From: Amphritea japonica ATCC BAA-1530 | GTDB lineage: Bacteria; Pseudomonadota; Gammaproteobacteria; Pseudomonadales; Balneatricaceae | NCBI RefSeq assembly: GCF_016592435.1 | Contig: NZ_AP014545.1 | Span: 1,054,001 to 1,118,000 of the forward strand | Direction: 5' to 3' | DNA length: 64,000 bases | In this document: positions 1 through 64,000 of the stretch, in pieces | Layout of the letters: each line of letters begins with the position of its first letter | How positions within the stretch are numbered: the stretch's first letter is position 1 | The notes under the pieces: generated by a model | Databases searched by the model: none | What the model was told of the DNA's origin: nothing | Seen by the model: only the letters and a program-made list of their open reading frames with translations | Program-made: the position numbers and the translations under genes

Positions 1-1
1 T

Positions 2-133
2 GATGAGGAATTCAGACATCTGGCTGCTGAAGAGATCGTCTTTCTCAATAAGTTGATTCGGCGCGCTGCGCTTTTATGGTTAATTGTATTGGCTGTTCTA
101 ACGATGTTAGGTATCGAAACGCCGCTTTATTAA
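2..133 (+). CDS. C-terminal end of an unidentified membrane protein (partial)
   Basis: An open frame enters from the left edge and stops at the TAA ending at 133. The 43 visible residues begin with a charged stretch (DEEFRHLAAEEIVFLNKLIRR) and finish with one hydrophobic segment (about ALLWLIVLAVLTMLG) and a short polar tail. This looks like the last transmembrane helix of an inner-membrane protein whose body lies outside the window. The family cannot be named from this fragment. It is followed by about 110 bp holding the Fur-box-like site of the next gene. Confidence 0.6.
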   Translation, partial: DEEFRHLAAEEIVFLNKLIRRAALLWLIVLAVLTMLGIETPLY

Positions 134-205
134 TGTCTGTTCTGTATAAAGTCAGCACTGCTGAGGATCTCCGTTTACCCCTTGTGAATATATGAGTAAA
201 CTATA

Positions 206-226
206 GCGAGAATCATTATCATTTAT
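206..226. promoter_or_regulatory. Fur-box-like operator upstream of fbpC
   Basis: The sequence GCGAGAATCATTATCATTT closely follows the 19-bp Fur consensus GATAATGATAATCATTATC. It lies about 20-40 bp upstream of the fbpC start, where Fur would block the promoter when iron is plentiful. The neighbouring genes are for iron import, and a second such site lies in front of fbpA. Confidence 0.7.
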
Positions 227-246
227 TGTCGAGAATGCATTAAGCC

Positions 247-1311
247 ATGACTTCCTTGTTGGAACTTCCCCCTCTTTTAGAGCTTAAATCCCTTAGTTGT
301 GGTTATGGAGAGACCGTTATTACCGGGCAGCTTAGTTTCCAGCTGCAAGCGGGAGAAATTGCTTGTCTGTTAGGGCCGAGTGGTTGTGGCAAGACGACTG
401 TATTACGAGCTATAGCTGGGTTTAACCCTTTGCTGTCTGGCAGTATCAGTCAGAACGGACAGGTGATCTCTGATCTGAATTTCACCCTGCCGCCTGAGCA
501 TCGGGGTATCGGTGTTGTGTTTCAGGACTATGCGCTTTTTCCTCATTTGAATGTGTTTGACAATATTGCTTTTGGTTTAAATGGGCGAAGCTCTACAGAA
601 AAAAAGCAAGCCGTCCAAAGCTTGCTGAAGCTGGTTGAGCTTCCAGATATATCGTCTCGTTATCCCCATGAGCTTTCTGGTGGGCAGCAACAACGGGTTG
701 CGCTGGCGCGTGCTCTGGCGCCTAAGCCCAAGCTCTTGTTGATGGATGAGCCGTTTTCTAATCTGGATACTGATCTTCGCCGTCAATTGGCGCTTGAAGT
801 TCGCTCTATTTTGAAGGATCAGGGAATTGCAGCGATTATGGTCACCCATGATCAGGAAGAAGCTTTTGCCATTAGTGATAAGCTTGGCATCCTCGCCAAT
901 GCTCAATTACAACAGTGGGGAACGCCCACAGAACTTTATTATCAGCCATTAAACCCAATGGTTGCTGGTTTTGTTGGTAAGGGTGAGTTGTTCGATGCTG
1001 AGTGTTTGAGTGAAACAACGGTGCAGACAGAACTCGGTAAAATTGAATTTGCCGAGCCGTTTGGCGCGGAGCCGGGTAAGCAGCTATCGCTCTTTATTCG
1101 CCCTGTTGATATCCGGCCTGGTCTGGAACAAGGGGAAGTAATGGCCAGGGTAGAGCAGAAAGAGTTTCTAGGTAATTCTGTCGTGTATCAGTTGGTACTA
1201 CCTTCCGGACGTCAGATAGAATCAGAGATCTTTGAACCACTGATGTTTGAAGTGGGCTCCCAGGTTTCTTTGCATGTGGCCGCGCATCGGCCAATAGCTT
1301 TTGCGTCTTAG
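247..1311 (+). CDS. fbpC: Fe(III) ABC transporter ATP-binding protein
   Basis: Energises import of ferric iron through the inner-membrane permease. A complete ABC ATPase is visible: Walker A GPSGCGKTT (residues 43-51), the Q-loop around FQDYALFPH (92-100), signature LSGGQQQR (143-150), Walker B LLLMDEP (163-169) and the switch His in VTHDQEEA. A C-terminal TOBE-like regulatory region follows (about 240-354). Length 354 aa is normal for FbpC/PotA-type ATPases. The start is the only ATG near the beginning of the homology and has no strong Shine-Dalgarno sequence. The gene sits tail-to-tail with its presumed permease fbpB rather than in an fbpABC operon, and has its own Fur-box-like site. Other substrates (thiamine, spermidine) are possible by family, but the FbpA-like partner favours iron. 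Confidence 0.88.
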   Translation: MTSLLELPPLLELKSLSCGYGETVITGQLSFQLQAGEIACLLGPSGCGKTTVLRAIAGFNPLLSGSISQNGQVISDLNFTLPPEHRGIGVVFQDYALFPHLNVFDNIAFGLNGRSSTEKKQAVQSLLKLVELPDISSRYPHELSGGQQQRVALARALAPKPKLLLMDEPFSNLDTDLRRQLALEVRSILKDQGIAAIMVTHDQEEAFAISDKLGILANAQLQQWGTPTELYYQPLNPMVAGFVGKGELFDAECLSETTVQTELGKIEFAEPFGAEPGKQLSLFIRPVDIRPGLEQGEVMARVEQKEFLGNSVVYQLVLPSGRQIESEIFEPLMFEVGSQVSLHVAAHRPIAFAS

Positions 1312-1333
1312 ATTATCCGGTAAGCACTATAGG

Positions 1334-3028
1334 CTAAATACTTTTGCGGGTTCCTGAGATAGTTTTGCTGAGTATAATCACCGGGATAATACCAACCAGA
1401 ACAATCAACAACGCTGCCAACGAGCAGGCTTCCAGCATCTCATCTGAGGCAAACTGATAAACATAGGTTGCCAGAGTATCGTAATTGAACGGGCGCAATA
1501 TGAGAGTTGCCGGCAACTCTTTCATACAGTCAACAAATACCACCAGTGAGGCGGTTAGAATGCCTCCTTTAATTAGTGGCAGGTGGACTTTTATCAGAGT
1601 TTGTAGGGGAGAAAGTCCTAGTGATCGGGAGGCCATATCCATACTTTCAGTGATCTTATTCAGGCTGGACTCTACCGAACCGACTGAGACCGCTAGAAAC
1701 CGAACTACATAGGCAAAAACGACAGCAAAGGCGGTGCCACTGAGTAGCAACCCGGTGGAAATGTTGAAATATTCTTCCATTAGGTGGTCTACCGCATTAT
1801 CAAACGCTGCCAGCGGAATAATGACACCTATCGCTAGTACTGCACCTGGCATCGCATAACCCAGGCTGGAAAATTGAGCGGCAAGTTTCAGGCTTTTCTT
1901 TTTATGCAGACGCTTTGAATAGGCCAGCAGCAGAGCAATAACAATGGTGAGCAAGGCCGCAGCGGCTGACAGAAGGAAGCTGTGGCTGGCATGAGTAATA
2001 AAGTCTCGAGTCCATAACTGACTTAAGTTATTGAGCGCATAACCGGCAAGTACCCAAACTGGAATAATAAAACCCGCGATAACGGGTAGGGCACATAGTA
2101 AGGTGGCTCCCCAGGCCTTCCAGCCAGACAGTTGATATCCGGTGAGTGCTTTAAAGCGGTCTGAACTATGGAACTGGCGCTGTTTCGCCCGTGCCAATCG
2201 CTCCACTGAAATCAATATGACAACAAATATCATCATCAGGCTGGCTATTTGAGCGGCGCCACCGAGGTTGTTCATATTTAGCCAGGTATCGTATATACCT
2301 GCGCTCATACTTTTTACAGCAAAATAATCAACTGTGCCGAAGTCGTTCAGAGTCTCCATAGATACCAAAGAGAGTCCTACTGCGATTGCGGGGCGAGCGA
2401 TAGGTAGAGATACCCGGTAAAAACTTTGAAACGGGGTGCAGCCCAAGGTACGGCTGGCATCATGAATGGTGGTGGATTGTTCAAGAAAAGAGGCGCGGGT
2501 TAGCAGATAAACATAAGGGTAAAGCACCATTGCCAGCATTAGAATTGCGCCCCCTAAAGTGCGAATATCCGGAAACCAGTAATCTCGGGCAGTATGCCAG
2601 CCGAATAGCTCTCGCAGAAGAATTTGTAGTGAACCTGAGTATTCAAGCAGGTCGGTATAGACATAGGCAATGACATAGGCGGGTACAGCAAAAGGTAAAA
2701 GTAGCGCCCATTCAAAGATTCGTCGTCCGGGAAAACGGCACATAGTTACCAGCCAGGCACCGCAGACACCAATGGCAATGGAGAGTGCGCCTACACCGAA
2801 CATGAGTTGCAGAGTAGTGGTGACGTATACAGGCAGGACAGTGCTAGCTAGATGAGCCCAGATATTTTCTTCGGGAAAGAGGGCCAGATAGAAGATTGAT
2901 AGTACTGGTAGCGCTATCATCAAGGCCGTTGTCCAGGTGCAGCTATACCAGCCAAACAGATACCCTCTACGCCCTGATGTTAACGGGGTGGGTTGTTCTG
3001 TCGTATGGCTAATGGGTTCGGCCTGCAT
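1334..3028 (-). CDS. fbpB: Fe(III) ABC transporter permease, fused two-domain type
   Basis: Inner-membrane channel that moves ferric iron delivered by FbpA. The 564-residue protein contains two binding-protein-dependent transport domains in tandem, as in FbpB/SfuB-type permeases, with about twelve hydrophobic helices. Both ATPase-docking EAA-type loops are readable: DASRTLGCTPFQSFYRVSLP in the first half and MDMASRSLGLSPLQTLIKVH in the second. It lies downstream of fbpA on the same strand, separated by about 108 bp that contain a strong hairpin terminator, so it is probably expressed at a lower level than fbpA. Its 3' end is 22 bp from that of fbpC. Confidence 0.9.
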   Translation of the reverse strand: MQAEPISHTTEQPTPLTSGRRGYLFGWYSCTWTTALMIALPVLSIFYLALFPEENIWAHLASTVLPVYVTTTLQLMFGVGALSIAIGVCGAWLVTMCRFPGRRIFEWALLLPFAVPAYVIAYVYTDLLEYSGSLQILLRELFGWHTARDYWFPDIRTLGGAILMLAMVLYPYVYLLTRASFLEQSTTIHDASRTLGCTPFQSFYRVSLPIARPAIAVGLSLVSMETLNDFGTVDYFAVKSMSAGIYDTWLNMNNLGGAAQIASLMMIFVVILISVERLARAKQRQFHSSDRFKALTGYQLSGWKAWGATLLCALPVIAGFIIPVWVLAGYALNNLSQLWTRDFITHASHSFLLSAAAALLTIVIALLLAYSKRLHKKKSLKLAAQFSSLGYAMPGAVLAIGVIIPLAAFDNAVDHLMEEYFNISTGLLLSGTAFAVVFAYVVRFLAVSVGSVESSLNKITESMDMASRSLGLSPLQTLIKVHLPLIKGGILTASLVVFVDCMKELPATLILRPFNYDTLATYVYQFASDEMLEACSLAALLIVLVGIIPVIILSKTISGTRKSI

Positions 3029-3062
3029 CTGTTGCCTTATGATTATGGTGAGAAAGTAAACA

Positions 3063-3092
3063 AAAAAACGGTAGCGCGCAGACTACCGTTTT
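3063..3092 (-). terminator. Hairpin terminator between fbpA and fbpB
   Basis: Read on the minus strand, AAAACGGTAG - loop - CTACCGTTTTTTT forms an 8-10 bp stem followed by a U run. It lies after the fbpA stop and before fbpB. It may act as a partial terminator, giving more binding protein than permease, a common arrangement in ABC operons. Confidence 0.7.
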
Positions 3093-3136
3093 GAGCTTAA
3101 AAAGTCGATATAAGCCTGACTAATTATCAGGTTATA

Positions 3137-4168
3137 TCAGTTATCAAAACCAACTTTATCAACCAGCTTTGCTGCATCGCTGCGCAGTTGTGCAACCTTT
3201 TGCAGACCAATATTGTCCTGTTTGAACTCGCCCATATATTGTTCAATCAAATCAGAACGTTGAGTGCCTGGGCGTACCGGGAATTCGAAGTTCGCCTCTG
3301 CGTACATTGTCTGGGACTGGGCTTGACTCAGGAATTCCATCAACTTGATGGCATTTGCTTTATTAGGTGCATACTTGGTTAAGGCAGCACCGGATATGCT
3401 CATATGTGTGCCGCGATCGTTCTGGTTCGGGAACACCAGATTAACAGCGCTAGCCCACTCTTTCTGTTCAGGTTGTTTTTCGTTAGTAATCATCTTACCG
3501 AAGTAGTATGAGTTACCTAATGCCAGATCACATACCCCTTCTTTCACTGCTTTTACCTGAGCTCGGTCATTCCCCTGAGGTTTTCGAGCCAGGTTAGCTT
3601 TCACATCTTTTAGCCATTGCTCTGTCTTAGCTTCACCATGGTGCGCAAGCATAGAGCCGATCAGTGTCAGGTTGTAGCTGTGTTTTCCACTGCGTGTGCA
3701 GATTCGGCCTTTCCATTTTGGGTCGGCCAGGTCTTCATAACGGGTGATTTCACCTGCGGCGACACGATCTTTAGACGCGTAGATCAGCCGTGCGCGGGTG
3801 GTGAGACCAAACCACTGGTTTTCAGGGTCACGAAACTGTGCGGGGATATTTTGTTCTAAAACATCACTCTGTACTGGTTGAGTTAGTTCTGAAGATGCAG
3901 CGTAGTATAGCGGGCTTATGTCTGAAGTTAGTAACAGATCAGCAGGTGAGTTTTTACCTTCATGTTCAAGTCGCTCTATTAAGCCTTTCTTAGCAAATAC
4001 AACATTGGCTTTGATGCCGGTTTCAGCAGTAAAGGCCTCAAGCATAGGTTGAATCAGGAATTGTTGACGATATGAATAGATATTGACTTCTTCTGCAGCG
4101 GAAACGGAGGTTGCTGCAACTGTTAGTGGAAGGGCGATAAGTGCCATTTTCTTAAGTATGTTCTGCAT
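3137..4168 (-). CDS. fbpA: Periplasmic Fe(III)-binding protein
   Basis: Binds ferric iron in the periplasm and hands it to the FbpB/FbpC transporter. The 343-aa protein opens with a classical signal peptide (MQNILKKMALIALPLTVAATSVSAA, cleavage likely after ASAA-type residues near 25). It then has the fold signature of FbpA/FutA proteins: the YSYRQQFLIQPMLEAF start, the hinge region and the tandem tyrosines in GNSYYFGKM that coordinate iron in this family. Its promoter region carries a Fur-box-like site. It is the first gene of the minus-strand fbpA-fbpB unit, with the ATPase fbpC encoded convergently beyond fbpB. Confidence 0.92.
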   Translation of the reverse strand: MQNILKKMALIALPLTVAATSVSAAEEVNIYSYRQQFLIQPMLEAFTAETGIKANVVFAKKGLIERLEHEGKNSPADLLLTSDISPLYYAASSELTQPVQSDVLEQNIPAQFRDPENQWFGLTTRARLIYASKDRVAAGEITRYEDLADPKWKGRICTRSGKHSYNLTLIGSMLAHHGEAKTEQWLKDVKANLARKPQGNDRAQVKAVKEGVCDLALGNSYYFGKMITNEKQPEQKEWASAVNLVFPNQNDRGTHMSISGAALTKYAPNKANAIKLMEFLSQAQSQTMYAEANFEFPVRPGTQRSDLIEQYMGEFKQDNIGLQKVAQLRSDAAKLVDKVGFDN

Positions 4169-4255
4169 TGTAAATATTCCTGAATAAGGTCAGTAATCAT
4201 AATTCGTTGTTGCTAATGCGAACTATTCTTATTTATATTTACTTTAATGTCAACG

Positions 4256-4277
4256 CTAATGAGTATGATTCTCAATT
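4256..4277. promoter_or_regulatory. Fur-box-like operator upstream of fbpA
   Basis: On the minus strand this reads TTGAGAATCATACTCATTAG, a near match to the Fur consensus (GATAATGATAATCATTATC). It lies about 90-110 bp upstream of the fbpA start, consistent with iron-repressed transcription. An AT-rich promoter stretch lies between it and the gene. Confidence 0.7.
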
Positions 4278-4356
4278 AACTTGATCTGGATCACTGCTTT
4301 GTTACTCTGGAGTCTGATATCTGTTTAATGTAACCACTACCCTGACAGTATTGAGG

Positions 4357-5070
4357 TTAGATCGGGAACAGCTTTGCAAGTAATACGGGAACTGCATTTT
4401 CAACTCTGAGTATGCGGGGGCCGATATGGACCGCTGAAAAACCGGCAGCTTGCATCTTCTCAACCTCGTAGGGGATAAACCCTCCCTCAGGGCCGATAGC
4501 CAGAGTGGTTTTAATATTTTCAGCAGCAGGGCAGTTTGAGGCATTATAGGGGTGGGCGATTAAAGCACGTGACTGGGCTGCCAGTTCTGGCAGCTCGTCT
4601 TCGACGAAGGGTTTGAATCGCTTACGTAGATGTATTTCTGGTAGGTATGTATCGCCTGCTTGTTCCAACCCTAGTAACAGTTGCTCTCTGAGGCTGTGAT
4701 CCTGAAGAGCAGGTGTTGACCAATAGCTTTTATCAACCTTGTATGAATTGATAAGGTAGATTTTCTTAACACCCATGCTGGTGATTGTCTGAAGGGTGCG
4801 TTTCAACATTTTAGGCCGGGGGAGGGCCAGCAATAGCGTTAGGGCTAGGGGAGGAGGGGCTTCGTTATCCAGATGGATTTCCAGCGTAATGCTATGTTCA
4901 GAAAGAGATGTCACGGTTCCACGACCAATATCCCCATTAAGGATGCCTACTTTAAGTTGTTGGCCTTGAGTCGGTTGGTGGAACTGTTTTATATGATGAA
5001 AACGTCGGTCATTGATGATGACAGTGTCAGAAGCGATAAAATCACTTTCAAAAAGAAGAATTAGATTCAT
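4357..5070 (-). CDS. rsmE: 16S rRNA (uracil1498-N3)-methyltransferase RsmE
   Basis: Methylates N3 of U1498 in 16S rRNA using S-adenosylmethionine. The 237-aa length matches the family. The N-terminal PUA-like part includes RRFHHIKQFHQPTQGQQLKV. The C-terminal SPOUT (trefoil-knot) methyltransferase domain contains the diagnostic GPEGGF loop (AIGPEGGFIPYEVEKMQAAG) and the end motif GPRILRVENAVPVLLA. It is monocistronic in this window. The 286 bp between its stop and fbpA hold the Fur-box-like site. Confidence 0.93.
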   Translation of the reverse strand: MNLILLFESDFIASDTVIINDRRFHHIKQFHQPTQGQQLKVGILNGDIGRGTVTSLSEHSITLEIHLDNEAPPPLALTLLLALPRPKMLKRTLQTITSMGVKKIYLINSYKVDKSYWSTPALQDHSLREQLLLGLEQAGDTYLPEIHLRKRFKPFVEDELPELAAQSRALIAHPYNASNCPAAENIKTTLAIGPEGGFIPYEVEKMQAAGFSAVHIGPRILRVENAVPVLLAKLFPI

Positions 5071-5348
5071 GGTGAGCTCTGTCTGTGATCAAGGCGGCTA
5101 TTTTAAAGCAGCCTATGTGACTTATCTATCTCCCCCTCTCTTTTATTGCAAGACACTAGCAGGTATATCTAGCCGAGTGAGAAAATTGCATCATATAGCG
5201 TGAATTGACTCGGAATCATGATTTACTCGAGCTGCTTTCTTTCCGTTATACGAACTACAGATCGCTCATATCTGACGGCATTGGACAAGAATTTATACCC
5301 AGGCTCTGAATATATTCTTGTAAGACTTTAAGCAGCGCTTCTGCAGCG

Positions 5349-6722
5349 GTGATATCATGTGCTCCTTTATATTTCGCAGAGCAAAATCAAATAGTGAAGC
5401 CTGATCTTTTAAACGGTGAAATCAGACCGACCCTGGTCAAGATGACGTTTCCGATGATGCTCGGAATTGTCAGCTTAATGCTCTTCAATGTTGCTGATAG
5501 TTATTTTGTCAGCCAATTAGGAACCAAGCCTCTGGCTGCACTAGGGTTCACTTTTCCTGTCTCTTTTACGGTTATTAGTTTGTCTATTGGGTTAAGTGTT
5601 GGAACATCTGCCACCATTGCAAAATTAATTGGCGCGGGGGATAACAGTAAAGCGCGTCAGTTGACGACAGATAACCTGTTATTAACGACTTTATTGATGG
5701 TGTTAATAGCGGTAACTTCTACATTAGTTATTGATCCACTCTTCCGTCTGTTGGGGGCGGGTGATGACTTAATGCCCTATATTCGCGACTACATGTCGAT
5801 TTGGTTTTTTGGTTCTATATTCTATGTCTTGATTATGGTTTCAAATAGCTCGCTTCGCGCTAGTGGCGATACTAAAACCCCTGCTATGTTGATGGGGTTC
5901 TCTTCAATTCTGAATCTAATGCTGGATCCGCTATTAATATTTGGCTGGGGTCCCATACCCGCACTGGGTATTCAGGGGGCAGCTATTGCTAGTGTGATCG
6001 CCTGGAGTATCGCCGCAGTTGTTGCGTTGGTGAATTTATATGTACGAAAAGGCTTGTTGGTACTAAGAATTGAGTCGGTCTCTGTTGCGGCGCAGCATTG
6101 GTTGATGGTGATGAAAATAGGTTTTCCGGCAGCGCTTTCAAATATGATGACACCCATTGCCGCAGCGATTATGACCGCGGTCGTTGCGACACATGGGCCG
6201 GAAGCAGTGGCTGCTTTTGGTGTTGGTAATCGACTGGAGTCTTTGTGTCTGCTAGCAAACTTAGCGCTGTCGATGACTCTTCCTCCTTTTGTTAGCCAAA
6301 ATTATGGCCGTGGTCAGGGAGCACGTGTACGCAGTGCATACTACAGCGCTGTAAAGTTTGCTCTGCTATGGCAGGCGTTGATTTATTTGCTTTTATTGAT
6401 GTTTGCCGGGGGGATAGGCTCTCTCTTTAGTGATAGTGACGAGGTGGTTAGTTTAATTAGTCTGTGGATACTTGTTGTACCACTGGGCTTTGGTTTTCAG
6501 GCTGTGACCTTTTTGACTGCATCTAGTTTTAATGCTGTCCATCAACCTATGAAGGCGATGCGAATCAGTATTTTCAGACTGTTTATTCTCTATGTTCCAC
6601 TGGGATATGCGGGTAACTATTTAGGTGGCTTACAAGGGATGTTTATTGGTTTTGTGATTGCGAATGTGTGCACTGCAGCAATGGCTTTTATGTGGATGAA
6701 ACGCCATCTTCAGCGTATTTAG
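5349..6722 (+). CDS. MATE family multidrug/metabolite exporter
   Basis: Inner-membrane antiporter of the MATE family (NorM/DinF-like), expected to expel organic cations or toxic metabolites using Na+ or H+. The two MatE domains are visible: NGEIRPTLVKMTFPMMLGIVSLMLFNVADSYFVSQLG starts the first, with the mirrored KIGFPAALSNMMTPIAAAI near residue 255 starting the second, giving about twelve helices over 457 aa. The frame opens at a GTG at 5349, but family members usually begin just before NGEIRP, so the GTG at 5397 (VKPDLLNGEIRP) is a plausible true start. Neither has a strong ribosome binding site. The 278 bp upstream show no other gene. Substrate unknown. Confidence 0.85.
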   Translation: MISCAPLYFAEQNQIVKPDLLNGEIRPTLVKMTFPMMLGIVSLMLFNVADSYFVSQLGTKPLAALGFTFPVSFTVISLSIGLSVGTSATIAKLIGAGDNSKARQLTTDNLLLTTLLMVLIAVTSTLVIDPLFRLLGAGDDLMPYIRDYMSIWFFGSIFYVLIMVSNSSLRASGDTKTPAMLMGFSSILNLMLDPLLIFGWGPIPALGIQGAAIASVIAWSIAAVVALVNLYVRKGLLVLRIESVSVAAQHWLMVMKIGFPAALSNMMTPIAAAIMTAVVATHGPEAVAAFGVGNRLESLCLLANLALSMTLPPFVSQNYGRGQGARVRSAYYSAVKFALLWQALIYLLLLMFAGGIGSLFSDSDEVVSLISLWILVVPLGFGFQAVTFLTASSFNAVHQPMKAMRISIFRLFILYVPLGYAGNYLGGLQGMFIGFVIANVCTAAMAFMWMKRHLQRI

Positions 6723-6923
6723 AGGCTATAAAAAAATAAGTTTTTTTGTCTTTACTTTGTCACAGACGAAAAGTAGCCTTAATTTACTCAGTAGGAATTA
6801 CTCAACGAAAGTCATATTACTACTCAGTGGCTTTGGTTATATGATTTAGTTAGTAAAAAATAATAAATAGAAAATAATAACAATTCAAAACAACAAATCT
6901 CAAAAAGCAAAGAGGAAGTGAGC

Positions 6924-7673
6924 ATGACACAGAAAATTGCTCTGGTTACTGGCGGTACAGGTGGTATTGGTTCTGCAATCTGTCGCGCATTAGCTGATTC
7001 AGGTGTGAAAGTCGTTGCTGGTTATAACTCTGGTGGTAACCATGAAAAGGCTAAAGCCTGGCAGGAAGAGCAGAAAGCTGATGGTTACGATATTCTGGTA
7101 GCCTATGGTGATGTGACAGACGAAGCATCATGCGCTGAATGTATTAAAACGGTTGAAGAAGTAGCCGGTGGTAGCGTTGATATTCTGATTAACAACGCGG
7201 GTATTACCCGTGATGGTACTTTCCGTAAGATGAGTTGGGAGCAGTGGAATGAAGTACTGTCTGCTAACCTGGACTCAATGTTCCATATGACTCGCCTGGT
7301 TATTAATCCAATGCTTGAGAAGAACTGGGGCCGGGTTATTAATATCTCTTCTGTAAACGCACAGAAAGGTCAGTTTGGTCAGTGTAACTACTCTGCCGCT
7401 AAAGCGGGTATCCATGGTTTTACTAAAGCACTGGCGCAGGAAGTTGCGGCTAAAGGTATAACCGTGAACACGGTATCGCCTGGTTACGTCCTTACGCCAA
7501 TGGTTAAGAAGATCCCTGATGAGGTTCTTGAGAAGATTGTTCGTCAGGTGCCAGTCGGTCGTTTAGGTGAGCCTGAAGAGATTGGCAAAGCTGTTTCTTA
7601 CTTAGCCAGTGATGATTGTGGCTATGTGACCGGTTCTGACTTCTCAATCAACGGTGGTCAGCACATGTCTTAA
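6924..7673 (+). CDS. phbB: Acetoacetyl-CoA reductase (short-chain dehydrogenase)
   Basis: NADPH-dependent reduction of acetoacetyl-CoA to (R)-3-hydroxybutyryl-CoA, the second step of polyhydroxybutyrate synthesis. The Rossmann motif TGGTGGIG is at residues 9-16. The catalytic set S-Y-K is in NISSVNAQKGQFGQCNYSAAKAG. Family-specific NNAGITRDGTFRKM and the C-terminal YVTGSDFSINGGQHMS match PhaB/PhbB proteins. The start is the ATG at 6924, preceded by AGAGGAAG at good spacing; an in-frame GTG two codons earlier is less likely. No synthase or thiolase gene is adjacent. The 200-bp AT-rich leader probably holds its promoter. FabG-like activity is the main alternative. Confidence 0.9.
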   Translation: MTQKIALVTGGTGGIGSAICRALADSGVKVVAGYNSGGNHEKAKAWQEEQKADGYDILVAYGDVTDEASCAECIKTVEEVAGGSVDILINNAGITRDGTFRKMSWEQWNEVLSANLDSMFHMTRLVINPMLEKNWGRVINISSVNAQKGQFGQCNYSAAKAGIHGFTKALAQEVAAKGITVNTVSPGYVLTPMVKKIPDEVLEKIVRQVPVGRLGEPEEIGKAVSYLASDDCGYVTGSDFSINGGQHMS

Positions 7674-7690
7674 GCTGATTACTCAGCTAC

Positions 7691-7718
7691 AAAAAAACCC
7701 GCTTATGCGGGTTTTTTT
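7691..7718 (+). terminator. Intrinsic terminator after phbB
   Basis: AAAAAAACCCGC TTAT GCGGGTTTTTTT is a textbook hairpin with A and T tracts on both sides. It can stop transcription from phbB and also work on the opposite strand. Confidence 0.92.
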
Positions 7719-7992
7719 AGGTCTGCTAATAGAGGGTGAATAATCCGGACTATTTTTTTGCATTAATCACGCTTATATGAAAATCCTGAAACTCTTGCAA
7801 GAGTTCTATGTAATAGCATTACAAATATTGAGATTTAGCTGTACTGCTCCCCTTTTCTATTCGAAGGAGAGGGAGCTGTGAAATGGTCTGCTGCAGTGTC
7901 GGATCACTTATACAGTGTCAGGCGCTTCTTACCTGTTGACGATCCTGAACGGGTTCTGTGAGGTATGTAGGCTTTGATGAAGCTTCTTTAGC
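7719..7992. other. Gene-free stretch downstream of phbB
   Basis: Together with the terminator this separates phbB from the convergent DUF349 gene. A small inverted repeat (GAACTCTTGCAAGAGTTC-like, around 7786-7808) is visible. I see no credible ORF with a ribosome binding site and no RNA gene. Confidence 0.5.
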
Positions 7993-10644
7993 TTACTTTA
8001 CCTGTTGCAGGTTACTGTAAAAACGAATTTGAAGTGCCTCATGCTGCAGTGTAAATGGATGGCATTGCCACTCTAGCTCTAAGTTCTTCAGATCGTTTGC
8101 GTTTACAGATTTGTCTCGTAACTCAAGCGCTTTTTGTAATCGATCCATCTGGTATTCCATACGCAGAGATTGATCCTGTTCGGGGGATTCCTGACCCAGA
8201 AGTATTTCAAGCCTGATACAGAGTTTTCTCAGAGCGATTTCAGTGACTTCAAGTAATTGCTCTATCTCTATACGTCCCGAGATAAACTCCAGTAGCAGCT
8301 CATAACGGCGGTTTATTAACGGCTCAAAGTGCTCGTTAGTCCTGTCGCTTTGTGCCCAGACAGACTGAACTTCATCTAATGCCAGTTGGTCTAGCGTGCC
8401 GTTTTGTATGAGATTTTCCAGTTGGTCACAGACTCTGATACGCTGAAGTAGTGCTTCTTCAAACAGGGTTTCGGTGGGACAGGATTGTTGGGTTTTACTC
8501 TGTACTTGCTTTTCTTTATTCAGATTATCAAAGACTAAGTTACAGGCTTTTCGAAATTCCGGCCACAGTTCGCGCTCAACACTATGGAAAGTATTTCCCG
8601 CTTCTTTCCAGCGTTTTTGTAACGCTTTAACCTGGGTCGCCGCACTTTCAATATTATCGATTGCGGCTAGTTTGATTGCCTGATTCAGAATGTCCTTTTT
8701 GTCATTAGCAACCTGATCCCGGTGTCCTGAAATTTTCCCATCAAGTTGTTTTAATAATGCGTTGAATTTAGTTTGTACCTGTCGTCCCGGCGTCCGGTCA
8801 ACTGGTGCATAGTCTTTCCATTCCCGCTTAACAGTCCGGCTAAGCTGCTCAATCAAGCCCCAGTCGGCTTCTTGCCAGTCAAGCTGATTAAGGTAGTCAC
8901 TCAGCTCTGACACTAATTGAGTGCGTTTGCGCAGATTATCTTCGCGTTGCTGCTTTTGCCCACGAAAATAACTTTCGCAGGGAGTATAGGCCTGATCTGA
9001 GGCTGCTTTAAAACGCTGCCAGATTGTGCGGGAGTGAAAAGGATCGCTACCATCTAACTGCTTCCATTGCTGTTGGAGCTGGTGGATTTTTTTGGCCAAA
9101 GCAGGGGGTTCAGATGCATTATCAATTAGCGCTTCCATCTGCTGACAGAGTAGTTCTTTCTTCTCTTCTACAGCAAATCCCTGCCAGTTTTTAAGTTCGG
9201 ATAAACGTGCAGTCAGGCCTTTGTAACGCTGTTGTAAAGACTTAGGAGTGCTGCCATTGATGCTGTCTAATTTTGTCTCAATCTGACGTTCTATCTGACC
9301 TGCGGCTTTAATCTGTCCAGCTTCAATCTGTTGCTCGAATTTGTTAAGCAGGCCTGACAGGTCTTCACTGCAATGTAATCGTTCCAGATTGAGCTGGTGG
9401 AGTTGGCCGCGAACCAGATCGCATTGCTGAATGATCGCCTGTAATTGCACTGGTTTTGTAATCTTTGTTGGCCAGTTTATTTGTTGGATAAAAAGGTCCA
9501 TTTTATTTAAATATTGCTGCAACGGTGCTGCTGCCTCAACAGAAGGTGATTCGTTGAGGAGCGTGGAGATCGAAGAGCTATTTTTTATCCAGTTTCTAGA
9601 GGCGTTCTGACAAAGGGTAAAGCGCTGTTTAAGCGGCGCCAGTTTAGCAATGTTTGTGGATTCGTTAGTCTTATTCAGTAACTCTTGCGTGGTGCTGTCC
9701 CAGCAGTTTTGTTCGGCATCGAGATCGGCTGTGCAGAAGTGTTCTCCCGATATTAGTGTTTCACATCGAATGGTTATTTCTTCGAGCTTTTGCAACAGCT
9801 CTGCCTGTTGCTGTTTTTTTGCTCTCTCTTGTTGTTCGTTTTGTAGCAGGGCATCGCTTCGTTGCTGCTCAATGGTGACGGTGTGTTGGCAGCGCTTGAT
9901 TATTTGTTCATAGCGTTGGCGAATTGATTCTTCCGGTGAAGCTTGAAGTTGATCCCACTGCTGACATAGTGCAATGAGCTTCGTGTTGTAGAGAGGGAAA
10001 AATGAAGTCTGACTTAAATGCTCCAGGCTGGACAGTAGCTCTTCCTGGCGAAGGCGTAAGATTTCTTCATGCCGGGATTGTTCAAGCAATTGTTGCTGCT
10101 TATTGCGAATAATACGATAAACGGTTTTATCCCGGCCTTTAATGGCTTTACTCGCTTGTTCCAGCAGTTCCGGCATGCTGAGTTTATTAGCAGCGGATTG
10201 GCGAATATGAGTGCTATTGCCATTTATAGTCAGACTGATTAAACAGTGTTGATCGGTAATTCTTTGCAGTGCCTGCTGCTGAAGTTCTGAATTGGTACTG
10301 TTTAAGGCGATATGCGTAAGGATGTTCTCGTCCTGAAGAGATATCAGACATTCGGATTGTTGGCTCAACGTGTAGCCAGGATCAAGAATGATATTACAGA
10401 TACGCTGAGTAACCGTGCGGCGGATGTCGGGGTCCGAATCATGGATAAGAATATCTGACAGTAAGTCGGGAGCCGCAATTTTATCAACAGCTGCAAGGCG
10501 CACTTCTACACTCTGATCCTGGCGGGCGAGTTGAGTAAGAACTTCTAGGTGCTTAGTGTTCCCGGGACTAAGCCGGTGAACTGCTTTGATTCGTACGGTG
10601 GCTTTACTATGCTGCCAACGGGGTTTGAATAACTTCACAAACAT
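7993..10644 (-). CDS. Large HEAT-repeat/DUF349 protein
   Basis: Long soluble protein (883 aa from the ATG at 10644) of the DUF349 family, found across gammaproteobacteria; the molecular role is not established. The N-terminus has HEAT-like helical repeats (HSKATVRIKAVHRLSPGN, SVEVRLAAVDKIA, DPDIRRTVTQRI). The rest is helical and rich in Gln and Glu, with several DUF349 modules recognisable by W-x-W/F patterns (LQQQWKQLDGSDPFHSRTIWQRF; KALQKRWKEAGNTFHSVERELWPEFRKA). No signal peptide or membrane segment. The start at MFVKLF is chosen because AGGAT precedes it and the 40 upstream in-frame residues look non-coding. Confidence 0.85.
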   Translation of the reverse strand: MFVKLFKPRWQHSKATVRIKAVHRLSPGNTKHLEVLTQLARQDQSVEVRLAAVDKIAAPDLLSDILIHDSDPDIRRTVTQRICNIILDPGYTLSQQSECLISLQDENILTHIALNSTNSELQQQALQRITDQHCLISLTINGNSTHIRQSAANKLSMPELLEQASKAIKGRDKTVYRIIRNKQQQLLEQSRHEEILRLRQEELLSSLEHLSQTSFFPLYNTKLIALCQQWDQLQASPEESIRQRYEQIIKRCQHTVTIEQQRSDALLQNEQQERAKKQQQAELLQKLEEITIRCETLISGEHFCTADLDAEQNCWDSTTQELLNKTNESTNIAKLAPLKQRFTLCQNASRNWIKNSSSISTLLNESPSVEAAAPLQQYLNKMDLFIQQINWPTKITKPVQLQAIIQQCDLVRGQLHQLNLERLHCSEDLSGLLNKFEQQIEAGQIKAAGQIERQIETKLDSINGSTPKSLQQRYKGLTARLSELKNWQGFAVEEKKELLCQQMEALIDNASEPPALAKKIHQLQQQWKQLDGSDPFHSRTIWQRFKAASDQAYTPCESYFRGQKQQREDNLRKRTQLVSELSDYLNQLDWQEADWGLIEQLSRTVKREWKDYAPVDRTPGRQVQTKFNALLKQLDGKISGHRDQVANDKKDILNQAIKLAAIDNIESAATQVKALQKRWKEAGNTFHSVERELWPEFRKACNLVFDNLNKEKQVQSKTQQSCPTETLFEEALLQRIRVCDQLENLIQNGTLDQLALDEVQSVWAQSDRTNEHFEPLINRRYELLLEFISGRIEIEQLLEVTEIALRKLCIRLEILLGQESPEQDQSLRMEYQMDRLQKALELRDKSVNANDLKNLELEWQCHPFTLQHEALQIRFYSNLQQVK

Positions 10645-10829
10645 TACATCGATCCTACAATGGCCACTATATAAACAACGGTACCTGTGGCCTGAAGCCG
10701 GTATTCTACCGGCCTTTGACTGTGCAGGAAAAGCCCTGATAAGAAAGAAAACTGTATGTTCCAACAGACAACTCCTCCGGGTTGCATGTCTGCCGGGCTT
10801 TACAGTGGTTTTAACACGAGGAATTTTTT

Positions 10830-11255
10830 TTAGCTGCGGATCTCAACTTCACCATCGACGTAAAGCCAATGGCCATCTTGCTGTCTGAAATTTGACCGTT
10901 CGTGCAATTCGCCCTGTTCTTCAGCGGTCTCGAATCGGGCAACAAACTCAACGATGCCGTTAAGGTCATCAGCCTTTCCCGCTTCAGTTTTAAGAATTTT
11001 TAAGCCTGTCCAGGTCGTTGCTTGAACCTGTTCTGTAATGAGTTCAGCATCCTCGGGGTTGCGGTGTTCCTCAGCTGTTGAATTGATAATATAATCTACT
11101 GCTCCTAGTGAGAATGCTGTATATCTGGACCGCATAAGAGCTTCAGCTGTTCTGGATGGCTTATGGCCTTCAATAGCCGGTTCACAGCAGAATGCGAATG
11201 GCTTATTCGAGCCACAAGGGCAGGTAAGAGTGGTATCTTTGTGGTCGTGAAGCAT
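10830..11255 (-). CDS. YchJ/UPF0225-like SEC-C motif protein
   Basis: 141-aa protein of the YchJ family. The N-terminal zinc-binding SEC-C-type motif is CPCGSNKPFAFCCEP. It is followed by the NTF2-like domain typical of the family (GHKPSRTAEALMRSRYTAFSLGAVDYIINST and a C-terminal ERSNFRQQDGHWLYVDGE). No catalytic activity is established; binding of zinc and perhaps a nucleic-acid or ribosomal partner is inferred from SEC-C proteins. It lies alone, divergent from sbcB. Confidence 0.88.
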   Translation of the reverse strand: MLHDHKDTTLTCPCGSNKPFAFCCEPAIEGHKPSRTAEALMRSRYTAFSLGAVDYIINSTAEEHRNPEDAELITEQVQATTWTGLKILKTEAGKADDLNGIVEFVARFETAEEQGELHERSNFRQQDGHWLYVDGEVEIRS

Positions 11256-11373
11256 AGAGTCCCCGGCTAAAAATATAATTGCTGTGTAACATAGTATTAT
11301 AAGCCGTTGACATATTAAGCATATTGATCAAAAGCATAACCATACCGAGATAATCGGTTTTAAGGCGAACAGA

Positions 11374-12834
11374 ATGGCGGCATCAGCTCAAAAGACTTTT
11401 TTCTGGCATGATTATGAAACTTCAGGTGCTGATCCTAAGCGTGATCGGCCACTGCAATTTGCAGGTATACGTACGGATCATGCCTTTAACATTATTGATG
11501 AGCCGGTGATGTTTTACTGTAAACCGGCGGAGGATCTGTTGCCGCATCCGGAAGCCTGTCTGATTACCGGCATTACGCCGCAGAAAGCGATTCAGGAAGG
11601 ATACTGCGAAGCAGAGTTTATGGCATTGGTTCATCAACAATTATCGCGTCCGGGTACTTGTGGCGTGGGATATAACAGTATCCGCTTTGATGATGAAATT
11701 ACTCGGTACAGTCTGTACCGAAACTTTTTTGATCCCTATGGACGAGAGTATCAGAATGGTTGCTCCCGCTGGGATATCATTGACATGTTGCGGCTGACCC
11801 GGGCGCTTCGTCCGGAAGGGATCGAGTGGCCATGTTATGAAGATGGCCGTCCCAGTATGCGGCTGGAAGATTTGACCCGGGTGAATGGTATTGATCATGG
11901 TAATGCTCACGATGCTTTAGCGGATGTGTATGCAACCATTGCGATGGCTCGCCTGGTTAAAGAACGCCAGCCAAAGCTTTATGAATATGCGCTAAACAAT
12001 AGTGATAAGCGGAGTATTCAAGAGAAGCTAGATCCGCTGTCAATGAAACCAGTCCTGCATATATCCTCGATGTATCCATCAGAATGGGGTAATGCTGCTG
12101 TAGTTGCGCCTGTGGCAAATCATCCGACTAACCGTAACTCGGTAATCGTTTTTGATCTGAGGGTCGATCCTTCTCCCCTGATTGAGCTACCTGCGGATGA
12201 GATTCGTCGTCGCCTCTACAGTCGCAGAGAGGACATGGCTGAAGGGGAAGAGCGTATTCCTCTAAAGCAGATTCATATAAATAAATCTCCGGTCGTAGCG
12301 CCTGCTGGGATGTTGACCGCTGTCGAGGCTGAGCGACTGAATATTTCCGGAGATCTGTGCCGTACTCACCTGAAAATGCTCAGAGGTTGCTCTGATCTGA
12401 AACAGAAAATAGCGCAAGTGTTTGGAGAGTCTGACTTTGCTGAGGATTTTGATCCAGATCATATGCTTTATAGTGGCGGATTCTTTGGTGATGCCGATAA
12501 GAAGAGTATGGATATCATAAGAAATACTGATCCTCAGCAGCTGGGGGGGCTTGATCTGGCTTTCCAGGACTCTCGGTTGGAAGAGATGTTCTTACGCTAT
12601 CGTGCGAGGAATTATCCGTTTAGCCTCAATGATGATGAGCGGAGTCGCTGGGAAGAATTTCGACGATTGCGGCTGCTGGGGCCTGATAGCGGAGGGCATC
12701 TGACGATGACTGAATTGTTCGCAAAGCTAAATGAACTTTATCAACAGCCTGAGCTGGGCAACGCTCAAAAAGAGATATTGGAGGAGTTAGCTTTGTATGC
12801 TGAAGCGATCTATCCAATGGATGAGGTGTATTGA
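11374..12834 (+). CDS. sbcB: Exodeoxyribonuclease I
   Basis: 3'-to-5' exonuclease acting on single-stranded DNA in repair and recombination, interacting with SSB. 486 aa, matching the family. The DEDD exonuclease fold is seen from the start: FFWHDYETSGADPKRDRPLQFA (motif I with D and E), GYNSIRFDDEITRYSLYRNFFDPY (motif II) and HGNAHDALADVYATIAMA (motif III). C-terminal SH3-like and helical extensions follow, including FPFSL-like YPFSLNDDERSRW. A one-base overlap of its TGA with the next ATG suggests translational coupling to the small secreted protein downstream. Confidence 0.95.
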   Translation: MAASAQKTFFWHDYETSGADPKRDRPLQFAGIRTDHAFNIIDEPVMFYCKPAEDLLPHPEACLITGITPQKAIQEGYCEAEFMALVHQQLSRPGTCGVGYNSIRFDDEITRYSLYRNFFDPYGREYQNGCSRWDIIDMLRLTRALRPEGIEWPCYEDGRPSMRLEDLTRVNGIDHGNAHDALADVYATIAMARLVKERQPKLYEYALNNSDKRSIQEKLDPLSMKPVLHISSMYPSEWGNAAVVAPVANHPTNRNSVIVFDLRVDPSPLIELPADEIRRRLYSRREDMAEGEERIPLKQIHINKSPVVAPAGMLTAVEAERLNISGDLCRTHLKMLRGCSDLKQKIAQVFGESDFAEDFDPDHMLYSGGFFGDADKKSMDIIRNTDPQQLGGLDLAFQDSRLEEMFLRYRARNYPFSLNDDERSRWEEFRRLRLLGPDSGGHLTMTELFAKLNELYQQPELGNAQKEILEELALYAEAIYPMDEVY

Positions 12835-13328
12835 TGAATCTGTCTGTTTATGCAAAAGCTGCGTGTCTGATTATTTCGTGGATCAGTATCTCAGCCTATG
12901 CTGACAGGAAAGAGGATCTGATTAATCCTATTGATTATGCTGTTACAGCACCCGGAGGATATATCGATTCGCCGATCGACCCGGCAACGCTATTTGAGGG
13001 TCGTCGTCGAGGCTATGTTGATAGTGAATCAATGCCAGAGATCGAACCGATGTTGATACCTGAGTTGCAATTGCCTCCGCCAACAGTCATTCCTCATGGT
13101 GATTTTGAACCGGTGGAGCGGATTGTGAGCGCAGAAAGAAAAGCCCCTCCTTTGACGGGCGAAGATCGAATATTTGCACAGATTGCCAGGGATGAGCTGG
13201 AGATTAAATGTTTGATGGATGATGCATTAGATCAGTGTGAAGGGATCGAAATTGAGGTACCACAAGAGAATAAACCCCGCTCACGCAGGGTTATTGATCG
13301 TCAGATTCAGACCTCAGGTACAAACTGA
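12834..13328 (+). CDS. Small secreted protein of unknown function
   Basis: 164 aa. The N-terminus (MNLSVYAKAACLIISWISISAYA) looks like a Sec signal peptide, cleaved after AYA. The mature part is acidic, proline-rich and probably loosely structured (EPMLIPELQLPPPTVIPHG). A short helix-rich segment with two cysteines follows (IKCLMDDALDQCEGIEIE). I do not recognise the family. The ATG overlaps the sbcB stop by one base (TGATG), so translation is probably coupled. The last 22 bp overlap the convergent M16 protease gene, a tail-to-tail arrangement. Confidence 0.7.
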   Translation: MNLSVYAKAACLIISWISISAYADRKEDLINPIDYAVTAPGGYIDSPIDPATLFEGRRRGYVDSESMPEIEPMLIPELQLPPPTVIPHGDFEPVERIVSAERKAPPLTGEDRIFAQIARDELEIKCLMDDALDQCEGIEIEVPQENKPRSRRVIDRQIQTSGTN

Positions 13329-16180
13329 CCTTGCTCCTTTAAAAGCGCGATCTCCGTATCACAGATCTTTTCCAGAGCTGTTGAACTAGCCTCCTGACGA
13401 TGTTCTTCACCAAAGGTACGTACTGTTAATCGTCGTTCTGGCAATTGGGTATAGCATTTGCGCAGATCGTTCAGCGTTAGGGCGTTAATGGCCGCGGTCA
13501 ACTGTTCCCGACTATCAAAACTATGTTCATCCCGATCGATCTCCTGCCAGTAACGTTCACTCAACTCACTCATCCGGTTGGCTTTACGGTTTATTCTGGA
13601 GAGGACGCTTTCTTTAAAGCTATCGACCTGTTCTTCGGTCAGCTCTTCGAGCTGAGTTTCCATCTGTGAGATGAACTCGTTGATATGTTTTTCTAATCCT
13701 ATGGGCCCCGTGTTGGGTGATTGAATGACAAAAGCCAGTCCAGGAGCTTTGCGCATCGACATAGCCGTTTCAAATACTACATAACCCAGCTGTTGCTCGG
13801 TACGCAGTCGACTATAAAAAGGCGCAGAGAGGATCTCACTTAATAGTGCATACTCTGCCCGGGTTTTTGTATCACTGTTATCCGCTTGAAAGTAGACGCT
13901 GATAGCTGAGTCGCTATGATCAACAGGGAGTGTTTGAGTTAGATTCGACTGCTTATCTAACAGAATAACCGGCAGGCGGCTGCGGTAACTGATAATTGGC
14001 TGAGTCGGCAGGTGAGTGCGAACGGTTTCGGCCATTTGCAGTGCGTCTGATTCTGACAGGTTACCATGGGCCAGCATTCTTACTTCTGTTTGTTTTAAAA
14101 GTTGTGGGATAAAGGCCTGTAGCGTTGCCAAATCAATACTGTGTAATGCGGCTAGTTTTTTCTCAGCGCTCCAGCTTTGTAGAAGTAGGTTGTACACTTC
14201 ACCAATTGTTTGGTTATAGGGTTTATCCTTCAAACTATTTTCCAGCTCTTGTGCATACTTCTCTTTGATGCGGGAAAAGCTGGTTCCAGAGAAATCCAGC
14301 TGCTGCAGGCTATTCATTACCTGATTGAGCAGCTTGGGTTGCTTATCGCTGTATCCAGAGATGCGAATGCTGAGGCCACGCATATGCGGATAAATACGAG
14401 TGCTCAGACCCGCCAGCGAGGCATCGTAAAGAGTTTCATTCAATTGATCTTTCACCAGCTTGGTATAGAGAGCTGTCATCACTGAGTTTTCCGGTGACTG
14501 GTTCGCTTGCCCGGATATGACAGAGATAAAAAAATCCGTCTTTGGAAGCTGAAAGGTCTGATCCTGTTTATGCCAGAGAGAATAACCATCCTGCTGTAAA
14601 ATAAGTTCGGGTCTGCTTTCCTGACTTTTTAATTCTTTACTCGCCAGAAGCGCTGGCGTAACCGGCTTTATGTTGAATTCTTCAGCGATAAAAGGGTTTA
14701 GTTTACGTACTTGAAGAGCCGGGATGTCAGCGGGGTTATTCCACTGTTCGCGTCGTAATGAAGCGACAGGCATTATGCTGTATTCAGCGTTAAACCAGGG
14801 GTCCTTGTTATCTGTTGCCAGATTTTGTGCCTGCAGTGTAATCAGCAAGTTGTCCGGGGTCATTTGTGACAGAATATTTTTGATCAGTTCAGGTTGAAAT
14901 TTCTCCAACAGATAATCGGCACTGATCACTGAATCCGCTGGATAAAGTTGCAGGTTACGTGACAGGTGTGAGACTTCATGGATAGGTTGTGCCTTTTCCT
15001 TGAATCTGAAACTGATGTCATTCAGTTTCTGTTCTTCCTGATACAGCGCTTCATTAACACCTTTCTCCTGCAGCATTCTGATCGCTGCAAAGGTGGTTTC
15101 TATCACTTCGTCGTAATTTATAAGGCCTTCATCGGTTAGGGACAGCGACAGAACAATTGATGATTGGTCTGGCAGGTCATTTCCCCGATGAGCACTTAAA
15201 CTGTTCACCCAGCCTTTTGTTTTAAGTGCTGAAAAAAGGCTCCCCTGGCCTTCATAGCCGAGTATTGACCCGATAAAGTGCGCAGGCTTTTCTTTGTAAT
15301 ACTCTCGGGTTGCCTGAATAGGAAATGTCAGTGTGAGTTGTTGCAGGTCTTTAAGTGTTTTGATGTTCTGTTGTAGCGGTAAATTTTGATACAAAGGGGT
15401 CTGAGAAATAAATTGAACCGCGTTACTGTTTTTGACGGAGGAAAATTTATCTTCAACCAGACGCTTCAGCTCTAATACCGGTTCTTTCCCCAGAATAACA
15501 ACGGTCATCTGGTTTGCAGAGTAGTGTTGATTATAAAAGCGAATGAGATCCTGTCGAAGTTTGCCTTCCTCGTTCGACAAGGTTTCCAGATTGCCGACGG
15601 CAAACTGACTCATGCTGTGTTCAGGGTTCATTACTCGCTTGCCGGCAGAATAACCGCGGCGACCATCATCGCGTAGTTTTGATTGATACTCTGAGTTAAC
15701 GGCGTGCCTTTCGCGGTCAACATATTTTTCTGAAAAGAGTGGGTCGATAAAAAAATGCGAGAAACGGTCCAGAGCAGGTTCCAGTTGATCTGCTTTGATA
15801 TCAAAAAAATAGTTTGTATTTTCAAACGCTGTATAAGCGTTATGACTTCCACCATTATTGCTGATGTATTCCTGGTAGCTACCTGCTTCAGGGTATTTCT
15901 CAGTGCCAAGAAACAGCATGTGCTCGAGAAAATGTGCTAATCCAAGCCTGTTTTCAGGGTTTGCATTGGAGCCGACGTTGATGTCTACAGATGCTGCTGC
16001 TTTATCTGTCGTTGGGTCAGAGATAACCAGGGCTTTCATCTGGTTTGGTAGTGTGAATGCAAGATAATCACGTTCGTCTGTAGGGCTTTTGTGAACTGCT
16101 GCATAGGTTAGTTTTGTTGTCATGAAAAGCAGCAGAAGCAAAACATGACGGGTACTTTTATTTGTATATCGGTAGCGCAT
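13307..16180 (-). CDS. Pitrilysin-type M16 zinc metalloprotease
   Basis: Periplasmic protease related to E. coli protease III (PtrA, similar length; 957 aa here), expected to degrade small peptides. After a signal peptide (hydrophobic LLLLLLF near residues 14-20, cleavage near TYA-A) comes the inverted zinc motif HFLEH (His83, Glu86, His87), with the third ligand Glu164 in AVNSEYQ. Four M16 domains span the chain; the third carries the ERTEQQLGYVVF-type segment (LRTEQQLGYVVFETA) of insulinases. The gene is monocistronic. Its 3' end overlaps the convergent small secreted gene by 22 bp. An assignment to ptrA proper is possible but not certain. Confidence 0.92.
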   Translation of the reverse strand: MRYRYTNKSTRHVLLLLLFMTTKLTYAAVHKSPTDERDYLAFTLPNQMKALVISDPTTDKAAASVDINVGSNANPENRLGLAHFLEHMLFLGTEKYPEAGSYQEYISNNGGSHNAYTAFENTNYFFDIKADQLEPALDRFSHFFIDPLFSEKYVDRERHAVNSEYQSKLRDDGRRGYSAGKRVMNPEHSMSQFAVGNLETLSNEEGKLRQDLIRFYNQHYSANQMTVVILGKEPVLELKRLVEDKFSSVKNSNAVQFISQTPLYQNLPLQQNIKTLKDLQQLTLTFPIQATREYYKEKPAHFIGSILGYEGQGSLFSALKTKGWVNSLSAHRGNDLPDQSSIVLSLSLTDEGLINYDEVIETTFAAIRMLQEKGVNEALYQEEQKLNDISFRFKEKAQPIHEVSHLSRNLQLYPADSVISADYLLEKFQPELIKNILSQMTPDNLLITLQAQNLATDNKDPWFNAEYSIMPVASLRREQWNNPADIPALQVRKLNPFIAEEFNIKPVTPALLASKELKSQESRPELILQQDGYSLWHKQDQTFQLPKTDFFISVISGQANQSPENSVMTALYTKLVKDQLNETLYDASLAGLSTRIYPHMRGLSIRISGYSDKQPKLLNQVMNSLQQLDFSGTSFSRIKEKYAQELENSLKDKPYNQTIGEVYNLLLQSWSAEKKLAALHSIDLATLQAFIPQLLKQTEVRMLAHGNLSESDALQMAETVRTHLPTQPIISYRSRLPVILLDKQSNLTQTLPVDHSDSAISVYFQADNSDTKTRAEYALLSEILSAPFYSRLRTEQQLGYVVFETAMSMRKAPGLAFVIQSPNTGPIGLEKHINEFISQMETQLEELTEEQVDSFKESVLSRINRKANRMSELSERYWQEIDRDEHSFDSREQLTAAINALTLNDLRKCYTQLPERRLTVRTFGEEHRQEASSTALEKICDTEIALLKEQGQFVPEV

Positions 16181-16580
16181 TCACTCGAGCCTCTGTATAT
16201 GGCAATCTTTTGGTAGGGAGACATTGTATTGAATAACTTCGTACCCTATTTCTTTAACGTCTGTAAAACTAACTTTAAGTAAAACAATGAAATTTAAGAG
16301 CTGCCAGACGTACTTCATTGGCGATAGATCGAGTTCTGATATAGCCGGCATAAGCGTTTAAGTCTAGTTATGAAAGACGTTATTGTCTATTTTTTGTACA
16401 GTTGTTTTTGTTATATGTCCTTTGTATTTGGTTATTTAACATTACAGGCCATTAAAATTTGGACAAGAGGTTTGATTATTGGTTCGTTTGTTTCTTTATC
16501 AATCAATGTTGCTTTACAATCGAAGGATGTCATAACGTTTTATTTTTACAAACCTATATTCAGACTTTGGGATGGATTCT
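16181..16580. other. AT-rich intergenic region between divergent genes
   Basis: About 400 bp separating the M16 protease (-) from the DUF6394 gene (+), presumably holding both promoters. An open frame from 16370 runs through it into the next gene in a different frame, but it lacks a ribosome binding site and overlaps the recognised gene, so it is not called. No RNA gene seen. Confidence 0.5.
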
Positions 16581-16964
16581 ATGAATCGCGAAAAGGTGAT
16601 TTTTGCATTTTTTATTGTATTGGCATTAACCCTGAACTTTGGTTTTTTTCTCGGTGAAATAGAGAATCTGGCTCATCATAATGTCTTCGAATTCTTTGCC
16701 GCTATTGTGGTGAGTATGATCTGTACGGTACTTAAATTTGGTGACCGCACGCATATTGGTGCGTTAATGTTGGCGACAAGCCTGGTTGCGGATCTTCAGT
16801 TAGTGGTGGCAGCGATGATTTGGGGGTATGGCGCTCAAATATCAGCTGATGGCGTGACGGCTGAAATGATCAGCAGTGTCGTGTCTTTATCCGGTGGAGC
16901 CTTACTAGCGAATATCGTGTCGGTTATTTTGTTGATGGTCGAAACAATCGTGGTACGTCGATAA
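16581..16964 (+). CDS. DUF6394 family membrane protein
   Basis: Small inner-membrane protein (127 aa) with about four hydrophobic segments: EKVIFAFFIVLALTLNFGFFLG, FFAAIVVSMICTVLKFG, LMLATSLVADLQLVVAAMIWGY and the C-terminal LLANIVSVILLMVETIVV. I recognise it as the DUF6394 type; its function is unknown. The ATG at 16581 (MNREKV) is preferred over one three codons earlier because homologous proteins begin with this pattern and GGGATGGA lies upstream. It is 12 bp ahead of the K+ channel gene on the same strand, so it may be an accessory subunit or regulator of that channel (inference). Confidence 0.75.
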   Translation: MNREKVIFAFFIVLALTLNFGFFLGEIENLAHHNVFEFFAAIVVSMICTVLKFGDRTHIGALMLATSLVADLQLVVAAMIWGYGAQISADGVTAEMISSVVSLSGGALLANIVSVILLMVETIVVRR

Positions 16965-16976
16965 AGGCGGGCCAAG

Positions 16977-18665
16977 ATGAGCGATATTTTTTATCTGCTG
17001 CTGCGTCGACTGCGGCAGCCTCTGATCACCCTTATCGTTATTTACTCTGTCTCAACCGTTGGTTTTGTCATCATTCCTGGTCAGGATGATCAGGGTAATG
17101 TCTGGCACATGGATTTTTTCCATGCCGTTTACTTTGTTAGCTTTATGGGGTCAACGATAGGATTTGGTGAGATACCCTACGCATTTACTGCGGCCCAGAG
17201 GGTTTGGACGCTGATTTCTATATACGGCACAGTTATCTCCTGGTTATATAGTATTGGTTCGTTGCTAGCGTTGTTTCAAGAGCCTGTATTTGGGCGGATG
17301 TTACGACGTCGCTCTTTCGTCAACGAAGTGAGTAATTTTAATGAGCCTTTCTATTTGGTATGCGGCTATGGCATAACCGGTAGCGCTATTATAAAAAAAC
17401 TTAGCGAGCGAGGTATCCGTTCGGTAGTGATTGATATCAGTCAGGAGCGTATTGATCGTCTCGAAATGGATGACCTGTTGACCAGGGTGCCGGGGCTTTG
17501 TGCTGATGCCTCTCTGCCTGAGGCGCTGGATGATGCGGGGTTACAGCACGGATCCTGCGTTGGCGTTCTGGCATTGACGAATAACGATAATGTTAACTTG
17601 TCGATCTCTATCGCTAGTAAATTGCTGGCACCGCAGCGGATTGTTGTGTCCCGGACAGAGTCAGAAGTCAATGCGCGTAATCTTGCATCTTTCGGTACCG
17701 AGCATATAGTCGATCCTTTCAGGGCTTATGCTGAGTACTTATCGCTGGCGGCGCATTCTCCTTATATGCATCTTGTTTATGATTGGCTAATTAACCCCTA
17801 TCACAGGCCTCTTTCCAGTGCTTATAAGAAAACCAGCGGGCGTTGGATTATTTGTGGACTGGGGCGTTTCGGAAAGGCTCTCTACCATGAGTTTGCCAAA
17901 CACGATGTTGAATTGGTGTTGTTGGATGATGATGCGCGGCAGCTGAAAAATTACAAAAACACAGTGGTTGGGCTCGGAACTGAGGCGGCTACTCTTGAGG
18001 TAGCAGGGGTGCGTGAGGCTGTTGGGATTATCGCCGGCACGAATAACGATGCGGATAATCTATCGATTATTCTGACCGCTCAGGAATTGAACCCAAAACT
18101 GGTAACTGTCGTACGCCAGAATTTAAATACCAACACGCTGGTTTATAAGAATTCGAATGCTGATTTTATTATGGAGTCGGGGCGAATTATCGCGAACAGA
18201 ATTTTAGCAAAGCTGAAAACTCCGTTGTTGCCGGTGTTTATAGAACAGATGCAGCGACAGGATGACGTCTGGGCGCATACGTTGCTAAACCGGATGAGCA
18301 GCATTGCCAGTGATAGCGAACTGGATAGCTGGTCTATTACGGTCAATGAAGAAGCCACCCCCGCCATTATGGCCATTATGGGGGATGGTGATCAGGTTAA
18401 GCTGAGTGCCCTGATGAAAGATCCGCGCCATCGAAAAGATCAATTGAATTGTTTTCCGCTGATGTTAAGACGTAATGGTGACCTGAAGCTTTTACCCGGT
18501 GAGCTGACACTTTTAGAGGAAGGTGATGAAATTCTTTTCTGCGGACTTGCTGATGCCAGTGATCAGATGAGCTGGAGTATTAATAATTACAATATTCTCT
18601 TTTACCTGCAAACTGGTGAAGAACCCAGTCACAACCTTTTGGCTAAACTGCTAAAGCGAATCTGA
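16977..18665 (+). CDS. K+ channel with two RCK/TrkA-N domains
   Basis: Inner-membrane ion channel gated by cytosolic ligand-binding domains. Residues 1-110 form two helices around a pore loop with filter TIGFGE (60-65), a variant of the canonical TVGYGD. The first RCK domain starts at FYLVCGYGITGSAIIKKLSERG (nucleotide-binding GxGxxG). The second starts at GRWIICGLGRFGKALYHEF and is followed by a TrkA-C-like end (LKLLPGELTLLEEGDEILFCG). 562 aa. It is co-directional with a DUF6394 gene and overlaps the following EamA gene by one base, so the three are probably one operon. Ion selectivity cannot be read from sequence; potassium is inferred from family. Confidence 0.87.
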   Translation: MSDIFYLLLRRLRQPLITLIVIYSVSTVGFVIIPGQDDQGNVWHMDFFHAVYFVSFMGSTIGFGEIPYAFTAAQRVWTLISIYGTVISWLYSIGSLLALFQEPVFGRMLRRRSFVNEVSNFNEPFYLVCGYGITGSAIIKKLSERGIRSVVIDISQERIDRLEMDDLLTRVPGLCADASLPEALDDAGLQHGSCVGVLALTNNDNVNLSISIASKLLAPQRIVVSRTESEVNARNLASFGTEHIVDPFRAYAEYLSLAAHSPYMHLVYDWLINPYHRPLSSAYKKTSGRWIICGLGRFGKALYHEFAKHDVELVLLDDDARQLKNYKNTVVGLGTEAATLEVAGVREAVGIIAGTNNDADNLSIILTAQELNPKLVTVVRQNLNTNTLVYKNSNADFIMESGRIIANRILAKLKTPLLPVFIEQMQRQDDVWAHTLLNRMSSIASDSELDSWSITVNEEATPAIMAIMGDGDQVKLSALMKDPRHRKDQLNCFPLMLRRNGDLKLLPGELTLLEEGDEILFCGLADASDQMSWSINNYNILFYLQTGEEPSHNLLAKLLKRI

Positions 18666-19564
18666 TGCCCTATTTCCTTTTGACCATGACGGTTCTGTTT
18701 TGGGCCGGTAATTTTGTGACGGCCCGTGGAATTCATGCGGACTTCCCGCCGTTGACGATGTCGTTTATGCGCTGGGGATTAGCATTATTAATCATTTTGC
18801 CTTTCGTCTTGCCGCGGATATGGCGTAAACGAGCGTTGATCCGAAGCAATTTGCCAATTCTTATCGTCTTGGCTGTATTGGGTGTGGCTTGTTTTAACTC
18901 CTTTGTCTATTTGGGGGTGCAAACGACGCAAGCGACTAACGCAACCCTGATGCAGTCGGCAATACCAATATTGATCCTTATTATCTCATCACTGTTTCTG
19001 GGCGAAACGGTTGTCAGGCGCCAGTGGTTGGGTGTGGCAATTTCCTTGATTGGTGTTTTGATGCTGGTGGCTAAAGGAGATCCACAGGTTCTGATGACGC
19101 TTTCCTTTAATCGCGGAGATCTATGGATTTTGTGCGCGGTGCTATGCTGGTCGACCTATTCAATATTATTGCGTAGAAAGCCGGTCGAGCTGGATGGGTT
19201 TACCTTTTTCGGTTTTACGGTATTGATTGCAGTGATCGTGCTCTTTCCGTTTATGCTGAGTGAATACCTGGCGGGTGAGCGTCCTGGGTGGAACTCTTCG
19301 ACATCATCAGCCATTATATATATGGCTATTTGCCCGTCGATTCTCTCCTATATTTTCTGGAATAGGGGGGTCGCAGAGCTGGGCGCGGCTAAAGCAGGCT
19401 TATTTATACACCTGATGCCACCGTTTGGCCTGATTCTGTCGGTTATCTTTCTTAATGAAACCGTTGAACCTTTCCATTTTATTGGGATGGGGCTAATATT
19501 CAGCGGCATCTATTTGGCGATTATCACCGGTCGCAAGCATAACGAGAAAAAGGCACCTGCGTAA
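18665..19564 (+). CDS. EamA/DMT superfamily transporter
   Basis: 299-aa inner-membrane protein with ten predicted helices built from two EamA repeats (first FLLTMTVLFWAGNFVTARGIHADFPP, second LWILCAVLCWSTYSILLRRKPVE). Members export amino acids, nucleobases or other metabolites; the substrate here is unknown. The second half ends with the characteristic FLNETVEPFHFIGMGLIFSGIYL. The ATG overlaps the channel gene stop (TGATG), implying coupled translation. A short basic tail (GRKHNEKKAPA) marks the cytoplasmic C-terminus. Confidence 0.88.
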   Translation: MPYFLLTMTVLFWAGNFVTARGIHADFPPLTMSFMRWGLALLIILPFVLPRIWRKRALIRSNLPILIVLAVLGVACFNSFVYLGVQTTQATNATLMQSAIPILILIISSLFLGETVVRRQWLGVAISLIGVLMLVAKGDPQVLMTLSFNRGDLWILCAVLCWSTYSILLRRKPVELDGFTFFGFTVLIAVIVLFPFMLSEYLAGERPGWNSSTSSAIIYMAICPSILSYIFWNRGVAELGAAKAGLFIHLMPPFGLILSVIFLNETVEPFHFIGMGLIFSGIYLAIITGRKHNEKKAPA

Positions 19565-19608
19565 TATCAGTTTCGTTGAGTGCCTAAAAAATTAGTGAAG
19601 GAGTTTCT

Positions 19609-20469
19609 ATGCGTACACTGTTGGTTTCATTTTTTGCTCTGGTTATAGGGTTTGGCATGATTGTTCCTGATGCTGAAGCGAAACGCCTCGGTGGTGGTTT
19701 TAGTCTTGGTAAATCTTTTTCCTCTCCAAAACGTGTTCAACCTGCAGCGCCAACAAAACAACAAGCAGCGCCAGCTAATGGTGCTACAAATAAGGCCGGG
19801 CAGCCTCGCCGTAGCGGTTTTGGTGGTTTGATGGGAGGCTTGTTAGCCGGCGGCTTGTTAGGTGCGTTGTTCTTCGGGGGCGCCTTTGATGGTATTCAGT
19901 TTATGGATATCTTGCTTATTGGTTTGCTGATTTTTGTGGCGGTGAAAATTTTCTCAGGTATGAAGCGTGCTCAACAACCGGAGTATGCAGGTCATCAGCG
20001 TCAGCAACCTGAAACGACGCAGACAGAGGCTGAAACTTACCAGAATGCACCTCCGGCAGCTGGGGCTGGTTTTGATTTCGGCTCTGAAGCTTTGTCTCTG
20101 CCAGAGTGGTTTAATGAAGAAGCCTTTGTGGAGGGTGCTAAGGGGCACTTTACTCACTTGCAGCAGGCATGGGATCGCAGTGACTGGGATGATATTCAAA
20201 CCTATACAACGCCTGAACTTTTAGAAGTCCTACAGCAGGAGCGCGCAAAACAGTCAGCTGATCAGAAAACAGAAGTAGTGTCTGTTATGGCTGAATTAGC
20301 TAACTTTATGGATAATGATGATCATGTTATTGCGTCAATTAATTTCTATGGCTGGCTCAAGGAAGACAGTGATGAAACCACTGAGTTTAGCGAAATCTGG
20401 CACCTGCGCCGGGAGATGAGCGGAGAGAATTCTGATTGGATTATTGTTGGTATTCAGCAGCCCTCATAA
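19609..20469 (+). CDS. Tim44-like domain membrane protein
   Basis: 286 aa. An N-terminal signal-like segment (MRTLLVSFFALVIGFGMIVPDAEA) is followed by a Gly/Ser-rich region with KRLGGGFSLGKSFSS and FGGLMGGLLAGGLLGALFFGGAF. Next come a hydrophobic helix (ILLIGLLIFVAVKIF), a Gln/Glu-rich linker and a C-terminal Tim44-like domain (about 165-286, EEAFVEGAKGHFTHLQQAWDRSDWDDIQTYTTPELL). Such bacterial proteins are membrane-anchored; their role is not established. It is preceded by AAGGAG and followed by a terminator shared with convergent yaaA. Confidence 0.87.
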   Translation: MRTLLVSFFALVIGFGMIVPDAEAKRLGGGFSLGKSFSSPKRVQPAAPTKQQAAPANGATNKAGQPRRSGFGGLMGGLLAGGLLGALFFGGAFDGIQFMDILLIGLLIFVAVKIFSGMKRAQQPEYAGHQRQQPETTQTEAETYQNAPPAAGAGFDFGSEALSLPEWFNEEAFVEGAKGHFTHLQQAWDRSDWDDIQTYTTPELLEVLQQERAKQSADQKTEVVSVMAELANFMDNDDHVIASINFYGWLKEDSDETTEFSEIWHLRREMSGENSDWIIVGIQQPS

Positions 20470-20485
20470 CTGAAGCCTGTCTATG

Positions 20486-20514
20486 AAAAAGCGCAGCCAA
20501 TGGCTGCGCTTTTT
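20486..20514. terminator. Bidirectional terminator between the Tim44-like gene and yaaA
   Basis: AAAAAGCGCAGCC AAT GGCTGCGCTTTTT is a strong 9-bp GC-rich stem with an A run on one side and a T run on the other. It can end transcription from both convergent genes. Confidence 0.93.
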
Positions 20515-20542
20515 GGTTTAGTGAGCTTCCTTCCTTTTCACT

Positions 20543-21316
20543 TTAAACCTCTTTTCGGGTAAATACCCAGGTGTCTTCTTTGGAAAGACTTTCGTCATAT
20601 TGATAGCCTCCCAGATTAAAGTTCTTAAGCTGCTCTGCATCGGTAATCTTGTTTTTAATCGCGTAGCGGCACATGAGTCCCCGGGCTTTCTTGGCAAAGA
20701 AGCTAATGATCTTATATTGTCCATTCTTCCAGTCTTTAAACACCGGAGTGATCATTCTTCCCTGAAGGTTTTTAGGCTTCACCGATTTAAAGTACTCATT
20801 TGACGCCAGGTTAACCAGTGCCGGCTGGTCTTCCTCGGTTAGGGACCGGTTTAGATCGTCGGTGACGATGTCGCCCCAGAATGCGTAGAGGTTGTTGCCT
20901 CGGCTGTTTGTTAGTTTGGTGCCCATCTCTAGTCGGTAAGGCTGCATCAGGTCCAGTGGCCGTAGAACGCCATACAGACCTGACAGGATACGCAGATGTT
21001 TCTGGGTAAAGTCTAGTTCTTCTTCGTTGAAATCCTGCGCATTCAGACTGCTGTATACATCACCGTTAAATGCCAGTACTGCTTGTTTGGCATTATCATT
21101 GTTAAATGGCATAGACCAACTCTCATAGCGGGCAACATTCAATGCAGACAGTTTATCGCTGAGCTTCATTAACTCGGCGATATCTTGCACTGAGTAATCA
21201 CGTAGCTGTTGTATGAGGTTGCTGGCGTGATCCAGGTGCTGCGGTTGCGTATGGCGGTCTGTTGTTGCCGGAGTATCGTAATCGAGATTTTTTGCAGGAG
21301 AGATAACCAGTAGCAT
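20543..21316 (-). CDS. yaaA: Peroxide-stress protein YaaA (DUF328)
   Basis: 257-aa cytosolic protein of the YaaA family, known in E. coli to lower free iron and limit oxidative DNA damage under peroxide stress. Diagnostic parts are the N-terminal MLLVISPAKNLDYDTPA, the central RILSGLYGVLRPLDLMQPYRLEMG and the C-terminal FFAKKARGLMCRYAIKNKI. The full family length is present. It is transcribed alone, convergent to the Tim44-like gene, with the bidirectional terminator at 20486-20514. Confidence 0.95.
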   Translation of the reverse strand: MLLVISPAKNLDYDTPATTDRHTQPQHLDHASNLIQQLRDYSVQDIAELMKLSDKLSALNVARYESWSMPFNNDNAKQAVLAFNGDVYSSLNAQDFNEEELDFTQKHLRILSGLYGVLRPLDLMQPYRLEMGTKLTNSRGNNLYAFWGDIVTDDLNRSLTEEDQPALVNLASNEYFKSVKPKNLQGRMITPVFKDWKNGQYKIISFFAKKARGLMCRYAIKNKITDAEQLKNFNLGGYQYDESLSKEDTWVFTRKEV

Positions 21317-21357
21317 AGTATTTTGTATCGTTTTCGGATGATGAACTGATCCTAAAC

Positions 21358-21388
21358 TAAAAAGGCCAGCACTGGGAAGAGCTGGCCT
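21358..21388 (-). terminator. Terminator on the minus strand, downstream of the small ORFs
   Basis: Read on the minus strand, AGGCCAGC - loop - GCTGGCCTTTTT gives an 8-bp GC-rich stem and a U run. It lies between the yaaA start and the small minus-strand ORFs at 21503-21967, so it marks the end of a short transcript from that region. Confidence 0.8.
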
Positions 21389-21502
21389 GATTAGTTGTAA
21401 CTATCTGCGTGATAGTGTGTCGCAAGGAATGTTTCAGGAATGGAGTTTTAGGTTCAGTTTGTCTACCACTTCACTTCAATCTGAATCACTGTCCAGGCTC
21501 TC

Positions 21503-21586
21503 TTAGATAAAGAGTGCCTGACAGTCGATCCAGAATTTCGTCCAGTTGGATTTTTTGACTAAAAGGATATGGGTGGAGCTGTCCAT
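21503..21586 (-). CDS. Candidate 27-residue small protein
   Basis: A very short frame, MDSSTHILLVKKSNWTKFWI plus seven more residues, begins with ATG at 21586. It has a near-perfect Shine-Dalgarno GGAGGT four bases upstream and ends at TAA. It lies 78 bp downstream of the small membrane protein gene on the same strand and about 115 bp before a strong terminator, so the transcript geometry is consistent with a real gene. I do not recognise the peptide. The alternative is a chance ORF within a 3' untranslated region. Confidence 0.35.
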   Translation of the reverse strand: MDSSTHILLVKKSNWTKFWIDCQALFI

Positions 21587-21664
21587 CGTGACCTCCATCA
21601 TTGACTGCCTGTCTATTCAGCGTTGGCCGGATGGTGGTTTTGTCAAAGGCCCGCGGTGATGGGT

Positions 21665-21967
21665 TCAGTCGCTATTGTTTGGCTGCTGGCCGAGTTTCTT
21701 TTTTTGATCCAGCTTGATGTAGATGGCAAGAGCGCTAAATGTGCCTATAGCGACCAATATTGAAATAATATAAGCATTGGCGTTTTCGTTTCCTACGGCA
21801 CGGGTATACATGGCTGAGGTTAACATACCACCCACAAAACAGAGCGCGGTCATCACTATGCTAGTGACAATCGTAGCGGCTTTACGATCCGGTGCCCGGC
21901 TGATCATAATAATCAGCGTTATAAGCAGCGAAGCGAGAACAATAAAAGAAGGGATAAGCGCTAACAT
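21665..21967 (-). CDS. Small membrane protein of unknown function
   Basis: 100 aa with three hydrophobic helices (LIPSFIVLASLLITLIIMI, AATIVTSIVMTALCFVGGMLTS, AYIISILVAIGTFSALAIYIK) and a charged, Lys/Gln-rich C-terminus (KLDQKKKLGQQPNNSD). The ATG is preceded by AAGGAACTCCT, a good ribosome binding site. No family recognised. It is divergent from trpS, 154 bp away. The 348 bp between it and yaaA hold only the 27-residue candidate ORF and a terminator. Confidence 0.65.
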   Translation of the reverse strand: MLALIPSFIVLASLLITLIIMISRAPDRKAATIVTSIVMTALCFVGGMLTSAMYTRAVGNENANAYIISILVAIGTFSALAIYIKLDQKKKLGQQPNNSD

Positions 21968-22121
21968 AGGAGTTCCTTACATAAGAGATGGCTATTTGTA
22001 CCATTGATCACTGTCTGAAAAAACCCTCAAAGGGATACTCTATTGATTTCAGAGGCCATAGCATTGATTTTCTTGTATTATAAAGCCCAATTTTAGTTAG
22101 CTTTCAGAAAAAGATAATCAG

Positions 22122-23405
22122 ATGACGAAGCAGACCGTTCTGACCGGGATAACAACCACCGGTACCCCACATATTGGTAACTACCTAGGTGCCATTAAAC
22201 CCGCTATAGAAGCCAGCCTGAACAGCAATAATAACAGCTATTTCTTTCTTGCTGACTTCCATGCGTTGATCAAGTGCCATGACCCTGAGCGGGTGGCCCG
22301 TTCTACCCGGGAGATTGCAGCGACCTGGCTGGCACTCGGCCTGGATACGGATAAGGCAACTTTTTATCGTCAAACCGATATCCCCGAGATTACAGAGTTG
22401 ACCTGGATTCTTACCTGTATGACTTCTAAAGGTTTGATGAATCGCTCGCATGCTTATAAGGCGTCTGTGGATGCTAATCGTGAAGCGGATCGACAGGATG
22501 ATGATGACGTTACCATGGGGCTGTTTAGTTATCCCATTTTGATGGCTGCAGATATTCTTATGTTTAATGCAGATATTATTCCTGTAGGCAAAGATCAGAT
22601 TCAACATATCGAGATGGCGCGGGACATTGCTGGTCGTTTTAATCATACCTACGGTACGCTGTTTAACTTGCCTGAAGCTCAGGTTGACGAACAGAATCAG
22701 CTAATTCCAGGTTTGGATGGTCGGAAGATGTCCAAGAGCTATGATAATACCATCCCGCTGTTTAGCGCTTCAGATGATCTGTATAAATTGATCAAGCAGA
22801 TTAAAACAGATGCCCTGGAGCCAGGCGAACCAAAAGATGCTGACAACAGCACAATATTCCAGTTGTATTCAAACTTTGCCTCTGATGCTGAGCAGGCAGC
22901 GATGCGAATCCAGTTTGAAAATGGTATTGGCTGGGGCGATGCGAAGAAAGAATTGTTTGAGCATCTGGATAGCTATCTGAGTGGCCCTCGCGATGAGTAT
23001 AACCGCTTAATGGGTGATCTTGGCTATGTCGAACAACAGCTGCATAAGGGTGCAGAGAAGGCCCGTCGTCACGCCTCACCGTTCCTGGATAAAGCCCGTG
23101 TGGCGGTGGGTATTCGCCCATTAACCTGGCAGCCTGAAGCGGGTTCTCAGCAGGAAGCTAAGAAAGATAAAGAGCAATCAGCAGAGCAGGTTGCTCGGGC
23201 AGAAGAGGGTCGTCGTCGCGCTATTCTAATGCAGTTAAAACCGATGCTGGATCGGGTAAATAATGCTGGAGACAGTGCAGCGGAGGCTAAATTGTTGATT
23301 GCAGAGAAAGAGGCTGCTATTGAGTCTTTGAAGAAAAAAGCTAAGCAGAAAGCTCAGAATGAACTCGATCTGTTGCGTGAAGAGCTGGCAGAGCTTCTAG
23401 GCTAA
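22122..23405 (+). CDS. trpS: Tryptophanyl-tRNA synthetase, long form
   Basis: Charges tRNA-Trp with tryptophan in the cytosol. Class I signature motifs are clear: HIGN (residues 17-20, in TGTPHIGNYLGA) and KMSKS (202-206). At 427 aa it is about 90 residues longer than the E. coli enzyme. The extra C-terminal part is helical and rich in Lys, Glu and Ala (EAKKDKEQSAEQVARAEEGR onward), as in Pseudomonas-type TrpS. It appears monocistronic. The start ATG follows AAAAGATAATCAG, a weak ribosome binding site. Confidence 0.95.
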   Translation: MTKQTVLTGITTTGTPHIGNYLGAIKPAIEASLNSNNNSYFFLADFHALIKCHDPERVARSTREIAATWLALGLDTDKATFYRQTDIPEITELTWILTCMTSKGLMNRSHAYKASVDANREADRQDDDDVTMGLFSYPILMAADILMFNADIIPVGKDQIQHIEMARDIAGRFNHTYGTLFNLPEAQVDEQNQLIPGLDGRKMSKSYDNTIPLFSASDDLYKLIKQIKTDALEPGEPKDADNSTIFQLYSNFASDAEQAAMRIQFENGIGWGDAKKELFEHLDSYLSGPRDEYNRLMGDLGYVEQQLHKGAEKARRHASPFLDKARVAVGIRPLTWQPEAGSQQEAKKDKEQSAEQVARAEEGRRRAILMQLKPMLDRVNNAGDSAAEAKLLIAEKEAAIESLKKKAKQKAQNELDLLREELAELLG

Positions 23406-23449
23406 AGCTGAAAGGCTCTGTTCCTGAGATAAACGATCAAGGAGAGGAT

Positions 23450-24295
23450 ATGTTTTCCACGTTAATTTCAGTGTCAGAGCTGAATAATCTATTGCAAGCT
23501 GATAGAGTGAGCACGGTAGTTTTCGACTGTCGTGCTTATCTGACGATGCCAGGAAAAGGTGAACAGGTCTATCATGAGGGGCATATTCCGGGGGCCGGGT
23601 ATCTTCATCTGGACGATGACCTTTCCGCGCCGGTAAGTGCTGATTCTGGTCGTCATCCGCTACCTGATTTTACTCAGCTTGCTACAAAAATTCGCACCTT
23701 TGGGGTCAACCCGGATACTCAGGTTGTCGTTTACGATGACTGTGGTGGGGCGATGGCTGCCAGGGCCTGGTGGCTGTTACGTGTGTTGGGTCATCCCAGG
23801 GTGGCGGTCCTTGATGGCGGCTACCCTGCCTGGGTTACCGCGGGTGGACACATTTCTGACCAGTTACCTGCCATGTGTGCTGGAACATTTATTGAGAACC
23901 CCGATCTTTCAATGCTATTGCCGATTGAGCAAGTTGCCAGTTTGGCTTCCGAGGGAGTGTTGGTGGATGCACGCACCCCGGAAAGGTATAGAGGGGAGCA
24001 GGAGCCGATCGACCCAATTGCCGGGCATATCCCTGATGCGGTCAATCGTCCGCTTCAGTTGAATTTGACGGCTGACGGATATTTTAAGAGTGCTGAAATA
24101 TTGCATCAGGAATGGACCCGCTTTCTTGAACCATGCCGGGCAGAGCAGGTAGCGCATTACTGCGGCTCTGGTGTTACCGCGTGCCATAACCTGTTAGCGA
24201 TGGAGTATGCGGGTTTATCTGGCGCTAAAGTGTATCCGGGTTCCTGGAGTGAGTGGATTCGTGATCCAGCGAGGCCTGTGGCTATAGGCGACTAG
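23450..24295 (+). CDS. sseA: Two-domain sulfurtransferase (rhodanese family, SseA-like)
   Basis: Transfers sulfane sulfur, probably from 3-mercaptopyruvate or thiosulfate, to an acceptor such as cyanide or a thiol. Two rhodanese domains: the N-terminal one (VVFDCRAYL ... HIPGAGYLHLDDDLS) lacks the cysteine loop, and the C-terminal one has the catalytic Cys in HYCGSGVTAC. The CGSGVTA loop is of the mercaptopyruvate sulfurtransferase type. 281 aa matches SseA. AAGGAGAGG upstream is an excellent ribosome binding site. The gene name is by family resemblance; substrate preference needs assay. Confidence 0.85.
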   Translation: MFSTLISVSELNNLLQADRVSTVVFDCRAYLTMPGKGEQVYHEGHIPGAGYLHLDDDLSAPVSADSGRHPLPDFTQLATKIRTFGVNPDTQVVVYDDCGGAMAARAWWLLRVLGHPRVAVLDGGYPAWVTAGGHISDQLPAMCAGTFIENPDLSMLLPIEQVASLASEGVLVDARTPERYRGEQEPIDPIAGHIPDAVNRPLQLNLTADGYFKSAEILHQEWTRFLEPCRAEQVAHYCGSGVTACHNLLAMEYAGLSGAKVYPGSWSEWIRDPARPVAIGD

Positions 24296-24338
24296 CTTCT
24301 ATCGGCGTTTATTTAAGTGTTCATAAAAAGGGGAATGA

Positions 24339-24719
24339 ATGGATTTTCAGGCAATCCGAACTTATATGCTGAGTCGCCCAGAGTCCTGGGAAGACTTTCC
24401 TTTCTATCCCGATGTTGCGGTGATGAAAGTTCGTAACAAAATGTTTGCGACCCTTTCAATTGAAGGTGGACTGGCCCGGATGAATCTTAAATGTGACCCT
24501 GCCGAAGCGCAGATGTTACGGGATATCTTCAGTGCTGTGTTACCGGGTTATCATATGAATAAGCGTCATTGGAATACCGTATTACTCGATGGCAGCATTC
24601 CCGCAGGGGAACTGGAACGAATGATTGATCGTTCCTACGGCCTGGTGGTGAAGGGAATGACGCGTAAGGATCGTTTGCCATTGGAACTGAAATACGGCAG
24701 CGATGTTCTCTACCGGTAA
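24339..24719 (+). CDS. MmcQ/YjbR family DNA-binding-like protein
   Basis: 126-aa cytosolic protein of the MmcQ/YjbR (CyaY-like fold) family. Recognised by the N-terminal RPESWEDFPFYPDVAVMKVRNKMFATL, by the central LKCDPAEAQMLRD and by the C-terminal HWNTVLLDGSIPAGELERMIDRSYGLVVKGMTRK pattern. Members are proposed to bind DNA, but no specific function is established. It is preceded by AAAGGGGAATGA. It follows the sulfurtransferase by 43 bp and may be co-transcribed with it. Confidence 0.85.
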   Translation: MDFQAIRTYMLSRPESWEDFPFYPDVAVMKVRNKMFATLSIEGGLARMNLKCDPAEAQMLRDIFSAVLPGYHMNKRHWNTVLLDGSIPAGELERMIDRSYGLVVKGMTRKDRLPLELKYGSDVLYR

Positions 24720-24832
24720 CCTGATCAGCCATTGATTATTTAAATCAGAGCAATAAATAAACCTAAGCTTACTTGAGCGCAATCTCTTTATATACTGGTC
24801 CTGTTCGTCACTTCCCTAATATGGAGATTGAT

Positions 24833-25756
24833 ATGGCCTGTTTCCAGTCAGGTGTTATTGCTGAAGCTAACACCGATGCGCTTTTCATTACCTTGAATGT
24901 CGCTCCCACGACCGATGCGATCGTAAACCTAAGACAGGTGCTATCCGGTATTCCTGCGACTGAATTATCCTTTAGGCAGCGCTATCCGGAAGCTGACTTT
25001 CATATCACGGCGGCTATTGGTAGTGAGTTTTGGGATCGGATGAGTCCGGATCAAAGGCCTGCAGAGCTGGTCCCTTTCCCAGCTCTGAATAACCAGCTGT
25101 TAGTGGCTCCGCATACCCCCGTTGATCTGTTGCTGCATATCCGTTCTGAGCGTCACGACCTAAACTATGAAGCTGCTGTTTTAGTATTGAGTCGTTTAGC
25201 AGATAGCGTGATGCTTGATCAGGAGGTTCATGGCTTTCGCTATTTAGATAGCCGGGATCTAACAGGCTTCGTGGATGGCACTGAAAATCCTCAGGGGGCT
25301 CATCGGGCAGAAGTGGCTTTGGTAGGGGACGAAGATCTCGTTTTCAACGGTGGTAGCTATATCCATTTACAGCGTTATGAGCATGACCTGGAAGCTTGGA
25401 ATCGTATCACGGTTAAACAGCAGGAAGATATTATTGGGCGTACTAAAGCAGATAACAAGGAGTATGCCGGCGCGGATAAGGCGCTTTCTTCGCATACCAA
25501 GCGTACCTCATTGAAAGATACTGAGGGCCGCTCTGTTGAGATATTGAGACACAGTATGCCCTACGGAAATCTGACTCATAAAGGATTGATGTTTGCCTCT
25601 TATGGCCGCTCTCCACAGCCGTTTACTCAGATGCTTGAAAGTATGCTTTTGGGTGATGGTAGTGGGAACCATGATCATCTGTTGCATTATAGTCAGGCGG
25701 TGACCGGGCAGGCATTTTTTGCTCCGTCAATTGAGTGGCTTGAGTCTCTGCTATAG
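24833..25756 (+). CDS. DyP-type haem peroxidase (YfeX-like)
   Basis: Haem peroxidase using H2O2 to oxidise porphyrinogens, dyes or other donors. 307 aa from the ATG at 24833. The distal GxxDG motif is GFVDG (145-149, Asp148). The proximal haem-ligand His is likely His221 (SSHTKR), followed by the conserved Arg in ILRHSMPYG. It aligns along its length with E. coli YfeX, and no Tat signal is seen, so it is probably cytosolic. The start is chosen because GGAG sits six bases upstream; a longer frame back to a TTG at 24773 has no such site. Confidence 0.92.
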   Translation: MACFQSGVIAEANTDALFITLNVAPTTDAIVNLRQVLSGIPATELSFRQRYPEADFHITAAIGSEFWDRMSPDQRPAELVPFPALNNQLLVAPHTPVDLLLHIRSERHDLNYEAAVLVLSRLADSVMLDQEVHGFRYLDSRDLTGFVDGTENPQGAHRAEVALVGDEDLVFNGGSYIHLQRYEHDLEAWNRITVKQQEDIIGRTKADNKEYAGADKALSSHTKRTSLKDTEGRSVEILRHSMPYGNLTHKGLMFASYGRSPQPFTQMLESMLLGDGSGNHDHLLHYSQAVTGQAFFAPSIEWLESLL

Positions 25757-25997
25757 AGGTTGGTGCTGCATGTTTTTGGTCGTTAGCTCTGTTGTCATAA
25801 ATGGTTATGAAAAGTGTCACAGGCTTGTAAAACAGTTGTTCTAAGCTAAGCTTTAAGGAATATGTTCAGTATTCTGGAGAGTAAGCTGCGGCAGCTCTGA
25901 GAGGTTATCGCTCCTATGAGTAATAGCTGTTTCGAAGCACTAAGATCTGCCAAAACAAAAAAATGTAGGGACAATAGAATAAAAACGGAGCCTGAGT

Positions 25998-26195
25998 ATG
26001 CACACCGAGGCGATTAAAAAAACCATTGCGGTATTGGGCGTGGACGGCGAAAACTTTGAAGTGGATGGGCATTTCAAAGGTGATGAGCGCAAAGCGCGCT
26101 GGTATACCGTACGTAAGCTGAGTGATGGACGAACTTTTGTTGATCATCTTTCTACTTTTCCAAGTCATGATGAGATTCGGAAAATGGTGTCTTAA
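25998..26195 (+). CDS. Small hypothetical protein
   Basis: 65-aa soluble protein (MHTEAIKKTIAVLGVDGENF ...) with a mixed alpha/beta look, rich in Asp, Lys and Gly, ending KMVS. It has no signal peptide, membrane segment or cysteine. AACGGAGCC precedes the ATG at good spacing and an intrinsic terminator follows, so it is a plausible stand-alone gene. No family recognised. The 240 bp between it and the peroxidase gene show no other feature. Confidence 0.7.
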   Translation: MHTEAIKKTIAVLGVDGENFEVDGHFKGDERKARWYTVRKLSDGRTFVDHLSTFPSHDEIRKMVS

Positions 26196-26217
26196 ATAAA
26201 GTTACATCCACAATCAT

Positions 26218-26243
26218 AAAACCGGGCCAAGCCCGGTTTTTTT
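26218..26243. terminator. Terminator between the small gene and cysK
   Basis: AAAACCGGGCC AA GCCCGGTTTTTTT: a strong stem and T run serving the small plus-strand gene. With its A run on the other side it also suits the convergent cysK. Confidence 0.92.
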
Positions 26244-26268
26244 GTATTTATTTCACAGTCTGAGCAGA

Positions 26269-27231
26269 CTATTGTACCAATTCGTTCTCGGTAAACATTC
26301 CGTCAAACAGTGCCGTAGACAGGTAGCGTTCGCCTGAGTCCGGAAGAATAACAACGATCATTTTATCGGCATTCTCAGGCTGGTCCGCTAACCGAACCGC
26401 TGCTGTTAATGCAGCACCACAGGATATTCCTGCCAGAATTCCCTCTTTCAGCATCAGTTGGCGAGCCATCTCGATGGCATCTTCGTTGCTGACTTGTTCT
26501 ACCTGATCGACAATAGACATATCGAGGTTTTTGGGTACAAAGCCCGCACCAATACCCTGAATCTTATGGGGAGAAGGTTTAACTTCTTCACCGTTTAACG
26601 TCTGGCTAATGACAGGCGAAACGGTAGGCTCTACGGCGACTGAGGTGATTGCTTTATGCTGTTTGATATAGCGGGAGATACCGCTGATTGTGCCGCCGGT
26701 ACCCACGCCGGAAACAAGCATGTCGATCTGACCGTCGGTATCTTTCCAGATTTCCGGACCGGTGGTTTGCTCATGGATTTGCGGGTTAGCTGGGTTTTCA
26801 AACTGTTGCAGCATCAAATAGGTATCAGGATCGCTATCGACCAGCTCCTGTGCTTTATCGATAGCGCCTTTCATCCCTTTAGCAGGTTCTGTCAGGATGA
26901 TGTCAGCGCCGAGCACTTTCATCAGCTTACGCCGTTCGATGCTCATAGATGAGGGCATTGTGAGCGCAAGATTATAACCCCGGGAAGCGGCGACAAATGC
27001 CAGTGCGATACCGGTGTTGCCTGAAGTTGGCTCTATCAGTGTCATACCCGGTTTAAGAGAGCCGTCTTTTTCTGCAGCCCAGATCATGTTTGCACCAATT
27101 CGGCATTTCACCGAGCCTGCCGGATTACGGCTTTCAAGCTTGGCGTAGATTTTTTTCCCCGGTGCAATTCTATTCAGGTGGACCAGTGGTGTTTCACCGA
27201 TCGTCAGGGAGTTATCTTCAAATGTTTTCAT
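26269..27231 (-). CDS. cysK: Cysteine synthase A
   Basis: PLP enzyme that replaces the acetyl group of O-acetylserine with sulfide to give cysteine, the last step of sulfur assimilation. The PLP-binding Lys42 lies in AGSVKCRIG, and the phosphate-binding loops are [10 protein letters not shown] and [11 protein letters not shown]. The C-terminal GISCGAA and [12 protein letters not shown] also match CysK. 320 aa. It lies about 27 kb from the sulfate-reduction genes in this window, and its sulfide would come from CysI. The 279 bp upstream hold its promoter, shared with divergent sel1-type gene; a CysB site was not identifiable by eye. Confidence 0.95.
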
Positions 27232-27510
27232 TAGGTTTCCTGTAGCGACGTAATGACTGACCGGATATTTGTTCTCCGGTGCTGCTCAAAGAATAGCTAT
27301 TATCGCTAAGCTTATTCTTTTGAGATATAAAAAATGAATTTACTATATTTAAACTGATAATGATTTAAGCCTAAACTTTTGAGTATGGCAAGCCTGAAGG
27401 TAACTGGTATTCAGGTTAACGAGAAAGTAAGCCACAATTTTTATCGGTTTAAATATTAGAGAATTCTGATATTGTATCGGCTTTCCACAGATTTGTAATA
27501 TGGTAATCAG

Positions 27511-27984
27511 ATGCGCTTGTTTATGACCTCAATTGCTCCTCTATTAGGCTGGGTGGCCTTCCAGTTGTTTCGCTTTCCGTTGTTAAAAAAATCTCGCGCC
27601 AAACACCGTTTTGTTATGAAATTGTTTCGTTATGCCGCTGATTACGGCAGTGTTCGGGCTCTTTCTGTGTATGGGCATCTGCTGTTTTTTCGCGGTGAGG
27701 GGATGACAAATCGAATACAGGGGGCTATCTACATTGAACGGGCTGCAGATAAAGGGGACAGTAAAGCCGCCTATCAGATGGGGAAAATATTCGAAGAAGG
27801 GCACCAAAACTACCCTGTTAGCCCGGGTAAGGCTGTGAAGTATTATCACAAAGCGGCTGAAGCTGGCCATATACTTGCGATAAAGCGGTTGGTGGACATC
27901 TATAAGAACGGTGAACTTGAGACAGGGGAGTCAGAAAGCGATGCCGCACACTGGCTTAATCAACTTGAAGCCGGGCGTGGGTAG
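27511..27984 (+). CDS. Sel1-repeat (TPR-like) protein
   Basis: 157 aa. After a short hydrophobic N-terminal segment (MTSIAPLLGWVAFQLFRFPL), possibly a membrane anchor, come Sel1-like repeats with the typical A-x-x-G-x-x-x-A pattern (AAYQMGKIFEEGHQNYPVSP; KAVKYYHKAAEAGHILAIKRL). Such repeats bind partner proteins; the partner here is unknown. It is convergent with the DUF4139 gene, with an inverted repeat between them. Confidence 0.85.
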   Translation: MRLFMTSIAPLLGWVAFQLFRFPLLKKSRAKHRFVMKLFRYAADYGSVRALSVYGHLLFFRGEGMTNRIQGAIYIERAADKGDSKAAYQMGKIFEEGHQNYPVSPGKAVKYYHKAAEAGHILAIKRLVDIYKNGELETGESESDAAHWLNQLEAGRG

Positions 27985-27989
27985 TGACG

Positions 27990-28015
27990 AACCTACCTGG
28001 CCGTGCAGGTAGGTT
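27990..28015. terminator. Inverted repeat between convergent genes
   Basis: AACCTACCTG GCCGTG CAGGTAGGTT is a perfect 10-bp inverted repeat placed between the ends of the Sel1 and DUF4139 genes. It has no long T run, so it may be a weak or bidirectional terminator, or an mRNA-stabilising hairpin. Confidence 0.6.
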
Positions 28016-28031
28016 GCCAGATTGTCAGTCT

Positions 28032-29447
28032 TCAGGGTTTCTTTAATTCAGTCTTAAATGCTAGTCGGATAATACTGTCAGCCGGAAGTGTGATTACCCA
28101 TTGGCTTTGGCCGGCATTGATCTTTGTGTAAGGGTGGCTGCTATCGGTGATTTTCCAGTCCTGTTGGAAATTGGCTGTTACAGTTATAGGTTTTGCTTGA
28201 TCGCTGCTGTTAATAAGCTCCAGCTCATGTCCCGTTAGAAAAGTATCATAATTCTTTTGAAACAGGTTTTGCTGCCGCTTTACCGTCAGATCGAACGACT
28301 TACCGATCGGTAATTCAACTTTTTGGCCTTTACTGGTATTACGAACGTTGGCACTGCCAATGAAGTGACGTATACCGTCACTGTCCGGGCTGAAAACCCT
28401 CGCATTACCCGCGGGTAGCGGAAATCCGAGGCCCTGTTTTTGTGTATTAGCAAAGCTGACTTTAATATCAGGTTTCTGTTCGTATTGCTGTCGGTCAAGA
28501 GAGGGATACACCTGCATCTGATAGTGGTAGCTTCTGTCTGCTTTGACTTGCTCAGCACTGATCAGACTGACCTGTTTTGTCTGGCCATTAAGTAAACTTG
28601 CTCTTTGTGGCAGGCGGTACAGTTGATAGTCTTGAAAGGCTTCAGGAGCACCGTTATCAGCCATAGACTCGGCCATCAGCATCGCTGTTTTATGTCGACG
28701 TATAAGTTGTTCCGGAGGTTGATTGACCTGGCCTGCCATCAGTAATATTTTACCATTATGGAAATCTACGCCGGTTTGGTTGTTAAGGGTCGCCAGGCCA
28801 TCCAGGTCTAGCCGGTCGCCTTTACTATTCAAAACCAGCGCATAATCCATCTGCCAACTGAGCCCGTGGGTTAAGTAGGTCAGTGTTGCGTCACTGGCTT
28901 TACTGGTCCCTTCAGAGCGTACCTCCAGACTGGGTCGGGACTGCATACCTTCCGGGATTGTCGGAAAGATAAAACGCCAGCCTTGTTGATTCACTGGGAT
29001 GGTTTCAATATTCCCTTTATGTTCGACCAGCGCGAACTGGCCATTAGCACTTAATAACCGAGCATTACTTATTGTTTCGCTGCCGTTAACACTGTTAAAG
29101 CGGGCCAATTGTATCTGTTTGCCGGTATAAGCCTGTAATAATGAAGTGACGGAAATTAGATTGTTATTTAAATTTTGTTCCAGAATCTTACCTGCGTTTT
29201 CAACCTGCAGTGTCTGGCTCATTATCTGGTGACTGACATCATGTATGTAGAGAGCTTGCCCTGGATTAATGCGAGGCAGGCTACGAACATCTCGCACTAA
29301 TCCCAGATTTTGGTTGTAGAGGGTGATGCTCAGGTCTTGCTGTTTTTCTACATTCACTGTTAGCGGGTCTGCCAGAGCCAGTGGAGCATTTACTAGCAGC
29401 GTACAGAGTAAACTAGCATTCAGGCCTGACAAAAGGTGGTTATACAT
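28032..29447 (-). CDS. DUF4139 domain protein, secreted
   Basis: 471 aa. An N-terminal signal peptide (hydrophobic ASLLCTLLVNAPLALA) precedes a DUF4139 region recognisable by SITLYNQNLGLVRDVRSLP at the start and by SWQMDYALVLNSKGDRLDLDGLATLNNQTG in the middle, with beta-rich segments to the end. The family is periplasmic or surface-related in bacteria; function unknown. The ATG at 29447 is preferred: GAGGAA lies at good spacing and overlaps the stop of the upstream pseudokinase-FGE gene, while a TTG one codon earlier is less likely. The tight linkage suggests the two proteins work together. Confidence 0.82.
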   Translation of the reverse strand: MYNHLLSGLNASLLCTLLVNAPLALADPLTVNVEKQQDLSITLYNQNLGLVRDVRSLPRINPGQALYIHDVSHQIMSQTLQVENAGKILEQNLNNNLISVTSLLQAYTGKQIQLARFNSVNGSETISNARLLSANGQFALVEHKGNIETIPVNQQGWRFIFPTIPEGMQSRPSLEVRSEGTSKASDATLTYLTHGLSWQMDYALVLNSKGDRLDLDGLATLNNQTGVDFHNGKILLMAGQVNQPPEQLIRRHKTAMLMAESMADNGAPEAFQDYQLYRLPQRASLLNGQTKQVSLISAEQVKADRSYHYQMQVYPSLDRQQYEQKPDIKVSFANTQKQGLGFPLPAGNARVFSPDSDGIRHFIGSANVRNTSKGQKVELPIGKSFDLTVKRQQNLFQKNYDTFLTGHELELINSSDQAKPITVTANFQQDWKITDSSHPYTKINAGQSQWVITLPADSIIRLAFKTELKKP

Positions 29448-29450
29448 CAA

Positions 29451-31430
29451 CTATTCCTCAGTTGTGTTATTGGGCAGGTCGAGTGCTATGCGGAATCCCC
29501 AGCTATTCTTTTTGCTCCCCGGGGGGTGGCGGTAACGACTTGATGAACGAATGACACGGCCGATATCGAACCAGGAACCGCCACGCATAACCCGGAATTC
29601 ACAGAGACCATCGATCATGGCAGAACCATCTTTTGGTGCGTCGAAATAGGAATCCTGATAGCAGTCCTCAACCCATTCATCGACATTACCGTTCATATCA
29701 TGAATGCTCCATGAATTAGGCGGGAATGAGGCAATTGGGGCGGTTTTTCGGCCATCCCACTCCGTTCCACATTCACTGCATACCGCACGTTCCTGCTCCA
29801 GGTCGTCTCCCCACCAGTAGTTAGTGTTAGTATTGGCGCGGGCAACATACTCCCACTCCGCTTCCGTAGGTAAACGATAAGGCTGGCCGGTAAGTAAAGA
29901 TAGCCATTGTACATACCCTTTTGCTTCAAGCCAGGTGACATTGATGACGGGTCTGTTGCCTCGTCCCCAGCCCTCATCAGCAGGGAGTGGACGGCCCATT
30001 GTACGAGCGTAGTAGTCATAATCGTTAAAGGTGACTTCATTTCGGGATAGGGCAAATCTATTGCTGATAATGACTTGGTGTGCTGGGCGCTCATTATCAT
30101 CGCCAATAAGCTGTTGGTCACCCATGGTGAAGCTCCCCCGGGGGATAATCACCATCTGGGGGCCTTTAAAGCCTTCTGGAAGCTGATCGGTGAAAACGGT
30201 GAGTTTATCCGGGTCGGCAAATTTTATATCTAATAACTCTTTGTGTAGCGTATCGACTTCATTAATCTTACTGTTTAACGCTGCTTGCAGTTTCTCAGTC
30301 TCAGCGGTTCTTTCATCTCGTTCAAGAGTCAATGTTTTCTGGAGGCCGGCAATATCTTCCTGTACCTGTTTAAGTTCAGCACGTGTCTCGTTGAGTGCCA
30401 GTTCAACCTGGCTGGTACTTTGCGAGCCCAGAAAGAAAGCGATAGCAAAGCCCAGGAGAAAACCAAAGCAGAAAATGAGCGCGGGTAATGACCATTGAGG
30501 AACACTGAGCCTGCCAAGTTTCCACCTCTTACGGGGTGTTTCGGATAGCGGTTCAGGAGCCTCCTCATCAGTATTTTCATCAGAGGTATCGAGGATCTGT
30601 TTGAATAGCAGAGAGGCTTTATGGGGCCGTTGGTCAGGATCGGTTGAGAAAGCCGACTGTAGAATTTCCCATTGATTTTGATTCAGCGAAGCAGGTTTTT
30701 TTAGCTCTTTCCGGACCCGGGATGTTTCGTCGTCCAAAGGTTTGAACGGTGCTTTACCGCTGAGGAGTTGATAAACAATACAGGCAAAAGAGTATATATC
30801 GGCTGCCACAGTTACCGGAGCGGGATGAAATGTTTCGGGGGCCTGGTAAGCCATGTGTGAAGAGGGCGTTTCGTTAAGTTCTCCGGCAATTGTCATTGCG
30901 TCGTCAAAGGCGAAGTCAGCTAACTTTACTCCTCCTTGTTTATTGATAAAAATTGATTCTGGGCAGATCCCTTTATGCGCCTGTGCGGCTCCGGTATGTG
31001 CATTATCTATTGCAGTAGCTAACTGTTGTAGTAAGCCTTTTTTCTGATTGTCTTTCAGTTTTCGGGCTTGCCCGTTACTGATTATCTGCTCTAGTGTTAG
31101 CCCATCCATCAATTCCATAGCAAAGAAGAGCAGCACGCCCTTTTGACGGAACATACCGTAATATTCGGTTAGATGAGGATGCTTAAACTTCTTGCTTAGA
31201 ACAATATGCTTTTGGGCTGAATCAATAAATCCCTGATGCTTGAGGAGTGCGGGATTGAATATTTGCAGAGTGACCGGCACAGAAAGGCTGGTAGACAGGT
31301 CTTCGGCATGCCATAACTGGCCAAAGCGATTGGTTTTTAACTGTGATGTTAGTTTGAACTGATGATGGTCTGGGCCAATGATCTGCCCTGATTCAAGTCC
31401 ATCGTAGATCAGTTCGTTTGAAGTCGCCAT
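29451..31430 (-). CDS. Pseudokinase - transmembrane - FGE-like fusion protein
   Basis: About 659 aa in three parts. Residues about 20-290 resemble a Ser/Thr kinase, but key residues are altered: the VAIK lysine is Gln (VTLQIF), HRDLKPEN reads HKGICPES and DFG reads DFA; YQAPE is kept. A transmembrane helix follows (ALIFCFGFLLGFAIAFFLG, about 320-340), then a coiled coil (ALNETRAELKQVQEDIAGLQ onward). Last is an FGE-sulfatase-type domain (IIPRGSFTMGD ... YRLPTEAEWEYVARA ... NGNVDEWVEDC ... MRGGSWFD ... WGFRIALD). The catalytic cysteines of true formylglycine-generating enzymes, expected just after RGGSW, are absent. The likely topology is kinase-like part in the cytosol and FGE-like part in the periplasm. 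The ATG at 31430 fits AGGA spacing better than one three codons earlier. It precedes the DUF4139 gene in an operon. Partner and signal unknown. Confidence 0.85.
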   Translation of the reverse strand: MATSNELIYDGLESGQIIGPDHHQFKLTSQLKTNRFGQLWHAEDLSTSLSVPVTLQIFNPALLKHQGFIDSAQKHIVLSKKFKHPHLTEYYGMFRQKGVLLFFAMELMDGLTLEQIISNGQARKLKDNQKKGLLQQLATAIDNAHTGAAQAHKGICPESIFINKQGGVKLADFAFDDAMTIAGELNETPSSHMAYQAPETFHPAPVTVAADIYSFACIVYQLLSGKAPFKPLDDETSRVRKELKKPASLNQNQWEILQSAFSTDPDQRPHKASLLFKQILDTSDENTDEEAPEPLSETPRKRWKLGRLSVPQWSLPALIFCFGFLLGFAIAFFLGSQSTSQVELALNETRAELKQVQEDIAGLQKTLTLERDERTAETEKLQAALNSKINEVDTLHKELLDIKFADPDKLTVFTDQLPEGFKGPQMVIIPRGSFTMGDQQLIGDDNERPAHQVIISNRFALSRNEVTFNDYDYYARTMGRPLPADEGWGRGNRPVINVTWLEAKGYVQWLSLLTGQPYRLPTEAEWEYVARANTNTNYWWGDDLEQERAVCSECGTEWDGRKTAPIASFPPNSWSIHDMNGNVDEWVEDCYQDSYFDAPKDGSAMIDGLCEFRVMRGGSWFDIGRVIRSSSRYRHPPGSKKNSWGFRIALDLPNNTTEE

Positions 31431-31570
31431 TCCGTGCATCCTGAATCGATAATATCTGGAGATATTACTCGATAATAGAGTATGGCTAACAAAGAGTTAA
31501 GTGTCGCAGCTGTCAAAACGACAGGTATTTTTATCAGGACTGAAAGTATTTATATCAGCTCGAGAGGTTG

Positions 31571-31592
31571 AGCGACCCCGGCAGGGTCGCTC
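31571..31592 (-). terminator. Hairpin downstream of kdsA
   Basis: On the minus strand AGCGACCC TGCC(GG) GGGTCGCT folds into an 8-bp GC-rich stem a few bases after the kdsA stop. The following U run is poor, so termination may be partial. Confidence 0.6.
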
Positions 31593-31597
31593 TGAAC

Positions 31598-32984
<1,387 letters not shown>

Positions 32985-33335
32985 GTGCTTCCTATGGGAA
33001 CAATTATGACGGGGTGCATGGTGATAGGGTTATTATTTGCAACTCGGTTACCAGTATTGCGTGCAGTGCAGGCATTACCTGCATGGTTTAGAAAAACAGT
33101 AGCATTTGTTGTTTTTCTAGCCGGAAGCTGGAATGTATTCTGGTATGCCATGCGTCATTTTGGCGAGTTTTGGGGAGGGGCAGCATTGATTTCTGGCTGC
33201 TTAATGTTACTAACGGCAGCCTATATTTTAAACGTTAGGTGCTTGCCTGTTTTTCTGCAAAGAATGCGCCCGGGTGTTTTGTTTTTGTTGTTATGTTGTA
33301 CCGTTTTATATGGAGTTACTATTTATCGATTATGA
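32985..33335 (+). CDS. Small membrane protein of unknown function
   Basis: 116 aa with about four hydrophobic helices (TIMTGCMVIGLLFATRLPVL, TVAFVVFLAGSWNVFWYAM, GGAALISGCLMLLTAAYIL, PGVLFLLLCCTVLYGVTIY). No recognised family. The GTG at 32985 is taken as start because AGGAGA lies six bases upstream; an ATG three codons later is possible. It is followed after 81 bp by the HugZ-like gene on the same strand. Confidence 0.65.
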   Translation: MLPMGTIMTGCMVIGLLFATRLPVLRAVQALPAWFRKTVAFVVFLAGSWNVFWYAMRHFGEFWGGAALISGCLMLLTAAYILNVRCLPVFLQRMRPGVLFLLLCCTVLYGVTIYRL

Positions 33336-33416
33336 TTAAATTGCCGCTTTCAGACAGGGGCTTTATCTTATTGGATGTATTAATAACCGGATGAATTCAA
33401 TAAAAGAGAATATAAA

Positions 33417-33917
33417 ATGAGCAGAAAGGAAGAGCTACTTGTACCTGGACAGGCTGATCTGGAGCTGAGGCAGATACTTGAACGGTGTAAAACCCTGCAG
33501 CTGGCTACTATGGGTTCTGAGGGACCGGAAGCCAGTTATGCACCATTCCTGCTTCATGAAGATGCGTTGTATATATTTGTAAGTCAGCTCGCCAGTCATA
33601 CGAAAAACCTGATTAACGCTTCCGTGGTGGGAGTAATGTTGATAGAGGATGAGGCTGAGAGTCGTAATTTATTTGCCCGAAACCGGGTGGCTCTGCAGTG
33701 TGTCGTGTCGGAAATACAAACGGATGCAGAGTCTTACGAGCAGGTAATGCTACTGTATCGACAGCGCCATGGAGCTACGGTTGATCTGTTGCGTACGTTG
33801 CCTGATTTCAGGTTGTTCAGGTTAGATCCTGAGAAGGGGCGGCTTGTACTGGGATTTGGTCGGGCGTTCAGAATTAACTTGCCGGACTTTCGGCTTGAGG
33901 CGATCGAGGCACAATGA
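33417..33917 (+). CDS. HugZ/HutZ-like split-barrel haem utilisation protein
   Basis: 166-aa protein with the FMN-binding split-barrel fold of pyridoxamine-phosphate-oxidase relatives. The HugZ/HutZ type is suggested by CKTLQLATMGSEGPEASYAPF, the beta-strand LYIFVSQLASHTKNLINASVVGVMLIEDEA and the FRLDPEKGRLVLGFGRAFRI end. Family members bind or degrade haem to release iron. No Fur box is visible upstream, so iron control is not shown here. AAAAGAGAAT precedes the ATG. A general PPOX flavoprotein is the alternative. Confidence 0.8.
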   Translation: MSRKEELLVPGQADLELRQILERCKTLQLATMGSEGPEASYAPFLLHEDALYIFVSQLASHTKNLINASVVGVMLIEDEAESRNLFARNRVALQCVVSEIQTDAESYEQVMLLYRQRHGATVDLLRTLPDFRLFRLDPEKGRLVLGFGRAFRINLPDFRLEAIEAQ

Positions 33918-33972
33918 TAGACGGACATGCATCCGTATGTAGTATAAAGGGGTTAAAGGGTGGTTTAAGCCG

Positions 33973-34173
33973 CTAGCCTTCGATCATATAGACCACGACT
34001 GTCTTGACTAGAAATGCAGCCAGACCGAGTCCCAGAGCGAAGAAAAGAATGGCGGTGCCAAATTTTCCTGCATTCGATTTTTTTGCCAGATCATAGATGA
34101 TAAAAAAGATATAGGCGGCAAAGACGGCAAGACCAATGTTGAGTGCCAGGGTTTCTATTTCTGCCAGACGCAC
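33973..34173 (-). CDS. DUF2788 family small membrane protein
   Basis: 66 aa with two hydrophobic helices (NIGLAVFAAYIFFIIYDLAKKS and FGTAILFFALGLGLAAFLVKTVVVYMI) separated by a short basic loop. This layout and the AKKSNAGKFGT motif match the DUF2788 proteins of Pseudomonas and relatives; function unknown. The start is GTG (RLAEIE follows) with AAGGAA at acceptable spacing. Confidence 0.82.
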   Translation of the reverse strand: MRLAEIETLALNIGLAVFAAYIFFIIYDLAKKSNAGKFGTAILFFALGLGLAAFLVKTVVVYMIEG

Positions 34174-34299
34174 GTGAAATTTTCCTTAGAATACAGTGTA
34201 AAACGGTCAGGAATTGTACCGAGACAGGTATCCATAGTGCAATCCGTCTGACGTATAAATATCAGATAAACAGGAATGTTTTCGATCTAAGCTAATAGC

Positions 34300-35295
34300 T
34301 TATGCGCTAATCGTTTCTGTGGATTTGTTCCACTGCAAGAGGTTATCAATCTCCTGCTTGAGTGACAGCAAGCTAAGCTGTCCTTTGCAATGAATACCGA
34401 GTAGCTGGTTATCTGCTACCAGAACTGTGTAGTGGTCTGTTGATTCAGTGCTCAGATGAAAAGATTCAACAGCACCAAAATCATCGACCCGTCGACGTAC
34501 TCGAGGGATATCAGCGGCAAACTGTTGCAGTATCTCGAGTTCAGTCTGTTCGAGGGATGAATATTCGGTCACATTGTCATTGTTGATCAGCGCTGTGCCG
34601 GTAACCTGGTCAATATTCTCAATGTCTCTCACTAGCTCTGCCGTAAATACTGGAAACTGGGGGGCTGTTGAGAACAGTTCGTCAATACTCATATCTTCTT
34701 CGGTCTCCCATGCTGAAGAGGAGGGTGCTGAGTTTTGAGTGACGGTGTGTTTAGATTGAAGAACTTCATCAATCAGCATCTGAATATCTTCAGTTTTTCG
34801 GGCGTCGACAAAAAATAATGGGGCTTTTATGTCCAGCTCTGCAAGCCAGCCCGCGTAATCTGATCGGGAGGGCGTTTCGATAAGGTCGCTTCCCGTGATA
34901 CCGATGACTAATCTTATTTTAGGATTGTAAGTGCGGAAATTCTGCAGGTAGAACTCAAGGTCTTGACGGGGGTGATTACGGGCATTATCCAGCAGCATAA
35001 TATGCCCGTTGCAATCATGGGCCAGCTCTGTGGTAATCATTTCCCACATAAATCGAAAGCGTTCCTGACCCGGTGTTCCATAGAGGTGTATGCGCTCACC
35101 GCCGGTTTCCAACAGGGCGTAGTCCATCGCGACAGTTGTGCTTTTTTTTCGTCTGATACTGCTATCGGACACGCGAGCGTCAGTCGTCGCGTTATTGCTA
35201 TGCGTGACAGCGTCAATAGCCGTCGTTTTTCCAGCCCCGACCGGGCCGAAGAAGATGATTTTTTTGTCCTTCATGTCAATTAAATAACCGCGCAT
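34300..35295 (-). CDS. COG2229-type small GTPase with an extra C-terminal domain
   Basis: 331 aa. Residues about 10-185 form a small Ras-like GTPase: P-loop GPVGAGKTT (17-25), a DTAG-equivalent written YGTPGQERF as in bacterial SRPRB/MglA-like proteins, and a TGSD in place of NKxD. Such GTPases often act in polarity or signalling modules. After an acidic linker (about 190-230) comes a helix/beta domain from about 235 to 331 (SLEQTELEILQQFAADIPRV ... LLGIHCKGQLSLLSLKQEID), which may be roadblock-like. A roadblock protein would normally be the activator of such a GTPase; fusion to it is inferred from weak similarity. The start is the ATG at 35295, but the methionine at 35274 is an alternative, since neither has a clear ribosome binding site. 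Confidence 0.75.
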   Translation of the reverse strand: MRGYLIDMKDKKIIFFGPVGAGKTTAIDAVTHSNNATTDARVSDSSIRRKKSTTVAMDYALLETGGERIHLYGTPGQERFRFMWEMITTELAHDCNGHIMLLDNARNHPRQDLEFYLQNFRTYNPKIRLVIGITGSDLIETPSRSDYAGWLAELDIKAPLFFVDARKTEDIQMLIDEVLQSKHTVTQNSAPSSSAWETEEDMSIDELFSTAPQFPVFTAELVRDIENIDQVTGTALINNDNVTEYSSLEQTELEILQQFAADIPRVRRRVDDFGAVESFHLSTESTDHYTVLVADNQLLGIHCKGQLSLLSLKQEIDNLLQWNKSTETISA

Positions 35296-35464
35296 ATAGA
35301 GCTGTTTGTCGGTCGTCGAATGAGTACCGTTGCCCTATGATTTGTCATTTACTGGTTACAACTGCGGTCGACAGGAAATCGGTTTTCCGCAAATCAGCGC
35401 TATTTTTTAGATATCGATGGGCGGCTTCCGTGACTGTTTTCTTGGCTTCATTGCGTGATATTAA

Positions 35465-35490
35465 ATGCCCATATTAGGATATATGGGCAT
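35465..35490. terminator. Palindromic hairpin downstream of dsbB
   Basis: ATGCCCATAT TAGGAT ATATGGGCAT is a perfect 10-bp inverted repeat just past the dsbB stop. The T run after it is short, so it may be a processing site or weak terminator. Confidence 0.55.
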
Positions 35491-35511
35491 GTGGTGGATT
35501 GGAAGGCTATA

Positions 35512-36018
35512 TCAGGCTTTTCTAATTAAAATAACGGTTGTGAATAAAGTAATCAGAACGGCCAGTGCTGAGGTTAGTAATAACCCTTCAGCCATAGTGA
35601 TACCAAACAATAGTTCAGGGGTCCAGCCACAGAGTTCCCAGGGTTCGAAAATAGAGGGAAACCATCGGTCCAGTGCAAACCAATCGGGTAAGCCAGCACC
35701 CATAGTGCAGCTTCCCTCGATCAGGTTGCGCTCAATCGCAAATGTCATCCAGGAACGCTCACTTAAACCTATAGCGGCTGCAACCGTCAGCAAGCTTGTT
35801 AAAATGCTAAAAAAGCGACTCTTTCTGCTCAACAGCCCGGCAATGCCCAGCAGGATAAAAGCCATTACCCAGATCCTTACATGAATACAGAGTACGCAGG
35901 GGCCGTAATCCAGTACATATTGGAAATAAAGGGCAACGCCTTCCATTGCGAAGCCTGTGAATATCATAGCTAGCCAATACCACGGGCTACGGACGAAACA
36001 GGTAACGGTGTTGAGCAT
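35512..36018 (-). CDS. dsbB: Disulfide bond formation protein B
   Basis: Inner-membrane quinone reductase that reoxidises periplasmic DsbA. 168 aa with four helices. The two redox pairs are exactly where E. coli DsbB has them: Cys41-x-x-Cys44 (YGPCVLC) and Cys104/Cys130 (EGSCTMG ... WELCGW). The quinone-contacting RSW follows the second helix (SERSW). The gene is preceded by a ribosome binding site close to AGGAAC and faces no partner dsbA in this window. Confidence 0.95.
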   Translation of the reverse strand: MLNTVTCFVRSPWYWLAMIFTGFAMEGVALYFQYVLDYGPCVLCIHVRIWVMAFILLGIAGLLSRKSRFFSILTSLLTVAAAIGLSERSWMTFAIERNLIEGSCTMGAGLPDWFALDRWFPSIFEPWELCGWTPELLFGITMAEGLLLTSALAVLITLFTTVILIRKA

Positions 36019-36083
36019 GATTGTTCCTAAATGTGAGAAGAAGGCATAAGCTTGTCTGATAAATCATTGTAAAAGAAGTTCCG

Positions 36084-36725
36084 TTAGCGCTGCAAAATAT
36101 CAATGACTAATGGCTGTATAGAGACTGCAAGTTGTTGATGCTGTTCCAGATCCAGATGTATTCCGTCGATATGGCTGGCAGTGATAACTTTGCCAGCATC
36201 AAAGAAATCACACTCTGTTTCCAGCGCGATATGTTCAAGTGCTTTGTTAAAACCGGGCCATTTAAGCTCAGCGCCCTTGAATTTGGCCGCTATCATACCT
36301 TTTGGGCAGATGATTGGAGGAGGGCAGACTAATAAGATGTCAGGCATAGGCATACCCGGTTCCAGCGGTGATTTGCGAATAGCCTGTACCAGTGTCGCAA
36401 CTCCTTGAGCGGCTTCAGATGCTTTAAAAAGGTGAGGTGTCTGAAAATCATTATTACCCAGCATAATGATGATGAGGGTTAGAGGTGAGTTGATTTCGAT
36501 GCATTGTTGCAGGCCTTTCAAACCATTTCTTCCTGGCTTGAAAGGGTCCTCCAATACTGTTCTGCGACCATTCAGGCAGTCTTCAATGATTCGGATGTTT
36601 GAGCCATCCTGACAAAGTAGTTGCTCAAGTTTACCGGGCCATCGTTGATGAAACTCAAAGCGGTTACGGCTATCGGGAATGATTCCCCAACTTAGAGAAT
36701 CTGCGTAAACCAGAATCTGTTTCAT
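36084..36725 (-). CDS. SGNH/GDSL-like hydrolase
   Basis: 213-aa cytosolic esterase-like protein. The catalytic serine block is YADSLSWG (GDS variant reading ADS). Block III is IMLGNNDF. Block V is DGIHLD (Asp and His of the triad). The ATG at 36725 is preferred: GGAGACCTCA sits directly before it, whereas a 31-residue in-frame extension upstream runs into the preceding 2OG-oxygenase gene. SGNH enzymes act on acyl esters of glycans or small molecules; the substrate here is unknown. It follows the oxygenase gene by 16 bp. Confidence 0.85.
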   Translation of the reverse strand: MKQILVYADSLSWGIIPDSRNRFEFHQRWPGKLEQLLCQDGSNIRIIEDCLNGRRTVLEDPFKPGRNGLKGLQQCIEINSPLTLIIIMLGNNDFQTPHLFKASEAAQGVATLVQAIRKSPLEPGMPMPDILLVCPPPIICPKGMIAAKFKGAELKWPGFNKALEHIALETECDFFDAGKVITASHIDGIHLDLEQHQQLAVSIQPLVIDILQR

Positions 36726-36741
36726 TGAGGTCTCCGGTAAT

Positions 36742-37404
36742 TTATTCCTGAAAATGAATTTGACTATTGAACGCGATAATAACTCTATCTTTATTGCTGA
36801 AGTAGGGCATGGCTGCATGCTTTAAGTAGGATGGAAAAATGACGACTTGTCCTTCGACCGCTTCAAAATCCCAGCTTCCGGTGCCGTTAAGGTAGGCGGT
36901 ACCCGCATCCAGGTACTGATCTGCCCCATGGCGCGGGTCGTAGAAACGGTTAATACCGTTTCGGTTGCTAATATCACACTCACCGGCATCCACATAGTAG
37001 ATACCGCACCAGGAACAGTTAGGGTGAGCATGCGTATCGTGGTAGCCACCGTTTTCAGTGACATGAAACCAGGATTCCACTATATCTGCCCGGGCCTGAG
37101 CGCCTTCTGGCCAGTAAGGCTCATTGACTGCGCTGGCAACGGTGATCAGCATGTCTTCGATGAATACTCTAAGCTCTTCAATGACGGGTTCTGTGCGTTG
37201 AAGCAGATCCAGAGTGCTTTCATAGAGAGCGTGCTTGGCTGTTGGTGCAACCTCGCTCTCTATGGCTTGCTGCTGGTTATCTCGCAGTTGATAAATCAGT
37301 TTTAGCAGTGGTTTTCGAAGCTCGCTGTGCAGTGGATTTTGCACGGTGAACATCTGGGTTTCCCAGACGTTGATATCTTCAATAATGATTTCTGATTGAT
37401 CCAT
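36742..37404 (-). CDS. Putative 2-oxoglutarate/Fe(II) oxygenase (TIGR02466-like)
   Basis: 220-aa protein of the family of predicted 2OG-Fe(II) dioxygenases. It has a His-x-His iron motif in DTHAHPNCSWCGIYYV and a second metal His in FPSYLKHAAMPY, followed by the Arg expected to bind 2-oxoglutarate (SNKDRVIIAFN). No signal peptide. Hydroxylation of a protein or small substrate is the usual reaction; the target is unknown. It lies directly upstream of the SGNH gene and 9 bp downstream of the TIGR02647 gene, likely one operon. Confidence 0.82.
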   Translation of the reverse strand: MDQSEIIIEDINVWETQMFTVQNPLHSELRKPLLKLIYQLRDNQQQAIESEVAPTAKHALYESTLDLLQRTEPVIEELRVFIEDMLITVASAVNEPYWPEGAQARADIVESWFHVTENGGYHDTHAHPNCSWCGIYYVDAGECDISNRNGINRFYDPRHGADQYLDAGTAYLNGTGSWDFEAVEGQVVIFPSYLKHAAMPYFSNKDRVIIAFNSQIHFQE

Positions 37405-37413
37405 AGCCGGGGC

Positions 37414-37656
37414 TTATTTTCCTGAATCCAGAATGTTTAAAAGTGCATGAGCCTGATCTGCAGCTTCATGACCCAGTGGTGTCAGGTATCCACCGTCAAA
37501 TAGTGTGATTAATTTTTTATCAAACAGGCTTTGTGTGGCCTGTACCAGTTCAGGTGCGGCAGTGTCCTGGTGCACTTTAAGTCCTTGATGATCACTGCTC
37601 TGGCTGAAGCGGATAAGCATGTTGATCTCTTCCTGAATGTTGTTTGTACAAGGCAT
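37414..37656 (-). CDS. TIGR02647 family small protein
   Basis: 80 aa. MPCTNNIQEEINMLIRFSQS with SDHQGLKVHQD, LFDKKLITLFDGGYLTPLG and EAADQAHALLNIL closely matches the TIGR02647 family of gammaproteobacterial proteins of unknown function. It has a winged-helix-like layout. It is the first gene of a probable three-gene operon with the 2OG oxygenase and the SGNH hydrolase. TGTACAAACAAC and AATGATATGCC lie upstream; the ribosome binding site is AGAACAATG-like and weak. Confidence 0.85.
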   Translation of the reverse strand: MPCTNNIQEEINMLIRFSQSSDHQGLKVHQDTAAPELVQATQSLFDKKLITLFDGGYLTPLGHEAADQAHALLNILDSGK

Positions 37657-37825
37657 ATCATTGTTCTCCAGAAGCTATTACATATTTTCCACACATTGGC
37701 ACAGGATAACGACAAGGTACAGAGGGGGAGTGAATTAATCTGCAGGTTATTGATATAAGGAGGGGGATTTATGGTTGTGGTCCGATGTCCAGATGTCACC
37801 AGTGCATAACTTGTTGATGTCGAAT

Positions 37826-38520
37826 GAACGCACAATACTGCCTTCGTACGCTGGCTCTATATGGCTCGAACCACATCGGCGGTTCTCACCCACCTCCGCC
37901 CATAAATCGCAGGCACAAAAAAGCCCCGTTGTATAACGAGGCTGTTTCGTATCGAATTCGATGGTGGGAGGTGGATTATTCCCCTTCGGGCTGTTGCGAA
38001 AAAAGCGTCGCAACGTTGTCTCCATTCGCAGGCTCATTCCGGCTCGAACCACATCAGTGGTTCTCCTCCACCTCCACTCATAAATCGCAGGCACAAAAAA
38101 GCCCCGTTGTTTAACGAGGCTATTTCGTATCGAATTCGATGGTGGTGGGAGGTGGATTATTCCCCTTCGGGCCGTTGCGAGAGAAGCATCGCAACGTTGT
38201 CTTCGTTCGCAGGCTCACTTCGGCTCGAACCACATCGGCGGTTCTCACCCACCTCCGCCCATAAATCGCAGACACAAAAAAGCCCCGTTGTATAACGGGG
38301 CTGTTTCGTATCGAATTCGATGGTGGTGGGAGGTGGATTATTCCCCTTCGGGCTGTTGCGAAAAAAGCGTCGCAACGTTGTCTCCATTCGCAGGCTCATT
38401 CCGGCTCGAACCACATCGATGGTTCTCCTCCACCTCCACTCATAAATCGCAGGCACAAAAAAGCCCCGTTGTTTAACGAGGCTATTTCGTATCGAATTCG
38501 ATGGTGGTGGGAGGTGGATT
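37826..38520 (-). repeat. tRNA-Tyr-linked tandem repeat array (rtT-like), three full units plus one partial
   Basis: Reading away from the tRNA gene, units occupy 38520-38340, 38339-38159 and 38158-37978 (181 bp each), then a partial fourth from 37977 to about 37826. Each unit starts with a copy of the last 19 nt of tRNA-Tyr (AATCCACCTCCCACCACCA on the minus strand). The first is the real tRNA end; copies are at 38321-38339, 38140-38158 and 37962-37977, the last shortened to 16 nt. Each unit then has the palindrome ATCGAATTCGAT, a hairpin with U6 tail, and a covarying GGCGG/CCGCC-type stem. Units alternate in sequence variant (B-A-B-A). E. coli tyrT has an array of about 178-bp units of the same design. 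Apparent ORFs within the array are judged spurious. Confidence 0.93.
38457..38483 (-). terminator. Intrinsic terminator after tRNA-Tyr (first repeat unit)
   Basis: Minus strand: AGCCTCGTT AAAC AACGGGGCT followed by six T. Near-identical hairpins recur in every repeat unit (around 38276-38302, 38096-38122 and 37916-37942). This one would end the tRNA-Tyr transcript unless read through. Confidence 0.85.
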
Positions 38521-38585
38521 CGAACCACCGAAGCTCGCGCGTCAGATTTACAGTCTGATCCCTTTGGCCACTCGGGAACCCCACC
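38502..38585 (-). tRNA. tyrT: tRNA-Tyr (anticodon GTA)
   Basis: 84 nt with encoded CCA. The acceptor stem is GGTGGGG/CCTCCCACC. The D-arm is CCCGAGTGGCCAAAGGG. The anticodon loop is CTGTAAATC (GTA), flanked by the AGACTGTAAATCT stem-loop as in E. coli tRNA-Tyr. It has a long variable arm, a class II feature of tyrosine tRNA, and the T-arm is GGTGGTTCGAATCCACC. The name follows the amino acid; the locus may not be orthologous to E. coli tyrT. The 3' end lies in the repeat array. Confidence 0.97.
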
Positions 38586-38598
38586 ACAAGGAGCGCGT

Positions 38599-38627
38599 AT
38601 ACTATTGATTTGTTACCCCGCTGTAAA
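38599..38627 (-). promoter_or_regulatory. Promoter of tRNA-Tyr
   Basis: Minus strand: -35 TTTACA, 17-bp spacer, -10 TAGTAT, then a GC-rich discriminator (ACGCGCTCC) before the tRNA. The GC-rich discriminator is typical of stringently controlled stable-RNA promoters. Confidence 0.82.
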
Positions 38628-38809
38628 GCAATAAAAGCAAACTTTTTATGTGGAGTGGTAAGCTTTTTTGATCGTTATCAAAAATTATGATTTTTTATAT
38701 TTATTTAAAATTAATGATTTTTTTAAGCAGTTTTCTGTAACGCTGATGGTATGGGCTTCTGGCCAAATTTTACCGTTTGGCTACACTCATAAAAAGTCAA
38801 AATCAAGTA

Positions 38810-38874
38810 TTGTAATTAACTAGTTTATATCTATATTTAGTGGCTGATGTTTTGGCGTGCACTACATGTAGTGT
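38810..38874 (+). promoter_or_regulatory. nrdAB promoter region with two NrdR boxes
   Basis: A plausible -35 TTGTAA (38810) and -10 TATATT (38832) overlap the first NrdR box TATCTATATTTAGTGG (38828-38843). The second box GCACTACATGTAGTGT is at 38859-38874, so box starts are 31 bp apart (about three helical turns), as known for NrdR sites. NrdR would repress ribonucleotide reductase when dATP is high. The rest of the 442 bp between tRNA-Tyr and nrdA shows no gene; the leader to nrdA is about 150 bp. Confidence 0.87.
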
Positions 38875-39027
38875 ACTGAACCGGATGCTGATACAAGTCA
38901 GTTGGATGGGCCAGACAGGATATAAGGGATATATAGTGGCCTATGGATCTATGAGCCTAATCCCGCCCTTGAAAGGCTCGTCTAAGAAGCCTTCATATAC
39001 TATGATTTTCAGACTTGGGAAAGCGAA

Positions 39028-41292
39028 ATGCAGGACATATTGGTAACGAAACGGGATGGTCGTCAGGAAACACTGGACCTGGAGAAAATTCACCGAGTAG
39101 TTATCTGGGCCGCCCACGGTCTTCAGAATGTCTCAGTTTCTCAAGTGGAGCTGAAAGCACATATACAGTTCTACGATGGTATTAAAACCGCAGATATACA
39201 TGAAACACTGATTAAGTCAGCGGCAGACCTTATCTCTGAAGATGCGCCAGATTATCAATATCTGGCCGCTCGCCTTGCTATATTTCACTTGCGTAAGCGC
39301 GCTTTTGATAGCTTTGAGCCTCCCCATCTGATGACCCACGTAGCGCAGATGGTTGATGCAGGCCGGTATGATAAGCACCTGCTGGAAGATTACAGCGAAG
39401 CTGAGTTCAATCAGTTGAATGAGTACCTGGATCATAGTCGGGACATGAATTTCAGCTACGTTGCTGTAAAACAGCTAGAAGGGAAGTACCTGGTCCAGAA
39501 CCGGGTCACCAACGAAATTTTTGAAAGCCCGCAGATCCTATATATGCTGGTATCTGCCTGCTTGTTTGCCAACTATCCAGAAGAGAGCCGCTTAGAATAT
39601 GTGAAGCGTTTCTATGACGCTTGCTCTCTGTTTAAGCTATCGCTGCCTACGCCCATTATGGCCGGCGTACGAACGCCGACACGTCAGTTTAGCTCCTGTG
39701 TGCTGATTGAATCCGGAGATTCTCTGGACTCAATTAATGCGACAGCCAGTGCCATTGTTAAGTATGTTAGCCAGCGTGCGGGTATCGGTATCAATGCTGG
39801 TCGTATTCGCGCCCTGGGTAGCCCTATTCGCGGCGGAGAAGCATTTCATACTGGTTGTATTCCGTTCTACAAATATTTCCAGACAGCGGTGAAGTCTTGC
39901 TCGCAAGGGGGCGTGCGTGGTGGTGCCGCAACGCTGTTTTATCCTCTTTGGCATCTGGAAGTTGAATCACTGCTTGTATTAAAGAATAACCGGGGTGTTG
40001 AAGAAAACCGTGTGCGTCATCTGGATTATGGTGTGCAGCTGAATAAACTGATGTATACCCGGTTGATTAAAGGCGGAGATATTACCCTGTTCAGCCCGCA
40101 TGAGGTTCCAGGGTTATATGACGCTTTCTTTGCTGATCAGGATGAGTTTGAACGTCTTTATGTGAAGTATGAGCAGGATGACAGTATCCGTAAGAAGACA
40201 ATCAAAGCAGTCGAGCTGTTTGGTATTCTGGCTTCCGAACGTGCTTCTACGGGACGTATCTATATACAGAACGTTGATCACTGTAATACACACAGCCCGT
40301 TTGATCCTCAGGTTGCTCCGGTTAAACAATCTAATCTTTGTCTTGAGATTGCGCTGCCAACAAAGCCGATGAACGATATTAATGATGCTGAAGGTGAAAT
40401 TGCGTTGTGTACGCTGTCGGCATTTAATTTGGGCGCATTGGAAAACCTTGATGAGCTCGAGAATCTGTCTGATTTGATCGTGCGCGCACTAGATAGCTTG
40501 CTGGATTATCAGGATTACCCGATAGAAGCGGCCCGTACCGCTTCTATGAATCGTCGTACTCTTGGGGTAGGCGTGACAAACTTTGCTTATTATCTGGCTA
40601 AGAATGGCGTACGTTACTCCGACGGCTCAGCTAACGGCTTGGTTCATAAAACGTTTGAAGCGGTGCAGTATTACTTGCTAAAAGCGTCAAATCAGCTTGC
40701 TAAAGAGCAGGGGCCCTGTAAGTTATTTAATGAAACAAATTATGCAAAAGGTATCCTGCCGACCGATACTTACAAGCGTGAAATTGACGAGTTTTGTGAA
40801 GAGCCTTTGCACTACTTCTGGGAAACTTTGCGTGAAGATATTCGAGAGTTTGGTCTGCGGAACAGTACGCTAACAGCATTGATGCCATGCGAGACATCTT
40901 CTCAAATTACTAACTCGACTAACGGTATTGAGCCACCACGGGGATATGTTAGCGTTAAAGCCAGCAAAGACGGCGTAATGAAGCAGGTTGTTCCGGAATA
41001 TGCTGAATTGAAAGATGATTACGAGCTGTTATGGGATATTCCTACCAACGAAGGTTATCTGCAGCTGGTCGGTATTATGCAGAAGTTTGTTGACCAGTCG
41101 ATCTCTTCAAATACAAATTATGACCCATCTAAATTCCCGGGTGATAAAGTGCCCATGAAGCAGCTGCTAAAAGACCTGCTTACCGCTTATAAATATGGTG
41201 TTAAAACCCTCTATTACCATAACACTCGCGATGGAGCGACTGACCAGCATGATGACATGAGTGGTTGTGAAAGCGGTGCCTGTAAACTCTAA
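39028..41292 (+). CDS. nrdA: Class Ia ribonucleoside-diphosphate reductase, alpha subunit
   Basis: Reduces ribonucleoside diphosphates to deoxyribonucleotides for DNA synthesis. 754 aa, close to E. coli NrdA. The N-terminal ATP-cone (LVTKRDGRQETLDLEKIHRV) senses dATP. The active site has the redox pair cysteine in QFSSCVLIESGD and the radical relay Asn-x-Cys-x-Glu in SNLCLEIALP. The C-terminal shuttle cysteines end the chain (CESGACKL). It is followed by nrdB and a yfaE ferredoxin, and preceded by twin NrdR boxes. The 101 bp to nrdB contain no terminator. Confidence 0.98.
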   Translation: MQDILVTKRDGRQETLDLEKIHRVVIWAAHGLQNVSVSQVELKAHIQFYDGIKTADIHETLIKSAADLISEDAPDYQYLAARLAIFHLRKRAFDSFEPPHLMTHVAQMVDAGRYDKHLLEDYSEAEFNQLNEYLDHSRDMNFSYVAVKQLEGKYLVQNRVTNEIFESPQILYMLVSACLFANYPEESRLEYVKRFYDACSLFKLSLPTPIMAGVRTPTRQFSSCVLIESGDSLDSINATASAIVKYVSQRAGIGINAGRIRALGSPIRGGEAFHTGCIPFYKYFQTAVKSCSQGGVRGGAATLFYPLWHLEVESLLVLKNNRGVEENRVRHLDYGVQLNKLMYTRLIKGGDITLFSPHEVPGLYDAFFADQDEFERLYVKYEQDDSIRKKTIKAVELFGILASERASTGRIYIQNVDHCNTHSPFDPQVAPVKQSNLCLEIALPTKPMNDINDAEGEIALCTLSAFNLGALENLDELENLSDLIVRALDSLLDYQDYPIEAARTASMNRRTLGVGVTNFAYYLAKNGVRYSDGSANGLVHKTFEAVQYYLLKASNQLAKEQGPCKLFNETNYAKGILPTDTYKREIDEFCEEPLHYFWETLREDIREFGLRNSTLTALMPCETSSQITNSTNGIEPPRGYVSVKASKDGVMKQVVPEYAELKDDYELLWDIPTNEGYLQLVGIMQKFVDQSISSNTNYDPSKFPGDKVPMKQLLKDLLTAYKYGVKTLYYHNTRDGATDQHDDMSGCESGACKL

Positions 41293-41393
41293 TTGTGAGC
41301 AGCGAAGACTGTGTAAAGGATTTCAGGCCGGTGGGTGGCTACCGGTTATCAGTTTGTCCCTCCCTGTGTCCAGGGCAAGAGTATTGAAGCGAA

Positions 41394-42524
41394 ATGTTAT
41401 ATTCAACGTTTGATCCGACTTTTAATGATGCTACCAAAGAGCCGATGTTTTTTGGTCATAGCGTAAACGTAGCCCGTTATGATAAGCAGAAATACCCAAT
41501 CCTTGAAAAGCTGATAGAGAAGCAGCTTTCATTTTTCTGGCGCCCGGAAGAGGTTGACCTGTCAACCGATCGTAAAGATTTCATGGTGATGCCTGAGCAT
41601 GAAAAGCATATCTTTTTGAGCAATCTGAAATATCAGACATTGCTTGATTCTGTTCAGGGACGCTCACCAAACATTGCCTTTTTACCGGTGGTTTCTCTTC
41701 CAGAGTTGGAAACCTGGCTGGAAACCTGGGCATTTAGTGAGACGATTCATAGCCGCTCATATACTCATATCATTCGTAATATTCTGACTGAACCATCTGT
41801 CGTATTTGACGAAATTGTAACTAACGAAGAGATCGTTAAACGTGCCCGTAGTGTGACCCGGCTTTATGATGAGTTCATCGAGCTGGTGAATATCTATATG
41901 ATTCAAGGTGCAGGCGAACATACGGTTGATGGTAAAGCATACGATGTGAGTATGCATAATCTTAAAAAGAAACTGTATCTGACGCTTATGTCGGTTAACG
42001 TGCTGGAAGCTATTCGCTTCTACGTCAGCTTTGCCTGTTCGTTTGCCTTTGCTGAGCGGGCGATTATGGAGGGCAACGCTAAAATCATTAAGTTAATTGC
42101 CCGGGATGAAGCGCTGCATCTTACCGGGACTCAGTTTATGCTTAATATGCTGGCATCTGGTGCTGATGATCCTGACTTCAAAGAGATTGCTAAAGAGTGT
42201 GAGGCAGAGGTTTACGAAATTTTTCGTGAAGCAGCTGAGCAGGAGAAAGAGTGGGCAGAGTATCTGTTTAAAGATGGCTCTATGATCGGTTTGAATGCCC
42301 GAATTCTGTCCGACTATGTGGAATATATAACGAATGTACGGATGAAAGCGCTGAATCTGGAAGAGATTTTTCCGGCTCAACAGAATCCACTACCATGGAT
42401 GAATGCATGGCTGGTCAGCGACAACGTGCAGGTTGCACCACAGGAAGCCGAGATCAGTTCGTATCTGGTCGGTGCGATTGATAACGAAGTGGCAGATGAT
42501 GACTTCGACGATTTCGACCTCTGA
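41394..42524 (+). CDS. nrdB: Class Ia ribonucleoside-diphosphate reductase, beta subunit
   Basis: Provides the diiron-tyrosyl radical for NrdA. 376 aa. The radical Tyr lies in [14 protein letters not shown]. The iron ligands are supplied by helices around [32 protein letters not shown] and the C-terminal helix. The extreme C-terminus ([12 protein letters not shown]) is the acidic tail that docks to NrdA. Second gene of the nrdA-nrdB-yfaE operon. Confidence 0.97.
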
Positions 42525-42543
42525 GGACCCAAAGGAACAGGCC

Positions 42544-42810
42544 ATGTCTGGAATTCCAAGAATAAAGGTCAATCATTACAGTACGTTTTTTTACCAGTAT
42601 GAGTTCTCTCTACTGGATGCTCTTGAGGCGCAGGAGATCCCTGCGCCTTATAATTGCCGTGGTGGCTACTGTGGTTGTTGTCGGGTTCGCCTGATTGAAG
42701 GTGAGGTTGAAGAGGTTCAGGATGCGCTTTATGACACTGTGGGTGATGAAATACTGGCGTGCTGTATGAAACCGGTCTCTCATGTTGAAATAGAGATACC
42801 GGAAGACTAG
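42544..42810 (+). CDS. yfaE: 2Fe-2S ferredoxin for NrdB maintenance
   Basis: 88-aa plant-type ferredoxin; in E. coli the equivalent protein supplies electrons to repair the NrdB diiron-tyrosyl cofactor. The cluster cysteines follow C-x4-C-x2-C ... C: NCRGGYCGCCRVRL and ILACCMKPV. The ATG at 42544 has AAAGGAA eight bases upstream and is 20 bp after nrdB, so it is in the operon; a longer frame overlaps nrdB and is rejected. An intrinsic terminator follows. Confidence 0.95.
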   Translation: MSGIPRIKVNHYSTFFYQYEFSLLDALEAQEIPAPYNCRGGYCGCCRVRLIEGEVEEVQDALYDTVGDEILACCMKPVSHVEIEIPED

Positions 42811-42893
42811 AGCGGCTTACGGAGGTTGTATTCCTCTTATTCATCGTTTATTACCCTCCGAGGGATAACCTTACTTACCTCTAAAAGTTCTTC

Positions 42894-42917
42894 ACAGCCT
42901 TTAAGGCTGTTTTTTTA
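42894..42917 (+). terminator. Terminator of the nrdAB-yfaE operon
   Basis: ACAGCCT TTA AGGCTGTTTTTTT: a 7-bp stem followed by seven T, about 85 bp after the yfaE stop. Confidence 0.9.
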
Positions 42918-43236
42918 TTTGTACCTTTTGCCTTGTATAAGTTTTAACTCCTGCTTGCTAATGATGCTAAGTGATTGAAAATTAAAAGGGTATTTTTCAG
43001 ATAGCTGGTTTTCTAAACAGATTGCTGAAACCCTCGTATTTAGTGCCTCATAGCGTTTTGTAAAATAGTAATGCACTGACTTATCCACAGAAAATGTGAA
43101 TCTAAATATGCTTGTTACAGACCTGTTTATCGGGCGGACTTCATTCGTCGCTTTTCAATTCTTTAAACTTCGGTAGAATTGTCCCATGTCAGACAGAAGC
43201 TGGTTTACAGGCTGATGTTGCTTTATCAGAGATGAA
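42918..43236. other. AT-rich stretch with one DnaA-box consensus and a sigma-70-like promoter
   Basis: Contains a perfect DnaA box TTATCCACA at 43081-43089 within TTATCCACAGAAAATGTG, an 18-bp sequence repeated exactly at 44523. A promoter-like pair TTTTCA (43152) and TAGAAT (43174) with a 16-bp spacer precedes the DUF2986 gene. No other gene seen. Confidence 0.5.
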
Positions 43237-43383
43237 ATGATGAATAAGAAAAAGAAGATTAATGCGATACTAAAACGGCGCGCGAAAAAAGTGAGTGATC
43301 GGCTTAAGATTTCAAATAAGCCTCGGTATATCTCTAAAGCGGAGCGAGCTCAAACGGCTGAAACAGTTGAGACAGAAGCGTGA
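43237..43383 (+). CDS. DUF2986 family small basic protein
   Basis: 48 aa ([19 protein letters not shown] ... [13 protein letters not shown]), very rich in Lys and Arg. This matches the short DUF2986 proteins of gammaproteobacteria, whose function is unknown. Start is the ATG at 43237 or the one immediately after it. The stop TGA overlaps the GTG start of the VF530 gene (GTGA), so translation is coupled. Its basic character suggests nucleic-acid binding (inference). Confidence 0.8.
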
Positions 43384-43655
43384 GCGAATTGCAGAATAAA
43401 GACCCTCAGCAGCCGCGTACACAGAAAAATAACCCATTGCACGGAATTACACTGAAGCAGGTGGTTACCGAGCTTGAGGCGGAGTATGGCTGGCAGGAAC
43501 TTGGATTACGAATTGATATTCGCTGTTTTAAAAGCGATCCCAGTATTAAATCAAGCCTGAGATTTTTACGTCAGACGCCCTGGGCAAGGGAAAAGGTTGA
43601 GGCGCTGTGGGTTAAGCTGCAAGCACGTAAACAGGTTTGGTCAGGTAAGAGTTGA
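43380..43655 (+). CDS. VF530 (DUF2132) family DNA-binding protein
   Basis: 91 aa. [62 protein letters not shown] is the VF530/DUF2132 signature, with an HTH-like fold proposed to bind DNA. Start is GTG inside a GTGA overlap with the DUF2986 gene. The two genes form an operon driven by the promoter-like pair at 43152-43179. It ends 9 bp before the convergent XRE gene. Confidence 0.88.
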
Positions 43656-43664
43656 TTCAGCCCA

Positions 43665-44000
43665 TTAATGGCCTTCTTTAGATAATAACTTAATAATTCT
43701 CCCCATGCGTTTTTTCATTGAAGGTGAGAGCCTGTCATAGTGATTGACCAGTTGTTCTTGCTGAATCGTCAATGGTCGATTTCTCTTTTTTGTGCCGCAT
43801 AAATACCATTCTACGGAGACTCCGTAGGCTTCGCACAGACGTATAACATCATCCAGGTTGCTAGGTTCAGCACCGGAAGGGGATTCCCATTTTTTTATCG
43901 TTGAAAGCGACTTATACAGCAAAGATGCAATATCCTGTTGCGTCAGACCCTGGGTCAGTCTGGCTCGCTTCAGTCGTTCAGCTCTTTCTAAGCGGTTCAT
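43665..44000 (-). CDS. XRE-type HTH transcriptional regulator
   Basis: 111 aa. The N-terminal Cro/C1-like helix-turn-helix is ARLTQGLTQQDIASLLYKSLSTIKKWESP (about 12-40), followed by a dimerisation helix region ending RMGRIIKLLSKEGH. A promoter-proximal inverted repeat CGCTT/AAGCG at 44051-44069 could be its own operator. It faces a 0.9-kb non-coding stretch. The regulated genes are not evident. It stands alone and convergent to VF530. Confidence 0.85.
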   Translation of the reverse strand: MNRLERAERLKRARLTQGLTQQDIASLLYKSLSTIKKWESPSGAEPSNLDDVIRLCEAYGVSVEWYLCGTKKRNRPLTIQQEQLVNHYDRLSPSMKKRMGRIIKLLSKEGH

Positions 44001-44213
44001 TCTGAGTGATGATCTTATAAAGTGATTAGAGAGTCACCTAAAGTGTAATGCGCTTATTTCATACAAGCGTTTAAGTATAAGCAGCTGCTACCTCTCTTTA
44101 CATATATCCCGTTGCCCTATAGATTCCTGTGTCCGTCTGGTTGTCTCTGTTGCCGTTATACGGCGAAAAGAAGCAGGCGGATTTCCGATGACAGTTAAGT
44201 AGTCGTTGTCGGA

Positions 44214-44238
44214 ATGCTGCCGGGGTCCCCGGCAGCAT
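44214..44238. terminator. Perfect 12-bp palindrome, GC-rich
   Basis: ATGCTGCCGGGG T CCCCGGCAGCAT is fully symmetric around its central base. On the plus strand it is followed by CCTTTCTT, so it could terminate a plus-strand transcript from 44001-44213. It may instead be a protein-binding site. The strength and symmetry are unusual for this AT-rich context. Confidence 0.55.
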
Positions 44239-44510
44239 CCTTTCTTAGCCAGTAGCTTCCTGTCTCAGTTAAATTGTTAATGCTATTTCTGATGCCTTAT
44301 AGATCAGGTGGTTACGTCGGTATACTATTTTAGTACACAGTTAAAAAACGGAACATTTTATTTTGCATAAATAATTAAACAAAAGTTTGATATAAAGCTG
44401 TTGAATTATTTAAATTATTGATAATAAAGGGAAATAAAATCTGTGTCGTTTATGTGAACGATTTGTTTCAGCCTCAATAACCATGGGCTTTATAGCCACT
44501 TGCCCCAATA

Positions 44511-44545
44511 TTATTAACAGAATTATCCACAGAAAATGTGCATAA
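44511..44545. promoter_or_regulatory. Cluster of DnaA-box-like sites
   Basis: TTATTAACA (44511-44519, one mismatch), TTATCCACA (44523-44531, perfect consensus) and, in opposite orientation, TGTGCATAA (44537-44545, complement of TTATGCACA) lie within 35 bp. Three closely spaced boxes with mixed orientation resemble DARS-type or datA-type DnaA-control elements. No replication gene is near, so a replication origin is unlikely. Function is inferred only. Confidence 0.5.
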
Positions 44546-44936
44546 CCTTTCCCTTGATAATTACATCAAAAGAAACAAATAACGGTAAATTTTTCCTTTC
44601 AATTATGGCTGGTATATGGGCCATTTGAACGCTGAATATTTACTCTGTTTCGAACTGACTAATGCTGCTTCTACAAGTGTTTTAGCGTCTTTGTTGCGAA
44701 TGGGGTTGATCGCTGTTGTCGGGGGATTTAATGAAGATTAAGCTCTGGAAAACTGTAGGATGATATCGATCGATATCACGTTTGATCATAATAGCTTTTC
44801 GCCCGTTGTTTCGAGCAAGAGTCATTACTCTGTATCATCGGGCATGTTTGTCGAGATTAGATTACAACCAATGATACTGCTGAGTTGATAGCTGGTTGAA
44901 TAAGTTTGGAATAAGATCTTAAGAGGAGCGAAGGGC

Positions 44937-45569
44937 TTAATCTAGTTTTTCTTTAAACTCACAAAGGTCTTCAATCAGGCAGGAGCCACAGCGAGGCTTT
45001 CGGGCGATACAAGTATAGCGTCCATGAAGAATCAGCCAGTGATGAGCATCTATCAGGAACTCTTTCGGGATAAAGCGCATCAGCTTCTTTTCTACTTCGA
45101 GTACATTTTTACCAGGTGCGATCTTAGTGCGGTTTGAAACTCTGAAAATGTGGGTATCAACTGCCATAGCGGGTTGCCCAAAGGCAGTGTTTAAGACTAC
45201 ATTGGCAGTCTTACGGCCTACGCCAGGCAACGCTTCAAGATCTTCCCGGTTGTCAGGCACAATAGAGTTATGCAACTCAACCAGCATCTTGCAGGCCTTG
45301 ATCACATTCTCGGCTTTGGCGTTATACAAACCGATTGTCTTGATATATTCCTTTAGGCCATCCACACCCAATGCGTAGATAGCTTCAGGGGTATTCGCCA
45401 CCGGAAACAGCTTACGAGTCGCCTTATTTACCCCGACATCAGTAGCCTGAGCTGACAGCGTTACAGCGACCAATAGCTCGAATGGATTGCTGTACTCCAG
45501 CTCCGTTTCTGGATTTGGGTTTGCTTCTCTCAGACGGGTGAATATTTCGTGGCGTTTAGCGGCGTTCAT
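44937..45569 (-). CDS. nth: Endonuclease III
   Basis: DNA glycosylase/AP lyase removing oxidised pyrimidines. 210 aa from the ATG at 45569, which has GGAAG upstream; eight further in-frame codons upstream are not conserved. The HhH motif is LPGVGRKTANVVLNTAFG with catalytic Lys120, and Asp138 lies in AVDTHIFRV. The 4Fe-4S ligands Cys187, 194, 197 and 203 are spaced as in E. coli Nth. In many gammaproteobacteria nth follows the rnf operon; here about 950 bp with two plus-strand genes intervene. Confidence 0.97.
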   Translation of the reverse strand: MNAAKRHEIFTRLREANPNPETELEYSNPFELLVAVTLSAQATDVGVNKATRKLFPVANTPEAIYALGVDGLKEYIKTIGLYNAKAENVIKACKMLVELHNSIVPDNREDLEALPGVGRKTANVVLNTAFGQPAMAVDTHIFRVSNRTKIAPGKNVLEVEKKLMRFIPKEFLIDAHHWLILHGRYTCIARKPRCGSCLIEDLCEFKEKLD

Positions 45570-45901
45570 GACTTCCAGAATAGTAGTGATCAAATGGTAG
45601 GGCTATGTTAGCCGGGACTGGCATTTTGGACAACTGTTGAGATTAGTGGATGAAGTTTGCCTTGTTGGACGTCACTTTGCGTCTTGCCCGTAGTCTGAAG
45701 GCTGCTTGTTAGAAAACGGAATGTACTTATTTTGTTGAACTAGATATTCTTGCTTTTCTGTAACAGTATCTACCAAAGAGAGCAGGACGCTTCAAACAGT
45801 AATAGTTAGGAAAAGGATTTTATTTCTCCTAAGATCAGTTTTTTAAATATTTCTCTTTTTACACATACAAGTTATTTCTTGATGAATATAGGGTATTCAC
45901 A
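45570..45901. other. Intergenic region between nth and the excalibur gene
   Basis: 332 bp between divergently read nth and the small plus-strand gene, presumably containing both promoters. No ORF, hairpin or RNA gene stood out. Confidence 0.45.
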
Positions 45902-46186
45902 TTGAAGAAACTGATTCTGATCGTTCTTATAGGATATGGCGCATGGAACTACTACACAACCAACGTGGTTTCGCCCAATGTTAGCTATACATCTTATGAG
46001 TATGATAAGCAGGTGAAACGGGCGAAGGCTCAACCACAAAGTAACTATCGCTGTGATGGGCGACAACACTGTAGTCAGATGGGGTCGTTAGCGGAAGCTG
46101 AATTTTTCTTGAGAAATTGCCCTAATACAAAAATGGATGGTGATCACGACGGTAAACCATGTGAAAGGCAGTTTGGTGGTTATTGA
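45902..46186 (+). CDS. Excalibur-domain calcium-binding-like protein, membrane-anchored
   Basis: 94 aa. A short N-terminal hydrophobic anchor (LILIVLIGYGAWNYYT) precedes a linker and the excalibur domain (RCDGRQHCSQMGSLAEAEFFL ... DGDHDGKPCERQF). The DxDxDGxxCE loop resembles a calcium-binding EF-hand-like motif, stabilised by two cysteine pairs (RCDGRQHC, NC...PC). Extracytoplasmic location is likely. Start is TTG with AGGG upstream. It lies on the strand opposite to nth and rnf. Confidence 0.82.
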   Translation: MKKLILIVLIGYGAWNYYTTNVVSPNVSYTSYEYDKQVKRAKAQPQSNYRCDGRQHCSQMGSLAEAEFFLRNCPNTKMDGDHDGKPCERQFGGY

Positions 46187-46261
46187 TTTGTGCAGGCAAT
46201 AAAATTGTCCCTTTTTACTTTTTGTAGTTGAACCAGGAAGAAGCAGCTAAACGGAACCGTT

Positions 46262-46429
46262 ATGCCAAAGAAAGTAGTCAAATTTGAGTTAGAGAAAGAA
46301 ACAAAAAATAGTATTCGGTATAAGGAAGTCCCTGATGAAGGTGCTGCTCCAATTGTCGGATCTTTGTATATCCAGAAGTGGTTTGCTGGAAGTAGTAAAG
46401 AAATTGAGATCACTATTGAGAAAAAGTAA
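46262..46429 (+). CDS. Small conserved-looking protein (55 aa)
   Basis: MPKKVVKFELEKETKNSIRY followed by KEVPDEGAAPIVGSLYIQKW and FAGSSKEIEITIEKK. The pattern T-K-N-x-x-R-Y ... I-G-x-L-Y-x-Q-K-W is one I associate with a small widespread family of unknown function. The frame starts with ATG and ends at TAA, with GGAAC about seven bases upstream. It lies 76 bp after the excalibur gene on the same strand. A short inverted repeat (GATCCGT/ACGGATC) follows at 46444-46468. Confidence 0.7.
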   Translation: MPKKVVKFELEKETKNSIRYKEVPDEGAAPIVGSLYIQKWFAGSSKEIEITIEKK

Positions 46430-46522
46430 TAAGTCACTAGGTTTGATCCGTGCTTAGTAAGTACGGATCGACGATCGAACAATGAGCAAGTATATACTGT
46501 GAGATTACTCTTTCTTGCCAGT

Positions 46523-47233
46523 CTAAGAAATATTTCCTGTAACCCGAACACGCTTTGTTTCACCGGAAGGTATTATTTCAACAGGTGTTGCTGCCGCTTC
46601 TCGCTTCTTATCAATAATGTTCTTGATTGCGATCAACAGCCCCATACCAACAAATGCGCCGGGTGGAAGGATAGCGAAGAGAAAACCGACGTAATCTTCG
46701 ATGATAATAATTTTCCAGCTTTCAGCCATCGGCCCAAATAATAGCTGCATATCAGCAAAGAGAGTTCCCAGACCAAGGATCTCCCGCATTCCGCCGAGAA
46801 TCATCAGAACTGCGGTGAAGCCAACACCCATCATCGCGCCATCAAGGATAGAGGCACCTACCGGGTTTTTAATGGCAAAGGCGTCGGCGCGGCCCATAAT
46901 TGCGCAGTTGGTAACAATCAGTGGAATAAAGATGCCAAGTATCGTGTAGAGCTCGTAAGTGAACGCCTGCATCAATAGTTCAATACAGGTAACAAATGAG
47001 GCGATAATCATTACAAAGATCGGCAGACGAACTGATTCCGGCACAAACTTACGAAACATCGAAATGGTTAGGTTAGAGCCAATCAGTACGATGGTACTGG
47101 CAAGGCCAAGTCCCAGCGCGTTAACAACTGTGCCAGTCACCGCTAAAAGAGGGCAGAGACCAAGTAGTTGTACTAGCGCAGGGTTATTATCCCAGAGACC
47201 ATCCATTGTGATTTTGCGGTAATCGTTGGTCAT
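46523..47233 (-). CDS. rnfE: Rnf/Rsx complex subunit E
   Basis: Integral-membrane subunit of the Rnf ion-translocating ferredoxin:NAD+ oxidoreductase (in E. coli, Rsx, which also resets SoxR). 236 aa with six hydrophobic helices and the RnfA/RnfE-type motif [24 protein letters not shown] near the N-terminus. Last gene of the rnfABCDGE operon; its start is one base after the rnfG stop. The charged C-terminal tail is longer than in many homologues. Confidence 0.95.
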
Positions 47234-47234
47234 C

Positions 47235-47888
47235 TTATTCAGCTCCAGCGGGCTGTTGAGTCAGTTTTTCTCTGTTCTCCAGCAGCGCAGTTTTGTGTTC
47301 GCGGAAGTAGTGGATTGCGCGGGCTGTCGCATTCACCACCGCCCGGGGGGTGATTGTTGCACCCGTAAACTGATCGAATCGTCCGCCGTCCTTTTTCACT
47401 GCCCAGCTTGGGTCTTTATCGCCTTCATAACGTTGACCGTTGAAGTTGAGTACCCAGTCCGACTTTTTTAGTTCCACTTTGTCACCCAGCCCGGGAGTTT
47501 CTTTATGGGCCAGTACTCGCACACCGGCGATACTCTCGTCGGCGTTAATGCCAACGATCATGTTAATTTTGCCGGTATATCCGTCGGGGGCTGTTACCGG
47601 TAGGATCACGGTAATTACCTGGCCGCCAAGGCGAGCGAGGAAGGCATCAGAAGGTCCATCAGTACCGGTGAGTTCAGCTGCACTAACAGTATAGGTGTCT
47701 TCCAGGAGGTTGTTGTCGATACTCTCTCTGGGGACTATCTCATAAAGCGCCTTAGCACGAGCTTCTCGCTCATTGACCATAATCTGATCTTTGGTCGATA
47801 CCTGAGTCAGGGCGATGGCACCTGAAGTAATGACGGCAAAGATACTCAGGCCGACAGCACTGTTACGAATAGCAGTAAACATTTCCAT
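47235..47888 (-). CDS. rnfG: Rnf/Rsx complex subunit G (FMN-binding)
   Basis: Membrane-anchored periplasmic flavoprotein subunit; 217 aa. One N-terminal helix ([19 protein letters not shown]) is followed by an FMN-binding domain with covalent FMN attached at Thr in [11 protein letters not shown]. The ATG at 47888 has GGGGGG nearby and overlaps the rnfD stop by one base (TAATG); an upstream extension inside rnfD is rejected. Confidence 0.95.
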
Positions 47889-48931
47889 TATTTTGCCCCC
47901 CGATTCGGCTTGGTGTGGCCATAGCTGCGAGGCTGAGTGTACTGGTCGATAAAGGGAGCGCAAAGGTTCATCAGGAGGACTGCAAAAGCAATCGCGTCGG
48001 GGTAGTTGCCCCAGGTGCGAATAATAAAGACCAAAAGACCGATACCTGCGCCAAACCAAAGCTTACCTTTGTTGCTGGTGGCAGAGGTAACCGGGTCAGT
48101 GGCGATAAAGAATGCGCCCAGCATAGTAGCCCCCACTGTCAGATGGAAAAAAGGATCCGGGAACTGGTCAGGCATAATCAGGAAGAACAGGGTGGAGATC
48201 AGAGTCAGGCTACCCAGCATCGCAACCGGTGCGTGCCAGGTAAATATTTTGCGGTATAGCAGAAACACACCACCCATAACATAGGCTGCACTAACGGCAT
48301 GCCAAGCGCCGATACCGTTAGCTAATAGAGCGCTTTCTAACCACATCTCCTCTGTAGTAAAACCGCCCCGATGGCGCATTATATCAAGAGGCGTTGCCAT
48401 GGTATGCCCATCTACTATCGCACCACCTGTTCCGAAAATGGCGCTTAGTGTTTCACTTAATGGAAGTACCGCCCAGCCATCGCCAGTCATAACAAAAGGA
48501 GCAGCCCAGCTGGTCATTTGAATGGGAAAGGAGACCAACAGCAGGGCATAGGCAACCATGGCCGGGTTAAATGGATTGCTGCCCATACCGCCGTACATCT
48601 GTTTCGCAATGATAATGGCAACCATGATACCGACCGTCATTACCCACCAAGGTGCGAAAGGTGGCAACGCCAGCCCAAGCAGTACTGCGGTTACCACGGC
48701 ACTATAGTCGGTCAGGTAGAAGCTTACCGGGCGACCACGTAGTTTTATGGCTAACGCTTCAAGACTTACGGCGAGCAGGATACCCCAGATCACCTGAATC
48801 AGAGTGCCCCAACCGAAGAAGAAGGTCATCGCTGCCAGGCCGGGCAGGGTCGCTAACAGCACAGTAAGCATCACATTGCCGGTATTACCGGGGCGGTGGG
48901 CGTGCGGTGATGTAATTCTGATCAGTGACAT
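47888..48931 (-). CDS. rnfD: Rnf/Rsx complex subunit D (FMN-binding)
   Basis: Integral-membrane subunit that binds covalent FMN, probably through the Thr in DGHTMATPLDIM. 347 aa with about nine helices and the conserved GGMGSNPFNPAMVAYALLLVSFP. Placed between rnfC and rnfG with normal spacing: 40 bp to rnfC, one-base overlap with rnfG. It shares the electron path from RnfC to RnfG. Confidence 0.96.
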   Translation of the reverse strand: MSLIRITSPHAHRPGNTGNVMLTVLLATLPGLAAMTFFFGWGTLIQVIWGILLAVSLEALAIKLRGRPVSFYLTDYSAVVTAVLLGLALPPFAPWWVMTVGIMVAIIIAKQMYGGMGSNPFNPAMVAYALLLVSFPIQMTSWAAPFVMTGDGWAVLPLSETLSAIFGTGGAIVDGHTMATPLDIMRHRGGFTTEEMWLESALLANGIGAWHAVSAAYVMGGVFLLYRKIFTWHAPVAMLGSLTLISTLFFLIMPDQFPDPFFHLTVGATMLGAFFIATDPVTSATSNKGKLWFGAGIGLLVFIIRTWGNYPDAIAFAVLLMNLCAPFIDQYTQPRSYGHTKPNRGAK

Positions 48932-48971
48932 TCTATTTACTCAGGTCTAACGCTGTTATTGGGTGGCATAC

Positions 48972-51965
48972 TTATTCGGAAAAGCGTTCCAGTGTGGCAT
49001 TGAGTTGTTCAGCCTGTGCCCGGGCTGTTAGAAGCTCTTCTTCCAGTGAGTGCTTGCTCTCGTCTTCCGCTTTAGTCAGAGCGCGTTCTACTTTGGTGAC
49101 AGCTGCTCTGGCTAATGCCGCATCAATTTTAAGTTGCTTCAGATCAATTCCTTCTTGAGCTGCGGACTCGATCAGTACCTTTTCTGCTGAATCATAGGTT
49201 ACTTTAGCAGCATCATGGCGTTGCTGAAGCTGGTTTATTTCTGTCACCAATTCAGAAGCCAGGGGTGATTCTTTTTCATCATCAGATAGCTCTGCAAGCT
49301 GCTTTTCCGCTTTTTTCAGTTTAGTGCGCATGATAGATACTTGCTGCTTTAACGCCTTCATATCAACGGGACTGGTGCCGGATTCAGGTGCAGGTCTGGC
49401 GGATGCCAGTTCATCGCGCAGTGCTTTAAGTTTCTCTTTTAGCTTGTCGACACCGGCAGCCATTTTGTCGGCAGCGGGGCTATTGGACTCAACCGCTTTT
49501 TTCCAGGCGGTTTCGCCTTTATTGACCTTGGCTTGTAAGGAGGCGATATCCGCTTCCAATTCAGCGGTATCGATTGCTGCCGTAGCGCTAGTTTTGGTAG
49601 CGGTGTGTTTTGCAGCGCTTAGTTCATCTTGGAGTGCTTTAAGCTTATCTTTTAGCTTGTCGACACCAACCGCCATTTTATCGGCAGCGGGGCTGTTGGA
49701 CTCAACCGCTTTTTTCCAGGCGGCTTCGCCTTTATTGACCTTGGCTTGTAAGGAGGCGATATCCGCTTCCAATTCAGTGGTATCGATTGCTGTCGCAGCA
49801 CTTGTTTTGGTAGCGGTGTTTTTTGCAGCGCTTAGTTCATCTTGCAGTGCTTTAAGCTTATCTTTTAGCTTGTCGACACCAGCGGCCATTTTATCGGCAG
49901 CGGGGCTGTTGGACTCAACAGCTTTTTTCCAGGCAGTTTCGCCTTTGTCGATCTTGGCTTGCATCGCGCTGATATCAGCTTCAAGTTCGGTAGTATCAAC
50001 CGTAACCGCAGAGGGGGCGTTTGAGTCGCCAGATTCTGCGCTTTCGAAGGCCGCTGTTGCTTGGTTGGTACGCGCTTGTAGTTCTTCCACCTGAGCCTTG
50101 AGAGCGGTAACATCGCCTTCGCCAGTCGCTTCAGCATTCGCCAGTTGTTTTTCTGCTTTCTTTAGTTTTGTACGTGCAATGGCAGCGTTATTCTTCAGGT
50201 CTTTTAAGCTGATGCCAGGGGCACTGGCAAGCGCTGCTTCAGGTGTTTTGGCAGGAGCGCTCTGAGCCTGTTGATAAGCTTGTTCAGCCTGGTTTGATTT
50301 TTCTTGCAATTGTTGCACTGTAGCCTGAAGGGTTGCTACACCTTCTTGCTCTTTTTCCTGAGCATTAGCCAATGCTTTTTCTGCTTTTCTCAACTTTGTG
50401 CGGGCAATCGCTGCGTTACTTTTTAGTTGTTTCAGATCCGGTTCAGAGGATTCGGCATTAGCAGCTGTAGCGGGTTTGGGCATCAGTGCCGCATCTTTTT
50501 TCGCGGCCTGTGCTCTGGCAGCATCAGCGGCGCGCTGTTTGCGACGTTCTTCCTTCTCAATTTTTTCACGTTCAAGGCGTTCAAGACGAGCTTCAAAACG
50601 GATGCGCGCATGGTCAGCCTTACGTTGTTCAGCATCTTCTTTGCGAATTTCTGCCTTGGCGAAGCGGTAATACTGTACTAATGGAATGTTGCTGGGACAG
50701 ACATAGGAGCATGCGCCACACTCTATACAATCAAACAGATTGTGGTTGCGGGCTTTATCGAATTCACGACCTTTAGCAAACCAGTGCAGCTGCTGTGGCA
50801 GAAGTTCGACTGGGCAGACTTGCTCGCACATGCCGCACCGAATGCAGGCTTGCGCCGGTGGTTGTGCAGGCATTTCCTGAGCACTGCCGGCAATCAGGCA
50901 GTTGGTGGTTTTAATGACCGGTATCTGCTCATCTTCGACCGTGATGCCCATCATCGGTCCCCCAACGATCAAACGAGACATCTGCTCCCGGTCAACTTCC
51001 GAGTGGTCTAGAAGGTCAGTAAAACGGGTGCCTATTCTGACTTCGTAGTTCTGTTTATGGCCAGCGGCTTGTCCGGTCACGGTGACGATTCTGGATATCA
51101 GCGGCTCGCCATAAGTAACTGCTTTAAAGATAGCGGTAGTGGTGCCGATGTTCTGGCAGACGATACCTACATCTGCAGGGATCTTGCCACTGGGAACTTC
51201 AATGCCAGTGAGTAGTTTGATTAACTGTTTTTCACCACCGGATGGGTATTTGGTTGGGGTGATAACGATATCAAGATTCAGAGGGCTATTGTCTAAGGCC
51301 GTATGCAGGGCACGAATAGCCTGAGGTTTATTGTCCTCAATACCGACCATAATATGCAGAGGTTTGAGCAGATGGGCGATGATTTCAATCCCACCCAATA
51401 TCTGGTCAGCGCGCTCCCGCATCAACATATCATCGGCAGTGATATAAGGTTCGCACTCGGCCGCATTGATGATAAGAGTGTTAACGATATGATCATCACC
51501 CAGGTGGAGCTTTACATCGGTTGGAAAACCCGCGCCGCCCATTCCAGCGACCCCGGCCTGACGGATATACTCGATCAGTTCTGGCTTAGGTAGCTGGGTA
51601 TAGTCTTCCAGTCCCTGATGTTCGATCCACTCGTCCTGGCCATCCGCCTCGATAATCAGACAGTTGGCTGGCATGCCAGACATATGCGGTACCGGATGCG
51701 ATTCAATAGCTGTGACGATACCGGATGTGGATGCATGAATATTGGCGCTTATGCGACCGATCGCTTCGGCAACCAGCTGTCCTTTAAGAACACGCTCGCC
51801 TACCTTAACCACGGGATCTGCAGGCAAACCGATATGTTGTTGCAGTGGCAGCACGATTTGCGAGGGTATCGGCGCTAAAGTGATTGGCGCGCCGGTTGAT
51901 TGTTTTTTGTTCTCCGGTGGGTGTATGCCACCGTGGAAACTATGTACACGTACAGTATTCTTCAT
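48972..51965 (-). CDS. rnfC: Rnf/Rsx complex subunit C with very long coiled-coil tail
   Basis: NADH-oxidising, 4Fe-4S-containing cytosolic subunit. 997 aa. N-terminal half: [12 protein letters not shown] and SLBB-like parts, NADH/FMN domain ([26 protein letters not shown]) and two 4Fe-4S motifs, [12 protein letters not shown] and [12 protein letters not shown]. From about residue 440 the chain becomes an Ala/Lys/Glu/Gln-rich coiled coil with several repeats, including three tandem 71-aa units nearly identical in DNA (about 49410-50003). It ends without a further domain. RnfC from gammaproteobacteria often has such tails of varied length; this one is about 550 residues. It starts at [10 protein letters not shown], overlapping rnfB by 4 bp. 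Confidence 0.93.
49410..50003 (-). repeat. 213-bp in-frame tandem repeat within rnfC
   Basis: Three near-identical units begin at 49410, 49623 and 49836, each 213 bp (71 codons), encoding [34 protein letters not shown] and [20 protein letters not shown]-type segments. The high DNA identity suggests recent duplication; repeat number may vary between strains. Confidence 0.9.
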
Positions 51966-52561
51966 CCTTCAGCCTCCAATGCGATACCCGGGTGGCGGTC
52001 GGTAGCGATCAGCTCTATACCGGGTTTGGGGGCTGGCCACTGCCAGCTATTGAGGGTGGGGGCTATTGGAAGCATATCAATACAGTCTACGGGGCAGGGT
52101 TCGACACAAAGGTCACAACCTGTACATTCAGATTCTATTACAGTGTGCATCTGTTTAGCCGCACCTAAAATGGCATCGACAGGACACGCCTGGATACATT
52201 TGGTACAGCCGATACATTCATCTTCGCGGATATAAGCGACGGTTTTAACCTGTTCTTCGCCATGCTCAGCATCCAGCGGAACCGCTTCTACATCGAGAAG
52301 ATCAGCCAGTGCTTCGATCGTGCTTTGGCCGCCTGGAGGGCACTTATTGATCGGCTCGTCGCTATTGACGATGGACTCCGCATAGGGGCGACAGCCGGGA
52401 TGGCCACATTGTCCGCACTGGGTTTGTGGTAACAATGAATCGACCTGATCGACCAGAGGGTTGCCTTCAACCTTGAAGCGGATTGAGGAATAGCCCAGCA
52501 AGATACCGAATATCAGGCCCAGTCCTAACAATACCAGAACGGCAATTAATACAGCGCTCAC
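51962..52561 (-). CDS. rnfB: Rnf/Rsx complex subunit B (iron-sulfur)
   Basis: Membrane-anchored electron-transfer subunit that receives electrons from ferredoxin. 199 aa. N-terminal helix ([21 protein letters not shown]), a 4Fe-4S domain in [14 protein letters not shown], then two ferredoxin-type motifs [16 protein letters not shown] and [16 protein letters not shown]. Lies between rnfA (9 bp away) and rnfC (4-bp overlap). Confidence 0.97.
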
Positions 52562-52570
52562 GGTAACTCC

Positions 52571-53152
52571 TTAAAACTGAACCAGGCCGGTGAAGCCAAG
52601 AAAGGCGAGTGACATCAGGCCAGCGGTGACCATCCCAATTGCAGACCCTTGAAAGGGTACTGGTACATCGGCCACTGCGATTCTTTCTCGCATGGCGGAA
52701 AAAAGTATCAGTGCCAGTGAAAAACCGACTGCTGCACCAAAGCCATAGACGATGGAATCGACAAAACCGTTCATCTTTTTGATATTCAACAGCGCTACAC
52801 CCAGTACTGCGCAGTTGGTAGTAATCAAGGGAAGAAATATGCCCAGCAGTTTATACAGCAGGGGGCTGGTTTTACGCACCACCATCTCGGTAAACTGAAC
52901 GACGACCGCAATCACCAAAATGAAAGAGATTGTTTTCAGGAAGGTGATTTCCAACGGTGCTAACAGATAGGTATAAACGAGATAGCTGCAGACTGAGGAA
53001 AGCGTCAGCACAAAGGTTGTGGCGAGTGACATTCCCATCGCAGTTTCGAGTTTGTTAGACACGCCCATGAAGGGGCAGAGTCCCAGAAACTGAACCAGTA
53101 CGAAGTTGTTCACCAAAACGGTGCTGATAATAATTAGCAGATATTCAGTCAT
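52571..53152 (-). CDS. rnfA: Rnf/Rsx complex subunit A
   Basis: Integral-membrane subunit; 193 aa, the family length, with six helices. N-terminal [28 protein letters not shown] is diagnostic of RnfA. First gene of rnfABCDGE; its promoter lies in 53153-53300, ahead of the terminator of cysN. ATG at 53152. Confidence 0.97.
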
Positions 53153-53314
53153 AATGTTGTTACATCATCACCGGCGCTGTCACTACCGGGCTTGCCTTAA
53201 AATTAGAAAGTTCTAAAGTTTAACGATTTTAGCCGCTATTCGGTATAGCTTTCTGCTTGATGTGCCTCAATTTTTCTGCAACTGCGTAATAAATCTGGGC
53301 TATTACGACAAAAT

Positions 53315-53344
53315 AACCGGATCTGAGTGAAATCAGATCCGGTT
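53315..53344 (-). terminator. Terminator of the cysDN unit
   Basis: Minus strand: AACCGGATCTGA, loop, TCAGATCCGGTT then ATTTTG. The stem is 12 bp, just downstream of cysN and upstream of the rnfA promoter region. Confidence 0.87.
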
Positions 53345-53369
53345 AAGCTATCCGCAGAGCGTGTTGAGG

Positions 53370-55088
53370 CTATGCTGCTCCCTGCTCGCGCAGGAGTTCC
53401 AGAATAGCGTTTACCTGAGCTGCTACCGGTTGTGTTGATGCGTTCAGGCTTAGGTCGGCATCGGCTTCCTCCAGATTAACAACCAGTGAACCTTGCGGTA
53501 ACTCGCTATTGGTTGCATCAGCCAGAACGATCAGGCCGTTTTCATTCAACAGCGTAGCAACGGCGTTGAGCTCAGCGGGCAGGTTATTGTGATTTAACAG
53601 GGCGACGGCGCGTCCCAGGTTAAATAGCTGGCGCTCAAGGGTAAATAACAGCGTATCACGTTGCTGTTCGGAACCTCCCTGGATTGCCAGGGTGATCGCT
53701 TTTTGACCATAGCGACGTTCGCGATCAGCTTTTGTGATGCTGGCACTTGTGGCGACCAGAATATCACCTGTTTCAGTAGATGAGTTGCTATCACCTGCAA
53801 TCATGCCGGCAGCTACGGTAGTGTTGGTCAGACGATCCACGATGATAAATGAACCGGTTGTGTGGTGGGCGCGGTAGTCGTCGGTGACAACCGGGCGTTC
53901 CAGTGTAATCTCGCACCGGGCAATTTCGTTAAGCTTCAGGGTAGCTGCTGGATGCGGCTCCTGAGTATTGACATCGACACAGTGACGGATGCTGCTGATA
54001 CCGCCAGCAATTGTTTGTGTTGCCAGTTTTACATCGTACTGACGCCCCGGCAGAAGCTCCTGCTCAGCCATCCAGACAACCATCGCATCGAAGCGATTGC
54101 TAACATGGACATTATCACTGCTATGAACGAGCATATCGCCCCGACTGACGTCGATCTCATCCTCTAGCGTCAGGGTAACTGACATCGGCGGGAAGGCTTC
54201 CTGTAGCTCTCCATCGAAAGTGACAATCGACTTAACCCGGCTGCTCTTACCCGAGGGGAGTACTGTTACTTCATCACCTGGGCGAACGATACCAGAACCG
54301 ATAGTGCCACAATAACCCCGGAAATCCAGATTAGGACGGTTTACATATTGAACCGGAAAGCGCAGCTCATCAAAATTCTGATCGTTGGCGATCTGGATGG
54401 TTTCCAGATACTCCATTAATGGAGCCTCTTTATACCAGGCCATGTTCTCGCTTAGGTTAACAACGTTATCACCGTTTAACGCTGACATTGGCACGAACTG
54501 AATATCGTTCAGATCCAGGTCTGCAGAAAAATTCAGGTAATCTTGTTTGATCTGCTCATAGCGTTCTTCACTGTAATCGACCAGATCCATCTTATTGATG
54601 GCGACGATAGTATGTTTAATACCCAGCAGGGATACGATGAAACTATGACGCTTGGTTTGTACCTGAACGCCATGACGAGCGTCGATCAGAATGATCGCCA
54701 GGTCACAGGTAGATGCACCGGTGGCCATATTACGAGTGTATTGCTCGTGCCCCGGAGTATCGGCGATGATGAACTTACGCTTGTCAGTAGAGAAGTAACG
54801 ATAGGCAACATCAATGGTGATACCTTGTTCCCGCTCTGCTTGAAGACCATCGACCAGCAAAGCAAGGTCCAGTTCTTCACCGGCATTACCCTGTTTTGCG
54901 TTATCTGCATGCAGCGCTGCCAATTGATCTTCATAGATCATTTTAGAGTCGTGTAGTAGTCGACCAATCAGGGTCGATTTACCATCGTCTACGCTACCGC
55001 AGGTGAGAAAACGCAGGAGTTCTTTGTTTTCATGTTGTGCCAGATAAGCTTCGATGTCGCTGGCGATCAGATCGGACTGATGACTCAT
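53370..55088 (-). CDS. cysN: Sulfate adenylyltransferase large subunit with a vestigial APS-kinase domain
   Basis: GTPase subunit of ATP sulfurylase, driving synthesis of adenosine phosphosulfate (APS) by CysD. 572 aa against about 475 in E. coli. GTPase motifs: GSVDDGKST (31-39), [15 protein letters not shown]. Residues about 456-572 align with the start, a middle helix and the end of CysC (APS kinase): [33 protein letters not shown] and [20 protein letters not shown]. The kinase P-loop is lost ([11 protein letters not shown] where GLSGSGKST should be) and about 70 internal residues are missing, so the domain cannot be a kinase. cysD lies upstream, 169 bp away. The APS-reductase-type CysH in this window fits loss of APS kinase. 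Confidence 0.95.
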
Positions 55089-55257
55089 GATTGTGTTCCG
55101 TATTCTTAAATTCTGTACTGAAGAGGTTTACTAACCTACTACTGCCAAGGTGTTAAGTATTACTGTGAAAAACGGAGGTTAGTGAAGATGCAAACCCTGT
55201 TGTACCAGGGGAAGCTTCAGCGCTAGCCTGCAACGTGTTACAGCAAGCTCAGACCGG

Positions 55258-56175
55258 TTAAAAGTAACCTTCCATCTTTTTCTGTTCCATTGACCCTGCA
55301 CCATCGTTATCGATGACCCGGCCCTGGCGTTCAGAGGTAGTGGTTAACAGCATCTCCTGAATGATCTCAGGCAGGGTTTGAGCGGTAGAATCTACTGCGC
55401 CGGTCAGTGGGTAGCAGCCGAGGGTACGGAAACGCACCATCTTCATTTCGGGCACTTCACCGGCTTCCAGAGGGAGACGCTCATCATCAACCATGATCTC
55501 GACGCCATCACGTTTAACAATAGGGCGCTCCGCTGCGAAATAGAGCGGTACAATGGGAATGCTCTCCAGATAGATGTACTGCCAGATATCCAGCTCGGTC
55601 CAGTTGGACAGAGGAAATACCCGAATACTTTCACCCTTATCAATTTTTGTATTGAAGGTATTCCATAGCTCAGGACGCTGACTCTTTGGATCCCAGCGAT
55701 GGTTCTTATCGCGGAATGAGAAAACTCGCTCTTTAGCGCGGGACTTCTCTTCATCGCGGCGGGCACCACCAAAGGCAGCATCAAATTTGTACTTGTCCAG
55801 TGCCTGCTTCAGCCCCTGGGTTTTCATGATGTCAGTGTGTTTCTTAGAACCATGAGTAAAGGGGCTGATATTCATATCAACACCTTCCTGATTAATATGA
55901 ACTAGCAGATCCATGCCAGCTTCCTCAGCCATCTTGTCACGGAAGCTGATCATCTCTTTAAATTTCCAGGTTGTATCAACGTGCATCAGCGGAAAAGGAG
56001 GTTTCCCCGGAAAGAATGCTTTGCGGGCCAGGTGCAGCATCACTGCGGAGTCTTTGCCGACTGAGTAGAGCATTACCGGATTTTCGAATTCCGATGCTAC
56101 TTCACGAATGATGTGGATGCTTTCTGCTTCCAGCTGACGCAGGTGGGTCAGTCTGTGTTCCGGCAATTGACTCAT
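55258..56175 (-). CDS. cysD: Sulfate adenylyltransferase small subunit
   Basis: Catalytic subunit that forms APS from ATP and sulfate; 305 aa. PP-loop [20 protein letters not shown] binds [33 protein letters not shown] and [12 protein letters not shown] match CysD. Partner of CysN downstream. The 408 bp upstream separate it from the TauE gene transcribed in the other direction. Confidence 0.97.
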
Positions 56176-56583
56176 ATTGATGAACTCTTTTTACATAGAT
56201 GACAAAAATGTTTATGGAGGTATGCGCGCGTTAACATCGTTGTGATAGTGAGGTTTAGGCGCATAGCTCCCGATATTGGGCGCTATTATGGCAGATATTT
56301 GCTTAAAATCAAAAAGAATATGTTGGAATGTTTTAGAAACTTTTTGGAATAAGAGGGGGTTGTTGAAATCCTCTGGTCAATGTCGCCAGGATTGTTGAGG
56401 AGGAGAAGGGTATAAAGAAAAGCGTTAAGTTTTTTAGAACTAAAAGGTATTAACAAATTTATAATTATTATTTTGAGTTATAAGGCTTCTTTCGTTATTA
56501 TAGCTGATTCTTATTTTGCGGTGTTCTGTCTGTGGGCAGAATATCTTTATTGATGACAGCCTTTTAGGCAGCTGAGAACGTTG
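56176..56583. other. Divergent regulatory region between cysD and the TauE gene
   Basis: 408 bp that should contain promoters and binding sites for both directions of the sulfur cluster. An AT-rich stretch around 56440-56520 includes TTATAATTATTATTTTGAGTTATAA, with TTATAA at both ends. CysB sites have a loose consensus, so I cannot identify one by eye. No ORF seen. Confidence 0.45.
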
Positions 56584-57369
56584 ATGGAAATAGCTTACAG
56601 CTTTGCCGGCCTGGTGGTTGGTATAATTGTTGGATTGACAGGAATTGGTGGCGGTGCATTGATGACACCGATTCTGATTGTTGTTTTCGGTATTCCTCCG
56701 GTCACGGCGGTTAGTACTGATCTGCTTTATGCTGCTATTACCAAATTTGGCGGAAGTATTACTTATACCCGGAAAAAATTGGTCGAATGGCGGGTGGTCT
56801 TGTTGCTGTTGGGGGGGAGTATTCCCGGTGCCCTGTTTACGCTGAATTATCTGGAAGGTTTAGGTGGTCTTGAAAAGATAGAGCATCTGATGAATATCAC
56901 GTTGGGAGTTTCGTTGGTTTTAACTTCCTTCGCCGTTTTTTTCCGCTCTAAGATTCGTGACTCGGTCGTTAAGCTTAAAGGAACCCGTTTTGAAAAGCAC
57001 GGTCGCCGCTATCGTCCCTACGTAACACTTTTGATGGGCATCATATTAGGTAGTCTGGTAACGCTGTCTTCTGTTGGTGCCGGCGCACTGGGTACTGCAA
57101 TGTTAATTCTGCTTTATCCACGCATGAGTATGCAAAGTATCGTGGGTACGGATCTTGTGCATGCGGTGGTGCTTACCGGTATAGCAGGGGCTGGTCACTA
57201 TAGTATGGGTAATGTTGACCTCTGGTTGCTGCTATATCTGGTTATTGGTTCTTTGCCAGGCGTTTTTCTTGGCAGTCATCTTGGCAGTAAGCTTTCCCCA
57301 AGAGTCATACAACCTATTATGGGAACGCTGTTACTGGCGATCGGTATGCGGTTTGTTTTAGCCGGTTAA
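56584..57369 (+). CDS. TauE/SafE family sulfite exporter-like permease
   Basis: 261-aa inner-membrane protein of the TauE/SafE family, with about eight helices and two homologous halves (SFAGLVVGIIVGLTGIGGGALMTP and SLVTLSSVGAGALGTAMLILLYP). Family members transport sulfite, sulfoacetate or related oxyanions. Its place directly in front of cysI suggests handling of sulfite or sulfate, either uptake or detoxification (inference). Start ATG at 56584 follows GAGAACGTTG; a TTG one codon earlier is less likely. Confidence 0.85.
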   Translation: MEIAYSFAGLVVGIIVGLTGIGGGALMTPILIVVFGIPPVTAVSTDLLYAAITKFGGSITYTRKKLVEWRVVLLLLGGSIPGALFTLNYLEGLGGLEKIEHLMNITLGVSLVLTSFAVFFRSKIRDSVVKLKGTRFEKHGRRYRPYVTLLMGIILGSLVTLSSVGAGALGTAMLILLYPRMSMQSIVGTDLVHAVVLTGIAGAGHYSMGNVDLWLLLYLVIGSLPGVFLGSHLGSKLSPRVIQPIMGTLLLAIGMRFVLAG

Positions 57370-57463
57370 GCTTTTGAGTGCTGATATAAATACTTATATC
57401 TGGCGAACAAAATTTGAATTGTAATTTTTAAGGGTGAGGGTCGGTTAGCCGACGGTATAAACG

Positions 57464-59125
57464 ATGTATCAATATAACGAACAGGATCAGACTCTGATCA
57501 ATGCGCGGGTTGAGCAATACCGCGATCAGACCCGCCGCTTTCTGGCTGGTGAAATTCCCGATGAGGAGTTCCGTGGCCTGCGATTGATGAATGGTCTCTA
57601 TATTCAGCGTCAGGCACCTATGCTGCGTATCGCTGTGCCGTATGGACTAATGAACTCTGTTCAGGTGCGTAAGCTGGCAGATATCACCCGCAAATATGAT
57701 AAAAATTATGCCCACTTCACAACGCGGACCAATGTTCAGCTGAATTGGCCTAAGTTAGAAGAAGTACCTGATATTCTGGCAGAACTGGCTGAAGTTCAGA
57801 TGCATGCGATTCAGACCAGTGGTAACTGTCTGCGTAATACAACCACAGATCATTTTGCCGGTATTATTCCAGATGAGATTGAAGATCCGCGTCCATGGTG
57901 TGAGATTATCCGCCAGTGGACAACACTGCACCCGGAGTTTGCATATCTGCCCCGGAAGTTCAAAATTGCGGTAACAGGTGGTCCTGAAGATCGCGCGGCT
58001 TCACAGGTGCATGATATTGGTCTGCACATGGTTAAGAATGCTGAGAATGAGATTGGTTTTGAAGTACTGGTAGGCGGCGGCCTGGGCCGTACCCCGGTGA
58101 TCGGTAAAGTGATTCGTAAGTTCCTGCCAAAACAGGACCTGTTAACCTACCTTGAGGCTATTCTGCGGGTATATAACCTGCAGGGACGTCGGGACAACAA
58201 GTACAAAGCGCGGATCAAAATACTGGTTAACGCGCTGGGAACTGAAGAATTCACCAAGCGGGTAGAGGCTGAGTGGGAAGTTATTCGTGCCACGGAGCTG
58301 GCGTTGACTGACGAATATGTTGAAAAGATAAAAGGTTTTTTTGAACCTCATCCTTATGCATCTGATGCGATTGATGGTTTGGCTGTATTGGAAAATCAGT
58401 TGGCAGACAATCAGGACTTCAATGCTTGGTATGAGCGCAATACCCGTGAGCATAAAATTGCCGGTTATCGTGCGGTTGTTATTTCACTGAAACCTCATCT
58501 TAAGCCACCGGGTGATATTTCCGATAATCAGCTTGATGCGGTTGCCGATTTGGCGGATACCTATAATTTTGGTGAGATTCGCAGTACCCATGATCAGAAT
58601 CTGGTCTTTGCTCATGTTGCGGCCGGTGATTTGTACACATTATGGCAATCATTACGCGATCTGAATCTGGCAAGAGCTAATATCGGTACACTGACGGATA
58701 TGATTGTTTGTCCCGGATTTGATTTTTGTTCATTGGCCAATGCTCATACACTGACAGTGGCGGATCAGATTAATGCAAAGTTTGATGACCTGGATTATCT
58801 GTACGATATCGGTGATATCAAACTGAATATGTCGGGTTGTATTAATGCCTGCGCTCACCATCACGTTGCTCACATCGGAGTACTGGGTGTGGATAAAGGC
58901 GGTGAAGATTTCTATCAGATCACACTGGGCGGTTCCTCCCGTGAAGATGCTTCTTTGGGTAAGATTATTGGTAAATCAGTTCCGCAGGCTGACGTGGCCA
59001 ATACTATTGAAACCATCTTGCAGGTTTATGTTGAAAATCGTAGTGAAGAAGAGCGTTTTATCGAGACGGTTCGCCGTATCGGTGTAGCACCGTTTAAGGA
59101 GAGAGTTTATGCCCCTGTTAATTAA
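57464..59125 (+). CDS. cysI: Assimilatory sulfite reductase (siroheme/4Fe-4S)
   Basis: Six-electron reduction of sulfite to sulfide. 553 aa of the nitrite/sulfite reductase family, Pseudomonas CysI type. Siroheme and cluster ligands: Cys416 and Cys422 (CPGFDFC), Cys459 and Cys463 (CINAC), the last bridging siroheme. The N-terminal half has the ferrite-reductase fold (YAHFTTRTNVQLNWPKLEEV, CLRNTTTDHFAG). No separate flavoprotein (CysJ) is in the window, so ferredoxin or another donor is inferred. Its 3' end overlaps the DUF934 gene by 17 bp. Confidence 0.95.
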   Translation: MYQYNEQDQTLINARVEQYRDQTRRFLAGEIPDEEFRGLRLMNGLYIQRQAPMLRIAVPYGLMNSVQVRKLADITRKYDKNYAHFTTRTNVQLNWPKLEEVPDILAELAEVQMHAIQTSGNCLRNTTTDHFAGIIPDEIEDPRPWCEIIRQWTTLHPEFAYLPRKFKIAVTGGPEDRAASQVHDIGLHMVKNAENEIGFEVLVGGGLGRTPVIGKVIRKFLPKQDLLTYLEAILRVYNLQGRRDNKYKARIKILVNALGTEEFTKRVEAEWEVIRATELALTDEYVEKIKGFFEPHPYASDAIDGLAVLENQLADNQDFNAWYERNTREHKIAGYRAVVISLKPHLKPPGDISDNQLDAVADLADTYNFGEIRSTHDQNLVFAHVAAGDLYTLWQSLRDLNLARANIGTLTDMIVCPGFDFCSLANAHTLTVADQINAKFDDLDYLYDIGDIKLNMSGCINACAHHHVAHIGVLGVDKGGEDFYQITLGGSSREDASLGKIIGKSVPQADVANTIETILQVYVENRSEEERFIETVRRIGVAPFKERVYAPVN

Positions 59126-59588
59126 TCGTGCTGTAGCGGAAGACCATTGGTTGCTGGTTGATGAAGACAACCTCTCTACACATATTAACGAAGACATCGT
59201 TGTCCCTTACGAGCTGTTTTCAGCAAACATTGATGCGTTACTTGATGCTAAAGGTGCGCTGGGTGTTCGGGTTAATGGTGACCAGGATCTTAACCTCCTG
59301 TTGCAATACCTGGATAAACTTTCACTGGTTACGATAGAGTTTCCAGCATTTACGGATGGCCGGGGATTTAGTTTTGCTCGGATTTTGCGCCGTTCCGGTT
59401 TTACTGGTCAGATTAGAGCAGAGGGTGATGTTACCCGTGATCGTCTGGAGTATATGGAACGTTGTGGTTTTGACGCGTTTGCTATTCCTGCAGACCGTTA
59501 TAGCGCGGATATCGCTAATGCCTTTGGTGAAGTCTCTGTGCACTACCAGGGTAGCGCCGATGATGAACGACCAATTTTTCGCCAGTAA
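59109..59588 (+). CDS. DUF934 family protein linked to sulfite reductase
   Basis: 159 aa. LEYMERCGFDAFAIPADRYS and the central LVTIEFPAFTDGRGFSFARILRR match the DUF934 proteins that sit next to cysI in Pseudomonas and relatives. It lacks cysteine clusters. A role in sulfite reductase activity or electron supply is inferred from genomic linkage. It overlaps cysI by 17 bp and precedes cysH by 19 bp, so the three are one operon. Confidence 0.88.
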   Translation: MPLLINRAVAEDHWLLVDEDNLSTHINEDIVVPYELFSANIDALLDAKGALGVRVNGDQDLNLLLQYLDKLSLVTIEFPAFTDGRGFSFARILRRSGFTGQIRAEGDVTRDRLEYMERCGFDAFAIPADRYSADIANAFGEVSVHYQGSADDERPIFRQ

Positions 59589-59607
59589 CTGATTAGGATA
59601 TAGAGCC

Positions 59608-60363
59608 ATGAGCGAACAAGTAACTGCTGAACTGGAAGCGAAAATAGCGAACTCTATCGTCGTGCTAAAGCAAGCGGCTGCGGAGTATGCCGAAGGCAAG
59701 GTAGTGTTTGCCAATAGTCTGGGTGCTGAAGATGTGGTGATTACCGACCTTATCAGCAAACATGCCTCTGCTATTGGTATGTTCGTACTGGATACAGGAC
59801 GCCTGCCGGAAGAAACGTTAAAGCTACTGACCGACGTTCAGGCACTCTATCGCAACCTGAAAGTAGAGCTTTATTACCCTGAAGCTGCAGATGTTGAGCA
59901 ATATGTCCATGAGCATGGGATTAATGCTTTTTATCAAAGTCAGGATATGCGTAAAGGCTGCTGTTTTGTACGTAAGATTAAACCGCTTAAGCGTGCATTA
60001 GCTCCTCGTGATGCCTGGATTACAGGCTTACGCAGAGACCAATCAGTCACCCGTGATGAGATCGGTTTTAAAGAGTTTGATGAAGGCAATGGCATTGATA
60101 AGTTTAATCCGTTGGCGGATTGGACTGAAGCAGAGGTGTGGGCTTATATCCGCGCTAACAATGTACCCTACAACGATCTGCATGATAAACAGTACCCGAG
60201 TATCGGTTGTGCACCTTGTACCCGTGCGGTCGCAGAGGGTGAAGATGTCAGAGCGGGTCGGTGGTGGTGGGAGAATCCGGAAACACGTGAGTGTGGTTTG
60301 CATCCTGGCACTTCTACCGTTGAGGAAAAGCCAGTTAATGTGATGGATTTTCTGCCTAAGTAG
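59608..60363 (+). CDS. cysH: Adenylylsulfate (APS) reductase
   Basis: Reduces APS directly to sulfite using thioredoxin or glutathione. 251 aa of the CysH/PAPS reductase family. It has the 4Fe-4S cysteines Cys118-Cys119 (KGCCFVRK) and Cys201/Cys204 (GCAPCTRAV), the hallmark of APS reductases that PAPS reductases lack. Catalytic Cys229 is in RECGLHPG. Phosphosulfate-binding Ser lies in FANSLGAEDVVI. This matches the absence of a working APS kinase in this cluster. Confidence 0.96.
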   Translation: MSEQVTAELEAKIANSIVVLKQAAAEYAEGKVVFANSLGAEDVVITDLISKHASAIGMFVLDTGRLPEETLKLLTDVQALYRNLKVELYYPEAADVEQYVHEHGINAFYQSQDMRKGCCFVRKIKPLKRALAPRDAWITGLRRDQSVTRDEIGFKEFDEGNGIDKFNPLADWTEAEVWAYIRANNVPYNDLHDKQYPSIGCAPCTRAVAEGEDVRAGRWWWENPETRECGLHPGTSTVEEKPVNVMDFLPK

Positions 60364-60385
60364 TGCGTTTTAATGAATAGTCTCA

Positions 60386-60412
60386 GAGCCCGCTAACAGC
60401 GGGCTCTTCTTT
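60386..60412 (+). terminator. Terminator after cysH
   Basis: GAGCCCGC TAACA GCGGGCTCTTCTTTTC: an 8-bp GC-rich stem with a T-rich tail ending the cysI-DUF934-cysH operon, just before the cysG promoter region. Confidence 0.9.
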
Positions 60413-60489
60413 TCTGCTATCTTTTCACTAATAGTTATATAAAAACTGAGTCTTATACGTTTATCTTTATCTCTCTTTGAGGACGCTCT

Positions 60490-61911
60490 GTGGATTACCT
60501 GCCGTTATTTTTTAAATTGGAACATCGTAACGCTTTGTTAGTCGGAGGGGGGCAGGTTGCCTTGCGCAAGGCTACTTTACTGACCCGTGCAGGCGCCCGG
60601 GTGACTGTTATTGCGCATCGGATTGATCCAGAGCTAACGGAGCTGGTTGAACAGCATGGTGGCCAGACCATTACGGGAGAGTATCACAGCGGTCTTTTAG
60701 ATGATGTTTATCTGGTCATTGCTGCGACGGATGATGATCAGCTTAATGAACGTGTTCATTATGATGCTGTTGAGCGGCATATTCCGGTTAATGTGGTTGA
60801 TAATCAGCCGTTATGTACATTTATCTTTCCCGCCATCGTTGACCGCTCTCCTATTGTGATCGGCATCTCATCCGGGGGAGAGTCTCCAGTACTGGCCCGA
60901 CTTCTGCGGGCTAAACTCGAAACCTGGATTCCCCAGGGTTACAGCCGTCTTGGACGGCTGGTCGGGCAGTTTCGACAGCAGGTAAAACAAACATTTACGA
61001 GTGTAGAGCGGCGTAGAATCTTTTGGGAAAAAGTGCTGCAGGGACAAATTGCTGAAAAAGTGTTTGCCGGGCGTGATGGAGAGGCACGTGCTTTATTGGA
61101 AACGGCGATTGAGACGGCCGACCCTGAACATCAGGTAGGTGAAGTTTATCTGGTTGGTGGTGGCCCTGGTGATCCAGAATTGCTGACCTTTAAAGCGTTG
61201 CGGTTGATGCAGCAGGCGGATGTGGTGCTATTCGATCAGCTGGTTTCACCCGCCATTGTAGACCTGTGTCGCCGCGATGCTGACCGGATTTTTGTGGGTA
61301 AGCGTCGTGATAACCACGCGGTCCCGCAGGAGGGTATTAACGAACTGCTGGTTAAATACGCTTTGCAGGGGCGCAGAGTTTTACGGCTGAAAGGCGGTGA
61401 CCCTTTTATCTTTGGTCGGGGTGGAGAGGAACTGGAAACTCTGAAGCAGCATAATATTCCGTTTCAGGTTGTGCCTGGTATCACAGCTGCCAGCGCCTGT
61501 TCGACATATGCAGGTATTCCGCTGACCCATCGAAATTATGCACAGTCTGTGAAACTGGTGACCGGTCAGCTTAAAAATCGGACATCCGATCTGAATTTTG
61601 CCGAGTTGGTCCACCCGAATCAGACGATTGTCTTCTATATGGGATTGCACACTCTTCCCGAACTCTGCGAGAAACTGGTGGCTCATGGTAAACCTCCCGA
61701 GACACCTGCCGCTATAGTATCTAACGGTACACGGGCCGAACAGAAGGTTCTGACCGGGACTCTGGAGAGCTTGCCAGAGCTTCAGAGTAAGGAGAAGTTG
61801 CCCGCTCCAGCGTTAATTATTGTGGGCGAAGTCGTATTGCTACATGAAAATCTGGCATGGTTCGGCGAAGAGGTGTTACATAATCACGGCTTGATTCTGC
61901 CAGATGTGTAA
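60490..61911 (+). CDS. cysG: Multifunctional siroheme synthase
   Basis: Makes siroheme, the CysI cofactor, from uroporphyrinogen III by methylation, NAD-dependent oxidation and ferrochelation. 473 aa. N-terminal half is the precorrin-2 dehydrogenase/ferrochelatase (NAD site [14 protein letters not shown]). From about residue 216 is the SAM uroporphyrinogen methyltransferase ([34 protein letters not shown]). Start is GTG, with GAGGACGCT upstream. Its position beside cysI fits coordinated siroheme supply. Confidence 0.97.
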
Positions 61912-62064
61912 TAAAGTAGCTCAGGGTGATAGATCGAGATGTTTTATGTTTGTGCGAATACTGATGAGTGAAAGCGTACGATACAGGAGGCATACATTAT
62001 TTTATAGGCTGTAGAAAAGGGCAATCATAAATATTATAAGTAGTCCGACCATGAGGCCGCGATA

Positions 62065-62973
62065 GTGGATGAATTAAGTAAACGAATTTCAACTCTAGAG
62101 TTTGTAAAAAACAGAATAGATAATCTGCCTCTATTACCCTCTGTCGCTCATGAATTGAATCAGCTGAGCCAGGATTCTGTCGAGTTTTACGCCAAAGTGG
62201 CTGAGCTTGCAGAGCAGGACCCTCCGCTGGCAGCAAAAGTATTGGCCGCCGCCCACTCATCGTCTTCAGGTGCTCATAAGCCGGAATACAAAATTGAGAA
62301 TGCACTTGAGCGTATGGGGGTTTTTAATACTCTTCAGTTGATGGGTGCGCTAGTTAAAACTGATGTATTTGAGCCGACTAAGCCAGGCCATAAAGGAGGC
62401 TGGCGGCACTCTGTAGAGACGGCGAAGTTTTGTCGCTTTCTGGCTGAGCACATGCCGGGGTTCAAGGTTGATCCTGATCTGGCCTATATGAGTGGTTTGT
62501 TACATGATATCGGTCGTTTTATTTTATTACAGGTCGCGATTAAAGCGGTGGAGGTTGTTGATGATACCGGCTGGAACTCTCCCGAGGAACTGACCGATGT
62601 GGAAGACAAATTATTTGGTTTTACACACGCTGAAGTAGGCTATCTGGCAGCTCAGCACTGGAAGCTTCCAGGTACCATCACCAATATGCTGCGCTATCAT
62701 CACCACTACAATCTATGGGAGATTGAAGGGCTTTCACTTAAGTTTAAGCAACTGCTCACTATTGTTCAGTTTGCTGATTTTTTGAGTGTATTGATTATCA
62801 CTCATCCTGATTGGCCTGCCTGGTCTGAAGATGAATTGCGGGAAAAGGTTACGAGCTTTTGTATCCATAAAAAATGGCCCGAAATTGAGTTTCCGATAGA
62901 TCAGCTGATTGCTGAAATGCCAGCTATTAATGAAGAATGCCAGAAAGTACTTATGAAAGCGGGTATCGTATAA
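62065..62973 (+). CDS. HDOD domain signalling protein
   Basis: 302 aa with an HDOD domain from about residue 15 to 230. The HD-like motifs are partly kept: ELNQLSQDSVEFYAKVAELAEQDPPLAAKVL and YMSGLLHDIGRFILLQ carry the helix, His-Asp and surrounding residues. HDOD proteins lack confirmed nucleotidase activity and often act as regulatory scaffolds. The GTG at 62065 follows GAGGCCGCGATA, weak but the best available. It stands alone downstream of cysG. Confidence 0.87.
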   Translation: MDELSKRISTLEFVKNRIDNLPLLPSVAHELNQLSQDSVEFYAKVAELAEQDPPLAAKVLAAAHSSSSGAHKPEYKIENALERMGVFNTLQLMGALVKTDVFEPTKPGHKGGWRHSVETAKFCRFLAEHMPGFKVDPDLAYMSGLLHDIGRFILLQVAIKAVEVVDDTGWNSPEELTDVEDKLFGFTHAEVGYLAAQHWKLPGTITNMLRYHHHYNLWEIEGLSLKFKQLLTIVQFADFLSVLIITHPDWPAWSEDELREKVTSFCIHKKWPEIEFPIDQLIAEMPAINEECQKVLMKAGIV

Positions 62974-63204
62974 GCGTTTTGTCCATGGCCGTCTCACGCT
63001 ACAGATGCTTTCGTCAATAGAGCATCTGTGATGCCATTGTTAATAAGGCGAAGTCTGTTATCGCATGTCGGGCTTTGCGGTTGTACGGTCGTGATCAAGC
63101 GGGTAACCCATACCGCAGGCTAGAGTAGCCAGCGGTATGTTGATACACAGGCAGGATAATGCTGCATATTCATGATGAATATCGACTTCTCCGCGCGGAA
63201 TCCG

Positions 63205-63633
63205 CTAATTGAAATCGCCTCTTTTATATCGTTTTACGGCTTTATTAATCTCTCCAACGCGCTGTTTATCACAGAACTTTGGGATTCTTCGGCTTTGTAC
63301 CCGGTGAAAGCCTATACCGTTCAGCTCATGGGTAATGGCTGTTTCACCATACTGATTGATTAGCTTACTGATCATGATCTGCGTATCAAAATGGATATCG
63401 CAGCTTTGTGCCGCACCCAGACGGGACCAGATAGATTGTAACTTCGCATCATAGCCCAAGGCATCAACGCCGGTGAATCCATTTTCGTAATGGAATAAAT
63501 AGACGTTGGGTAATATGTTCCACTCGGTCATCCCTCCGGTCCCCCCGTAGATGGGGCTCTCAGGTTTTTCAGGGGTAGCGCAGCCTGCGAGAATAAGTGT
63601 GAAAAAGCAGGTGGCAACGGTAAATCTGCACAT
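63205..63633 (-). CDS. Putative lipoprotein of unknown function
   Basis: 142 aa from the ATG at 63633. The lipobox LILAGC near residue 17-18 follows a short hydrophobic stretch (FTVATCFFTLILAGC), so the protein is probably lipid-anchored. The mature part has two cysteines (AAQSCDIHF, IPKFCDKQR) that may form a disulfide. No family recognised. The start is chosen because GGAACTGATA precedes it; the longer frame with MELI has no ribosome binding site. 231 bp of non-coding sequence separate it from the HDOD gene. Confidence 0.72.
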   Translation of the reverse strand: MCRFTVATCFFTLILAGCATPEKPESPIYGGTGGMTEWNILPNVYLFHYENGFTGVDALGYDAKLQSIWSRLGAAQSCDIHFDTQIMISKLINQYGETAITHELNGIGFHRVQSRRIPKFCDKQRVGEINKAVKRYKRGDFN

Positions 63634-63935
63634 TATCAGTTCCATCTTAGACAGTTGTATAGGAGCAACTTATCATGTTACTCCCAAGTTAAAGAAAAAT
63701 AAGTTTCTTAAGAGAGAGAATTGCATCTGCACTGCGTCGTCATAGTTTAATACTTGAATGGAAGTCTCTACTTGTCACAGCAGAATTAAGCTTCGTTCAT
63801 TGAATAGTGCTTTTAGTTTGTCGTATTAAGGAATGACTATGTAATACTGTCTTTAGTTATTGGTTTATTTTCTTTATATTGATCAAACTGTTAAGTGTCT
63901 TAGCGCTGCTTACTTTTCCATCGATAGGAGGCTTT
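63634..63935. other. Intergenic region before the final gene
   Basis: About 300 bp of AT-rich sequence with no recognisable gene. The segment nearest the last gene has the strong Shine-Dalgarno AGGAGG at 63926-63931. Confidence 0.4.
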
Positions 63936-64000
63936 ATGCCGAGTTGTACCATCAATAACAGAGAGTTGCATTATCTGGATCAGGGAAGTGGATTTCCACT
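63936..64000 (+). CDS. Alpha/beta-hydrolase-like protein (start only, runs off window)
   Basis: Begins at ATG 63936 with AGGAGGCTTT upstream. The visible 21 residues (MPSCTINNRELHYLDQGSGF then P) match the N-terminal beta-hairpin of alpha/beta hydrolases, where a segment like HYLDQGSGFP precedes the oxyanion-hole HG motif. The rest lies outside the window, so the enzyme class cannot be given. Confidence 0.6.
   Translation, partial: MPSCTINNRELHYLDQGSGFP

Follow-up and report, generated by a model that had tools for sequence, protein, structure and literature searches.

Tandem tRNA-linked repeats behind tRNA-Tyr in Amphritea japonica and the possible descent of their core from a mobile hairpin module

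Background

Behind a tRNA-Tyr gene of Amphritea japonica ATCC BAA-1530 lies a tandem array in which every unit begins with the end of the tRNA itself. The locus raises the questions of what these units are, how they arose and whether they serve the cell. The window, that is the whole stretch of DNA analysed, covers 64,000 nucleotides of contig NZ_AP014545.1 (positions 1,054,001 to 1,118,000). RNAs of this kind, the TLR or RtT RNAs, were first described in 1978. In E. coli K-12, TLRs are present at ten loci with one to five per locus. As in the window, their 18–19 nt 3' end equals that of the upstream tRNA or 5S gene, behind which they stand in a read-through position (Rudd 1999, as related in PMC8144298). 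The same paper assigns the E. coli TLRs "no known function", and the starvation or stringent-response role claimed for rtT in 1991 is rejected here also, having later been retracted (PMC8144298). A sequence-only reading of the window had seen in the array a possible untested small RNA. This description is too narrow: the E. coli counterpart, RttR, is annotated, and it is its reported role that has been withdrawn.

Layout of the array

Behind tRNA-Tyr, within positions 37826–38520, the minus strand carries three complete units, each 181 nt long, and a partial one that is alignable over 139 nt (both strands were checked; Table 1). The interval is the one given by the sequence-only reading. Its further claim, that each unit starts with the last 19 nt of the tRNA and that the first such copy is the tRNA itself, holds as well. 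The tail copies start at 38520 (the tRNA itself), 38339, 38158 and 37977, the latter three matching at 19/19, 19/19 and 17/19. No site beyond these four reaches 15/19 against the tail on either strand of the 64-kb window. An intrinsic-terminator-like hairpin, near-identical from copy to copy, stands behind every tail on the minus strand, and promoter-like sites in the region are at chance level (2 found against 2.7 expected). The units are ordered A-B-A-B, the first being matched best by the third and the second by the partial fourth (Table 1), with the remaining pairs at 163/181 or 122/139. This suggests that a two-unit block was duplicated, and the array has probably grown in this way.

Judged from its sequence, the array is a tRNA-linked repeat (TLR; Rfam RF00391, "RtT") by Rfam match, tail, arm and position. 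One of the three complete units scores above the gathering score of 45, the array adjoins tRNA-Tyr on the same strand, the tail is identical over 19 nt, and a helix between arm and tail (P1) is predicted in the folds of all three complete units (z in Table 1). The Rfam comparison agrees with the homology to E. coli tyrT/rtT that had been suggested, as does the design of the E. coli locus itself: in strain MG1655 the tail copies behind tyrV are spaced 178 nt apart. The E. coli tyrT/tyrV rtT (RttR; RF00391) and the window share tandem units of ~180 nt behind tRNA-Tyr that carry the last 19 nt of the tRNA, the arm-tail helix, a GAGAACC...GGUUCGA-type hairpin, and the P4 and P5 hairpins. The terminator-like hairpin after each tail distinguishes the window units from E. 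coli rtT. The window units are without a P6 hairpin.

Table 1. Features of the array at tRNA-Tyr, in window positions
Feature	Positions	Strand	Basis
tRNA-Tyr (GUA), CCA encoded, host gene of the array	38502..38585	-	ARAGORN; RF00005 52.4 bits
Tail 0, tRNA-Tyr positions 58-76, first copy, within the tRNA	38502..38520	-	tail match
Unit 1, 181 nt: tail, terminator, 5' arm, P2 hairpin, core	38340..38520	-	repeat comparison
Unit 2, 181 nt; identity to unit 1 163/181	38159..38339	-	repeat comparison
Unit 3, 181 nt; identity to unit 1 179/181	37978..38158	-	repeat comparison
Partial unit 4, alignable over 139 nt; identity to unit 2 130/139; core broken off downstream	37839..37977	-	
Tail copy 1, 19/19	38321..38339	-	tail match
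Tail copy 2, 19/19	38140..38158	-	tail match
Tail copy 3, 17/19 over the span, 3 nt missing	37959..37977	-	tail match
RtT (RF00391) match, 44.7 bits, slightly below gathering score 45	38321..38450	-	
RtT (RF00391) match, 53.2 bits, above gathering score 45	38140..38269	-	
RtT (RF00391) match, 39.3 bits	37959..38088	-	
P1 5' arm, unit 1; pairs with tail copy 1 in predicted fold, z -2.34	38429..38442	-	
P1 5' arm, unit 2; pairs with tail copy 2 in centroid fold, z -2.26	38248..38261	-	
P1 5' arm, unit 3; pairs with tail copy 3 in predicted fold, z -4.07	38067..38081	-	
Terminator-like hairpin 3' of tRNA	38462..38483	-	
Terminator-like hairpin 3' of tail copy 1	38281..38302	-	
Terminator-like hairpin 3' of tail copy 2	38100..38121	-	
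Terminator-like hairpin 3' of tail copy 3	37922..37943	-	

Occurrence and inheritance of the units

Matches to RF00391 are found at four tRNA loci of the A. japonica genome, those of Lys, Tyr, Val and Ser-GGA (E up to 1), and in 28 of the 57 genomes of the relatives sample, its own included (E 0.01). The occurrence in a marine gammaproteobacterium fits the genus Amphritea. The class sample has matches in 66 of 369 genomes (E 0.001), 24 of them above the gathering score, and TLR members are spread over several families of the Pseudomonadota. Loci were available for 178 of the 239 RtT matches listed, the other 61 being without one. A tRNA lies upstream on the same strand in 136 of these 178, and in 105 the tail matches the linked tRNA at 15/19 or better, the tRNAs being Ser, Tyr, Lys, Gln, Val, Arg, Pro and Glu. 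Two genomes (L367 and L371) have units linked to tmRNA, with a tmRNA-like tail and arm. The framing of the array as a speciality of tRNA-Tyr, or of E. coli tyrT, was therefore too narrow: linked units follow at least eight tRNA species and tmRNA in several Pseudomonadota families, whereas the list published for E. coli comprises ten loci from a single strain. In Actinobacillus, RtT members have been reported close to tRNAs for Asn and Lys (PMC4986893).

Outside the Pseudomonadota, two Chthoniobacterales MAG contigs (L210 and L226) carry RtT-like units behind tRNA-Glu and tRNA-Ser. In L226 two of the tails end in CCA though the tRNA gene does not encode it. Such a tail beside a CCA-less gene occurs at one of the two tRNAs on the two Verrucomicrobiota contigs; the 20 stretches from other genomes are uninformative on this point, as the linked tRNAs and tmRNAs shown encode CCA. 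In two relatives (L016 and L023) the array is preceded by no more of a tRNA-Ser gene than a 3' fragment, as it would be after insertion of an island into a tRNA.

A search of the A. japonica genome that used the tRNA tails alone and no covariance model covered 68 tRNA genes in distinct contexts (identical contexts counted once; 71 tRNA matches listed), with one shuffle per tail. At a threshold of 15/19, tail copies were recovered behind the genes for Tyr, Lys, Val, Ser-GGA, two Phe, two Met that share a locus, a further Met, and Leu-CAA; over the same 68 contexts no shuffled tail exceeded 14/19. In the Phe units (L149 and L150) the core is inverted relative to the tRNA, the core-only matches being on the opposite strand. 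More of the tRNA is retained in the Met and Leu units, in which no core is recognisable. At one tRNA-Met (L144) the tail copies are spaced 91 nt apart. Four of these copies reach 17/19 or more, and each comes with a longer tRNA stretch and, again, no recognisable core. Tail duplication therefore also occurs without the module described below.

Within the genus Amphritea, the cores of units at the same isotype in other genomes are more alike (identity 0.64) than those at other isotypes in one genome (0.45). This indicates inheritance per tRNA locus, and on the core sequences the units of the genus are inherited in this manner. The nearest neighbour is of the same isotype for 26 of 36 units inside the genus and for 33 of 64 outside it, where the signal is weaker. 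Over all genomes there is no separation, mean identity being 0.430 within an isotype between genomes and 0.447 between isotypes within a genome. The idea that units jumped recently from one tRNA to another within the genus was considered and rejected, the cores clustering by isotype and not by genome. The presence of units on many tRNA species suggests that such units have probably formed on many occasions. The sequence-only reading had offered ancient conservation or repeated formation as alternatives. Both terms can be kept, but they are not exclusive, and inheritance per locus within the genus and the many tRNA species that carry units have to be added to them.

The arm and the tail

In its 5' arm a unit carries the tRNA 3' end (roughly positions 52–68) as the reverse complement, and the arm thus differs among tRNA species. 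In 99 of 105 units the arm prefers its own tail over the mean foreign tail. Of the 89 non-redundant linked units 60 were aligned, hand-chosen for clean arms and cores, a choice that favours structure. From this alignment RNAalifold recovers P1 unprompted, and 11 of the 13 P1 pairs change on both sides. Over the whole structure 85.0% of the cells are paired, against 73.2% when shuffled and 35.6–53.3% when slid, and the covariation score is 0.349 against 0.152. Two measures separate poorly. Pairs changed on both sides number 16 against 13.1 in shuffles (12 of 500 shuffles reach 16), and a version slid by one column has 18; the count of further pair types is 54 against 48.6 (7 of 500 shuffles). 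The outer three P1 pairs are unpaired in 32–34 of the 60 sequences, so that the helix mostly involves positions 59–68. Counts of G-U against A-C cells in P1, taken as a test of selection on the RNA, were 39 against 20, which shows little beside 60.3 against 41.1 in shuffled rows.

Because RF00391 itself contains P1, the preference test was redone on matches of a core-only covariance model, R1, which is without it. The own tail is preferred in 34 of 39 core-only T-loop matches and not in the other five. Among the 18 T-loop matches absent from the RF00391 lists, eight of which are from genomes not searched with RF00391, the own tail is preferred in 17 (own mean 8.0, foreign 5.8). In a Val unit (L018) the arm-tail pairing is kept although the tail has diverged from its tRNA. 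The idea that the arm is a leftover of the tRNA 5' half was rejected, a recognisable 5' body (score >40) being present in only 5 of 146 scored matches.

The core as a hairpin module

R1 was built from 31 T-loop cores. It matches in 76 of 185 class genomes (E 0.001). At E 0.0001, the phylum sample yields matches in 63 of its 299 genomes. Genomes G178, G192, G671 and G683 are rich in the module. The module measures 67–83 nt and its ends are C...GAGTA-like. The loci studied were partly hand-picked from the R1 class list and otherwise taken roughly in list order, with places already covered being skipped. Contexts were classified for 95 of 112 R1 matches: 33 lie in a T loop with host tail, 4 show the T-loop motif only, 5 lie in a tRNA 5' half and 53 were called 'free' by script. 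Of these 53, about ten were judged T-loop-like by eye and several belong to the copies of a single larger repeat or site (the G178 family; L298, L315 and L330; L296, L311 and L316; L299 and L337), and no rate is claimed. Among the free matches with enough flank, GA precedes the module in 34 of 49 and CA in 6.

Taking the module out restores the tRNA: its removal from three tandem tRNA-Gln copies (L134) leaves 72/75 identity to the real gene, and removal of a D-loop module (L292) leaves an exact tRNA match over the 52 nt shown. One tRNA-Ser copy (L043) has modules in both its D loop and its T loop. In L291 and L314 the tRNA copy diverges shortly past the D loop. In L298 one module is nested in the first hairpin of another, and its removal restores a perfect stem, as judged by eye. 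Genome G192 has in-frame copies of the module within three ORFs that belong to two gene families, the open frames of 1321, 271 and 262 aa spanning both flanks. For one family the empty site is present in the same-genus genomes G427 and G428; the flanks are 91.8–100% identical, and G192 has 76 nt where these genomes have 1, with no target duplication. For the other family, a contiguous match in genome G117 is 45% identical. Comparison with Rfam, made for 17 loci at gathering scores and for 9 loci at E 0.5, placed no family on the module other than RtT at the L043 copy, which is hosted by a tRNA.

Together, these sequence comparisons give somewhat better than even odds to the idea that the TLR/RtT RNAs represent, in its tRNA-hosted form, a small mobile hairpin module of ~67–83 nt. 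The module would insert precisely, mostly behind GA and without target duplication, into T and D loops, tmRNA-linked copies, itself and, in frame, genes. The classic repeat would be a tRNA copy that bears such a T-loop insertion, had its own 5' half reduced to the tail-complementary arm and was later amplified in tandem, and the array in the window would be a diverged member.

Parallels for such behaviour exist. The Rickettsia palindromic elements are short palindromes that occur as in-frame insertions within genes and also within RNA genes. The free module is likened to them by behaviour, from description; they belong to an unrelated bacterial group, and the module is found mostly behind GA. 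Single-strand elements of the IS200/IS605 type have hairpin DNA and insert without target-site duplication, and the module resembles them in both respects, again by description and not by end sequences. A word search of the literature, with subscription journals mostly outside it, found no description of the free module. Sequence similar to rtT away from tRNA operons has been reported earlier in enterobacteria and assigned to BIMEs (PMC2965389), a likeness taken here from the description and not from the sequences; the passage available describes neither tRNA-loop nor in-frame gene insertion.

Three side observations concern the surroundings of module copies. In genome G178 seven dispersed copies of a larger repeat (L249 and L284–L289) carry an identical or near-identical module. 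In L301 a group II intron match (RF02005, 57.0 bits) is found roughly 110 nt away from a module. Copies of the tRNA 5' end upstream of the real gene were found for 14 of 172 tRNAs at 14/19 or better, against none with shuffled heads; they occur at L009, L017, L019, L117, L126, L046 and L108, and several resemble D-loop insertions of the module.

The core in the window

The E. coli tyrT units match R1 at 56.7–58.4 bits, which shows that classic TLRs carry the module, and they keep its full core. The window units do not: they score 5.6 bits over one hairpin only, which is not a match. Elsewhere in the same genome the Lys unit scores 57.5 and the Val unit 31.8 bits, and the Phe and Ser units match too. 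Tyr units of relatives reach 20.0 and 15.4 bits, with nothing at E 0.1 for L083 and L077. By eye the window units read GGTTCGA / GCC...GAATA / ATCC, with the core in the expected place, a similar 3' end and a divergent 5' end; the last hairpin has been lost and the first changed. As the window units fail R1 and the E. coli tyrT units match it, a module origin of the window core is inferred through these intermediates.

Origin and possible roles

The explanation that we consider likely is the following. A unit would be a reduced copy of the tRNA-Tyr 3' end, consisting of a strand of T stem and T loop, a core in the T loop at 57/58, and then positions 58–76. The arm complementary to the tRNA 3' end would let the RNA rebuild, with the tail, a helix like that of acceptor and T stem. 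Low-level transcription may come from read-through of the terminator behind tRNA-Tyr. Each tail may be trimmed as tRNA 3' ends are, which is suggested by E. coli MG1655, where the annotated RttR ends at 1287066, exactly on the A of the CCA of the next tail, in the copy 178 nt past the tyrV end. Copy number would shift through unequal recombination, and the core would be a diverged, partly decayed descendant of the mobile hairpin module that enters tRNA loops. The data require no cellular function, and a mild protein-titrating role of some members is possible.

Such titration is central to a different reading, in which the units form a trans-acting small RNA family tied to stable-RNA transcription, for example a growth-rate-linked CsrA titrator or an Hfq-bound sRNA. 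The compensatory structure of the 60-unit alignment is strong, and GGA is common in the hairpin loops of the module (P3-type 67/95 and P6-type 37/95, against about 10 and 7 in shuffles); both speak for this reading. According to PMC8144298, the E. coli RrA/B/F RNAs behind 5S are read-through transcripts that interact with CsrA and Hfq, but the effects of their deletion are modest and the 19 tRNA-linked E. coli TLRs score <0.01 as CsrA-type RNAs. The missing P6 hairpin of the window units and the patchy distribution over the class also speak against this reading, which is regarded as rather unlikely.

Less probable still, and disfavoured, is neutral tandem duplication of the tRNA 3' end with its terminator, free of RNA constraint and of any mobile module. 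Duplication of this kind agrees with the A-B-A-B order and with the Met and Leu tail arrays of the same genome that have no recognisable module, and a 175-bp VNTR at the Salmonella rtT RNA is reported in PMC2658671. It does not account for an arm that tracks the tail across tRNA species, nor for the common core and the compensatory changes. A further reading sees in the units scars of attachment sites, or decoys, for integrases that act on tRNA 3' ends. It is favoured by the tRNA-Ser 3' fragments before the L016 and L023 arrays, which are like the far end of an inserted element. However, these fragments include the T-stem 5' strand that is absent from RtT tails, and the arm, the core and the free copies are left unaccounted for. 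The 19-nt tail does resemble an integrase core. An origin of this kind is very improbable.

Taken alone, the array is one more TLR. Its relatives show features that are common beyond E. coli, namely the copy of the host tail, the co-changing arm, and a core that also exists alone. Should the core prove to be a mobile element with tRNA loops as its targets, the puzzle of 1978 would shift from a cellular role to the route of entry and the mobiliser.

Surroundings of the array

No tail copy was found within 700 nt of the genome's other tRNA-Tyr gene (in L181), where the best site reaches 12/19. Divergent from the tRNA, at 39028–42810 of the window, lie ORFs that we take to encode ribonucleotide reductase subunits and a ferredoxin. 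A second tandem repeat is present in the window at 49408–49961, with a period of 213 nt, 2.6 copies and 92% matches.
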